Assembly: GCA_944323425.1 (NCBI GenBank)
Contig: CALUSL010000016.1
Span: 1 to 46,065 of the forward strand
DNA: 46,065 bases
From: Candidatus Gastranaerophilales bacterium
GTDB lineage: Bacteria; Cyanobacteriota; Vampirovibrionia; Gastranaerophilales; Gastranaerophilaceae
Direction: 5' to 3'
A program made the translations under genes and the position numbers. Below are positions 1 to 46,065 of this stretch, one piece after another. Positions within the stretch are counted from its first letter, which is position 1. Each line of letters opens with the position of its first letter. The notes below the pieces were generated by a model. That model made no database searches, was not told the DNA's origin, and saw nothing but the letters and a program-made list of their open reading frames with translations.

Positions 1-3000
1 CGGTCATTGAGGTTTGCTGCGGAATCGCCTGCGTTTATTGTAACAGTGCCTGTTGCGTCTATGATGCCGGCATTCACTCCATCACCGTCAATACTTATAT
101 TTCCGCCGGATACTTCGCCTGTGAGGTCAACAAGTGCACCGGAGGAGTTTATGTCAACAAACTCTGAACCGCTGATTGAGCCGCCTGAAGCAAGGGTCAA
201 ACCGTTTACGTCAAGTGTGGTTTGTGCTCCGGATACAGTGCCGGATACGCTCATTGCATTATTATTTGTATTTATGCCGAGAATAGTGTCCGCGATAACA
301 GACCCGGTAATATTCAGAGCACCGGAGTCTATGTTTACTGAGTTTCCTTCGACTCGACCCGTTATATCAAAGTCGTTTCCTCCCGTGTTCAGAGTAACCC
401 GTCCTTCACCAATAACATCTCCGCCGAGCTCAATTCCGTCCGCATCAATACTTATGTCGTTTCCTGATACAGAACCGTCTATGTTTGCGAGTCCTGTTGA
501 ATCTATGTCAACATTGCCGCCCCGGACGCTGCCTGTAATATTTGTTGTACCTGAGGAATTTATTGCAACGGATGTTGTGCCGGTAATGTTGTTTGCGTTT
601 ACTCCGGCGCCGTCTACACTCACATCTGTTCCCGATACGTCACCTTTCAGGTCTACAAGCCCCTGCTGTGAGTTTATGTCTACTGTGCCGCGGGAAACAA
701 CAGCAGCTCCCTGAGCAAGCTCAACACCTACAGCGTCAATAAGTACGCTGCCTGCCTGAATGTTTCCGTTTAGCGTGGTTTTTTCTGTATAAGAATTTAT
801 ATCAAGTGCGTTTTGGGCATTAACACTTCCGAGAGTGACTCCGAGTCCGTCAATATAAACATTTGAACCTGAAATCGCTCCTGCCGCGTTGATTGCTGCC
901 GTGAGTGAGTTTAAATCGACTGTGCCTGTGCCGTTTATGGAACCGGATCCGGCAAGAGTTATGCCATTTGCATCTATTGTGATATCAGAACCGGCGACGG
1001 AACCAGTAATATTGGCAAGTCCGTCTGAATCTATATCAACAGTTCCGCCCTGTATCGAGCCTGTGATATTTGTACCTGCCGAAGAGTCTATAGATACGGA
1101 TGTTGTGCCCGTAATGTCATTCGCATTGACGCCGGCACCTGCTATAGAAACATTTGTACCGGTTACGGTTCCGGTCATATCAGCAAGCCCTGCTGCCGTA
1201 ATATCAATATTTCCGCCGTTTATTGTACCGGCCGCCGTGAGCGCACCTGAAGAATCTATATCAACAAAGTTTGTTCCTGTTACAGTGCTTTGTGCACCGA
1301 GGTTTACGCTGTTTGCATCAAGGTCTATATCTTCACCTGAGAGTGAGCCTGTAACCTCTGCAGAAGAATTCGAGGCATTTATTGTCAGTTTTTTGTCAGC
1401 ACTGAGAGAACCCGAGACGTTTATGCCCGTGTTCTGTACATTTACCGTAGTTGTGCCGCCTGAAATTGCGCCTGCAATATTCGTTGTTCCCGAGGTGTTA
1501 GTTATGTTTAAACCGGCAGTGTTTCTTATATCCGCACCCTGCTCTACTGTTATACCTTTGTTGCCGGAATTGGATATGTTAAGATTCATACCGTTGAGGT
1601 CGCCGGAAACAGTGTTTTTGAATGTTATACCGCCGTTTGCAGCGTCATTTTTAATATTCATTCCCGGAACCGGTGCATTGCTTCCGCCGAGAATAGGTCC
1701 GCTGTCGCCGCCGAGATCTCCTGCTATTACAATAGAACCGTTTCCGCTTCTGTTTTCGATATTCATTTCCGCATAGTTGTTTATTTTTGCCGATTCGTTA
1801 ATCTGAATACCGAAATCATCGGTGTTTCCGCTTCCGGAAACGCCTGTGCCTTCGTTAATAATATTAATTATGCCGCCTGCAGCTATTTCACCCTCTTCGA
1901 GTACATTTCCGTCGTTGTCAACAAGAGTTCCGTCGCTGACCATACCGTTGTTGATAGTACCGTTGATAATTATGCCGCCGCCGACATCGCCTTCATTACC
2001 GCTGTTGATGAGGTTTATAACACCTGTGTGTATTGCACCGTCGGCTTCAACACTAAAGTTAGAAAGTGAAGCGTTTTCGGCAAGAATCAGACTGCCCTGC
2101 CCGTTGCTGGAATATGTGATTTCATTACCCCAGTTCTGAAGCTTCATTCCTATTATGACATCGGCATCGGGATCTTCTACAGCCGTGTCACTCTCAAATA
2201 CGGAATCAGCCATGAATCTGTTTATAAGTGTGCCAAAGAGTGTCATATCACCGGCGTGGTTAAGGAAACGAAGTATTCCGTGGTTGTCAATTACGCTTTC
2301 AGGCAGGAAGTGGAGTCCGCCCGTTCCCCAGTTTTCGAATACAACACGATTCTGAGAGCCTGCAACAGTTCCGTTCACAACATTCGCGCTGACATTTAGT
2401 GCACCGGCTCTGTTGTTTACGATGACTGAACTGGATTCTCCGTCTGCGTCGTTAACAAGATTGTTGTTTATTGTACCGCCGATGTTTGCACCGAGCTGTC
2501 CCGAGTTGTTAATTGTGACCGTGCCGCGGTTGTTGATTGTGCCTGAGGTTGTGATTCCGGTGTTTGCACCTGTGTTCGAGGCTGTGACGGTCATATCTTT
2601 TGCATTGTTAATCGTGCCGGTGAGTGAGAGCAGACCGTCCGCTTTGTTTTCAATGTTTATATTTTCCGCTGCAGACACATCGTGAACGGTAAGAGAACCG
2701 CTGCCGGATGTGTTGTTTACAACAGAGACTCCGCCCTGTGTGCTGTTTATTGCTCCGAGCATTGCAATATCGCCGCCTGTGGCGGAGAGATTAACGTTTC
2801 CTCCGCCGCTGATAACAGAATCAGCGTTCTGGGTCAAACTTCCGTTTGCCGCGATGATGTCTACTGTTGTGCCGGCTGTGATATTGTCATTAATTGCGGC
2901 AGATGTTGCCGAATCAATATTTACCGACGTATCAGAAGTAATGCTTCCGTTTGTAGTTACGCTGCCCGTAGAATTTATATCAATGATACCGCCCGAGATT

Positions 3001-6000
3001 GCGCCGTTTGCCGTGAAGTTTCCGCCGTTTGAGTTCAGGATAACATTTTGATAACCCTGTATTGTCCCTGTGGTGAGGGGATTATCGTTTGATGTCAGGT
3101 AGATATTGCCGTTTGAACCTGTATTTTCTGCAATGATAGCTGACACAACGCCGCCTGATGACAGAATGATGTTATTCGAAGCCGAGCCGATGTTTCCTGA
3201 CTGAGAGTTAAGAGAGATGTCTCCGCCGGCAATAAGTGAATTTCCTGCGGTGGTCTGGGTTATGTCATTTTGTGCATTGATTGCTATATCTCCGCTGCCT
3301 CCGGCGTTCAATACGTCTGTAAGCTGTACATTTCCGCCCTGTGCATTGTTGTTAACCGTTATGCTTCCGGAATTTGCGTTTACGTTTTTCAGGACTATAT
3401 CGCCTGTTGATTTGTTTGTGATTGAGATATCACCTTCCTGCGTGCTTTGAATAAGTCCGCCCTGAGTGATTCCGTCGTTTGCCGCAAGGGTTATATCTCC
3501 TGTTGCCGTAATGTTTTTCGACATATCAAGATTTTTTGAACTGTCAAGGTTTATATAACCGTTTGCATTTAGATCATTTGTAAAACTTATGTTTCCTGCA
3601 TCTTCACCTGTTGAAGATATGTCTATATTCGTTCCCGCGCTAATTGTTCCAAACGAAATATCTGTGTTTACGCTGTTGATATTTACAGAACCAGTGTTCG
3701 CAGTAACGTCTACTGTGCCGCCTGCCTGCACATCAATTTTGCTGTCCTGAGAGCCGACGCTGTTACCTGCGCTAAGGGTAATATTTCCTCCGGTTTTTAA
3801 AGATACATCGGTAGATGCGTCCTGTAAAATGCTGTTTCCGGCATTAATTGTAATATTTCCGCCGGTTGCTTCCATAAGCGCTGCCAATGTAACGTTGCCG
3901 GTTCTGGAATCAAGATTTATGCTTGTTCCGGCTGTAGTGTCCCCGTTCATGTTTATGTTGCCGTTGTTGGCAATAACGCTCAGGCTGCCCTGTTCTGCGC
4001 CTATAGAATTAAGAGTTATGTCTCCTGTAGTGTTCGATACCGAGACATCACCGCCTGTAGACACAATACTTCCCGAGGTCTGGTTTATGGCTTCCTGCGC
4101 AATTATTGTAACTCCGCCGGAGGCAGTCAGACTGTTCGAGATGGAAAGCCCTCTTCCGCTTTCTACTCTGATGTAGCCGCCCTCTGTGGTCAGGTCGTTG
4201 TTCATTATAATGTCGCCGTTTGATGAGAGGTCAATGTTTTCGGTGGCTGTAATTTCACCGAATGTTACACTGTCATCAGCGCCGTTCAGGTGTACGGAGC
4301 CGTTTGTTGCGTTTGCATTAATTGCAGTCGGCGAGCTTACGTTTAATTTATTTGATTCTTCGCCTATATTTGCGCCCTCAAGCGTGATTGCTCCGGTCGA
4401 AGAGACCGCTTTCTGCAAGCCGGAACGCTGTTTTATGTCATTTACCGCGTCAAGGCTGACTCCGCCGGTGCCGCCGGAGATGAGTTCGTTTATTTGTATA
4501 TTTGATGCTGTTGCGCTGACCGAGTTTGTGCCGGTAATTGCGGCATTGTTTGTCAGTGTTCCTGTAGCATTCAGATCTACATCACCGCCTGTCAGGGCTG
4601 CTCCCAGCGTAATATCCGATGCTTCAGCGCTAACATTGCCTGTGCCTGTAATTGCTTGCGAGTTTGTGATTGTATTATCAGCGATAAGACTGATATTTCC
4701 GCCTGACAGTATGCCGTCTATGGCAATAGTGTCTGCGTCAATATTAACACTGTTTGTACCATCTATTGATGCTGTATTTCTGAAATTTCCGTCCGCATCA
4801 AAGGTAAGGCTGCCGCCGGAGACGGTTTCTCCTGTTGTGATACTGTCTGCGTCAATATTAACAGTGTTTGTGCCGGTAATTGATGCTGTATTTTCAAACG
4901 TTGTACCGGAGGTGATATCCACATCGGACGCTTCGATTGAACCGCCGACAGAAACGGAGTTTGCATCTATATCCACAGTGCCCGATGCTGTGACAGAGCC
5001 TGTGTTTGTGAATGAATTTGTTGCGGAGAGAGTTGCGTTCTGAGCCGTAACATTGCCCGCAAGAGAAAAATCCGTGCCTTTTGCAATAAGAGAGCGTGTT
5101 GCGGTAATGTCATTGTTTACGGTCAGAGCGTTCAGTGCTGTTAACAGAACATCTCCACCAGTGATAGTTCCATCCGTCTGAATAGATTTGCCGTTTAGTG
5201 ATACTGTATCAAAGCCGGAAATGTTTCCTGTTTTGAACAAATCCTGTTCAGATGCAAGATAGATATTTCCGCCGTTTTCAGAATCCTGAGCAATTGTTGC
5301 GTTTACCGCCTCAGGAGAATTAATCATAATTGCCTGTGAGTCAGTACCTATGTTTCCGGACTGAGAAGAGAGATTAACTGTTCCGGTTGCATTTATAAAG
5401 GTGTCAGCCGCGGTCTGTGTAATATTTCCGGCTGCACCGACAGTTATATCCTGACCGTTTATTGCTCCCGCTATAACGGTGTTTTCGCCGCTGCTTACAC
5501 TGACATTTTCTCTTGCGTTGAGTCCTCCGACAGTAACGGTACCGTTCTGCGCAGTGCTGTCTACAGTGATATTTCCGCCGGAAACGTTGTTAAGCGTGAC
5601 AGAACCGGAGGAGTTTGTTACTGAAACATCAGAGCCGGTGGAGCTTACCAATCCGCCTGTCTGGTTTATTCCGTTTTGTGAATTAAGCGAAACAGAACCG
5701 GATGCGGTAATATTTTTCGACAGTTCAAGGTCTTTTGCGCTGTCAATTGTGATAGAACCGTTGTTTGCGGTAAGGTCGTTTGATAGAGTGATTTTACCGC
5801 CGTTTGTGCCGACGGAAGAGCCGAGTTTTATGTCAGTACCGGCAGATACAGTTCCGAAAGTGACATCCGCATCAACACTGTTTACGTTAATCAAACCGGT
5901 TGTAGCCGTAACATCAACTGTTCCGCCAGATGAAAAGTCCAGTGCAACATCGTTTTCTCCAATATTTGTACCGGTTAGAGTCATATTTCCGCCGGAAGCC

Positions 6001-9000
6001 AGTGCTTTTTCAAGGTCTGCATTCTGTGTAATTACGCCGCCTGCTGTCGCGTTTATCGTGTTTGTCGCAGATGCGAGAGCATTAAACGTAATATCCTGCG
6101 CACTGTTTAATATGAGGTCCGCACCTGACACAGCTCCGTTAAGGATAAGAGACATGTCGCGGGCGTCCAGAGAAACTGTTTTGTGCCCCTGAATTTCGCC
6201 GGCATTGAAATTCTGTCCCTGAGTGTAGAGATAGATATTTCCGCCGTTTGTGCTGTCCTGTGCAATTATTGCCGAGACTGTTCCGCCGGAGTGAAATCCG
6301 AGAATGTTGTCCGCTGTTCCTATGTTTCCGTTGTTTGATGAAAGATTCAGGTCTGTGCCTGCATTGAGAATTATACTGTTTGCTATTCCGGAAATTATGT
6401 CTCTGTTTGCGCTGAGAGTCATTTCTCCGGTGGACGTCAATATATTATTTATAATTAAGTCATTAGCGGAGCCGAGTATAATTGTGTTTCCGTTAAGCGC
6501 ATTGTTTACCGTAAGGTCTCCGGAGGCACCGCTCGTTTTTATGTCTATTTCATCAGCAGCCGTAATTGTACCGAGCGTCAGGTCATGATCGGGGCTGTCA
6601 ATATGAATGCTGCCGTTGGCTGCGGATGCGTCAATAGTATCAACATTGACTTTAATGCTGCCTCCTGTCGGAGGTTTGGCGCCGATGGAACCGTTAATTG
6701 CGTTCAAAGACGCACTTTTGGCTACTATTGCCGTACCTTCGGCAGTCTGTTTTATATCTCTTTGAGAGGTTACAGTAACTTTTCCGCTGGTTGTGTCACC
6801 GCTCAGAGTGCCTGCGAGTGTGACATCCGCGTCTGCAGCATTGTTTGTAACATTTATATTCACACCGGACATATCCTGAACAGTTATGTCGCCGGATGTT
6901 GTGTTCGTAATGTTTACGCTGCCTTCAGCGGACGTAATAGCGCCGTCTGTATGATTTATACCTTCTGCAGCTGTGATATTTACGTCATTTTTTGCAATAA
7001 GATTTTTGTCAAGCACCATATCTTTTGCCGAGGTTACGGAAATCAGTCCGTTTTCGGCTGTCAAATCTTCACGCAGCGTGAGTCTGCCTGTTTCTGATGC
7101 AAGTCTTATGTCCTGTCCGGAATTGATGGTTCCGAATATTGTATCGCCGTCAACGCCGGTTATATCAATAGAACCGGTGGTGGTTGTGCCTGAAATAGCG
7201 TCACCTGCCGCGATTTTTAGAGGCGTGGACTCAGAACCGATTGAGTTGCCGGCAGTAAGATTTACTGTGCCGGAAGCCTGAATAGCTTTATCCAGAGATG
7301 CATTCTGGCTTATGCTTCCGCCTGCGCTAACTGAAGCGTTTCCGGCGCTCACGGTCAGAAGATTGTTAAATATAACGTCTGCTGCCGCTTCGATAACAGC
7401 ACCGGTTGCTGCAGTAACAGCAGCGCCTATTGTGACTGTATTCCCCGTAATAAGAGCGTCAGCCTGAGAATTTATTTCACCGTTTATATTAACGTCAGTG
7501 TCTGATATGATTTCTGCTCTGCCTGTTGTTGCAATTGAGCCGCTCTCATTTATGTTTACTGTTCCGGCGTCGATTGTAGTGCTGCCGGTTGAGGTTATAG
7601 CTGCATTTATATCTGCGTTAGAGCCGGCAACAATAGAAGTGTTTCCTGTCGAGTTCATTTCCGAATCGACCGTGATATTTCTGCCGGCTTCCAGTGCCGT
7701 ATCCGCTCCGGAGGTAATGCTGCCTTTAACATCAATATCCGTATCCGATGTGATGTTTGATGTTCCTGTTGTGGAGGTAATGCTTCCGTTTTCTGCTATT
7801 TCAACATCTCCGGCATCGATTGTTGTGTTTGCGTTTGAGGTGAGCGCGGAGGATATTGTTGCAGTGCCAGCTGCTGTGAGAATGGTATCCGTACCGGAGG
7901 ACACAATGTCGTTTATGTTTATATTGCCGCCCGATGTAATGTTTGTTCCTGCAGCAGAGGTTATTGTTGAGTTAATTGTTGTGTCGCTGCCCGAGTTTAT
8001 TATTGTATCTGCTCCGGAGGAAACAGCGCCGTTTACTTCAATTGCGCCGTTTGCAGCATCAAGCTGTACATCTTCAGTTGATGTTACTGTGTTTCCGATT
8101 GTAATATCTTTTGATGAGTTTAAGAATACGTTTCTGCCGTTGACTGTGCCCTGTGTGGAAATTGAAGCGTCAGCACCGGAGGTTGTGACATGCACGTCTT
8201 TGTTTGCCGTGACAGTGCCGAGCGTAATATTTTTGTCCGCACTGGTAAGCCATATATTGCCTTTGTCCGCAGCGGTTCCGTTTGCGGAAGCTGAGACTGT
8301 TCCGTCAGCATTGACTCTGAACTGGTTTCCGTCAGCGCCGATATTTCCGGCCGTAGAGGAAAGATTTATGTTTTTGCCCGCTGTCAAAACTGCATCTTCA
8401 CTGTTCTGTAGAATATCATTTTGAGCCGAGACAGTTATGTCACCCGATGTTGCGGTGATAGGTTTGTTGAAAAATACATTGCCAGTGTCAGTTGCTGTGT
8501 TCGAAACGGAAATATTTCCTGTCGTAGCGAGAAGCGAGTTCAGCAAAACATCACCGGTTTCGCTGTTGGCAATGATTATATCTCCGGCAGTGATGGTAGA
8601 ATTTTCACCCTGCACAATACCGCCTTTTGATTTTATGTCGACAACGGTTTTTGCCTGCAGATTGTGTTCAAGCGAGAACTGTTCACCGCTGTCAATATAA
8701 ATTCCGCCGTCAGGTGTGGTGAGGTCGCCTGTCAGTATTACCGCATAATCTGAAGCAAGCCCGATGTCTTTGCTGAATTTTATTTTTTCTCCGTCAAGCA
8801 CAAGGTCATCGTCGAGCGCTCTTAAAAATACGCTGCCGTTTTCCTCATCGAGAGCAGTTGCCCAGAGGTCTTTGCCTTCACCCCGTTCAAAAGTGATGTA
8901 GTTATCTTTTGAACCGATTGAGCCTTCCTGTGATTCAAGGTAGATATTACCGCCGGTAAAACCGTTTATACCCGAATTCGTTTGAGAGATGTTGCCTTTT

Positions 9001-11750
9001 GCTGTAACTCTCAAATCGTGGTCGGGGTTTGCGGAAATAGTGTTGTTTACTGTTACTCCGCCGCCGCTGTTCGTAATGGTTACGGGTCCGTTTGAAGCTG
9101 TAATTTTTTGCAGAGACATATCTCCGGATGTTGTGTTAGTGAGATTTATATGTCCGTTTTCGCTTGTTAAAGAAGAGCCAGCGTTCTGAGTAATTCCGTT
9201 TGCGGCTGTAATATCAATATCGTTTTGGACAAGATTGTCCGTAGAGTTGTTCATTGTAAGGCTGCCGGAGGAATTTATATTCAGTGAGTTTGCGCCTGTA
9301 ATATTTCCGACCGTCATATTTCCCGGAACCGGCGCGCCACTTGTTGTGGCAAGTTTTACGTCTCCGTTAGCGGTTATAGTTCCGAAGGTAACATCGGATT
9401 CGGGGCTTGTTACCGTGATATTGTTGCCTGTAATAGCAACCGTTCCATCCGAATTCAACTGGAGCGCATTATCTGACTCGCCCACATCACCGTTCGTTGC
9501 GCTGAGCGTAATATTTCCGCCGGCATCAAGTGATTTTCCGGAAGTTGTCTGTGTAATGCTGCCGTTTGTCGCAGTGGCTGTGATTGCGCCTGTTTCGCTG
9601 CTTACAAGATTGTTCAGGGTAATGCTTTCACCGTTGAGGTTTACATTTCCGCCTGCTTCTATTGTTTGCGTGCTTAATGCACCTGTTGCATTAAGGTCAG
9701 CAGTCGTACCCGCGATAATTTCTGTTCCCGCATCTTGCGTAATTGCTCCGCCTGCAGTCATAGAAACGCTTGTTCCTGCTTCAATTGTACCGTCTGTCTG
9801 TGTAATTGAGCCCTGTGAAGAAACAGTGGTGGCGCCGCTTGAGGACATATCCGAGTTGAGAAGTATGTTTCCTCCCTCGGCAGAGTTAGTTACTGTTATG
9901 TCACCTGCGCCGGCAATAACTTCCTGAAGCGAGATGTCGCCTGATGTTGTGTTCGTGAGCGTAATATTTCCGGGAGCGTCAGCGTCGTCAAAAAGTTCTA
10001 TATAAGTTCCTTCTGCCTGCGTAATTCCGTTTGCCGCCGTTATTATAACGTTTCCGCTCAAATCATCTATATTTCCGTTAAGAAATACAGCTTTGTCTCC
10101 TGTTAAGTTAAAAGCTCCTGTACCAACTATCTCACCGAGATTTACGTCAGAGTTTACACCGTGAAGATACACATCACCGGAGTATCCGACACCCGGACCG
10201 GAAATTGAAACATTTCCGCCCACATCCATATTTATTGCCTGAGCTACAGAGCCCATTGTAACACCTGAGCCAAGTGTAACATTGAGTACTCCCGGGGTTG
10301 AAATTGCGGTAATGTCGCCGTTTTGGGTAATACTTCCGTTTGTGCCCGCAACTGCAAGTGCAATTGATGTGTTTTCAGACCCTGTGCTGACCGTATCGTT
10401 CAAAACAATCGAATTTATACCGGTAATACTAATATCGCCTTTTTCATTGTGAACTTTTTGAAGATCTGCGTTTCCGACTATAACTATGTTCCCCTCGCCG
10501 CTTCCTCCCTGAGCTGTAATTTCGGAACCTGCACGCTGCGTAACATCGGCAATCATGCTGATTCCGTTTCCGGCATTTACATCTCCTTCGAGCGTAATAC
10601 TTCTTGTTTCCATAGCTACGTCACCGGATGGGGTGCCGTTTGAATTGTTCATTGCCGTAATAGTTGATGTGTCGCGTTGTTCAATTACCAGTGTAGATTT
10701 TACGTTTACATTTTTTCTGGAATTTATGTTTCCATGAATGATAATGCTGTCAACATATGCAGATGCTCCGGAATCATCTCCGCCGAATTCGTTTCCTATA
10801 TTAACGTTTCCTTCTGCATCTATAGTGCTGCCTATTTCAATATTGCTGTTAAGGTCGACGCCTCTGATGTTAACGTCGCCGGTTGATTGGATAAGACCGC
10901 CGGGGCGTCTGCCCGGTGTAATGCTTTGACCGTAGATGTTGATTGAACCGGTCTGGCTTTTATCCATATATTGAGCGTCTACAACGCCCTGCTCATTGAT
11001 TATGTCTTCTCTGTTAAACTCAACGCCTGAGAGGTTGATAACATCACCGTCCGCAAATGCGATACCGGATGTTTTTGCAAAACCGTTGTCGTTAAATCCC
11101 GAGATTATGTCTGCTTCGTTTCTGGAATCAATATTGACAAGTTTTCCGTCTTTGATAGTTACACCGTTTCTTGCAAAGATTTTTCCTGAAATCTGTGTTC
11201 CTTCGTAATCATCACTGCGGTTTAGCTCAAGAGCATTGAAACGCCCGCTGTCCCAGGAAAGGCTTCCTGAACGGCCTTCGTTTATGAGAGTCTGATATGC
11301 CTGCTGTGTCGGAGCAATGGTTTGCAGGCTGCCCACGTTCATAATACCTGTCGTGCCTACAAATATCCCCATTGGTGAAACGAAAACGACATCTCCGTTA
11401 ATCTGACCGTTTTTTATTGCGTTAAAAATACCGTTTATAATGACTCTGTTATCGACAAGGTTTACGAATCTGTTGGCATTGCCGAAAATCTGGTTTACTA
11501 TGTGACCGTTGGCTATATCAAAGTCTGAAAAGTGGTGAAAACCTGTATCGCCATGTATGTAGCCGCCCGTGATATTCGTCATGTTTCCGTCTGTGTTGAC
11601 GCTTGTGTTTGTGTTGAAATCGCCAGTATTCGGGATTATGTCAGCCAAAGCAGCCTCAAAATTCAGCAGCATAAGCACGAGAATAGACGCAATTACACGT
11701 TTTGCCAGACGTGCTCCCCTAACGATACTGTATTCCAACAAATTCCTCAT
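1..11750 (-). CDS. Giant LktA/FHA-type filamentous adhesin (3' end outside window)
   Basis: One minus-strand frame stays open from the ATG at 11748-11750 to the left edge, giving about 3,916 visible codons. I translated the first ~1.3 kb and most of the left third, and spot-checked the middle. The start follows an AAGGGAA ribosome site. Residues 1-36 form a long signal peptide (basic stretch to about residue 18, hydrophobic core, ALA|D cleavage). Next comes a two-partner-secretion-type domain with asparagine/glycine-rich strands and a VSPMGIFVG segment (about 123-131) where the family usually has NPNGI. The rest is a monotonous Gly/Asn/Thr/Ser-rich beta-helix with beats such as 'NITGSV.G..I.IDA.GI'. 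It resembles proteins annotated as LktA-family filamentous adhesins. The product is probably exported to the cell surface. No TpsB-type transporter is in the window. Its GC content looks higher than that of neighbouring genes. The C-terminus and stop are not visible. Confidence 0.85.
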   Translation of the reverse strand, partial: MRNLLEYSIVRGARLAKRVIASILVLMLLNFEAALADIIPNTGDFNTNTSVNTDGNMTNITGGYIHGDTGFHHFSDFDIANGHIVNQIFGNANRFVNLVDNRVIINGIFNAIKNGQINGDVVFVSPMGIFVGTTGIMNVGSLQTIAPTQQAYQTLINEGRSGSLSWDSGRFNALELNRSDDYEGTQISGKIFARNGVTIKDGKLVNIDSRNEADIISGFNDNGFAKTSGIAFADGDVINLSGVEFNREDIINEQGVVDAQYMDKSQTGSINIYGQSITPGRRPGGLIQSTGDVNIRGVDLNSNIEIGSTIDAEGNVNIGNEFGGDDSGASAYVDSIIIHGNINSRKNVNVKSTLVIEQRDTSTITAMNNSNGTPSGDVAMETRSITLEGDVNAGNGISMIADVTQRAGSEITAQGGSGEGNIVIVGNADLQKVHNEKGDISITGINSIVLNDTVSTGSENTSIALAVAGTNGSITQNGDITAISTPGVLNVTLGSGVTMGSVAQAINMDVGGNVSISGPGVGYSGDVYLHGVNSDVNLGEIVGTGAFNLTGDKAVFLNGNIDDLSGNVIITAANGITQAEGTYIELFDDADAPGNITLTNTTSGDISLQEVIAGAGDITVTNSAEGGNILLNSDMSSSGATTVSSQGSITQTDGTIEAGTSVSMTAGGAITQDAGTEIIAGTTADLNATGALSTQTIEAGGNVNLNGESITLNNLVSSETGAITATATNGSITQTTSGKSLDAGGNITLSATNGDVGESDNALQLNSDGTVAITGNNITVTSPESDVTFGTITANGDVKLATTSGAPVPGNMTVGNITGANSLNINSSGSLTMNNSTDNLVQNDIDITAANGITQNAGSSLTSENGHINLTNTTSGDMSLQKITASNGPVTITNSGGGVTVNNTISANPDHDLRVTAKGNISQTNSGINGFTGGNIYLESQEGSIGSKDNYITFERGEGKDLWATALDEENGSVFLRALDDDLVLDGEKIKFSKDIGLASDYAVILTGDLTTPDGGIYIDSGEQFSLEHNLQAKTVVDIKSKGGIVQGENSTITAGDIIIANSETGDVLLNSLLATTGNISVSNTATDTGNVFFNKPITATSGDITVSAQNDILQNSEDAVLTAGKNINLSSTAGNIGADGNQFRVNADGTVSASANGTAADKGNIWLTSADKNITLGTVTANKDVHVTTSGADASISTQGTVNGRNVFLNSSKDITIGNTVTSTEDVQLDAANGAIEVNGAVSSGADTIINSGSDTTINSTITSAAGTNITSGGNININDIVSSGTDTILTAAGTATISSALTSNANTTIDAGDVEIAENGSITSTTGTSNITSDTDIDVKGSITSGADTALEAGRNITVDSEMNSTGNTSIVAGSNADINAAITSTGSTTIDAGTVNINESGSIATTGRAEIISDTDVNINGEINSQADALITGNTVTIGAAVTAATGAVIEAAADVIFNNLLTVSAGNASVSAGGSISQNASLDKAIQASGTVNLTAGNSIGSESTPLKIAAGDAISGTTTTGSIDITGVDGDTIFGTINSGQDIRLASETGRLTLREDLTAENGLISVTSAKDMVLDKNLIAKNDVNITAAEGINHTDGAITSAEGSVNITNTTSGDITVQDMSGVNINVTNNAADADVTLAGTLSGDTTSGKVTVTSQRDIKQTAEGTAIVAKSASLNAINGSIGAKPPTGGSIKVNVDTIDASAANGSIHIDSPDHDLTLGTITAADEIDIKTSGASGDLTVNNALNGNTIILGSANDLIINNILTSTGEMTLSANRDIISGIANSIILNAGTDLNLSSNNGNIGTADNILGFHSGGTVSAIIAQDSTNGGNIYLYTQGQNFNAGEIQGHKTVSLDARDMSLILNGAVSGADLILNSAQDITFNALASATNTINATAGGVITQNADLEKALASGGNMTLTGTNIGENDVALDFSSGGTVDVTATTGLINVNSVDADVTFGTVSAGTDIKLGSSVGTNGGKITLSNDLTANNGSITIDSAKDLELSKNITASGSVSLNSQNGINQTGGLVSSTGSDVSVTNSSGSVTLNNVSGGNITVDSTAQNGTVTVGGLNARENVSVSSGENTVIAGAINGQDITVGAAGNITQTAADTFINATGTVNLSSQSGNIGTDSQAIMINSPEAVNATIAQDSENGGNIYLASEQDLFKTGNISGFDTVSLNGKSIQTDGTITGGDVLLTALNALTVNNDITATRSLIAKGTDFSLAGNVTAQNATLSATNSFTNTGSVTASGTVDIDANSVSVGGSIEASDVDITSGTTFENTASITGTNTVNIDADSITTGETVSGGSLTFDADGNFRNTASIDGTNSVNIDADTIAIDGILSGGNISLIADNTITNSQAITGTGNVSAEASDITLGAALTGGDVDLNATGTLTNNAAITGTNSVSATASNIQINELISGGTGGVSLDAVNDIKQRSGLQKAVSSTGAITLEGANIGEESNKLNVSSPTAINANATNGSVHLNGADDSVTFGEITATENIDLSSNGDIIMNNDLTTEGGYIRVESGRGLSISNSLTASGGVTIIAQEAINQTSGSIVSTGGDVSVSNTTGDITLNSIGAEQGSLSVIANNGNINMNGDTTAGTSINLDSRTGNVTLAALMEATGGNITINAGNSILQDASTDVSLKTGGNITLSAGNSVGSQDSKIDVQAGGTVDVTANTGSVNINSVNTDISFGTISAGTNIDISSTGEDAGNISFTNDLNANGYINLDSSKNLDMSKNITATGDITLAANDGITQGGLIQSTQEGDISITNKSTGDIVLKNVNANSGSITVNNNAQGGNVQLTDVLNAGGSGDIAINAQNDITQTTAGNSLIAGGDISLNSQSGNIGSASNNIILSSGGVVSAIIAENTGSNGNIYLTSNDNPLTTGTIQGYQNVILNSNGGNFTANGAISGGIIDINSTGSVTTNGSITSDTSVNIDSATSAAINDNITAGTTVDIIAANGSLTQNADSVISGGGNVNLSATGGDIAMLGAINSTQGGVSVVNNTSGSGSLTVHDVSAAENINIENKADGLLSLTGTINNAKDMTVTASNTGANTGITTSGTINNRGTVTINNSGQLGANIGGTINNNLVNDADGESSSVIVNNRAGALNVSANVVNGTVAGSQNRVVFENWGTGGLHFLPESVIDNHGILRFLNHAGDMTLFGTLINRFMADSVFESDTAVEDPDADVIIGMKLQNWGNEITYSSNGQGSLILAENASLSNFSVEADGAIHTGVINLINSGNEGDVGGGIIINGTINNGMVSDGTLVDNDGNVLEEGEIAAGGIINIINEGTGVSGSGNTDDFGIQINESAKINNYAEMNIENRSGNGSIVIAGDLGGDSGPILGGSNAPVPGMNIKNDAANGGITFKNTVSGDLNGMNLNISNSGNKGITVEQGADIRNTAGLNITNTSGTTNIAGAISGGTTTVNVQNTGINVSGSLSADKKLTINASNSSAEVTGSLSGEDIDLDANSVNLGAQSTVTGTNFVDIDSSGALTAAGTINGGNIDITAAGLADMTGTVTGTNVSIAGAGVNANDITGTTSVSIDSSAGTNITGSIQGGTVDIDSDGLANITGSVAGSDITIDANGITLAGSGSINGTGTVDLNSLTAAINAAGAISGSNVYIDGLGVTLGSVNAQNALDINSYTEKTTLNGNIQAGSVLIDAVGVELAQGAAVVSRGTVDINSQQGLVDLKGDVSGTDVSVDGAGVNANNITGTTSVAINSSGTTNITGSVRGGNVDIDSTGLANIDGSVSGNDISIDADGIELGGDVIGEGRVTLNTGGNDFDITGRVEGNSVNIDSGALNITGSVIADTILGINTNNNAMSVSGTVSGAQTTLDVNGLTLASGGSISGSEFVDINSSGALVDLTGEVSGGNISIDGDGVNAGIIDATGTVTINAGDSAANLND
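500..1200 (-). repeat. Long-period internal repeat of the adhesin (about 540 bp, 180 residues)
   Basis: Two stretches about 540 bp apart (around 500-640 and 1040-1180) encode nearly the same string: an 'NITGS' strand, then 'GG.VDIDS.GLANI.GSV.G', and before it 'SGT.VS..GAGVNAN.ITGTTSV'. Related shorter beats of about 20 residues recur through the gene. A different module, 'GSNGNIYL.S', recurs near 3.1, 5.3, 6.2 and 8.3 kb. This is the signature of duplicated beta-helix rungs. Confidence 0.6.
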
Positions 11751-11969
11751 ATAATTCCCTTTATTGTATTGTCTGATGATGCGGCTCATGCCGGTCACGG
11801 GCAATAAATAATCTCAACCCTTTGTCGAAATTTTGCATTTCGGACATACTAAACCTAGTCTAGTTATATACATCATAACCGCAGAATTTTTCGAAGTAAA
11901 CAAAATATGACAAAGTCTTAAGCAGAATAATTGTAATAATTTACACTGGCGGGCAATTCTTTTTAATAC
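11751..11969 (-). promoter_or_regulatory. Leader region of the adhesin
   Basis: This 219-bp gap lies upstream of the adhesin start. On the minus strand a possible -35 TTTACT and -10 TATGAT, 17 bp apart, lie about 120-145 bp upstream of the ATG. The palindrome CTAG-A-CTAG lies just downstream of the -10. The promoter call is tentative because the -35 is poor. No gene was seen in the gap. Confidence 0.3.
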
Positions 11970-12998
11970 TTAAATTTTTTCTGATTTTTTTGCTGCACGT
12001 TCAGCCATAAACGTTGAAAATACCGGCAAAAGTCCGTAATATATGAGAGCAAAAATCAGTGTCGGACGTAATATATTTATGCCTTCTATATACTTGGGCA
12101 GATTTATATCGTTTTTGTTAATTCTTGAGAATTTTTCAATGAACTTATCCGTACCTCTTTTTGCTGCTCTGTCTATTCCGTAACCGAATAGAAGGGTAGC
12201 AGCTGTTGAGATAATGTTGTTAAAAATCAAAGGTCTTTTTCTGTTTTCTTTAATTTTTTCGCTTTGAGCTATTCCTATAGCGGAAGCTGTAGTCAGAAGT
12301 ATGTCCGTTGCTGCTGTCATGTGTTTGCTGATGTCTTTGTCGTGCACGCAGTATTTTTGTGCAAATTTTTGAACGTCCTCTCTGCTGAGCAGTTTGCCCG
12401 TCTGTTTTGCGAAAAATTCTGGCAGAGAATGCTTAAATGACGGATGTCTTGAGAACGGATGTTTTGAGGCGGGCTGTCTGTCTGCGGACATGGAATCAAT
12501 TTTGTCTTTTTTGAATCTGATTTTTTGCTGCTGCGGGAAAAATCCGTCTTTTATAAACGGAATGAGCAATACTGTGAGCAGTGATTTGGGGATTGCCGTA
12601 ACAAGTCCTGCGCTTTGTTTAATTATCTGGGTGACAAATCTGTAGCTTCGTGATTCACAAAACTGTTTTGCTCCGTTCATATACGATTTTACAGCTGTTT
12701 CTTTCAGATATTTTTCAGGATTTTTGTCAATTTTTTTTATTATGTTTTCAAGCGGCAGCGCGACAGCTTCCACAATGCCGAATTTTACAAGCCCCGAGCC
12801 TATGGAGTTTGCTGCTGCGTAGTGTTTGTTCTCTTTTTCAACGCCCGGTGTGTTAAGAATGGAAAAAGTCCTTACGCCGGACGACATTACAAAAGACGTA
12901 ACCGCGACAAAAGATGTCCCGTGTTCCGAAATTTTTTTCAGACCCGAGAGGAGATATCTGTTGCTTAGTACACCTTTGAACGACGGCTGTACTTTCAT
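11970..12998 (-). CDS. Unknown protein with N-terminal PSFKG motif, likely membrane-associated
   Basis: This 342-residue protein has no family I can name. The ATG at 12996-12998 (MKVQPSFKG...) is preferred over an upstream in-frame ATG at 13031 because a purine-rich AAGGAAAGGA stretch precedes it. The protein has several moderately hydrophobic helices, for example around residues 20-45, 130-155, 225-245, 260-280 and near the C-terminus (ILRPTLIFALIYYGLLPVF). A basic, Pro/His-rich linker with 'KHPFSRHPSFKHS' lies around 180. It has no clear signal peptide. The hydrophobic helices suggest a membrane or membrane-associated protein. The opening motif is shared with the paralogue pair at 17646-18817. 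It is transcribed towards the adhesin but separated from it by that gene's own leader. Confidence 0.6.
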   Translation of the reverse strand: MKVQPSFKGVLSNRYLLSGLKKISEHGTSFVAVTSFVMSSGVRTFSILNTPGVEKENKHYAAANSIGSGLVKFGIVEAVALPLENIIKKIDKNPEKYLKETAVKSYMNGAKQFCESRSYRFVTQIIKQSAGLVTAIPKSLLTVLLIPFIKDGFFPQQQKIRFKKDKIDSMSADRQPASKHPFSRHPSFKHSLPEFFAKQTGKLLSREDVQKFAQKYCVHDKDISKHMTAATDILLTTASAIGIAQSEKIKENRKRPLIFNNIISTAATLLFGYGIDRAAKRGTDKFIEKFSRINKNDINLPKYIEGINILRPTLIFALIYYGLLPVFSTFMAERAAKKSEKI

Positions 12999-13080
12999 AA
13001 TCTGCTTTTCCTTTCCTTTACAAGTAGACACCGCTCAAAGAAAAAAGTAAAATAATTTTATAAATTCTTAATCTCACGTT

Positions 13081-13797
13081 ATGTCAAAAATTTCCGGAAT
13101 AAAAAATTTTATATCAGGCGAGCTGGAAGGCTGGGGAAAAACAGAGAGGATAGTTTTTCCTCTGGTTCTGCTGGTTCTTGCCTCAATTTCTTTTATAATT
13201 AATGACAGCAAAATTGCACTGGTTTCGGCTGTATGCGGCATCGGGTACACAATTCTTGCGGGCAAGGGTAAAGTTTCGTGTTATTTTATCGGTCTTTGCG
13301 GAACATTGTGTTACTCATGGATTTCTTATAAAAATCATCTGTACGGAAACCTCGGGCTGTATATGCTCTACTACCTTCCAATGCAGATTCTCGGTGTTTT
13401 TAAATGGCGCGCACATCTGAAAAAAGGCAGGCATGAAATTGTAAAAACCTCCTTGCCTCTTTGCCGCAGAGTTTTGTATTTTTCGATTGCAGGTATTGTT
13501 ACGGCTGTTGTGTGGTTCTTTTTACACCGGCTTGGCGGCGCAACTCCTTTTGCCGACGCTTTTACCGTAGTTTTTTCAGTGCTTGGTATGCTGCTTACTG
13601 TACAAAGATGTTTTGAACAGTGGATTGTGTGGCTGTTTGTGAACTCGGTTTCGCTTTATATGTGGATTGTTGCATATTTGAACGGTTCAAACTGTTTTGC
13701 AACAGTATTCATGTGGGCTGTGTATCTGGCGCTCGCCGTGTATTTTATGGCTGTATGGAAAAAAGAACTCGCTTTTGACATGGAAAAATCAGATTAA
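13081..13797 (+). CDS. pnuC: Nicotinamide mononucleotide/riboside transporter PnuC
   Basis: This 238-residue membrane protein has about seven hydrophobic helices. The PnuC signatures are visible: 'LGLYMLYYLPMQILGVFKW' in the middle and 'LLTVQRCFEQWIVWLFVNSVSLYMWI' near the C-terminus (around 175-200). That Q-R-x-x-E-Q-W-x-x-W region is the family's substrate-binding helix. PnuC moves nicotinamide riboside across the inner membrane by facilitated diffusion, supplying NAD salvage. No clear Shine-Dalgarno sequence precedes the ATG. I saw no riboswitch upstream. The recombinase gene starts 32 bp after its stop, and that gene has its own -10 box. Confidence 0.88.
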   Translation: MSKISGIKNFISGELEGWGKTERIVFPLVLLVLASISFIINDSKIALVSAVCGIGYTILAGKGKVSCYFIGLCGTLCYSWISYKNHLYGNLGLYMLYYLPMQILGVFKWRAHLKKGRHEIVKTSLPLCRRVLYFSIAGIVTAVVWFFLHRLGGATPFADAFTVVFSVLGMLLTVQRCFEQWIVWLFVNSVSLYMWIVAYLNGSNCFATVFMWAVYLALAVYFMAVWKKELAFDMEKSD

Positions 13798-13814
13798 TTC
13801 ATGCCGGCTTATTG

Positions 13815-13829
13815 TGCTATAATCCCCAT
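13815..13829 (+). promoter_or_regulatory. Extended -10 promoter abutting the recombinase ATG (possible leaderless mRNA)
   Basis: A perfect extended -10, TGCTATAAT (13815-13823), is followed by only six bases before the ATG at 13830. Transcription would start at or next to the A of the ATG. No Shine-Dalgarno sequence is possible between them, so the start would be leaderless. Confidence 0.5.
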
Positions 13830-14738
13830 ATGAGTCTGAGTGAAACATCAAAAAGATATGTAAATGACTTTAAAATATATCTGGAGGTAGAGCGGAATTT
13901 TTCAAAACACACCATCCGCGCTTATGAATCGGATATTGTTGCTTTTTTAATCTGGCTTGATACAGCTGCGCCGGAGTCTGCAAATCACGCTAAAATAAAG
14001 GAATACCTTCTTTTTATTCAGCGTTTTAATTACTCAAAAACCACTCTGTCCAGAAAAATATCAGCGATAAGAACGTTCTACAGGTATTTGTACAGAGAAC
14101 GGCTTATTGACGCAAACCCTGTTTCGGGTCTGCATTCTCCCAAAAAGTCAAAAAATCTTCCAAAATTTTTGACAGGTCCCGAAATTGAACAAATTTTGAA
14201 TAATATAAAAATAGAAACACCTGCGGGTTACAGAAACAGGACGATTCTCGAACTTCTGTATGCTACGGGCATGCGTGTGTCAGAGCTTGCAGGGTTGAAT
14301 TTTTCAAACCTGAATCTTGATGAAAATGAAATTACCGTGTTCGGCAAAGGCGCGAAAGAAAGAATAGTGCTTGTTTCTAACAGGGCAAAGGATTTTCTTG
14401 AACGTTACATAAAAACCGTACGTCCGATGATTCCCGAACTTCCCGTTCGTACTGACGAGAACAGCCCCGTATTTATAAACAAAACCGGCTACAGGCTCCA
14501 GCCGCAGTCAATCAGGGCGGCTATAAAGGAGATTGTGGACAAAATCCAGCTCCCGAAAGTAGTCACACCTCACGTTTTCAGACACAGCTTTGCCACAAAA
14601 CTTCTGGAAAACGGTGCTGACCTTCGCGTTGTTCAGGAGCTTCTCGGGCATGCAAGTATTAGCAACACACAGATTTATACCCATGTCTCGACAGAAAGAC
14701 TAAAGTCGGTGTATGATAAGACACATCCGCGTGCATAA
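13830..14738 (+). CDS. Tyrosine recombinase of the XerC/XerD type
   Basis: This 302-residue protein (from ATG 13830) has the full XerC/D layout. The SAM-like core-binding domain occupies about 5-90 ('YLEVERNFSKHTIRAYESDI'). The catalytic domain shows Arg in 'LYATGMRVSELAGL', the pair HxxR in 'TPHVFRHSFATKLLENGA', 'LLGHASISNTQIYTH' with the nucleophilic Tyr, and the histidine before it. It probably resolves chromosome dimers at dif with a partner Xer, or acts alone. Length and ending are typical. A TTG 18 bp upstream could extend the frame, but it would overlap the -10 box, so the ATG is preferred. XerC and XerD cannot be told apart here. Confidence 0.9.
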   Translation: MSLSETSKRYVNDFKIYLEVERNFSKHTIRAYESDIVAFLIWLDTAAPESANHAKIKEYLLFIQRFNYSKTTLSRKISAIRTFYRYLYRERLIDANPVSGLHSPKKSKNLPKFLTGPEIEQILNNIKIETPAGYRNRTILELLYATGMRVSELAGLNFSNLNLDENEITVFGKGAKERIVLVSNRAKDFLERYIKTVRPMIPELPVRTDENSPVFINKTGYRLQPQSIRAAIKEIVDKIQLPKVVTPHVFRHSFATKLLENGADLRVVQELLGHASISNTQIYTHVSTERLKSVYDKTHPRA

Positions 14739-14754
14739 TTAAAAAGGGGGAAAA

Positions 14755-15798
14755 ATGAGCGATATTATCACAATCGGAAGCGCTACAATCGACACATTTA
14801 TTGAATGTGATGATGCAAATATTGTTTCTGTCAATACAAAAAAATGCCAGAACGAATTCATGGCATATCCGTATGGCGCAAAAGTAGAAGTGGACGGTTT
14901 TAAAACGGCAATCGGCGGCGGCGGGGTCAATGCTGCATCAAATTTCGCAAACCTCGGTTTTTCTACTTCCGCAATTTTTAAAGTAGGCAAAGACTTTCTC
15001 GGCAACACTATCTGTGAAAAGCTGAAAAAAAATAATATTGATATGTCCAACATCATTGTCAGTGAAAACGAGCAGTCCGGATTTTCCATTATTCTGGTAA
15101 GTTTTGAGGGCAACAGAACAGTGCTTGCGCACCGCGGTACAAACGGTACAATTAAACAGGACGAAATAAATTATGATGCCGTAAAAAATGCTAAATGGCT
15201 TTATATTGCGCCTTTGAACGGCGAATCCGGCAAGGTTCTCGACGAGTTGTCACAGTTCGCTGAAGAAAACAATGTCAATGTCGCAATTAACCCCGGCAGC
15301 TCCAGCCTTAAACGGGGCATAAAATATTTTGAAAAAATTCTTGCAACAGCTGAGGTCGTTGTTATGAACAAAGAAGAGGCTTCGCTGGTTACGGGAATCG
15401 TTGTCAGAACTGACACAAAAGATGAAAAATTTTCAGATGCACCGATTCACGTGGATGTTAAGGCAATGCTTTCAAAACTGAAATCTATGCATGCAAAAAT
15501 TGCAATCATCACGGACGGAAAAAACGGTGTTTATGCGTATGACGGAAAAACTTATTACAAATGTCCGGAATTTCCGGCAAAAGTCGTCAGCACACTCGGT
15601 GCAGGCGATGCGCTGTCCTCTACTTTCGTAGGTTCACTTGAATATACGAACTGGGATATCGGAAAATCTCTTATGATGGCGTCTGTCAATGCCGCTTCCG
15701 TTGTTTCTAAATTCGGTGCTCAGGAAGGATTTTTGAGCTTTGAAGAGATTGAAAAAAGACTGAAAGAAACGCCGGATTTTAAGGTTGAAACTTATTAA
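14755..15798 (+). CDS. PfkB-family carbohydrate kinase (ribokinase-like)
   Basis: This 347-residue sugar or nucleoside kinase is preceded by a strong AGGGGGA site. It starts with 'DIITIGSATIDTFIE', has the Gly-rich substrate loop 'AIGGGGVNAASNFANLGF' (about 52-70) and the C-terminal ATP/anion-hole motif 'STLGAGDALSSTFVG' (about 281-295). The catalytic base is the Asp of GAGD. The usual Asp/Thr at the first position of the DTxGAGD motif is Ser here. The substrate (ribose, fructose, adenosine or other) cannot be read from sequence. It lies 16 bp after the recombinase and may share its transcript. A strong terminator follows. Confidence 0.85.
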   Translation: MSDIITIGSATIDTFIECDDANIVSVNTKKCQNEFMAYPYGAKVEVDGFKTAIGGGGVNAASNFANLGFSTSAIFKVGKDFLGNTICEKLKKNNIDMSNIIVSENEQSGFSIILVSFEGNRTVLAHRGTNGTIKQDEINYDAVKNAKWLYIAPLNGESGKVLDELSQFAEENNVNVAINPGSSSLKRGIKYFEKILATAEVVVMNKEEASLVTGIVVRTDTKDEKFSDAPIHVDVKAMLSKLKSMHAKIAIITDGKNGVYAYDGKTYYKCPEFPAKVVSTLGAGDALSSTFVGSLEYTNWDIGKSLMMASVNAASVVSKFGAQEGFLSFEEIEKRLKETPDFKVETY

Positions 15799-15821
15799 AA
15801 TTCGTGTCGCGGGTAATAAAC

Positions 15822-15877
15822 AAAAAGAATCATCCTTGTATTAAAAATGTTAGAATTCAGCGGATGATTCTTTTTTT
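15822..15877 (+). terminator. Rho-independent terminator after the PfkB kinase
   Basis: A 10-bp stem (AGAATCATCC at 15826-15835 with GGATGATTCT at 15862-15871), extended by an A-run paired with a T-run, is followed by seven Ts. It separates the kinase from the gap promoter. Confidence 0.85.
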
Positions 15878-15927
15878 GCAGCCCGGGGACAATTTGCCGG
15901 TATTTTGCCATGTTTTTTATATAATAA

Positions 15928-17028
<1,101 letters not shown>

Positions 17029-17053
17029 TTTTTTACATATATAATTTGGGAAT

Positions 17054-17087
17054 GAGCAGTTTTTTAATTAAAGCTGCTCTTTTTTTA
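17054..17087 (+). terminator. Rho-independent terminator after gap
   Basis: GAGCAG (17054-17059) pairs with CTGCTC (17074-17079) across a T/A-rich loop. Eight Ts follow directly. Confidence 0.8.
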
Positions 17088-17109
17088 TCTTTGCAAAATT
17101 GTCGCCTGT

Positions 17110-17520
17110 TTATGCAATATAATCATATTTCTGACCCAGTGCCGGATTCGTATTCTGCGGATGTGTCAGAGAATTGGGAACGGTTGAAGTATTATTTCTT
17201 TTATTAGCCTGCATGTTGTTCGCAGCTATAGCCGGATTTTTCGGGTTTTCAAAAAATGCCTTCGGATTTTGTTCTGCGAGTTTGAGGTTTTCACCGTCCA
17301 GATATCCGTCCTGTTTTTGCGCCAGAGATTTAAATGCACTGTGTATTGATGTGTAATTCATCCCTGTGGCAAGAAATTCATCAGCCGTAATCAGACCGTC
17401 ACCGCTTTTGTCGACTTTGGCAAAATCTTCCGGTTTTATACCGAATTTTTTGCAGTCAGTATCTTTTATTACTATAGATTGAATTTTTGTTGGCACAAAC
17501 CCGTTTATTATACTGGACAT
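17110..17520 (-). CDS. Small EF-hand protein
   Basis: This 136-residue protein has one clear calcium-binding EF-hand loop at about residues 37-48 (DKSGDGLITADE: Asp 1, Ser 3, Asp 5, Gly 6, Ile 8, Glu 12). A second, degenerate one ('QKQDGYLDGE') lies near 68-77. A Pro/Asn-rich tail follows. A GGAGG site lies 7 bp before the ATG. It has no signal peptide. It may be a calcium sensor or structural protein, and its partner is unknown. It converges with gap across the terminator region. Confidence 0.7.
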   Translation of the reverse strand: MSSIINGFVPTKIQSIVIKDTDCKKFGIKPEDFAKVDKSGDGLITADEFLATGMNYTSIHSAFKSLAQKQDGYLDGENLKLAEQNPKAFFENPKNPAIAANNMQANKRNNTSTVPNSLTHPQNTNPALGQKYDYIA

Positions 17521-17645
17521 TTCTTAACCTCCGTAATTTTCCTATAATTTAATAAAGAAATTTTCGGATATAAAATTGCGTATTAACGGGTATGTTTAAC
17601 AAAATTTTACAAATGGTCTTTACCGCATAACCATTAGTTTTCGCG

Positions 17646-18236
17646 CTAATCAAAATACTTTTTTCCGTATTCATCCATCTGTTTGTTTTCGAGTTTGTAT
17701 TTTTCGATATCCTGTTTCAGCATTCTTGAAAAATAAGATGCACCGTCAATCCCGTATTGTGGATTTTTCGAAACTTCAGAAAGAAGTGCCCTAAATTCTT
17801 CGTCAGCACCCGTTTCGTAGTGTCGTCTGAATGCATAGACAGCCTCGTTTGAGTGTTCAAAATTTTCATTAATTTCGTTTTTTGCAGGATTCATCTTTCC
17901 TGCTTTCTCAAGAAAGTTCATGATTTTTTCGAGCAGTGGAAGGGTTGCATTGTTAATGTTGACACAATTTTCATTGACTCCGTATACTCTGAATGATTCA
18001 TGTCCGGTTTCATATTCGTCCAGCGTTATATCAAGTGCATGCGGGTTTATTCTGTTCGGAAATGCTTTCAGTACCGGCTTCAAATCTTCAAGGTCCCTTC
18101 CGTTTTCATTTGTTGCAACTATATGAAGGGTGTTATATTTCGATTCGGGCGTGAGACCGTTTTTTGTCATTCTGGTTTCGCCGAGTGATGAATATACTGC
18201 TGCGGCGTTCTTTGCTCCGTAAAAACTAATTTTCAT
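17646..18236 (-). CDS. SFxG-type unknown protein, paralogue A
   Basis: This 196-residue protein starts 'MKISFYGAKN' after an AGGAG site. I cannot name a family. It is a clear paralogue of the gene 11 bp upstream (18248-18817). Shared features in order are the M-x-I-S-F-x-G-x-K-N start, an 'N-x-N-G-x-D-L' block near 55, a 'N-x-x-L-P-x-L-x-K-I' helix near 100, and an 'EA..AF' helix with a 'G.SYFSRMLKQDIEKY'-like C-terminal helix. It has no signal peptide or membrane helix and looks like a small soluble alpha/beta protein. It is probably cotranscribed with its sister. Confidence 0.65.
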   Translation of the reverse strand: MKISFYGAKNAAAVYSSLGETRMTKNGLTPESKYNTLHIVATNENGRDLEDLKPVLKAFPNRINPHALDITLDEYETGHESFRVYGVNENCVNINNATLPLLEKIMNFLEKAGKMNPAKNEINENFEHSNEAVYAFRRHYETGADEEFRALLSEVSKNPQYGIDGASYFSRMLKQDIEKYKLENKQMDEYGKKYFD

Positions 18237-18247
18237 TTTTTCTCCTG

Positions 18248-18817
18248 TCAGGCGTTTATCACAAAATTCGTCAGCTCTTTTTCAAGCTTTTTTGCCAGAT
18301 AAGCAGCGCCTGTTTGTGCGTAGTATCTTGTATGCGCTATGTCAAGAATTTTCTCAAAATCTTCCTCCGGACAGAATATTTTGTATGCCTGAAATGCGTC
18401 GTGTGCCTCGGGAGATGTAACGTATCTGTTTTCGACTTTGAGTTCTTCTTTATCCATTGTTGAGATTTTTTTCATAAGTTTGAATATTTTACTCAGAACC
18501 GGCAGATTTTTATCATTCATTTCAACAAGATTGTTGTTTATTGTATAAAAGTGCTGCTTTGCTCCTGTTTTTTCGTCTTCCATGTAGTCATAAACAAAAT
18601 TCAGCGCTGTTTTGTTATGGTAGTTCGGGTATTTTTCAAGAATATCGCGAAATTCGTCCAAATCGTTTCCGTTTTGATTGTTCAATTCAACATGTATATT
18701 TGTACGTCTACCTTTTGGGAGAATCATTACATATCTGCCTGCAGGTATCATTTCCGTAGATTTTCTTGTATAGTGATAAGAGCCCGTGTTTTTGACCCCA
18801 TGAAAACTTATATTCAT
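18248..18817 (-). CDS. SFxG-type unknown protein, paralogue B
   Basis: This 189-residue protein starts 'MNISFHGVKN' after a GGAGG site 9 bp away. It is the first gene of the pair with 17646-18236. It shares the start motif, 'NNQNGNDLDEF' (near 47), 'NDKNLPVLSKIFKLMKKI' (near 100-117) and an Ala-rich C-terminal helix ('TGAAYLAKKLEKEL'). The two proteins look like an old tandem duplication, with low identity but the same order of blocks. Function is unknown. I see no catalytic motif. Confidence 0.65.
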   Translation of the reverse strand: MNISFHGVKNTGSYHYTRKSTEMIPAGRYVMILPKGRRTNIHVELNNQNGNDLDEFRDILEKYPNYHNKTALNFVYDYMEDEKTGAKQHFYTINNNLVEMNDKNLPVLSKIFKLMKKISTMDKEELKVENRYVTSPEAHDAFQAYKIFCPEEDFEKILDIAHTRYYAQTGAAYLAKKLEKELTNFVINA

Positions 18818-18905
18818 TTATTTTTTGCCTCCAGCTTTTTTTAATTGAACGCGCTAAAGCTTTTTTTTTGCTACAGCGCTGCGGGAGATTAATTTATTGT
18901 TACAA

Positions 18906-19751
18906 TTAGAGCCAGTTATTAGTAAACAATTTTTTCCCGTAAGCCCTGCAGTGCTGGCATTCTGATGTTTCAAGATAACATTTTTTGCTGAAATTGGTTA
19001 TGTTTGAGCCGCTTCGTCCGCGGTAGTCATTCGCAAGCACCGGACAGGTGTAAACTCCGTTTTTCGTTAAAAGCCTGCCCGTCATACAGTCCGGCTCAAA
19101 ATCATCGGGTGCCTGCTGTACTGATTCTGTCTCGCTTTTCAGGTCGGGAATGAGCTGGAGATTTATGTCTTCTGTGTCAAATTTGAATTTTTTACCAAGC
19201 TCCCTGAATCCGTCAATAAGCTCAGAATCGCTGGAGTTTGTGCTGTTTTTGATTACGAGAATCGGGTTAAAACCGTATTTGTTCAAAGATGTTACGGCAT
19301 GGATTGCTTTTCTGAAGGCACCTCTGCCTGCTTTTTCATCGTTTGTCCGTTCATCAAAATGGTTTATAAAAATTTTGAAAATAATTTCGTTTGTGCCTTC
19401 GTCTTCAACTCTTTTCAAAAAGCGTGCCTTTTTGTCATTTAGACAGGTTCCGTCAGAGTATATGGTAACAGGTGTGTACTGCAGGCACAGCCGGAGTATG
19501 CTGTTGAAATCCGGATGAGATATACAGTCTTTTCCTGTTACGTAAATGTATTTCAAAGTGCTTCTGTCAATATTTTTCAGTGCATCTTTGATGTCTTCAA
19601 TCTGGAGATAGTTTTTGTTTTTGTGGTTGAAGCTTCTGCTCCTGTAAATTGAGATGTTTTTGCTCACAGACTTGTTGTATTCAAGGTTAAGAAACAGATG
19701 ATTAAGTTCTCTGAGCGTAACGCACTGAGCCTGCACAATAGAATTATACAT
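18906..19751 (-). CDS. Radical-SAM-like protein lacking the CxxxCxxC triad, with SPASM-type C-terminus
   Basis: This 281-residue protein starts at the ATG 19749-19751 because a GGAGG site lies 4 bp upstream. Two upstream in-frame ATGs have no such site. Residues 18-24 ('HLFLNLE') and the 'LQIEDIKDALKNID..TLKYIYVTGKDCISHPDFNSIL' stretch follow the radical SAM barrel pattern. The segment that should carry CxxxCxxC ('YNKSVSKNISIYRSRS') has no cysteine. The C-terminus keeps a SPASM/auxiliary-cluster-like set: 'DCMTGRLLTKNGVYTCPVL', then Cys in 'KKCYLETSECQHC'. If the fold assignment is right, it cannot bind the usual SAM-cleaving cluster but may hold an auxiliary Fe-S cluster. It could be a binding or scaffold partner. 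Confidence in the fold is moderate. Confidence 0.5.
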   Translation of the reverse strand: MYNSIVQAQCVTLRELNHLFLNLEYNKSVSKNISIYRSRSFNHKNKNYLQIEDIKDALKNIDRSTLKYIYVTGKDCISHPDFNSILRLCLQYTPVTIYSDGTCLNDKKARFLKRVEDEGTNEIIFKIFINHFDERTNDEKAGRGAFRKAIHAVTSLNKYGFNPILVIKNSTNSSDSELIDGFRELGKKFKFDTEDINLQLIPDLKSETESVQQAPDDFEPDCMTGRLLTKNGVYTCPVLANDYRGRSGSNITNFSKKCYLETSECQHCRAYGKKLFTNNWL

Positions 19752-19782
19752 TTTTCCTCCTTTGACTATCATAAAAGTTGAG

Positions 19783-19802
19783 CGCAATTGCGCTTTTTTG
19801 TT
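19783..19802. promoter_or_regulatory. Palindrome AGCGCAATTGCGCT with T-run
   Basis: A 14-bp perfect palindrome, followed on the plus strand by a run of Ts, lies about 30 bp upstream of the radical-SAM-like start. On the plus strand it looks like a terminator, but no plus-strand gene precedes it. On the minus strand it would sit in the leader or promoter of the gene at 18906. Its role is unclear. Confidence 0.35.
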
Positions 19803-20037
19803 TATCCCTTCTGTGTTGATAAAATTTTAGTTTTAAAAATTCACTAAATAAATTACTCGACTGTATAAAAATTTTTCTCCTTTCATATAGCTGGTGCGGG
19901 TAATTTTCAAATTTTTACGGTCAAACTTGCTGAAAACTTCTAAAATTTGAATGCTGATTTCTAAATCAAAACAATGATATTCCTAAAGACAGCGGGATTT
20001 TTTCCGATAAATATACAAGAATAGAAGTAGGTGGCAT

Positions 20038-20211
20038 ATGGCAAACATAATAGAAAATTTGTATGGCAGGCGAATGATAAAAATGTCTACGGACGATGTA
20101 ATCTCGATTGTTCGGGAATATCAAAACACGGCCGGAGAGCATTCTTCATACGACGAGTTGAGAAAAAAACTTGATGCGCATGAATTTTATCTTCCGGAGG
20201 ATCCGATTTAA
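20038..20211 (+). CDS. Small unknown protein, 57 residues
   Basis: A short frame (MANIIENLYGRRMIKMSTDD..., ending YLPEDPI) is preceded by AGGTGG. It is acidic and probably helical, with a 'STDDVISIVREYQ' helix and an 'SSYDELRKKLDAHEFYLPED' segment. Its composition looks coding and it fills an otherwise empty gap upstream of the ssb promoter. I do not recognise a family. A second in-frame ATG at codon 13 is possible. Confidence 0.5.
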   Translation: MANIIENLYGRRMIKMSTDDVISIVREYQNTAGEHSSYDELRKKLDAHEFYLPEDPI

Positions 20212-20306
20212 AATTTTTTAGAAAATTTGTTTCTGTTTTCCCTGTCGTGGAAGAGTATGCACTGATGTTCCGTCATTCATCACTGGCTGCCGGTATTTCT
20301 ATACTA

Positions 20307-20335
20307 TTGGCAAACTTTTTTTTTAATACTATAAT
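20307..20335 (+). promoter_or_regulatory. Promoter of ssb-kinase-pdxA operon
   Basis: The -35 TTGGCA (20307-20312) and -10 TATAAT (20330-20335) are 17 bp apart, about 30 bp upstream of the ssb ATG. This placement supports the shorter ssb start over the longer open frame from 20247. Confidence 0.75.
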
Positions 20336-20366
20336 CAAAATGTTACTAGCACACGAAGGGGAAATT

Positions 20367-20690
20367 ATGATAAATTCTGTTGTACTTGTTGGTCGCGCCG
20401 GTCAGGACCCTGATATGAAATATTTTGAGTCCGGCAAGGTAAAAACTACATTCTCTATTGCTGTAAACCGTTGGGACAGCAAATCAAGAGAAGAGGTTAC
20501 AGACTGGTTTAATATAGAACTGTGGGACAAATCAGCAGAGGTTGCGGGTGAATACGTGAAAAAAGGCAAACTCGTTGCCATAGAAGGAAAACTTGCGACA
20601 AGCAAATGGAAAGACAACACAGGCGCCGACCGCGAAAGATTTTTTATCAGAGCTACAAATCTGAGACTTCTCGGCTCCCGTGATTCATAA
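20367..20690 (+). CDS. ssb: Single-stranded DNA-binding protein (short form)
   Basis: This 107-residue OB-fold protein starts at ATG 20367 after an AAGGGGA site. The sequence opens with the family's 'MINSVVLVGRAGQDPDM' and continues 'FSIAVNRW', 'DWFNIELWDKSAEVAGEYVKKGKLVAIEGKLATSKW' and 'RFFIRATNLRLL'. It binds single-stranded DNA in replication and repair. The protein stops right after the OB fold, without the acidic C-terminal tail that recruits partners in E. coli SSB. It is therefore either a short cyanobacterial-type SSB or a second, specialised copy. The kinase gene follows 19 bp downstream. Confidence 0.88.
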   Translation: MINSVVLVGRAGQDPDMKYFESGKVKTTFSIAVNRWDSKSREEVTDWFNIELWDKSAEVAGEYVKKGKLVAIEGKLATSKWKDNTGADRERFFIRATNLRLLGSRDS

Positions 20691-20709
20691 ACAGGTACAG
20701 GATTAAATT

Positions 20710-22020
20710 ATGCTTACGTCAAACAATATAGGAATAGTCGCAGATGACCTGACAGGTGCAAATGATACTGCGCTGCAGTTTCATATCCGTGGTGCAAACA
20801 CACAAATTATACTGGATCCGACTGTCCTTCCGGAAAACCGTTTGAGTACACAGGTCTGGGCAATTCCGACCGAAACGAGAAATTCCGGCGCAAAAAAAGC
20901 TTATGAACGGGCAAAAGCTGCAGTAACACTTCTTCGTGACCAGCTTGGCGCAGAATATTTTTACAAAAAAATTGACTCAACCCTGAGAGGAAATATTGCG
21001 GTAGAAACGCTTGGAATGCTTGAGGTCCTTGACTGGGATGCTGCTGTTGTTGTTCCTGCTTTTCCACAGGAGGGCAGGATTACTGTCGGCGGATATCACA
21101 TGTTAAAGGGCGTTTTGATAGAAAGAACCGAACATGCTCTCGATCCTCAATCCCCTATTTACGAATCTCATATACCGACTCTTCTTCGCAAACAGATTCC
21201 GCCAGAACATGCTGATCTGGTCGGCGAAATCCATATGAATACTATCATTAAGGGTGCGGGTCCGATTCTTCAAAAGTTGAATGAATTAATAAATGACGGA
21301 AAAAAACTTATAGTCACTGATGCAATGACTACTACGGATATTGAGCAGATTGTTCTTGCAATGGAAAAAAGTTCGTTTAATATTCTTCCCTGCGGGTCGG
21401 CAGGATGTGCGCAGATTCTCGGAAATGTTTGGCTTCCAGAGGTTTCGAGCCATCATCTGTTTAAGACTATAGCAGCTATGCCAAGATTCATTGTCTCCGG
21501 AAGTGCTACGAAAACGACAGCACAGCAGCTCCAAAAACTGGACGATGATGACGATATCGACGATACATATTTCATTTCTCTCTCTCTGGATAATATTTTT
21601 GCCGGAGTGTCAGATGAACTTGTGGAACGTGTTACATCGAATCTTGTGAAAAGAAATATTGTTGTCGTGCACACGTCGAAACTGGCGGCTGACGAAAAGG
21701 AATTTTGTTCTGTACTTTTTGACAAAGAAATCTCAAAAGCTGATATGGCAAAGATTACAACGGATTTTCTCTCAGAGCTTGTGCGCCGTGTTGTTGAAAA
21801 AAGAAACGCAATACTTATTCTTGTGGGCGGCGAAACTTCTTATAAATGCTGCAAAGCAATTGAAACAAGCAGCCTGCAGGTCATAGATGCGGTTCACGAC
21901 GCTGTTCCTCTGTGCCTTGATACAAAGGGACAGTGGATTGTAACAAAATCCGGAAATCTCGGTAATGCAAATACTTTAATCGATATACTAAAATATTTTG
22001 AACAGCATGAACAAGAATAA
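20710..22020 (+). CDS. Four-carbon acid sugar kinase (DUF1537 family)
   Basis: This 436-residue member of the DUF1537/four-carbon acid sugar kinase family is preceded by CAGGAT. The N-terminal sugar-binding domain starts 'NIGIVADDLTGANDTALQF' and has 'FYKKIDSTLRGNIAVE' (near 83-98) and 'VVPAFPQEGRITVGGYHML' (near 118-136). The nucleotide-binding C-terminal domain has 'ILVGGETSYKCCKAI' near 375-389. Characterised members (DtnK, OtnK, DenD partners) phosphorylate D-threonate, D-erythronate or related acids at O4. The gene overlaps the downstream pdxA-like gene by 14 bp, and that pairing points to D-threonate-type catabolism (inference). An acidic run (DDDDDIDD) lies near residue 280. The exact substrate cannot be read from sequence. 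Confidence 0.85.
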   Translation: MLTSNNIGIVADDLTGANDTALQFHIRGANTQIILDPTVLPENRLSTQVWAIPTETRNSGAKKAYERAKAAVTLLRDQLGAEYFYKKIDSTLRGNIAVETLGMLEVLDWDAAVVVPAFPQEGRITVGGYHMLKGVLIERTEHALDPQSPIYESHIPTLLRKQIPPEHADLVGEIHMNTIIKGAGPILQKLNELINDGKKLIVTDAMTTTDIEQIVLAMEKSSFNILPCGSAGCAQILGNVWLPEVSSHHLFKTIAAMPRFIVSGSATKTTAQQLQKLDDDDDIDDTYFISLSLDNIFAGVSDELVERVTSNLVKRNIVVVHTSKLAADEKEFCSVLFDKEISKADMAKITTDFLSELVRRVVEKRNAILILVGGETSYKCCKAIETSSLQVIDAVHDAVPLCLDTKGQWIVTKSGNLGNANTLIDILKYFEQHEQE

Positions 22021-22966
22021 AATATGCATAACACTCGGGGATTACAATGGTATTGGTCCTGAAATTACGCTAAAAGCACTTGAAAGACTGAATATCGGGC
22101 GGGAAAAAATCATTATTGCAGGCAGCAGGATTGTTTTTGAAAAATTTAATTCCGCGCACGGACGAAAAAACATGCCTGAATATGAATTTTGTGAAATCCC
22201 TTTTGATGAAAAAGATTATCAGCCCGGCAAGGAAACGGCCGGTGCCGGCGAATTTTCATACAGATGTCTTGAAGCTGCCTGTAAACTTGTAAAAGAAAAA
22301 AGAGCAGGAGCTATAGTAACGGCGCCTGTATCTAAAAACGCGCTTCATCTGGCAGGACATGACTTTTCCGGTCAGACAGAGGTCATAGAAAAATTTCTTG
22401 CGCACGACGGACAGAAAGCTGAAATGCTTTTTTGCGCACGGGACTTCAGAGTTTTGTTGTTGACAAGACATGTACAGCTGTCCGGTGTGAAAATCACAAA
22501 AGAGCTGCTTGTTGAAAAAATCTTGCGGCTGAATGGAGTTTTGAAGGAAAAATTTAATATAGCGGAACCGTCTCTTGCGCTTTGCGCACTGAACCCGCAT
22601 GCCGGCGAAAACGGGATTCTCGGAAACGAAGAGACAGAGGAGTTTGCGCCGGCACTATCGAATCTGTATGAATGCGGCGTAAAAATTACGCGCCCCATGC
22701 CTGCTGACACACTATTCGCCGCTGCGGCGCAAGATTTTAGACTTGGCGCACAGCGTTATGACTGTTATGTTGCATGTTACCACGATCAGGGGCTTATTCC
22801 CGTAAAAATGCTGGCTATGGATGAGTGCGTGAACATGACCATAGGTCTGGACGTAATCAGGACTTCTCCTGCGCATGGCACGGCTTATGATATTGCTCCA
22901 TACAGCTGCGCAAGAGCGGAAAGTATGGAAGCTGCAATACTGGCGGCACTTGAGTTTTTAAACTGA
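22007..22966 (+). CDS. PdxA/PdxA2 family 4-phosphate dehydrogenase
   Basis: This 319-residue protein starts at ATG 22007, inside the end of the kinase gene. PdxA landmarks are present in order: 'LGDYNGIGPEI' (10-20), 'TAPVSKNALHLAGHDFSGQTEVI' with a metal-ligand His, 'LNPHAGENGILGNEE', 'CYHDQGLIPVKML' and 'NMTIGLDVIRTSPAHGTAYDIA'. PdxA makes pyridoxal phosphate precursors from 4-phosphohydroxy-L-threonine. PdxA2 oxidises and decarboxylates D-threonate/D-erythronate 4-phosphate to DHAP and CO2. Translational coupling to a DUF1537 kinase favours the PdxA2 role (inference from known operons). A true pdxA role remains possible if pdxJ is present elsewhere in the genome. Confidence 0.85.
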   Translation: MNKNKICITLGDYNGIGPEITLKALERLNIGREKIIIAGSRIVFEKFNSAHGRKNMPEYEFCEIPFDEKDYQPGKETAGAGEFSYRCLEAACKLVKEKRAGAIVTAPVSKNALHLAGHDFSGQTEVIEKFLAHDGQKAEMLFCARDFRVLLLTRHVQLSGVKITKELLVEKILRLNGVLKEKFNIAEPSLALCALNPHAGENGILGNEETEEFAPALSNLYECGVKITRPMPADTLFAAAAQDFRLGAQRYDCYVACYHDQGLIPVKMLAMDECVNMTIGLDVIRTSPAHGTAYDIAPYSCARAESMEAAILAALEFLN

Positions 22967-22976
22967 ATTTCTGAAT

Positions 22977-23005
22977 AAAAAAGCGGCATATAGCCGCATT
23001 TTTTA
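22977..23005. terminator. Bidirectional terminator between pdxA-like and coiled-coil genes
   Basis: An A-run, then GCGGC-ATATA-GCCGC (22983-22997), then a T-run. It can stop transcripts from both directions and sits between two converging genes. Confidence 0.85.
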
Positions 23006-23020
23006 TTAAATATTCGATGA

Positions 23021-25117
23021 TTAGTCCTCAATGAGATGGTTGTAGAAGAGCTTGTCGAAGTAGTATAGAGTCATCTGTACGAGTTCATCCATGTGAACAA
23101 CGAAGTCATCGCCTTTTCTGTTATCATTTCCGCCCCAGTCCTTTCTGTATCCGTCTTCGACACGCTGATTGTTGTTACCCGTACCGTATGGGCAGTCGGA
23201 TGCGTTGCCTTGCATTGCATAAATTGCGCCCATTTGAGCATTTCTGAAAAGTTCGGTAATTTCTGATTTATCCAATCCCGGATATTTCTCAATAACACGC
23301 TCTAGAAGCTGATCCATAGTCGCCTGATAGTCCCTGTCGTCATTTGTGTCATTGATATGAACAGAGCCGTCTTCGTATTGAATTACATCTCCTTTGTAAT
23401 TTATTTTTTCGTCACCGCCGTAAGTTGTATTTGTATTGTAGTGTTTTAGACCGTCTGTCAGGGAGTTGTCTGCATATGATGTACGCTGTGTCAGTGCTTC
23501 AAGAACCTGCGGATCGGATTTTGCTTTTTCTATCATTTTACAGATATTTTCTGATGCATCAAAGAGAAAATCACTTATGTAGTGGCTTGCTGATGAACCT
23601 TTTCCGTCAAGCTCCTGTATTGAATCATAAGTCGCAATCCAGCCTGACTGTACGATTCTTTCCACAGCTTCTTTTCCTCCGAGTGCGTCCAGTTCACCGT
23701 TTTCTGAAAGCATATCTATTGTCTGCTCAACTAATTTGTCATAGACTTTTTGTGTTTCTGCTTCCTGAAACTCTATGTCACCGTTTTTGTCCATACCGAA
23801 TTCAGTGTGCATTTCTTCGTAGATAGATACATCCAGCGGGTTGAATGTGTTATTGTATAAGTCTGCAGTTCCTTTAGGTAAAGTTTTTCCTTTAAATTCT
23901 CCTTTTTCTTCAATTGTTTCTTTAATTTTATCAGCCAGTTGAGCAGTATCATCAACTTTTTCTGAGAAGATATTATTCTGATTCGACTCAAGTTTTTGAA
24001 GCTTATTTGCCTCGCGCTCTTTTGCTGCTTCTATTTTTTCATTATACTCCTGTTCGAGAGCCTGGATTTTTGCTTGACCTTCATCCATCAGCTTTTTGTT
24101 GTCAGAGTTTTCGTTTTCTTCAATCTTTTGCTCAACCTGAGCCTGCTTTTCTTCGAGCGCTGCTTTTTGTTCTTCTATTTTTGCCTTTTCTGCTTCAAGC
24201 GGCTCTTTTTTCGCTTTCAATTCATCATTTTTTGCTTCAAGTTCATCTTTTTGAGCCTGCAACTCTTCTTTCTGGGCTTTGAGTTCTTCTTTTTCTGCCT
24301 TGAGCTGGTCTTTTTCTGCTTCTAATGCTGATTTTTTATCTTCAAGACTTGCTTTCTGCTGCTCTTTTTCACTTTTTTGAGCTTCAAGCTGAGAAATCTG
24401 GTTTTGCAGCTCTGAACGTTTGGCTGCATTTGCTGCGTCGGCTTCTTCATCTCCTGTTGAAGTCAGGGAGCTAAGCTGGCTTTGCAAAGATGAAATCTGA
24501 CTGTTTAATCCAGAAATTTCATCTCCTATGCTGCTCATTTGTTCGCTAATATCGCTTATTTGAGCGTCTTTATCTGCAATAGCACTGTCTTTTTCCGCAA
24601 TTGCATCATCTTTTTCACTTATTTGAGCATCTTTTTCGGAGATTTTGTTGTCATTTTCGTTTACCTGTTCGTCAATTTCTGCGATTTCTTCTTCAATTTC
24701 AGCCAGCTGGTTTTCGTATTCTTCTGCTTCGGCTTTAATTTCTTCCAGCTCTGCATTCAGGCTTTCTGCCAATTTTTCATAGGCTTCTGTAGCAGCTTCA
24801 ATTTCTGCTTTCAATGCGTCCATTTTCTTTTCTTTTTCAGCCTCTAATGTTTCGGAGCTCTTTAAAGAATCGAATTTAGATACTATACTTGATTTTAACT
24901 TGGTCAAGGGATTTGGGTTAATTGAATTATTCTTTGTTCCATCTACTATTTTTTTTACGAATCCGTCTACACCGCTGCTATTCACACCGAAACCGCTTGT
25001 ATCTTCAAACAATAAATCAGAATTAGTTCCCGATGTTCTGCCTCCGCCGCCTGTAGCAAATGTGTTTGCGTCAATTCTCTGAAAACTTAAATTTTTTTTC
25101 TGATTAATATTGTTCAT
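23021..25117 (-). CDS. Large coiled-coil protein with C-terminal globular domain
   Basis: This 698-residue protein starts after an AAGGAG site. Residues 1-90 are Gly/Ser/Asn-rich and probably disordered. About 92-395 is an almost unbroken, highly charged coiled coil. It includes a tandem heptad block 'EKDAQISEKDDAIAEKDSAI' near 160-185 and a longer 'KEELQAQKDELEAKNDELKA' block near 270-310. The C-terminal ~300 residues are a separate globular region with an EF-hand-like 'DKNGDIEFQEAE' (near 450) and 'DCPYGTGNNNQR' near 640. There is no signal peptide or membrane helix, so a cytoplasmic cytoskeletal or scaffold role is possible, but this is a guess. I know no named family. It stands alone between terminators. 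Confidence 0.75.
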   Translation of the reverse strand: MNNINQKKNLSFQRIDANTFATGGGGRTSGTNSDLLFEDTSGFGVNSSGVDGFVKKIVDGTKNNSINPNPLTKLKSSIVSKFDSLKSSETLEAEKEKKMDALKAEIEAATEAYEKLAESLNAELEEIKAEAEEYENQLAEIEEEIAEIDEQVNENDNKISEKDAQISEKDDAIAEKDSAIADKDAQISDISEQMSSIGDEISGLNSQISSLQSQLSSLTSTGDEEADAANAAKRSELQNQISQLEAQKSEKEQQKASLEDKKSALEAEKDQLKAEKEELKAQKEELQAQKDELEAKNDELKAKKEPLEAEKAKIEEQKAALEEKQAQVEQKIEENENSDNKKLMDEGQAKIQALEQEYNEKIEAAKEREANKLQKLESNQNNIFSEKVDDTAQLADKIKETIEEKGEFKGKTLPKGTADLYNNTFNPLDVSIYEEMHTEFGMDKNGDIEFQEAETQKVYDKLVEQTIDMLSENGELDALGGKEAVERIVQSGWIATYDSIQELDGKGSSASHYISDFLFDASENICKMIEKAKSDPQVLEALTQRTSYADNSLTDGLKHYNTNTTYGGDEKINYKGDVIQYEDGSVHINDTNDDRDYQATMDQLLERVIEKYPGLDKSEITELFRNAQMGAIYAMQGNASDCPYGTGNNNQRVEDGYRKDWGGNDNRKGDDFVVHMDELVQMTLYYFDKLFYNHLIED

Positions 25118-25252
25118 AGTAACTCCTTTTCGTTATGCTTTTTATATGTATCGGACATTTTTCAGATAACTTTAAGGAAAATGAGATAATTAGAAAAACT
25201 TTTTACAAATATTTACAAAAAGGGCTGAATATATACCTTTTTGCAAAGAAAA

Positions 25253-25276
25253 CGGGAGCTGTTTTCACAGCTCCCG
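25253..25276 (-). terminator. Terminator of the 38-residue basic peptide gene
   Basis: A 10-bp perfect stem (CGGGAGCTGT, 25253-25262, with ACAGCTCCCG, 25267-25276) around a 4-base loop. On the minus strand a T-rich stretch follows. Confidence 0.7.
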
Positions 25277-25282
25277 CGGATG

Positions 25283-25399
25283 TTACTTTTTAGTTGTCTT
25301 TGTATCATTTGGATGTTTTTTTGTTTTTGTTGCCGGTTTTTTAGCGGTATCATTTTTTGCATGCGATACACCGGGCTGCTTTTTCATACTTTTTTCCAT
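25283..25399 (-). CDS. Tiny Lys-rich protein, 38 residues
   Basis: A short frame (MEKSMKKQPG...) is preceded by GGAGAAAA and ends just before a strong hairpin. About one third of its residues are lysine, with threonines and prolines between them, so it is basic and probably unfolded. The ribosome site plus terminator make it a credible monocistronic gene. It might bind nucleic acid (inference from charge only). Confidence 0.5.
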   Translation of the reverse strand: MEKSMKKQPGVSHAKNDTAKKPATKTKKHPNDTKTTKK

Positions 25400-25517
25400 T
25401 TTTTCTCCTTCCGTGCCGTTTTTTGCAATTATCCGGCACAAAATGAAGTATACCAGCATAAAATATTCCGAAAATCCCCGAAAATAAGAACATTTTATAT
25501 ACTTTTGGACTAATTTT

Positions 25518-26090
25518 TTAAACGGCTCTTTGTTCCGATATTATCCCCGCGTCGTTCAACTTTAGAATCCTGATATCAGGAGTAACATCTTCTTTCTGCG
25601 CTGCACAAACAGTGAGCATAAAGTCTTTTTCGAGTTTTGTTGAAAACCACGAAACAGGGTCGTTTTGCAGTTTTATTCCTGCCTCGTACTTTGTCCAGAA
25701 ACGATAAAATGTGTCAGCGTCAGGGTTGCCCGTTTTTCTTTCAAGATAGCTGTATATTGATTCAAAATCTCTTCCCTTCATAAATTCAATATCAAGCCCG
25801 AGTTCATAATGTGCGAATGCTGCGATTATAATATTTTTGGAATGAGAAAGACTGAATTTTATATCTCCGTTTTCAAGATACGGCTTTCTGTTTTGCACTG
25901 AAATCACGGGTGAATGTATCCCGTATTCGTTTTCGAGTACATGTTTTATTAAAAATCTGCCGAGACAGAACTGGACCATTCGCTTTTCGGACTTGAATAC
26001 ACGCCCCTCAGAATACTCAAGGAGACGCTTTTCACCCATTTTTATAAGAAATTCCTCTGAATTTAGATAGAAAATTTTGACCGTGTACAT
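25518..26090 (-). CDS. 4'-phosphopantetheinyl transferase, Sfp/HetI type
   Basis: This 190-residue enzyme moves phosphopantetheine from CoA to a serine of carrier proteins. The family motifs are present: 'FSLSHS' (79-84), 'LGLDIEFM' (97-104, Mg-binding Asp100 and Glu102) and 'FWTKYEAGIK' (131-140, matching W-x-K-E/x-E-A-x-x-K). The usual 'KE' Glu is Tyr135, with Glu136 as the conserved acid. It is shorter than Sfp (about 220). It may serve fatty-acid ACP or a secondary-metabolite carrier. No synthase is in the window. It has no Shine-Dalgarno site and its -10 box ends six bases before the ATG, so the message may be leaderless. Confidence 0.85.
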   Translation of the reverse strand: MYTVKIFYLNSEEFLIKMGEKRLLEYSEGRVFKSEKRMVQFCLGRFLIKHVLENEYGIHSPVISVQNRKPYLENGDIKFSLSHSKNIIIAAFAHYELGLDIEFMKGRDFESIYSYLERKTGNPDADTFYRFWTKYEAGIKLQNDPVSWFSTKLEKDFMLTVCAAQKEDVTPDIRILKLNDAGIISEQRAV

Positions 26091-26096
26091 ATAAAA

Positions 26097-26124
26097 ATTT
26101 TAGCCTGCACAAAAAAGATTGCAA
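26097..26124 (-). promoter_or_regulatory. Promoter of phosphopantetheinyl transferase (possible leaderless start)
   Basis: On the minus strand, TTGCAA (26119-26124), a 16-bp spacer and TAAAAT (26097-26102) are followed by six bases and then the ATG (26088-26090). The same pair of boxes and the same spacer occur in the divergent asmA promoter. Confidence 0.6.
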
Positions 26125-26183
26125 ACCTGTATTCCGGACTTCTTTGCTATTCTTGTGGGCGGCATTGACTGTATCCGCCTGTG

Positions 26184-26211
26184 TTGCAATTTCTCTATCA
26201 AATGCTAAAAT
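26184..26211 (+). promoter_or_regulatory. Promoter of AsmA-like gene
   Basis: TTGCAA (26184-26189), 16 bp and TAAAAT (26206-26211) with an extended TGC. The ribosome site TAGGAGAAGG lies before ATG 26239. This is the divergent partner of the promoter at 26097-26124. Confidence 0.65.
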
Positions 26212-26238
26212 ATATACAAACTGGCTTAGGAGAAGGTT

Positions 26239-29200
26239 ATGAATAGATATAAAATTGCGGGAATTAGTATACTTACGGCAGTTATTACATTTTATACAGT
26301 GTTTCTTATTGTGCTGCCAAACGCTCTTAATTTAAATAATTTTAAAAAGGATATCCAAAAAATTGTCTATGACAGTGCAAAACTCAATGTTGACGCGCAG
26401 GATATAAAACTTGTTACAACTCCGAAACTCGCACTCGGCGTAAAAGTACAGGGGTTGAATGTTTCTTATCCTGACGGAAATGTTATTGCTTCGGCGGACA
26501 GCGCACTCGTTCGGGTTAAACTCGTGCCTATCCTCTGGAAAACTCTCGAGCTTGATGTTGTAACTGCAGAAAATCCTTCAGCAACACTGAATATGCTCAA
26601 AGGCGGAAAACTCGAACTTATGGAATATCTCGCGCAAGCAATGCCCGCATCGGATGCAGAGGCTTCTTCCGCAACTCCTATGCCTGTGAAGATTTCTTCT
26701 AAAATGCCCAAAATCACTGTCAATAAGTACAATATTACCGTAACTGACAAACCTTCCGGCAATAGTATAAAAATTGCGGGTAATTCGCTTGTTGTCGACA
26801 AAACAGTGCTTAACAAACACTGCAGAGTTGCTGCAGACGGAAAAGTATTATTTAACGAAAATGAAAACATAAACTATAACTTCAAAATTGATACTTTCCT
26901 GCCTGAAATGACACAGACTGCGCAGGCTCCGGCGGGTGAGACTCCGGATATTAATTTTATAAGCGAACTCATCAAATACGACCTTAAAGGGGATGTTAAT
27001 GCTGACCTGAAGATAAAACATACGTTAGATAAAAGTCTTAAAATGGACGGCTTTTTGAACATAGACAAATTCAGCACAAAAATTGGTTCGGAAACTCTGC
27101 CTGAAAGCTATGCTCATTTAACCTTTAAGGGCAGCGAGATGAACGCTGATTCCGATATAAACATTGGAGGAAACGAAAAACTCGATGTAAAGGCGTATGT
27201 GAAGCATGCTAAAAAAATGGCGCTGGATTTGAATGTAAAAACTGAAAAACTCAGCTTTTCTAATATTCTAAAATTTGCCAATGCTCTGTGCAGTTCACTG
27301 AATGTTCCGACGGATTTTTCAAAAATGACCGCACAGGGCTATATAACTTCTGATTTTTCTCTGAAAACAGATTTGAAAAACTTCGAATCAAACGGTTATT
27401 TCAAAATTATTAACGGTGCAATTTCTTATGCGGGGCTTAATGCCAGTATAAAAAATATCGGCGCGGATATTGATTTTTCAAACAACAACGTTAACATAAA
27501 AACCGCATCAGCGCTTGTGAATAATGCTCTGCTTCAACTGAAGGGGACAATTGATTCAAAATCAGTTGCAGATATAACCCTGAACTCCGAAGTAATACCG
27601 CTAAACAGCCTTTATGCTGTGTTTGCGCCGGTTGATATAAAGAATGCTTATGAGCTTCAAAACGGTACAATTCGTCTCGATGCGTCTGTTAAAGGAAAAC
27701 TCGAAGATGTACAGCCCGTAATTGCGCTGAATCTTGACAATCTGAAAATCAAAGACAAAGTTAACGCGCTTATTTTGAGTAACCAGAATACAAATATTGA
27801 TATAAAAGCAAAATCTGACAGCTTTACCGGTCTTGTCGACGTTACGGGAACAAAGGCTACTCTGATGAATCCGGCGCTTAGAGTCAATATACCTGAGATT
27901 AAAATTGAAATTGACCCGAAAAATATAAAAATTGTTCCCTTTGAAATTCTTGCTGACGGTTCGGTAATAAATGTTTCTGGGGATGTAAAAAATTACATGA
28001 GCCAGCCTGTAATTGCAATAAAAGCAGACGGAAATATAAACTCTGCTGACCTGAAAGCGATGCTTCCTCCTGATATGCGCGGTTTTGTCTCGGCAAAGGG
28101 CAAAATGCCGCTTATTGCATTTGTTAACGGCGACGCAAAAACTATCACAGTGACTGCGCAGGCAAAAGCAGACAGCGCAAACCATTTTACGCCGGTGAGC
28201 ATTAAAAAGCTGCAGAACAAACCCTCTATTGTGTCGGCTGCAATGACTTATTCAAATGACACTCTGAGTATTGATGATATAGGGCTCTACGGGCTAGTTT
28301 CATCCAACTTTGTTCAGGACACGAAAAAGAATCTTCACGGAGCGACAAAAATCGCAGGTATGAGCGGTTCTGTGTCAAATCTTTCAAAGTCGCCGGCTTT
28401 GAAACTGGCTGTGAATATTCCGGATCCGCTTCTTATGACTCTGCCTTCAATGCCGACAGCGTCTTTAAAAACGCGCGGACATCTTAATATCAACGGAAAA
28501 ATTGATGCACCGGAAATTGACGGTTATATAAAAATATCTGCAATAGGTCTGCCTGATTTTCTTACGAAAATTGAATCAGTGGATTTGAATTTTAGTCAGG
28601 GCAGCCTGAATGCTGATATTCAGGAACTCAGCTTAAACGGCTCTGTGTTCAATATTTCCGCGAACGCACCGTTAAAATTCGGAAATGTTTTTGTTATAAA
28701 CAAACTCACTCTCACGTCTCCGAATCTTAATGCTGATAAAATATTCCAGATTGCTGAAAAATTCCCGCAGTCAGGTTCCGGAACAGGAGCTGCAAAACCG
28801 GTAAAACGTCCTGTATATCCGGTAAAAATACTCAGCGGCGAAGGTACTATTGACAAATTTACAATGGGTACAATTGCTGCAAACAATATCACCAGCAAAT
28901 TTACTATGAGCAACGATGTTGTTTATCTGAACGGGCTTAAAGCTTCTGCATACAACGGAACAATCTCCGGCGACGTAAGCTATGACCTCGTTTCATTATT
29001 TGCAAAGGCAAAAGTTTCCGGAAAAAATATTGATGCGAATTCTGCTGTTACAGCGTTTGTGAATTTAAAGGATCAGCTTATGGGAAATCTGGAGTTCAAT
29101 GCTGATGTGACATTGCAGGGTGCTGAATATACCGAGCAGATGAAATCTCTTAAAGGCAAAGCTGATTTCAAAATCTCTGACGGTCAACTCGGAAGTCTCG

Positions 29201-29967
29201 GACGAATTGAAACTTTTCTGAGAGCAGACAACCTTCTTTCGCAGAGTCTTGTAAGCACTCAGATAGGGTCTTTGATTTCACAGCTCGGACCTTACAATTC
29301 AGGAAAATTCTCCTATCTAAACGGTGATATGACATTCGGAGGCGGAAACGCTAATATTGCCTACATAAAATCCTCCGGACCGCATGCAGCGTTGAATATT
29401 TCCGGTACGATGAACCTCGTGAACAACGATGCAAAATTTGAAATTCTCGGAAGCATTTCTCCTGAAATTGTGTCTGTGCTAGGACCGATTACAGAACTTT
29501 CCGTTGAAAATATTGCAGCATTGATACCAAAGCTCGGCAGCGCAATCTCAGGGGCAATGAACAATTATAATATTCAGTCCAGCGCGGCTCTGCTTGAAAA
29601 AATTCCTGATTTGACGCCGCAAAAAGACGGTACAAAATCATTTAAAGTCGAACTCAACGGTAGTCTGAATGCACCGCAAAGGGCGATAAAATCTTTTAGA
29701 TGGTTGAATTCGGCTCAGGATATGCAATCAGGTGAGACAACAATACTTGATATGCTAAAAACTCCTGAAACTCCGGAAAAACCGGTTATTACGAAAGAAA
29801 CAGTAAAAGAAGAACTGAAAAATCAGATTCAGCAATCAGAAACTGTTCAAAAAATTCAGGGAAATGAGACGCTCCAGCAGCTTAACTCTATTTTCCAGAT
29901 GTACAAAGATGCAAAACAAAAAGACAATGCTGCAAAAGAGCAGGCTCAGGAACAGTTGAGTCAATAG
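26239..29967 (+). CDS. AsmA-family envelope protein
   Basis: This 1,242-residue protein has one N-terminal membrane helix (about 5-28) and the AsmA start 'LNLNNFKKDIQKIVYDSAKLNVDAQDIKLVTTPKLALGVKVQGLNVSYPDG'. A long beta-rich periplasmic body follows, then a C-terminal AsmA-like block near 950-1060 ('LKGKADFKISDGQLGSLGRIETFLRADNLLS'). The C-terminus (about 1175-1242) is Glu/Gln-rich and helical. AsmA/TamB/YhdP proteins form hydrophobic grooves that carry phospholipid between membranes; whether this one does is inference. It is transcribed alone from a clear promoter, divergent from the phosphopantetheinyl transferase. The length is typical for the larger members. Confidence 0.8.
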   Translation: MNRYKIAGISILTAVITFYTVFLIVLPNALNLNNFKKDIQKIVYDSAKLNVDAQDIKLVTTPKLALGVKVQGLNVSYPDGNVIASADSALVRVKLVPILWKTLELDVVTAENPSATLNMLKGGKLELMEYLAQAMPASDAEASSATPMPVKISSKMPKITVNKYNITVTDKPSGNSIKIAGNSLVVDKTVLNKHCRVAADGKVLFNENENINYNFKIDTFLPEMTQTAQAPAGETPDINFISELIKYDLKGDVNADLKIKHTLDKSLKMDGFLNIDKFSTKIGSETLPESYAHLTFKGSEMNADSDINIGGNEKLDVKAYVKHAKKMALDLNVKTEKLSFSNILKFANALCSSLNVPTDFSKMTAQGYITSDFSLKTDLKNFESNGYFKIINGAISYAGLNASIKNIGADIDFSNNNVNIKTASALVNNALLQLKGTIDSKSVADITLNSEVIPLNSLYAVFAPVDIKNAYELQNGTIRLDASVKGKLEDVQPVIALNLDNLKIKDKVNALILSNQNTNIDIKAKSDSFTGLVDVTGTKATLMNPALRVNIPEIKIEIDPKNIKIVPFEILADGSVINVSGDVKNYMSQPVIAIKADGNINSADLKAMLPPDMRGFVSAKGKMPLIAFVNGDAKTITVTAQAKADSANHFTPVSIKKLQNKPSIVSAAMTYSNDTLSIDDIGLYGLVSSNFVQDTKKNLHGATKIAGMSGSVSNLSKSPALKLAVNIPDPLLMTLPSMPTASLKTRGHLNINGKIDAPEIDGYIKISAIGLPDFLTKIESVDLNFSQGSLNADIQELSLNGSVFNISANAPLKFGNVFVINKLTLTSPNLNADKIFQIAEKFPQSGSGTGAAKPVKRPVYPVKILSGEGTIDKFTMGTIAANNITSKFTMSNDVVYLNGLKASAYNGTISGDVSYDLVSLFAKAKVSGKNIDANSAVTAFVNLKDQLMGNLEFNADVTLQGAEYTEQMKSLKGKADFKISDGQLGSLGRIETFLRADNLLSQSLVSTQIGSLISQLGPYNSGKFSYLNGDMTFGGGNANIAYIKSSGPHAALNISGTMNLVNNDAKFEILGSISPEIVSVLGPITELSVENIAALIPKLGSAISGAMNNYNIQSSAALLEKIPDLTPQKDGTKSFKVELNGSLNAPQRAIKSFRWLNSAQDMQSGETTILDMLKTPETPEKPVITKETVKEELKNQIQQSETVQKIQGNETLQQLNSIFQMYKDAKQKDNAAKEQAQEQLSQ

Positions 29968-30149
29968 CTGTACCTTGACTTCTGTTACCGGTCAAAAAAA
30001 ACGGTATTTCAAAGTACTGAAGGCTTTAACAGAACATGTTCTCTGGTCGGTAATTTTGTAAATCATTGTAAAACTTACACTTTATACTAGCAAAAAATTT
30101 TATGTTACACTCTTAAAATACACATAAAAACACTGGAGGGAAGGGAATC

Positions 30150-30518
30150 ATGCAGGTTAGCAGCATTCAAACTTGCGGAAACGTAAAATCAATAACTGTC
30201 AAAGATTCTTTGTGGAACAAACACACAACTCATAATTACATAGTTTCGAATGACAAATTCGATGAGTTTTCTGCGCAGATACAGGATGAAGCTGTCAGCT
30301 GGAAGAAAAAGACACGCATGACAATGATTCTCGGTACAGCTGCAGGTGCGATTGTAGGTGCGGCAGCATCAAAAAATGCCTCCGGTGCAATGCAAACTCT
30401 TTCGTCGATTCTATGTGCGCTTGCCGGTGCAGCTCTGTCAGCACTTTCTCTTTCTCAGGTTTTTGACATAAAACACAGAGCGCTTCTTTCTAAATACGAT
30501 GCACAGCCGGAAAAATAA
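30150..30518 (+). CDS. Small unknown protein with two hydrophobic segments
   Basis: This 122-residue protein follows a GGAGGGAAGGG site. Residues 1-55 are soluble and polar. Two Gly/Ala-rich hydrophobic helices follow (about 58-76 'MILGTAAGAIVGAAASKNA' and 84-105), then a basic tail. The AxxGAxxG pattern suggests close helix packing in the membrane. I do not recognise a family. The 182 bp upstream contain no other gene. Confidence 0.6.
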   Translation: MQVSSIQTCGNVKSITVKDSLWNKHTTHNYIVSNDKFDEFSAQIQDEAVSWKKKTRMTMILGTAAGAIVGAAASKNASGAMQTLSSILCALAGAALSALSLSQVFDIKHRALLSKYDAQPEK

Positions 30519-30563
30519 TTATTGTTGATTTAGACGGGTTCTCCCTCAGCGAAAAAGTCTTTA

Positions 30564-31142
30564 TTATAGACAGCCTTTTGTCGAAGGAACTGTGTCTGTG
30601 CCGTTTTGTGCTGCGGCATTTTTAAGCGCGCGTGCAAAGGATTTGAATGCCGCTTCTATGATATGATGTGTGTCGTTTCCGTTTAACTGTTTTATGTGAA
30701 TTGTAACGCCGGCATTTGCTGCAAAACTTCCGAAAAAGTGAGGAACGAGAATTGTTTCAAAATCAGATACGCGCTCATTTTTCAGCTCGAGTCCGACTGT
30801 TGAATATGCTCTGCCCGAAATATCGATTGCGCATAGCACAAGTGCTTCATCCATAGGCAAAATACATTGACCGTAGCGGTTTATTCCCCGTTTGTCGCCG
30901 AGTGCGTTTGAAAACGCCTGTCCCAGCGCAATAGCAGTATCTTCAACAAGATGATGCAAGTCAGAATCTATTGATTTTGCAATTATTTTTACCCCGAATC
31001 CGGAGTGGCATGCGAGCTGCTCCAGCATATGTTTGAAAAATTTGCATTCACAATCTATTTCATATCCGCTGTTTTCATCCAGCGTTATTTGAACATATAC
31101 TTCAGTTTCTTTTGTATTTCTCTGTATTTCACCTTTTCTCAT
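30564..31142 (-). CDS. hisB: Imidazoleglycerol-phosphate dehydratase
   Basis: This 192-residue, single-domain HisB makes imidazole acetol phosphate from imidazole glycerol phosphate. Both metal-binding His pairs are present, 'DLHHLVEDTAIALGQAF' (near 61-77) and 'NDTHHIIEAAFKSFARAL' (near 155-172), and 'KFFKHMLEQLACH' corresponds to the usual FxDHMLxQxxxH. The Asp of that motif is Lys here, while the ligand His is kept. It overlaps the upstream hisC-HAD gene by four bases (ATGA), so translation is coupled. Unlike E. coli HisB it carries no phosphatase domain. That activity is probably in the neighbour. Confidence 0.93.
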   Translation of the reverse strand: MRKGEIQRNTKETEVYVQITLDENSGYEIDCECKFFKHMLEQLACHSGFGVKIIAKSIDSDLHHLVEDTAIALGQAFSNALGDKRGINRYGQCILPMDEALVLCAIDISGRAYSTVGLELKNERVSDFETILVPHFFGSFAANAGVTIHIKQLNGNDTHHIIEAAFKSFARALKNAAAQNGTDTVPSTKGCL

Positions 31143-32824
31143 CGAATAAATTCTCCAAGCTGATTTACATTATTTATAACATATTTTGCGCCGTTATTTA
31201 AGAGCAGGTCTGCCTGTTCTCTTGTTCTTGCAACCCCGAATCCTGTTATTCTGAACTCTTTTGCGCATTTTACATCGTCTATTGTATCTCCGATATAAAG
31301 CATTTTTCCTGCATACACGGAATTTTTTATTATCTCAAGCCCGAGTGTATCAGGCTTTTGACGTTCCTGCGGCAGGTCATTCATTGTAACTATTTTAGAA
31401 AAATATTTTAGAATGTTAAATTTTTTCAGGGTAAATTCTGCTTCAACCCTTGGTCTGCCCGTAAATACACCGAGTATATAACGTTCTGACAGAGCCTTTA
31501 AAATTTTCGGGTCTGCTATCAGGCTTTCATCGTTTATGCAGCCTTTTCCGTTGTTCCAGTAGAGCTGCTGAAATTTTTCTACAATGTCATCATAAGGAAC
31601 CCAGGTTCCTGCTGCTTTGAGAAGATGGTAGGTTAAATCCCAGTCATTATTCAATCCGCCGAGATTCTTTGCGTGCTGGATTTCTTCCTGCGAAATATCC
31701 CGTTTTGAAAAGTATTTGTAAGTCTCTGCTATAGCGAGTCTGTAAGAATTTTCAACATCTACCAGCACACCGTCCATATCGAATACAATCACATCTTTCG
31801 GTCTGATAAGCGCTGCAATTTTTTGTGCGGCTTCAAGTGTAGGAAGAGTAATTCTGAGAGATTTCAGATTCTCAAATTTTTTCACGACAATTCCGTGCTT
31901 TAAAAGCACGCTGTATACGTAGTCTGTTTTTTCTCCAAACTCTGCTATGATAAAGTTTGCGTGGGATTCGTAAACTTTTGCGTTGAGTTTTTTGAATTCT
32001 TTTGTGAGAAAATCTTTGGATTTTTTTAGTTCGTTTTTTATGAATTCCAAATGTTCTGTGTCAGAAAGTGCAGCGACTGCTGCTTTTACGGCAATTTCAT
32101 TTACATTATAAGGACTGAGCGATTTTTTTATGTTGTTTATATTTTCGGGATTTGATATCACGAATCCGACTCTGAGTCCTGCGAGCCCGTAGTCTTTTGA
32201 CATTGATTTTATGACTGCAAGATTCTGATAGGTCTTTGTTAAAGAAATGCAGGAATACGGCGCGAAAGAACCGTATGTCTCATCGACAACCACGAGTTTT
32301 TCTTTAAAATGTTCGAGAATATATTTTATTTGTTCGGGCGGAATGATTGCGCCTGTAGGGTTGTTCGGGGTAGTGAGATAGATGATTTTTGTGTCTTTTC
32401 CGACAGATTTTACTAATTTTTCAAAAGGAAATTCCCAGCGTTTTTCGTGCGGAATTTCAATGTATTTTGCTCCCTGCTGGGCTGCGTAGATTTTCGGCAT
32501 TGAAAATGACGGAGTGACTGTTATGATTGAGTCAGAAGGTTCTATATAGGTGTTTATTACGGCTGATATAGCCTCATCAGCCCCGTTAGTCAGTGCTATT
32601 GCTGATTTCTTTACGCTGAATTTTTTCGCCAGCGCTTCAATCAGTTCTCCGTAATACGGATAATGCGAAATATCAGTAATGGCAATGTTCTTTATCGCTT
32701 CTATGACTTTTTTTGACGGACCTATATAATTTTCATTAGAATCAAGTTTCATTTCCCATTTTTCGGGGAAAAGTGCTGTTTCATAAATTTTTAGGTTTTT
32801 TAAGGCTTTCTTTGGTTCAATCAT
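31139..32824 (-). CDS. hisC: Histidinol-phosphate aminotransferase fused to a HAD phosphatase
   Basis: A 561-residue fusion. Residues 1-343 are a fold-type I aminotransferase of the HisC group: 'TNGADEAISAV', 'TTPNNPTGAIIP', 'VVVDETYGSF' and the PLP lysine in 'SMSKDYGLAGLRVGF' (about 210). Residues 347-561 are a subfamily I HAD hydrolase: motif I 'VFDMDGVLVDVENSYR' (Asp about 350), motif II 'GVFTGRPRVEAEF', motif III Lys in 'QKPDTLG' and motif IV 'LYIGDTIDDVKCA'. The order of the next steps of the pathway (dehydratase, aminotransferase, phosphatase) matches hisB plus this fusion. The HAD part is therefore most likely the histidinol-phosphate phosphatase. That is inference from context; the domains themselves are clear. 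No strong ribosome site precedes the ATG. Confidence 0.88.
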   Translation of the reverse strand: MIEPKKALKNLKIYETALFPEKWEMKLDSNENYIGPSKKVIEAIKNIAITDISHYPYYGELIEALAKKFSVKKSAIALTNGADEAISAVINTYIEPSDSIITVTPSFSMPKIYAAQQGAKYIEIPHEKRWEFPFEKLVKSVGKDTKIIYLTTPNNPTGAIIPPEQIKYILEHFKEKLVVVDETYGSFAPYSCISLTKTYQNLAVIKSMSKDYGLAGLRVGFVISNPENINNIKKSLSPYNVNEIAVKAAVAALSDTEHLEFIKNELKKSKDFLTKEFKKLNAKVYESHANFIIAEFGEKTDYVYSVLLKHGIVVKKFENLKSLRITLPTLEAAQKIAALIRPKDVIVFDMDGVLVDVENSYRLAIAETYKYFSKRDISQEEIQHAKNLGGLNNDWDLTYHLLKAAGTWVPYDDIVEKFQQLYWNNGKGCINDESLIADPKILKALSERYILGVFTGRPRVEAEFTLKKFNILKYFSKIVTMNDLPQERQKPDTLGLEIIKNSVYAGKMLYIGDTIDDVKCAKEFRITGFGVARTREQADLLLNNGAKYVINNVNQLGEFIR

Positions 32825-33061
32825 TCTTAGGGACGCTCTTGATTTTTGGGGCTATATAAACTGCTTTGTCTACGGGTTGTTTTGAATGATTATATTATTA
32901 AAACACTTCTTTGCCAATAGTTCGGAAATATCATTTCTGTTTGCGGGCTGTTTTATTTTCGTTCGGGAGTTTCTAATTTTTCAGGGCGTAACATTTTGTT
33001 TTTGGAATACTAAAAAAGCCCTGCGTTTCCGCTTTCTTCAAAACAAGTAGATAAAAAATAA

Positions 33062-33106
33062 CAAAAAAAAAGACCCGTTTTACAGGGCCTCAAAATCGGT
33101 TTTTTT
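33062..33106. terminator. Bidirectional terminator
   Basis: GACCC (33072-33076) pairs with GGGCC (33085-33089) next to a 10-base A-run (T-run on the minus strand). On the plus strand a CCG-TTTT/AAAA-T-CGG stem ends in seven Ts. It probably ends the transcript of the acidic protein at 33251. Confidence 0.65.
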
Positions 33107-33142
33107 CCTCGTGGTTTGTGGTAGGTTTCTCGTCTCTAATGT

Positions 33143-33183
33143 TTATTCCTCGTATATATATAAACAGTATACACGAGGAATAA
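33143..33183. repeat. Strong inverted repeat downstream of the acidic protein gene
   Basis: TTATTCCTCGT (33143-33153) and ACGAGGAATAA (33173-33183) are perfect reverse complements. After one mismatch, five more inner pairs form. No T-run follows, so it is not a classic terminator. It lies 68 bp past the stop of the minus-strand gene and before the real terminator, so it would be in that gene's 3' untranslated region. Confidence 0.6.
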
Positions 33184-33250
33184 TTGCTAAATCTTATTGA
33201 TAATATTAAGATATGTTAAGACGAATTTTTTATTTTATTTTTACATATTG

Positions 33251-33826
33251 TTAAAGAGATTTGCCTGTAAGCTTTTCAACCTCTTTCGCAATTTCATCTT
33301 CAAGGTCATTCAGTGTTGCTTCCGGATTGTCATTCAGGAAGCTTTCAGCGTCGAAATGTGCGCTTAAGTAGTTTAGTTTGCTCAATTCTTCGTCTGTAGC
33401 TCCTTTTGCCTTGAGTTGAGCTTTCATATCTTTAATTAGGCTTTCTACCTCTGTTGATACTTCATCTTTATCCGCAAATGTAGTGTTTACTGATTCATCT
33501 CCGGAAACTTCTTCAGCTTCCGCAGCTTCGTCGGTTTCGCTTACGGGCACGGCTTCTTCGGTCTCTGATGTTTCACCTGTGCCGTTTACGCTGTTTACAT
33601 AATTTTTTACTATATTGTATGTATCTTTGTCCGCAACAGCGTCGTCGCCGGTTGCGATAACTGCATCTTCATCTGCGCTTACTGCCGTCACATCTGCATA
33701 GAACTGGTTTGCAATTTCTGTCATTTCCTGTTTTAATTCGGTGTTTTCTCCCGTTTCTTTTGTTTCATCAGTTTCTTTTACTTTGTAGGATGTGTACTGA
33801 CCTGCTTGAATTTTATCGATTTCCAT
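33251..33826 (-). CDS. Acidic, low-complexity unknown protein
   Basis: This 191-residue protein starts at ATG 33824-33826 (MEIDKIQAGQ...) after an AAAGGAGT site. A longer frame from 33871 would include the ribosome site and is not used. Residues 10-125 are rich in Glu, Thr, Asp and Ala ('ETEEAVPVSETDEAAEAEEV') and probably unfolded. The last 60 residues form a helical, charged domain ('EVESLIKDMKAQLKAKGATDEELSKL'). It has no signal peptide. Function is unknown. Confidence 0.65.
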   Translation of the reverse strand: MEIDKIQAGQYTSYKVKETDETKETGENTELKQEMTEIANQFYADVTAVSADEDAVIATGDDAVADKDTYNIVKNYVNSVNGTGETSETEEAVPVSETDEAAEAEEVSGDESVNTTFADKDEVSTEVESLIKDMKAQLKAKGATDEELSKLNYLSAHFDAESFLNDNPEATLNDLEDEIAKEVEKLTGKSL

Positions 33827-33963
33827 ACTTAACTCCTTTGTTGTTGCCTGCCTTTTATATCGGCAGGTCAAAAATAAAACTTTATAGTTCGCATTCCAAT
33901 TTTTACATTATTTAATCTTTTACTGTGTGATAATATTTATTAAATATAAAAGAGGAGAAAAAT

Positions 33964-35004
33964 ATGAAAAAACTGTTTGCAATATTTGCATTGTGCGTAT
34001 TGATTGCAGGGTGTGCTTTTGCGCAGCAAAAGCGTCCGGAAATGCTGCCCGTCTTTTCTCAGGCTTCAAACCAGCAAAACAAAGTCTGGGTCGGTACATT
34101 TCAACTTGTTTGGAACGAATTTTCAGACAATATTGTCAAGGGTCCGATAAAGTTCAAAATGTTTGAGTCTGATGTTGCTGATGAACTTAATAAACAGGAA
34201 TTTAAAAAATCCATGCTTTCTGAAAGTTCGTATTACACGGCGTACGGAAACACCTCGCTCAAGCTGAAGGAACAGATTGAAAAGGCAATAATGGAAAAAT
34301 TCGGTGAAACAAGCCAGCTTCTAAACAACGTCAACTGGTCTGACAAATCCAATGCCTACCTTGTATACGCAATGCTGAAAAAGGATTTTAAGTTCGGAGC
34401 GAAATTTGACGCACTGAAAACAAAAGAAAGATTTAATTATTCAAAAGAAAAGTATAAGTATTTCGGAATTGACAAAGAAAGCCCGTCATATATGTACAAA
34501 TCCGTAAAAGTACTCTTTTACAACTCTCCTTTTGACTATGCTGTTGCTCTTCAGGGTCAAAATGACGAGGTTATTCTGTACAGAACGGAAAAAAATTCTT
34601 CTTTCAAAAACATATATAACTCGCTTCTGGAACGCGAAAAGAAATATAAAGGTTCGAAGGATTTTGTTGCCGGCGATATGCTGAAGGTTCCATATATGTC
34701 ATTAAAACAGGAGACATCATATCCACAGCTTTGCGGAAAAGAAATACTGAATACAGACAGACTCTATATTGCTCAGGCATTACAGAATGTTGATTTCAAT
34801 ATGAACAATGCCGGAGTTAGACTGAAAAGCGAAGCACTTATGGATATAAAAACGATGTCCATGCCTGTACCTGTAGACAACTGGGGTAGAAATTTCTTCT
34901 TTAATAAAACCTTCTACCTGTTTATGAAAGAAAAATCAAAACCGCTTCCGTACTACGCAATGCGTGTTCAGGATTTAAGCCTGTATAAGTATAGCGGTGA
35001 ATAA
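33964..35004 (+). CDS. Lipoprotein with a divergent serpin-like fold
   Basis: This 346-residue exported protein follows an AGAGGAGA site. Residues 1-17 are a lipoprotein signal with lipobox LIAGC (Cys17). An alternative cut is AFA|Q at 20. The mature part follows the serpin plan. 'NAYLVYAMLKKDFKFGAKFDALKTKERFNY' aligns with the 'VNAxYFKxxWxxxFDxxxTxxxxF' region. 'DYAVALQGQNDEVILYRT' fits the 'LPYxGxxxSMxIxLP' region. 'TDRLYIAQALQNVDFNMNNAGVRLKSEA' fits 'LxVSxVxHKxxxEVxExGTEAAAAT'. 'FFFNKTFYLFMKEKSKPLPYYAMRVQDLSLY' fits the 'FxxxxPFxFxIxxxxxxxxLFxGRVxxP' end. The hinge is not the small-residue type of inhibitory serpins, so protease inhibition is doubtful. The match is by eye only. Confidence 0.5.
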   Translation: MKKLFAIFALCVLIAGCAFAQQKRPEMLPVFSQASNQQNKVWVGTFQLVWNEFSDNIVKGPIKFKMFESDVADELNKQEFKKSMLSESSYYTAYGNTSLKLKEQIEKAIMEKFGETSQLLNNVNWSDKSNAYLVYAMLKKDFKFGAKFDALKTKERFNYSKEKYKYFGIDKESPSYMYKSVKVLFYNSPFDYAVALQGQNDEVILYRTEKNSSFKNIYNSLLEREKKYKGSKDFVAGDMLKVPYMSLKQETSYPQLCGKEILNTDRLYIAQALQNVDFNMNNAGVRLKSEALMDIKTMSMPVPVDNWGRNFFFNKTFYLFMKEKSKPLPYYAMRVQDLSLYKYSGE

Positions 35005-35042
35005 AACTTTTTGATTGACAATGTAAAATATTTTATTAATCT

Positions 35043-35072
35043 GATAAGTATACTATAATAAGTATACTTATC
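35043..35072 (+). promoter_or_regulatory. Perfect 30-bp palindrome over a -10 box
   Basis: GATAAGTATAC (35043-35053) and GTATACTTATC (35062-35072) are exact reverse complements around TATAATAA. The TATAAT (35054-35059) would be a -10 box about 32 bp upstream of the ATG at 35091, so this looks like an operator. The -35 is not clear; a TTGACA at 35015-35020 is too far away. Confidence 0.55.
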
Positions 35073-35090
35073 TTGTATGCAGGCATTTTC

Positions 35091-36077
35091 ATGAGTGAAA
35101 TAAATCTCGGCAGGTTTATTAAAAGTGCATTTGATTACAGCACGGGGCAGCAGCCGCGCAATACTCAGGCTGCGAACGTGAACGGAGAAAAATTTGTCGA
35201 GACACGGAATAATGCTGCGAAAATCATCAATGAAACAGTTCAGAATATTCAGCGCAATTTTGTACAGCAGAGCAATATTCTTCTGACACAGATGCAGCTA
35301 AAACAGCTCAACGCTATGGAACGTTCCGCTTTGCTTAAGGAGCTTTTTAATTTTCCTAACGATATACAGGAATTTTTGAAAATGGTTTTGACCGAGGGGA
35401 AAACCCAAATTAGTCAGAAAGAGCTTGCTCTTTTGATGACGCAGAATTTTGATATTTCGAAACTCGTTGTAATCCTGCAAAAGAACGGAAAAGAAGCTGT
35501 TGAAAAACTTGCAAAGATGATTGCGATTTTAAATCAGTCAGGAATCTATAACACCCAGCAGCTGAAAGAACTTTCAACAATTATAAATGCCTCGATTGCA
35601 GTGAGCGAGACGAATCCGTCGCAGGTTCTGAAAAATATAATGCTTATGTACCTTCCCTGGCTTCCTTTGACAGAAAATACAGGTTTTAATATCGGGTTTG
35701 AAGAGGGTTCTGAAAAGCGCAACAAAGAATCTGACGACACTATTACAATTTTGATTACGACAAAAAACTTTGGAGTGGTTAAAATATTTCTGTTTAAGGA
35801 CGGTCAGGACCTTAATATTGAGGTTACATGCGCTGATGCATTTCCCAAAGAGGATTTGAAAGCAGCTATTGGTATGGATGCTGCAGTAAAAAATGCAAAA
35901 ATTGCGTATGTGGCGAGAAAAGCTGCAGAAACGGAAGAATCAAAAGAAACAAAAATCAGTTTTTCCGGTACATCAAAAATCTCTCCGCAAATGCTTCTTG
36001 TCACACATACACTGGTAAAACTTGTTCTGGAGATAGACAGCGCTCAGGATTTGAGAGAAACAAGAAAAGATATGTAG
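35091..36077 (+). CDS. Unknown protein with a FliK-C-like (Flg_hook) segment
   Basis: This 328-residue protein starts at ATG 35091 (MSEINLGRF...) with a weak AGG before it. A longer frame from a TTG at 35073 is less likely. Residues 20-180 are helical and Gln/Leu-rich. Residues about 215-260 ('TTKNFGVVKIFLFKDGQDLNIEVTCADAFPKEDLKAAI') follow the pattern of the hook-length control C-terminal domain (LGxVxVxLxxxxxxLxVxFxxxxxxxxxxL). A helical end containing 'LLVTHTLVKLVLEIDSAQDL' follows. No flagellar gene is near, so a hook role is only a possibility. It may be a repurposed domain. Confidence 0.4.
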   Translation: MSEINLGRFIKSAFDYSTGQQPRNTQAANVNGEKFVETRNNAAKIINETVQNIQRNFVQQSNILLTQMQLKQLNAMERSALLKELFNFPNDIQEFLKMVLTEGKTQISQKELALLMTQNFDISKLVVILQKNGKEAVEKLAKMIAILNQSGIYNTQQLKELSTIINASIAVSETNPSQVLKNIMLMYLPWLPLTENTGFNIGFEEGSEKRNKESDDTITILITTKNFGVVKIFLFKDGQDLNIEVTCADAFPKEDLKAAIGMDAAVKNAKIAYVARKAAETEESKETKISFSGTSKISPQMLLVTHTLVKLVLEIDSAQDLRETRKDM

Positions 36078-36187
36078 TGGCTGTCTGAGTGAAAATATTA
36101 CGGGTTTTCTATATATTTCCATGCCTGATTTGCCTGTTTCAACAACATTAAAAAAATTCATCAACCATGTATACTATTGTAAACTTG

Positions 36188-36221
36188 TTGATAGTGTATT
36201 ATTAATGTTATTATAATAACA
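36188..36221 (+). promoter_or_regulatory. Promoter of the efflux operon with palindromic -10 operator
   Basis: TTGATA (36188-36193), 18 bp and TATAAT (36212-36217). The -10 lies inside the perfect palindrome TGTTATTATAATAACA (36206-36221). A TetR- or MarR-type repressor bound there would block the polymerase. No regulator gene is adjacent. A GAGGATTA ribosome site precedes ATG 36256. Confidence 0.6.
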
Positions 36222-36255
36222 ACATGTATGACCGGAACCTTGAGGATTAGATAAT

Positions 36256-37440
36256 ATGAATAAGAAGAAGTTAATTATTGGTATAATTATAGCAGTGATT
36301 GTGCTGCCGATTGTTTTTAACAAAGTCATGACCTTTGTCAGTGCAAAAATAATGGCAAAAATGAATGCTAAACCGCCGGCTGTAGAAATAGGAACTGTAG
36401 TCGAGGGTGATTACTATCCGAAAACAGAGTCAGTCGGAAGAATTGAGGCTAAGTATTCGGTTGATGTTGTAGCACGTATAAACGGATGGCTTCAGAAAAG
36501 CTATTTTAAAGAAGGCAACTATGTAAAAAAAGGTCAGACACTGTTTTTGATACAGCCGCATGAATACCAGATTGCGGTGCAGCAGGCTCAAGCTGCAGTC
36601 AGACAGTCAGAAGCTGCCCTTGTCAATGCAGAAAAGGAATTGACAAGAGCAAGAGAACTTGTGAAAAACGATTTTGTCAGCAAGTCATATTTCGATCAGG
36701 CGCTGGCAACCCGCGACCAGAACAAAGCACAGCTTGATGCAAACAAAGCCAGCCTTGCTAATGCAAAACTCAATCTTTCCTATACACAGATTAAAGCTCC
36801 TGTTGACGGAAAAATCGGTAAAATTATTATTACCGAAGGAAACCTTGTAAATGCACAGTCTGGAACTCTTGCCAGAATCGTATCCACAAGCCCGATTTAT
36901 GTTTATTTTAACCTTAAAAGTGAAGATTACCTGAAATTCAAAAAAGCAGAGGCAGAAGCACAGAATGACCTCGGCGATACAAAAGTATTTATAAAACTCT
37001 CTGACGGTTCTATTTACCACGAAGAAGGACAGCTCGAATTTGTTAACAATGAAGTGGACCCTACCGCCGGTACTATTTCTCTCAGAGCAACTTTTGAGAA
37101 CAAGGACAGATTCCTTGTACCCGGCGACTTTGTTAATGTTGTTGCAGAAGCCACAAAACCGAAAAGAGTTGTTCTGGTACCGCAGATAGCTGTATCAGAG
37201 AGTACACAGGGCACCTATACCTGGGTTGTTGATGACAAAAACGTTGCAAAACAGAAATTCATCAAAATCTCAAATCAGGAAGGTGATAAATGGATTGTCA
37301 AAGAAGGTTTGATACCGGGAGAGAAGGTTATTACTAAAGGATTCCAGTCTTTGAAAGACGGTACAACAGTTACACCAGAACTTCCTGCCGAAGAAAATGC
37401 ACAAGAAGGTACGGTTGAAAATGCAGAACAATCAAAATAA
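36256..37440 (+). CDS. RND efflux periplasmic adaptor (MFP, AcrA-like)
   Basis: This 394-residue adaptor joins the inner-membrane RND pump to the outer-membrane channel. One N-terminal membrane anchor (about 5-25) is followed by the lipoyl half-motif 'ARINGWLQKSYFKEGNYVKKGQTLFLI', a short coiled-coil hairpin (about 115-170, 'AAVRQSEAALVNAEKELTRA'), the second lipoyl half 'YTQIKAPVDGKIGKIIITEGNLV', then beta-barrel and membrane-proximal domains. It lacks the lipobox of E. coli AcrA and is held by the uncleaved helix instead. It is the first gene of a three-gene operon, and the pump gene starts 20 bp before its stop. Confidence 0.92.
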   Translation: MNKKKLIIGIIIAVIVLPIVFNKVMTFVSAKIMAKMNAKPPAVEIGTVVEGDYYPKTESVGRIEAKYSVDVVARINGWLQKSYFKEGNYVKKGQTLFLIQPHEYQIAVQQAQAAVRQSEAALVNAEKELTRARELVKNDFVSKSYFDQALATRDQNKAQLDANKASLANAKLNLSYTQIKAPVDGKIGKIIITEGNLVNAQSGTLARIVSTSPIYVYFNLKSEDYLKFKKAEAEAQNDLGDTKVFIKLSDGSIYHEEGQLEFVNNEVDPTAGTISLRATFENKDRFLVPGDFVNVVAEATKPKRVVLVPQIAVSESTQGTYTWVVDDKNVAKQKFIKISNQEGDKWIVKEGLIPGEKVITKGFQSLKDGTTVTPELPAEENAQEGTVENAEQSK

Positions 37441-40400
37441 TCCAAACGAACAAAATAAGCAAAATAACGAAGAGTTATACTTTTTTATAAGAAAACCAAG
37501 ATTTGCTATTGTTATTTCTATTTTTATCACGCTCGTCGGATTTATTGCAATGATGGGCTTGAAACTGGAAAAATATCCGGACATCACTCCTCCGCAAATC
37601 GTAGTAAGTGCTTCGTATCCCGGTGCAAGTGCCGATGTTGTCGAATCTTCGGTTGCGTCACTGATTGAGTCTCAGGTTAACGGTGTTGAGGACATGTTGT
37701 ACATGATTTCAACAAGCTCCGATGAATCCTACAGACTGCAAATATATTTCAAGGTCGGCTCAGACAGGAATATTGACCTTGTAAACGTACAGAACAGAAT
37801 CCAGCAAATTGAGCCAAAGCTTCCGGAGGATGTTAAAAGGCTTGGTGTTACCGCAAAACAGCAGGTATCAGGTGCCGGTGTTGCAATCCTTAACCTTGCC
37901 TCTACCGACAACAGATATTCACAGCTGGATGTAACAAACTACGCATCTATATTTATTAAAGATGAAATAGCACGTCTGCCCGGTGTTGGTGAAGTAGGTG
38001 TTTACGGTGCGGGCAACTATTCTATGAGAATATGGCTTGATACTGAAAAAATGGCAAATCTGAATGTCTCGGTTTCTGAAATTCAGAGGGCTATCACTAC
38101 ACAGAACATACAGGTATCAGCCGGTGCACTCGGTCAGGAGCCGGGTCCTGACAAACAGCGTTTTCAAATTACTCTGAGAACAAAAGGCAGACTGCTGGAA
38201 CCTAAAGAATTTGAAGATATTATTGTTCGTTCAAATCTGGACGGCTCGAATATTAGAATAAAAGACGTTGCCAGAGTTGAGCTCGGGTCTGAAACTTATT
38301 CAAGAAACGGTAAAGTTGACGGAAAACCTGCTGCGCTTATGCAAATTATCCAGATTCCTGGTGCAAACGCAATCGAAATTGTAAATGCCGTTGAGAAAAA
38401 AATGGCTGAACTCGAAAGCTCCATTCCTGACGGTATGAAACTGGCTATGGTTCATGATGATACAGAGTTCATCCGTGAATCAATGAAAGAGGTTGTAAAA
38501 ACGATTATTGAAACATCTATAATCGTTGTTGCTATTATATTCGTGTTCCTCGGCGACCCGAGAGCTACACTGGTTCCTTTGATTGCAATTCCTGTATCAT
38601 TGATTGGTACCTTTGCGACCCTGCCGGTGTTTGATATGTCGATTAACCTGTTGACTCTGTTCGCTATGGTTCTTGCTGTTGCGACGGTTGTCGATGACGC
38701 GATTGTTGTAATAGAAAACGTAAAAAGGCACCTGGAGGAGGGAAAATCTCCTGTTGAGGCTACGCAGCTTACAATGAAAGAAATCGGCGGCGCTCTGGTA
38801 TCTATGGCGCTGGTACTTATGGCTGTATTCGTTCCGGTCAGCTTTATGCCCGGTCTGTCAGGTTTGATGTACAAACAGTTTGCTGTATGTATTGCGGTAT
38901 CTATTGGTTTGTCTGCAGTATGTGCGCTGACTCTGTCTCCTGCTCTGTGCTCAATTATTCTGAGACACGAAGACCCGAACAGAAAGCCGTCTAACAAAGC
39001 TTCTGCAGCTATTAAATGGCTGTTTATGGAATTCAACGTTTATTTTCAGAAACTGACTGATATATATCTTCATTACGTAAAAAAATTCGTATACAATCAA
39101 AAGCTTACACTGATTGTGTACGGCAGTATAATTGTGCTTATGCTCGTTCTGTTCAAAATTATCCCGACAGGCTTTATTCCTGATGAGGATCAGGCTGTAT
39201 TGATGGCGCAAATAAGCCTTCCAGCCGGCGCTTCCATCTCCAGAACAACTGACCTTACAGACAAAATGGAAAAAATTCTTGAAAATATAGAAGGTGTAGA
39301 GGGCAGAATCGTCTTTGTCGGCATGGGTCCTTCTAACGAAGCATTTATGGTTATCAGGCTCGATGAATGGAGCAAAAGAGAATTTAATCTATTCCAGAAG
39401 ATTGTAAGAAAAATACAGGGCAAAGAAACTGACCTTTCTCTGAATGCAATCCTCGGCAGAATCAGAGCTGAGTTTGGACAGCTAAAAGAAGCAAGAATCG
39501 GTGTATTCTCGCCTCCTGCCATTTCCGGTATGAGTATGCTCGGTGGTTTTGAGTTCCAGATGCTTTCAAAAGGTGAACACACTCCGCAGGAAATGGAACA
39601 GCTTGCGAACCAGCTGGTAGGCGCTGCAAACCAGAACAAAGCTCTTTCTAACGTTTACACTCAGTATCAGGCAAATATGCTTCAGTATATTGTTGAAATT
39701 GATTATGAAAAGGCACTTGCTCAGGGTATTGACCTTCAGGAGCTTTACAGCACACTTTCTTCAACTCTGGGTACTTATTACGTTAACGACTTCAACAAGC
39801 TGGGGCGTGTTTTCAGGGTTCAGCTGCAGGCTGAGCAGAAGTTCAGAAGAAAAGCTGCTGACCTGACTAATATCTATGTAAAAAATAATACCGGTAAAAT
39901 GGTTCCGGTTACAACGGTCGTCACTTTGAAACAGAGCGTCGGCGCCGGTTCTATTACACGTTATAACCAGTACAGAAATGTACAAATTTCAGGAAGCCCG
40001 GCTCAGGGTAAGAGCTCCGGTGACGCTATGAAGGCAATGGAAAAGGTTACAAAAGAGACCATGCCGTCGGATATCGGGTTTGAGTGGTCGGGTACTTCGA
40101 AACAAGAACTCGAATCAAGCGGTCAGACAACGACAATTATAGGTCTTGCATTGACTTTCGTATATCTGTTCCTTGTTGCACTGTATGAAAGCTGGTCAAT
40201 ACCGTTTGCGGTACTATTGATTTGTCCTCTCGCGGCTGTCGGCGCGTTGGTGTTCCAGTTAATGATGGGACAATCATTTGACCTTTATTCACAGGTCGGT
40301 ATGATTATGCTTATCGGTCTTGCTGCAAAACAGGCGATTTTGATTGTTGAATTCGCAAAGGTTCTGCATGAAGAAGACGGCAAGAGTATAGAAGAAGCCG

Positions 40401-40654
40401 CAGTCGAAGCGTCGAAGATAAGGTTCAGGGCGATTATGATGACGGTTGTCGCGTTCGTAGTCGGTATGGTGCCTCTTGTTCTCGCTCACGGCGCAGGTGC
40501 ATCCAGCAGAATTTCTGTAGGTAGTACAGTGTTTGGAGGTATGCTTGCGGCAGGTACTCTTGGTACAATTATGACACCGGCATTCTATGTCATCATCCAG
40601 CACCTTGTTGACAGAGTAATGAACAAAAAGAAACATCATGAGGAAAAACTGTAA
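37421..40654 (+). CDS. RND multidrug efflux pump, HAE1/AcrB type
   Basis: This 1,077-residue pump starts at ATG 37421. An in-frame ATG at 37397 is possible, but GAAGGT lies nine bases before the chosen one. It has an Asn/Gln-rich cytoplasmic lead of about 22 residues, then TM1 'FAIVISIFITLVGFIAMMGL'. The porter repeats contain 'YPDITPPQIVVSASYPGASADVVE'. The proton-relay Asp pair is in 'VVDDAIVVIENV' (about 425), 'GFIPDEDQ' starts the second half, and the relay Lys is in 'GLAAKQAILIVEFAK'. It exports drugs, bile salts or lipids by proton antiport. The substrate range cannot be predicted. In a gut bacterium bile export would be plausible. Confidence 0.94.
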   Translation: MQNNQNNPNEQNKQNNEELYFFIRKPRFAIVISIFITLVGFIAMMGLKLEKYPDITPPQIVVSASYPGASADVVESSVASLIESQVNGVEDMLYMISTSSDESYRLQIYFKVGSDRNIDLVNVQNRIQQIEPKLPEDVKRLGVTAKQQVSGAGVAILNLASTDNRYSQLDVTNYASIFIKDEIARLPGVGEVGVYGAGNYSMRIWLDTEKMANLNVSVSEIQRAITTQNIQVSAGALGQEPGPDKQRFQITLRTKGRLLEPKEFEDIIVRSNLDGSNIRIKDVARVELGSETYSRNGKVDGKPAALMQIIQIPGANAIEIVNAVEKKMAELESSIPDGMKLAMVHDDTEFIRESMKEVVKTIIETSIIVVAIIFVFLGDPRATLVPLIAIPVSLIGTFATLPVFDMSINLLTLFAMVLAVATVVDDAIVVIENVKRHLEEGKSPVEATQLTMKEIGGALVSMALVLMAVFVPVSFMPGLSGLMYKQFAVCIAVSIGLSAVCALTLSPALCSIILRHEDPNRKPSNKASAAIKWLFMEFNVYFQKLTDIYLHYVKKFVYNQKLTLIVYGSIIVLMLVLFKIIPTGFIPDEDQAVLMAQISLPAGASISRTTDLTDKMEKILENIEGVEGRIVFVGMGPSNEAFMVIRLDEWSKREFNLFQKIVRKIQGKETDLSLNAILGRIRAEFGQLKEARIGVFSPPAISGMSMLGGFEFQMLSKGEHTPQEMEQLANQLVGAANQNKALSNVYTQYQANMLQYIVEIDYEKALAQGIDLQELYSTLSSTLGTYYVNDFNKLGRVFRVQLQAEQKFRRKAADLTNIYVKNNTGKMVPVTTVVTLKQSVGAGSITRYNQYRNVQISGSPAQGKSSGDAMKAMEKVTKETMPSDIGFEWSGTSKQELESSGQTTTIIGLALTFVYLFLVALYESWSIPFAVLLICPLAAVGALVFQLMMGQSFDLYSQVGMIMLIGLAAKQAILIVEFAKVLHEEDGKSIEEAAVEASKIRFRAIMMTVVAFVVGMVPLVLAHGAGASSRISVGSTVFGGMLAAGTLGTIMTPAFYVIIQHLVDRVMNKKKHHEEKL

Positions 40655-40716
40655 TTTATGGTGAATAATATTAATTAAACTTACGGATTTTTATTGTGAG
40701 GAAGATTTTATAGATT

Positions 40717-42486
40717 ATGAACAAAAAATTGCTTACATCACTTATTTTTATATCAGTTGCTGTCGGATTTTCTAATCCGGCGCTGGCTGGAATATCTTTA
40801 AAACAACGGTTTAACGATTTTATAAACAATACAAATATTGCTCCAGACATAGCGGTTCCGTCAGAAAACGGAGATATAAAACTAATACAGCTCTCGGAAC
40901 AGGATTTTGATACAGCTGCTGAAGAGGAAGAAAGCACGAAAGTTGCCAGCAATAAATTCCTCAACTTTTTCAAGCCAAAATCAAAAGAACAGCAAGAAGA
41001 GAATAATGTCGAGGTTAAAGCCGGCTCTGATATAGATGTTGTTCAGGTTGACGATGAATCAAAAGACATTGAAAAATTGAAACCGGCGGAAGAAAATCCT
41101 AAGGTTTCAGAAGAAAAAGAAAAGAAAAAATTCAGACTTTTCGGAAGAAAAGACAAAAATAATAAAGAGGAAGTTAAAAAAACTACGGAAGAAACTCCGG
41201 TAATCCAGCCAAGAGACGCTTTTGAAGGCGAGCAGGTTGTCGAAGGTGCTGTTACTGCGAACAAGGTTGTTACTGTAGACGATTGCGTAAAAATCGCACT
41301 TGAGAACAATCCCAGAATCATGTCCCAGATGATGAGCAAAGATATTTACCAGAACAAAATTGCACAGGCGTGGGCAAATTATTTCCCGACATTGAACCTC
41401 GGCGTCAGCTATTCAAGAAATGATATGATGGTAACGAACTTCCGCTTCCCGATGCAGCAGTATAATTTGTACAATACCCCGAATGTCGGTTTTGACTGGC
41501 TGCTTTTTGACTTTGGTAAAACAAGTGCGCAAGCAGGGGTTGCTCGTAAGACTTATGAAGCAGCCGGCGATACATTGCAGGAAAACATTAACGATATCAT
41601 CTGTCAGGTAAAAACAGCATATTACAATCTGCTTTTTGCTATGCAGCAGGTGAATGTGTATGAAGATACGGTTATGAACTATGAGGTTCACCTGAAACAG
41701 GCACAGGCATACTATGACATCGGTACAAAGGCAAAAATCGACGTATCCACTGCGAAGTACAATCTTGACAATGCCCAGTTAAGTCTTATTCAGGCGAAAA
41801 ATACCGTAAAAACCGCTTTTGCGAATCTCAACAATGCTATGGGTGTCCCTGAATTTTCTGACTATAATATAAGCGAGCGTCTGGACTCGAAAAAATATGA
41901 AGTTCAGTTCGAAGATGTGCTGAACAAATCCTATGAACAGCGTCCTGAGCTTCTTGCGGCTAAAAAGAAAATGGAAGGTTCAAAAATATTAATCAAAGCT
42001 TCAAAATATGCTTTCCTGCCGGATTTACGAGGCGTTGGTAATTTTTCTCAGGGCGGTAAAACACCGGATACTGATTACGGATATCAAATCGGTGCGCAGC
42101 TCTCTTATACAGGAACAAACCTTTACCTTTTGAAAAAACAGCTTGATGAAGCTAAGCTGACTTACAAAAAAGATCAGGCTGACTATGAAACTGCCCGTCA
42201 AAATGTTTATTTACAGGTAAAACAGGCTTATATTAACTTAATGAACGCGCAGGAGTCTGTCCCTGTTGCACGTTCGTCCATGATGGTTGCGAAAGAGCAA
42301 TACGAGCTTGCGAGCGGACGTTACAAAGTCGGTATGGGCGACGCAATTGAACTTAAAGACGCTGAAACGACCTACAGAAACTCTCAATTGAGTTACTACA
42401 ATACCTTGATGCAGTATAACATAGCCGCTGCAAATCTGGAAAAAGTAGTCGGTGCGCCGATTGATTATGTTGAAGGCGAACTATAG
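40717..42486 (+). CDS. TolC-family outer-membrane channel with charged N-terminal insert
   Basis: This 589-residue outer-membrane efflux protein completes the tripartite pump, 62 bp after the RND gene. Signal peptide 1-24 (ALA|G). About 30-165 is an unusual charged, low-complexity region rich in Lys and Glu, with two similar basic spots ('FFKPKSK' and 'FRLFGRKDK'). The OEP core occupies about 180-585. It has two repeats, each beginning near 'KIALENNPRIMSQMM' or 'EQRPELLAAKKKM', with helices such as 'AQAYYDIGTKAKIDVSTAKYNL' and 'ASGRYKVGMGDAIELKDAETTYRN'. Typical TolC proteins are about 420-490 residues, so the extra ~130 explain the length. Confidence 0.9.
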   Translation: MNKKLLTSLIFISVAVGFSNPALAGISLKQRFNDFINNTNIAPDIAVPSENGDIKLIQLSEQDFDTAAEEEESTKVASNKFLNFFKPKSKEQQEENNVEVKAGSDIDVVQVDDESKDIEKLKPAEENPKVSEEKEKKKFRLFGRKDKNNKEEVKKTTEETPVIQPRDAFEGEQVVEGAVTANKVVTVDDCVKIALENNPRIMSQMMSKDIYQNKIAQAWANYFPTLNLGVSYSRNDMMVTNFRFPMQQYNLYNTPNVGFDWLLFDFGKTSAQAGVARKTYEAAGDTLQENINDIICQVKTAYYNLLFAMQQVNVYEDTVMNYEVHLKQAQAYYDIGTKAKIDVSTAKYNLDNAQLSLIQAKNTVKTAFANLNNAMGVPEFSDYNISERLDSKKYEVQFEDVLNKSYEQRPELLAAKKKMEGSKILIKASKYAFLPDLRGVGNFSQGGKTPDTDYGYQIGAQLSYTGTNLYLLKKQLDEAKLTYKKDQADYETARQNVYLQVKQAYINLMNAQESVPVARSSMMVAKEQYELASGRYKVGMGDAIELKDAETTYRNSQLSYYNTLMQYNIAAANLEKVVGAPIDYVEGEL

Positions 42487-42602
42487 AGCGGAAAGTTTTT
42501 ATGGCTGAATCAGCAGGTAGTTCTTTTGATTCATGTAGAGTGTAGCTAATCCGGATTAATATTATCTGCCAACAAAAGATTTCATGGCTTTTTTTAAGAT
42601 AT

Positions 42603-43211
42603 TTATTTTAACTCACTGGTTTTATAAACGAAATAGCCTTCGTAACAATAGCTGGCATCAATTCCTTTCATATAAACATCTCTATTGTCTATATCTGAAG
42701 TTAGTGCGTGTTTCAATAACTCTTTAATTTCAACATCCTTTATCGGGCTTCTTTCCATTGCCAGAAGATAATCTTCTTTATCTACTTTAGACCAGTCAAC
42801 AACTTTCCCGAGTTCTTTTTTTAGTATTAAATCCAGCCAAATACGTGTACTACGTCCGTTTCCTTCTCTAAAAGGATGAGCCGCATTCATTTCAACATAT
42901 TTTTCTATAATTTCTTCATATGTTGACTGCGGCATATTGTCTATATGTTCTAATGATTGTTTTAGATACATTACAGGGGCAAATCTGAAATTTCCCTTGG
43001 CAATATTTATATTTCTCACTTCACCTGCAAAATCATATATTTCATCAAATAAATATTTATGAATTTGAGATAAGGATTCAAATTTACCGGCTTCCAGAGA
43101 ATTAAGAACTCCGCTCTCAAAAAGTTCTAAAGCCTTTTTCTTGCTTATTTTTTCTTCTTCTCTTGCGAGTTCTGCTGATTCGGTTATTCCAAGTTTATTA
43201 TCTAATACCAT
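42603..43211 (-). CDS. Fic-family AMP-transferase, class III (C-terminal inhibitory helix)
   Basis: This 202-residue Fic protein has the complete catalytic motif HPFREGNGR (112-120), followed by STR. Fic enzymes move AMP (or another nucleotide or phospho group) onto a protein hydroxyl. The target is unknown. Near the C-terminus, S187-YCY-E191-G192 fits the (S/T)xxxE(G/N) inhibitory motif, at the position used by stand-alone class III Fic proteins such as the Neisseria one. It therefore probably needs no separate antitoxin. Upstream are AGAGGAT and an extended -10 (TGTTATAAT, minus strand, 43229-43237). It is more A/T-rich than the core genes and lies beside the repeat-flanked locus. Confidence 0.9.
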
Positions 43212-43228
43212 ATAATCCTCTTTATTAT

Positions 43229-43237
43229 ATTATAACA
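43229..43237 (-). promoter_or_regulatory. Extended -10 of the fic gene
   Basis: TGTTATAAT on the minus strand, about 18 bp upstream of the ATG (43209-43211). No good -35 is seen, which is common for extended -10 promoters. Confidence 0.45.
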
Positions 43238-43257
43238 TAAACTAACTCGAATCTGAG

Positions 43258-43415
43258 CGGATTTTACGTAGGCTGAGCGAGTGAAGCGAGCAAAAGCCGA
43301 AAAAACGCTGAAATAGTGAGTGTCTGTTTGGCTTAAGCAAAACATAGCGAACAACTTGAAGGCGTAAAGTAATAATCCGGGATTATTGAGTTTTTTAATT
43401 GCGCAAAAAAAATTT
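43258..43415. repeat. 158-bp interspersed repeat, copy A
   Basis: The copy runs from CGGATTTTACGTAGGC to GCGCAAAAAAAATTT. It differs from copies B and C (45315, 45588) at only a handful of positions. It sits between fic and the solenoid gene, pointing the same way as the other copies. The GAGCGAGTGAAGCGAGC segment inside is partly palindromic. An antisense frame across it (72 codons) recurs in the other copies and is probably spurious. Confidence 0.8.
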
Positions 43416-43451
43416 TTCACAAGTTTTTATTCCTCTAAAAAGGTGTTTTTT

Positions 43452-45272
43452 ATGAAAATTTCTGAAACTTTAATTATTAATACTAATAGGCACTTCGAAA
43501 GACCTGTTTTCAAAGCAAAACAACCAGCAAAACAAACTAAACATGAGATTAATGATACAAGCGAGAATCTTATGTCGCAAATAACTGTTGCAAATGCTGC
43601 TCACGTTGCGTTGCAAAACAAAAAAGCCAATGAACTTTCACCCAAAACTATTAAAAAAATTGAAATTTTTTCAAAAAGGTTTGAAGTAGAACCCGAAAAA
43701 TTTGAGCAGATTGCACTAAAAACTCCAAAATTTTTTGAGAAAGATATAGATTTTCTTGATAAAACGATCAGTAAATCTGCAGAATGTTTCGGTTTGGAAA
43801 AAAAAGTATTTGTTAAAGCAGCTTTACGCCAACCACAGCTATTTTATCAGTCGACTGAATCTCTAAATAATAATGTAACAACCTCTGCAGCACTCTTTCA
43901 AATTGCAAAAGAGGATTTTGTGGCTGCAGCATTAAAACATCCTAGCCTGTTTTGTTATTCACCACAAACTTTGTATCAAAATGTACTAAATTCTGTAAAA
44001 AAATTCGATATCGAACTGACAACGTTTACTAAAACTGCACTCAGGTATCCATTTCTTTTTTACATTCCAACTGAAACTCTTGAAAAAAATGTTTCAGAAT
44101 GTGCGGAAAAATTCGGATTGAATAGAAAGGTTTTTATTAGTGCAGCGATGAACAAACCTAGTCTTTTTGTCACTTCTTTTGATGTACTTAATAAAAATCT
44201 TTCGGAATCAGCAAAATATTTCGGGGTAGATAAAAATACATTTTTAAAATTAGCCTTGAATTACCCTCAGCTATTTCAGATGAAGTCAGATACTCTTGAG
44301 AAAAATATTGAAGGATTTGCAAAAGTTTTGAATCAGGACAAAAAGTTTGTATTAAAATTAGCAATAAAACAACCACAACTTTGTATTCAATCGCCAGAAA
44401 CTTTAGAGCAAAACATAAAAGATGCGGTAAAATGCTTAGGTATAGACAAAAAGACTTACATAAAATCAGCCGTAAAACAACCACAGTTGTTCTATCAATC
44501 TGCGAAAACACTGGACAAAAATATCACTGAATCTGCAAATCTTTTCGGGATAAGTAAAAGTGACTTTTTAAAAGCAGCAATAAAACACCCCTCTTTATTT
44601 TATCGGGACCCTCAAACACTCAACAGTAATATTGACAATACAGCTATGCTTTTTAATGTTGATAGAAATCTTCTCATTCGATGTGCACTGCAATCTCCGA
44701 ACATTTTTACGCAACAGCCACAGACATTATACAAAAATATTACCGAGTGTGCGAAACGTTTTGACGTAGACAAGCAACATTTTATAGATGCAGCATTAAA
44801 ACATTCGAATTTATTCTATAGATCTCCTGAATCGTTGGAGCAAAATATTTCTAACGCCGCAAAAGAATTAGGAGTTAATAAAAGAGAACTTCTTGAAATG
44901 GCACTAAGGCAACCTGTAATTTTCACAGTCTCTCCGGAAACACTGGTAAAAAAAGCACGTATTTATTCTTATTATAAAGAATTAAAAGGCATTAAGTCTA
45001 CAAATTTAATTGATTGTATAAATTTAAGAGCAGATAAACATTTACTAGCACAGGTTCTTGGCTTTTTAATCAATCAGCAAACCGACAAGACCTTTAACTC
45101 CGTATATTCCACTAAATATGAACAATTAAAAGAATTTTTGAATAAAAATACAGGAAATTATGAGTTTAATATAAATTACAATCAGGGTGTAACTGAAAAT
45201 TTAAGTGAATTTGCGAAAATATTGGCTTCGGAACTTGACAATAAGGTTTCGTTCACATTCAATATTGTGTAG
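43452..45272 (+). CDS. Alpha-solenoid protein of twelve 36-residue mTERF-like repeats
   Basis: This 606-residue protein starts at ATG 43452, after AAAAAGGTG. A longer open frame from 43386 runs into the upstream repeat. After a polar N-terminus of about 60 residues come twelve consecutive units of 36 residues with consensus T-L-x-x-N-I-x-x-[SA]-A-x-x-F-G-[IV]-x-K-x-x-F-[LI]-x-x-A-[LI]-[KR]-x-P-x-L-F-x-x-[ST]-P-[EQ]. Each unit looks like two or three helices with a conserved P-x-L-F turn. The pattern recalls mitochondrial transcription terminator (mTERF) repeats, which bind nucleic acid; this is a resemblance by eye. About 130 C-terminal residues have no repeats. There is no signal peptide. 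The gene is clearly more A/T-rich than neighbours such as the RND pump and lies between direct repeats, so transfer is likely. Confidence 0.75.
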   Translation: MKISETLIINTNRHFERPVFKAKQPAKQTKHEINDTSENLMSQITVANAAHVALQNKKANELSPKTIKKIEIFSKRFEVEPEKFEQIALKTPKFFEKDIDFLDKTISKSAECFGLEKKVFVKAALRQPQLFYQSTESLNNNVTTSAALFQIAKEDFVAAALKHPSLFCYSPQTLYQNVLNSVKKFDIELTTFTKTALRYPFLFYIPTETLEKNVSECAEKFGLNRKVFISAAMNKPSLFVTSFDVLNKNLSESAKYFGVDKNTFLKLALNYPQLFQMKSDTLEKNIEGFAKVLNQDKKFVLKLAIKQPQLCIQSPETLEQNIKDAVKCLGIDKKTYIKSAVKQPQLFYQSAKTLDKNITESANLFGISKSDFLKAAIKHPSLFYRDPQTLNSNIDNTAMLFNVDRNLLIRCALQSPNIFTQQPQTLYKNITECAKRFDVDKQHFIDAALKHSNLFYRSPESLEQNISNAAKELGVNKRELLEMALRQPVIFTVSPETLVKKARIYSYYKELKGIKSTNLIDCINLRADKHLLAQVLGFLINQQTDKTFNSVYSTKYEQLKEFLNKNTGNYEFNINYNQGVTENLSEFAKILASELDNKVSFTFNIV

Positions 45273-45314
45273 TTTAATTGCCATTTTCCGACAGAAAATC
45301 CGAATCGTGAGAGG

Positions 45315-45473
45315 CGGATTTTACGTAGGCTGAGCGAGTGAAGCGAGCAAAAGCCGAAAAAACGCCGAAATAGTGAGCGTCTGTTTTGCCTAAGCAAAAC
45401 ATAGCGAACAACTTGAAGGCGTAAAGTAATAATCCGAGATTATTCAGTTTTTTAATTCCGCAAAAAAAATTTA
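45315..45473. repeat. 158-bp interspersed repeat, copy B
   Basis: Same orientation as copy A (43258). Copies A and B flank the solenoid gene as direct repeats about 2.06 kb apart. Confidence 0.8.
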
Positions 45474-45489
45474 CCCCGGATTGGACTCG
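45472..45489 (-). repeat. tRNA-Arg 3'-end fragment 1 (candidate attachment core)
   Basis: TACCCCGGATTGGACTCG is identical to 45895-45912, the 3' end of the tRNA gene including the discriminator base. About 20 bp before it are also shared apart from one A in the A-run. The match ends inside the T-loop region. Confidence 0.75.
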
Positions 45490-45587
45490 CTTGAGGCGTA
45501 GGCGAGAGACACGAGCCGTACGCATCAGGATGCCCGAAGGGTAGAACCAGTGAGGATTTTCCGACAGAAAATCCGAATCGTGAGAGG

Positions 45588-45746
45588 CGGATTTTACGTA
45601 GGCTGAGCGAGTGAAGCGAGCAAAAGCCGAAAAAACGCCGAAATAGTGAGCGTCTGTTTTGCCTAAGCAAAACATAGCGAACAACTTGAAGGCGTAAAGT
45701 AATAATCCGAGATTATTCAGTTTTTTAATTCCGCAAAAAAAATTTA
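45588..45746. repeat. 158-bp interspersed repeat, copy C
   Basis: Identical by eye to copy B, 273 bp further on, within the second tandem unit. Confidence 0.8.
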
Positions 45747-45762
45747 CCCCGGATTGGACTCG
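45745..45762 (-). repeat. tRNA-Arg 3'-end fragment 2 (candidate attachment core)
   Basis: Second copy of the 18-base tRNA 3' end, 273 bp after the first and 150 bp before the real gene. Confidence 0.75.
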
Positions 45763-45894
45763 CTTGAGGCGTAGGCGAGAGACACGAGCCGTACGCATCA
45801 GGATGCCCGAAGGGTAGAACCAGTGAGGATTTTCCGACAGAAAATCCGAATCGTGAGAGTCCGCTTACGCTATTTAATTCCGCAAAAAAAAATT

Positions 45895-45968
45895 TACCCC
45901 GGATTGGACTCGAACCAACGACGCACAGCTTAGGACGCTATCGCTCTATCCAACTGAGCTACCGAGGC
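45895..45968 (-). tRNA. tRNA-Arg (anticodon CCU)
   Basis: This 74-base minus-strand gene folds fully. The acceptor stem GCCUCGG/CCGGGGU has G-U pairs at 1-72 and 4-69. The D-arm is GCUC/GAGC, and the anticodon stem is AUAGC/GCUGU with loop GUCCUAA (anticodon CCU, reading AGG). A 5-base variable loop and the T-arm GUUGG-UUCGAGU-CCAAU follow. The discriminator is A and CCA is not encoded. Its 3' end faces the tandem repeats, which carry copies of it. Confidence 0.93.
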
Positions 45969-46065
45969 AAATTTTCATATTCTCGCCTCGTGTTGGATAG
46001 AGCTGCCGCTAAGAATCTAAACTCGCAAGCTTCGCTCGCTCCGGCTACCGAGGCAAATTTTCATA
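45957..46065. repeat. Scrambled copies of the tRNA 5' end
   Basis: A 22-bp direct repeat (45957-45978 and 46044-46065) covers the first bases of the tRNA and its upstream flank. Between the copies, GTTGGATAGAGC (45992-46003) and GCCTCG (45985-45990) repeat the D-arm and acceptor bases in inverted orientation. The second direct copy lacks the rest of the tRNA before the window ends. This looks like rearranged debris of tRNA gene duplication or insertion. Confidence 0.7.

Follow-up and report, generated by a model that had tools for sequence, protein, structure and literature searches.

A HisC-HAD fusion in Candidatus Gastranaerophilales, a proposed bifunctional histidinol-phosphate aminotransferase/histidinol-phosphatase related to the TIGR01548 phosphatases

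In E. coli and Salmonella, histidinol-phosphatase is a HAD-type phosphatase fused to another enzyme of histidine biosynthesis, HisB, and the resulting HisNB protein joins steps 6 and 8 of the pathway. The N-terminal domain of E. coli HisB belongs to the capless HAD subfamily IIIA. The partners recorded in his gene fusions by Fani et al. 2007 comprise hisA, B, D, E, F, H, I and N, with hisC absent (PMC1963479). Histidinol-phosphatase is also the commonest low-confidence amino acid biosynthetic step in diverse prototrophs (42/148), and HisN is counted as a novel gap in Synechococcus elongatus (PMC7311316). In Haloferax volcanii it is the last gap in histidine biosynthesis, the candidate being HVO_0431, given its histidine-requiring insertion mutant (PMC8305020).

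The window analysed here, 46,065 nucleotides of DNA from Candidatus Gastranaerophilales, a gut-type group related to cyanobacteria, encodes a HisC-HAD fusion of 561 amino acids at 31139..32824 on the minus strand (ATG start, TGA stop, read from 32824 to 31139), for which we propose the name hisCN (histidinol-phosphate aminotransferase/histidinol-phosphatase). It is followed on the same strand by hisB (30564..31142), encoding a monofunctional imidazoleglycerol-phosphate dehydratase (IGPD) of 192 amino acids that consists of the IGPD domain alone (NF002111, 234 bits, over cut-off; PF00475, 190 bits). The two genes are joined by an ATGA stop/start overlap at 31139..31142, minus strand, where the ATG of hisB lies over the TGA of the fusion; the junction reads CGATGAGAAAAGG, with ATGA at 31142-31139. 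An initial sequence-only reading had described both the joining of HisC to a HAD domain at these coordinates and the coupling of a stand-alone HisB through ATGA, and both descriptions are borne out, the first by profile matches to each half. HisNB and the present fusion share the principle of a HAD phosphatase joined to another histidine enzyme; they differ in the partner, and the HisC-HAD fusion would join the consecutive steps 7 and 8.

The HisC domain occupies residues 1-339 (31808..32824, minus strand) and is a member of TIGR01141, the histidinol-phosphate transaminase family, matching over residues 6-338 with 284 bits against a cut-off of 276.55. Equivalents of E. coli HisC Y20, Y55, D184, Y187, K214, R222 and R335 are all kept, among them K210, D181, Y184, R218 and R324 in fusion numbering. 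The PLP-binding lysine K210, equivalent to E. coli K214, is encoded at 32195..32197 (minus strand) and is invariant in the 20 fusions aligned.

The remaining residues, 340-561 (31142..31807, minus strand), form a HAD-IA phosphatase domain with a C1 cap, in which all of the HAD motifs can be discerned, each encoded on the minus strand. Motif I, D349-M-D351, supplies the nucleophile and the acid/base (31772..31780, invariant); motif II is FTGR (454-457; 31454..31465, invariant among fusions); the motif III lysine is K490 (31355..31357, invariant); and motif IV is GDTIDD (512-517; 31274..31291), with G512, D513 and D517 invariant. Between motifs I and II lies the cap signature GGLNNDW (389-395; 31640..31660), which is common to TIGR01548 and to the HADs of histidine operons. 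The best HAD family for this half is TIGR01548 (116.7-120 bits, against 63 bits for Pfam HAD_2; residues 344-527), and it carries that family's hallmarks: all HAD motifs, an alpha-helical C1 cap and the NNDW cap signature. Its score nevertheless misses the TIGR01548 cut-off of 140.2 bits, as do those of the other fusions tested (103-125 bits), which places the fused HADs in a related group and not among members by the score rule. TIGR01548 is the top-scoring HAD family for every fused and histidine-operon HAD tested (103-133 bits). An AlphaFold2 model of the domain has a HAD fold in which helices inserted between motifs I and II form the C1 cap, and its nearest solved folds are HAD-IA phosphatases; the model of the full-length fusion has a pLDDT of 87.9. 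Could the fusion be an aminotransferase only, with a HAD half that is structural or degenerate? One relative without hisB, G022, has indeed lost its HAD cap, but DxDG, FTGR, the lysine, GDTxDD and the cap motif GGxNNDW are kept with almost no exceptions across the 20 aligned fusions, the catalytic motifs are intact in both halves of every fusion inspected, and the HAD domain is modelled confidently (pLDDT 94.7), so that a role for the HisC half alone is barely credible.

Comparison with the E. coli enzyme bears on where this phosphatase came from. The sequence-only reading had placed the phosphatase on the HisC side rather than on HisB, and as a statement of position this stands; a move of the phosphatase from HisB to HisC is rejected, because the HAD subfamilies differ (IIIA in HisB, IA here). 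The capless E. coli HisB N-terminal domain and the C1-capped fused HAD share a mere 19-residue blastp match (E 0.03). TIGR01656, the HisNB-type HAD-IIIA family, is not among the matches listed for the HAD half, and with its helical cap the domain falls outside that family. This difference of subfamily argues that the fused HAD was recruited independently instead of being relocated from HisB. The best match to the HAD profile in the PDB is the Tt82 phosphatase of Thermococcus thioreducens (PDB 6iah; 109 bits, the next being 56), which differs in being archaeal and free-standing, and whose paper stresses diverse substrate specificity in its title (cited in PMC9226320).

The genome to which the window belongs (2.03 Mb, 99.85% complete) otherwise encodes HisG, HisD, HisF, HisH and a HisA-HisIE fusion. 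The last is a single ORF of 408 residues with PF00977, PF01502 and PF01503 (HisA-HisI-HisE; L125 922-2148, plus strand; G000:C4:35921-37147), and thus the scattered his genes of this genome have been compacted by a second fusion. A search for another histidinol-phosphatase, which the sequence-only reading had called for, recognised none of the PHP, IMPase or HisNB type: IMPase-type HisN (PF00459/TIGR02067) has no match anywhere in the genome; no ORF passes the HisNB-type HAD cut-off (TIGR01656, 84.15 bits), partial generic HAD matches lying far below it; and the best match to PHP-type HisJ/HisK (TIGR01856, cut-off 90.2 bits) is partial, at 26.4 bits. The HAD half is therefore the sole step 8 candidate by known families. 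The PHP proteins of the genome are DnaE and two short proteins of 288 and 220 residues, either of which might be imagined to be the true histidinol-phosphatase, leaving the HAD half to clear a side product of the pathway. We regard this as very improbable, because both proteins fit nucleoside-bisphosphate phosphatase/RNase AM (TrpH-like) models best and score far below the HisJ family cut-off, and because PHP proteins of such sizes are also found in related genomes without hisB.

The fusion is kept across the order Candidatus Gastranaerophilales. In 39 genomes, comprising the window's own and 38 relatives, a full-length fusion is present in 22 (the window's own included), the others being 42-85% identical to it, and split or partial fusions are found on draft contigs in three more. 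The full-length copies rule out chance read-through as the origin of the ORF. hisB is found in exactly the 25 genomes that have a fusion, on the same contig and directly after it; of the 14 genomes without hisB, 13 also lack the fusion and one (G022) has a damaged copy. The G022 gene (L042 2307-3818, plus strand) appears to be decaying, with an intact HisC half and a HAD half that has lost its cap and has a changed motif II. PHP proteins that pass the HisJ-family cut-off occur in Gastranaerophilales without hisB, for example in G004, G013 and G020, where they likely have another function or serve salvage from histidinol phosphate.

Unfused relatives of the HAD half were sought by scanning named genomes with the HAD alignment and then analysing the gene neighbours, which extends the survey of the fusion's distribution proposed at the outset to histidine-operon HADs of other phyla. 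A separate HAD gene lies exactly between hisC and monofunctional hisB in ten Acidobacteriota histidine operons (L050-L052, L054-L059, L084), and the same unfused hisC-HAD-hisB order is found in histidine operons of Roizmanbacteria (L060) and Gottesmanbacteria (L062); the adjacent hisB is IGPD-only where tested. In a Woesearchaeota contig (L074) the order is hisI-hisG-hisD-hisC-HAD, followed by the contig end. The operons of Acidobacteriota, Roizmanbacteria and Gottesmanbacteria thus have the same families in the same order as the Gastranaerophilales fusion, but differ in that the HAD has its own gene and most or all of the pathway is in one operon. The unfused hisC-HAD-hisB operon is likely the arrangement that preceded fusion, and in Gastranaerophilales the neighbouring genes would have fused from this order, the direction of the event being our interpretation. 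Another Roizmanbacterium (L070) has a HisC-HAD fusion of its own. In trees of both halves the Gastranaerophilales fusions group together and L070 is sister to the unfused L060, so that the fusion arose at least twice. The L070 fusion is adjoined in its histidine operon by a HisG-HisD fusion of 624 amino acids (2043-3917, plus strand).

Some relatives of the HAD half are found away from histidine genes. In the HAD tree one unfused HAD, L053, sits on a long branch inside the Gastranaerophilales fusion clade. It is a free-standing gene of a goat gut bacterium (4992-5702, plus strand) near pgk; no his genes were detected up to 5 kb away, and it may be a product of fission with a changed role. TIGR01548-like HADs of deltaproteobacteria and spirochaetes (L105, L114-L117, L119, L121, L124) have no detected his gene closer than about 5 kb. 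Those of L105, L114, L115, L117, L119, L121 and L124, mostly deltaproteobacterial, are 331-353 amino acids long with a long insertion. The deltaproteobacterial proteins may possibly be that group's histidinol-phosphatases. A Haladaptatus HAD encountered in a plasmid search, beside amino-sugar genes, is unrelated, its best models being PpaX and phosphoglycolate phosphatase.

What might fill the histidinol-phosphatase gap in cyanobacteria and haloarchaea? In a strict search of 14 control genomes, S. elongatus and H. volcanii were the sole carriers of TIGR01548. Disruption of HVO_0431, which encodes a HAD protein, causes histidine auxotrophy (PMC4300041); in the passages of that report consulted here, this rests on one insertion site in two identical isolates, with an apparently mistyped table coordinate and no mention of complementation (PMC4300041). 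In Haloferax prahovense one small ORF separates a TIGR01548 gene (223.6 bits) from the npdG downstream of it (TIGR01915, 254.5 bits); HVO_0433 is npdG and the spacing is the same, and by this synteny HVO_0431 would be the TIGR01548 member of H. volcanii. The candidate that GapMind gives for S. elongatus, Synpcc7942_1763, which is either the TIGR01548 gene or another phosphatase, is dispensable, and if it is the TIGR01548 gene this speaks against the wider claim for the family. Across 146 Cyanobacteriota genomes, hisB is found in 69, and in counts that are phylogenetically non-independent and inflated by relatedness, 53 of these 69 have TIGR01548 over the cut-off and 2 the fusion (55 together), a strong HisN (TIGR02067, 250-291 bits) is found in 9 others, all of one family and 4 of them over the strict cut-off, HisJ is over its cut-off in a further 3, and 2 are in none of these sets. 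There is zero overlap among the three sets in hisB-containing genomes, and every TIGR01548-positive genome has hisB. HisJ-like or HisN-like proteins are also found in some genomes without hisB, so neither of those families is exclusive to histidine makers. The stand-alone TIGR01548 HADs of cyanobacteria and haloarchaea have the NNDW cap and all HAD motifs in common with the fused HADs, at about 29-35% identity over their full length. The cyanobacterial copies differ in having FSGAT at motif II where the fusions have FTGRP, and, unlike the fused and operon HADs, their genes are not beside hisC or hisB in the loci examined. On the evidence of a single insertion that causes auxotrophy, of synteny and of genome statistics, the histidinol-phosphatase missing from cyanobacteria and haloarchaea is likely a TIGR01548-type HAD.

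Promiscuity is frequent among HAD-IA phosphatases, whose substrate is not fixed by sequence. The HAD half might accordingly cleave some other metabolite, such as phosphoglycolate, a sugar phosphate or a damaged intermediate, having been fused to HisC by chance, with an unrecognised or promiscuous enzyme acting on histidinol phosphate. The general HAD-IA models for phosphoglycolate phosphatase and PpaX do match this half at 40-56 bits, the fold accepts many substrates and the genome has several further HAD ORFs; against these points stand the HAD between hisC and hisB in the histidine operons of other phyla, the exact co-occurrence of the fusion with hisB, the auxotrophy of the Haloferax homologue and the complementarity of TIGR01548 to HisN and HisJ, and we consider this explanation improbable. 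We infer that the substrate is histidinol phosphate, given where the HAD lies in operons, its co-occurrence with hisB, the gap that it fills and the auxotrophy of a homologue. That the HAD domain is a histidinol-phosphatase, as first proposed from the sequence, is supported by the missing alternatives and by the hisC-HAD-hisB operons elsewhere. The fusion is thus very probably a bifunctional HisC-histidinol-phosphatase (HisCN) that catalyzes steps 7 and 8, with step 6 provided by the coupled HisB. The N-terminal PLP half would convert the imidazole-acetol phosphate produced by HisB to histidinol phosphate, and the C-terminal HAD half would dephosphorylate this product by the aspartyl-phosphate mechanism usual for HADs, yielding the histidinol that HisD uses. 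Since steps 7 and 8 are consecutive, putative passing of the substrate from HisC to the HAD domain is plausible.

HisC-HAD lies outside the known fusions hisNB, hisIE, hisHF and hisIED when set against the partner list of the 2007 survey (PMC1963479). A search of the literature on Melainabacteria histidine biosynthesis and on cyanobacterial HAD histidinol-phosphatase did not find it, most subscription journals being outside its scope and an earlier description being possible. The fusion brings in hisC, a partner missing from that survey, and because it joins consecutive reactions it is a reasonable system in which to look for substrate passing. The fusion ties a HAD family of 'unknown' function to the histidinol-phosphatase step, and points to one testable gene in cyanobacteria and haloarchaea. 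We think it probable that TIGR01548 and its histidine-operon sister group constitute one ancient histidinol-phosphatase family, distinct from HisNB, PHP and IMPase enzymes, that would account for the unsolved step in haloarchaea and in most cyanobacteria, Prochlorococcus among them, and that has been fused to HisC at least twice.
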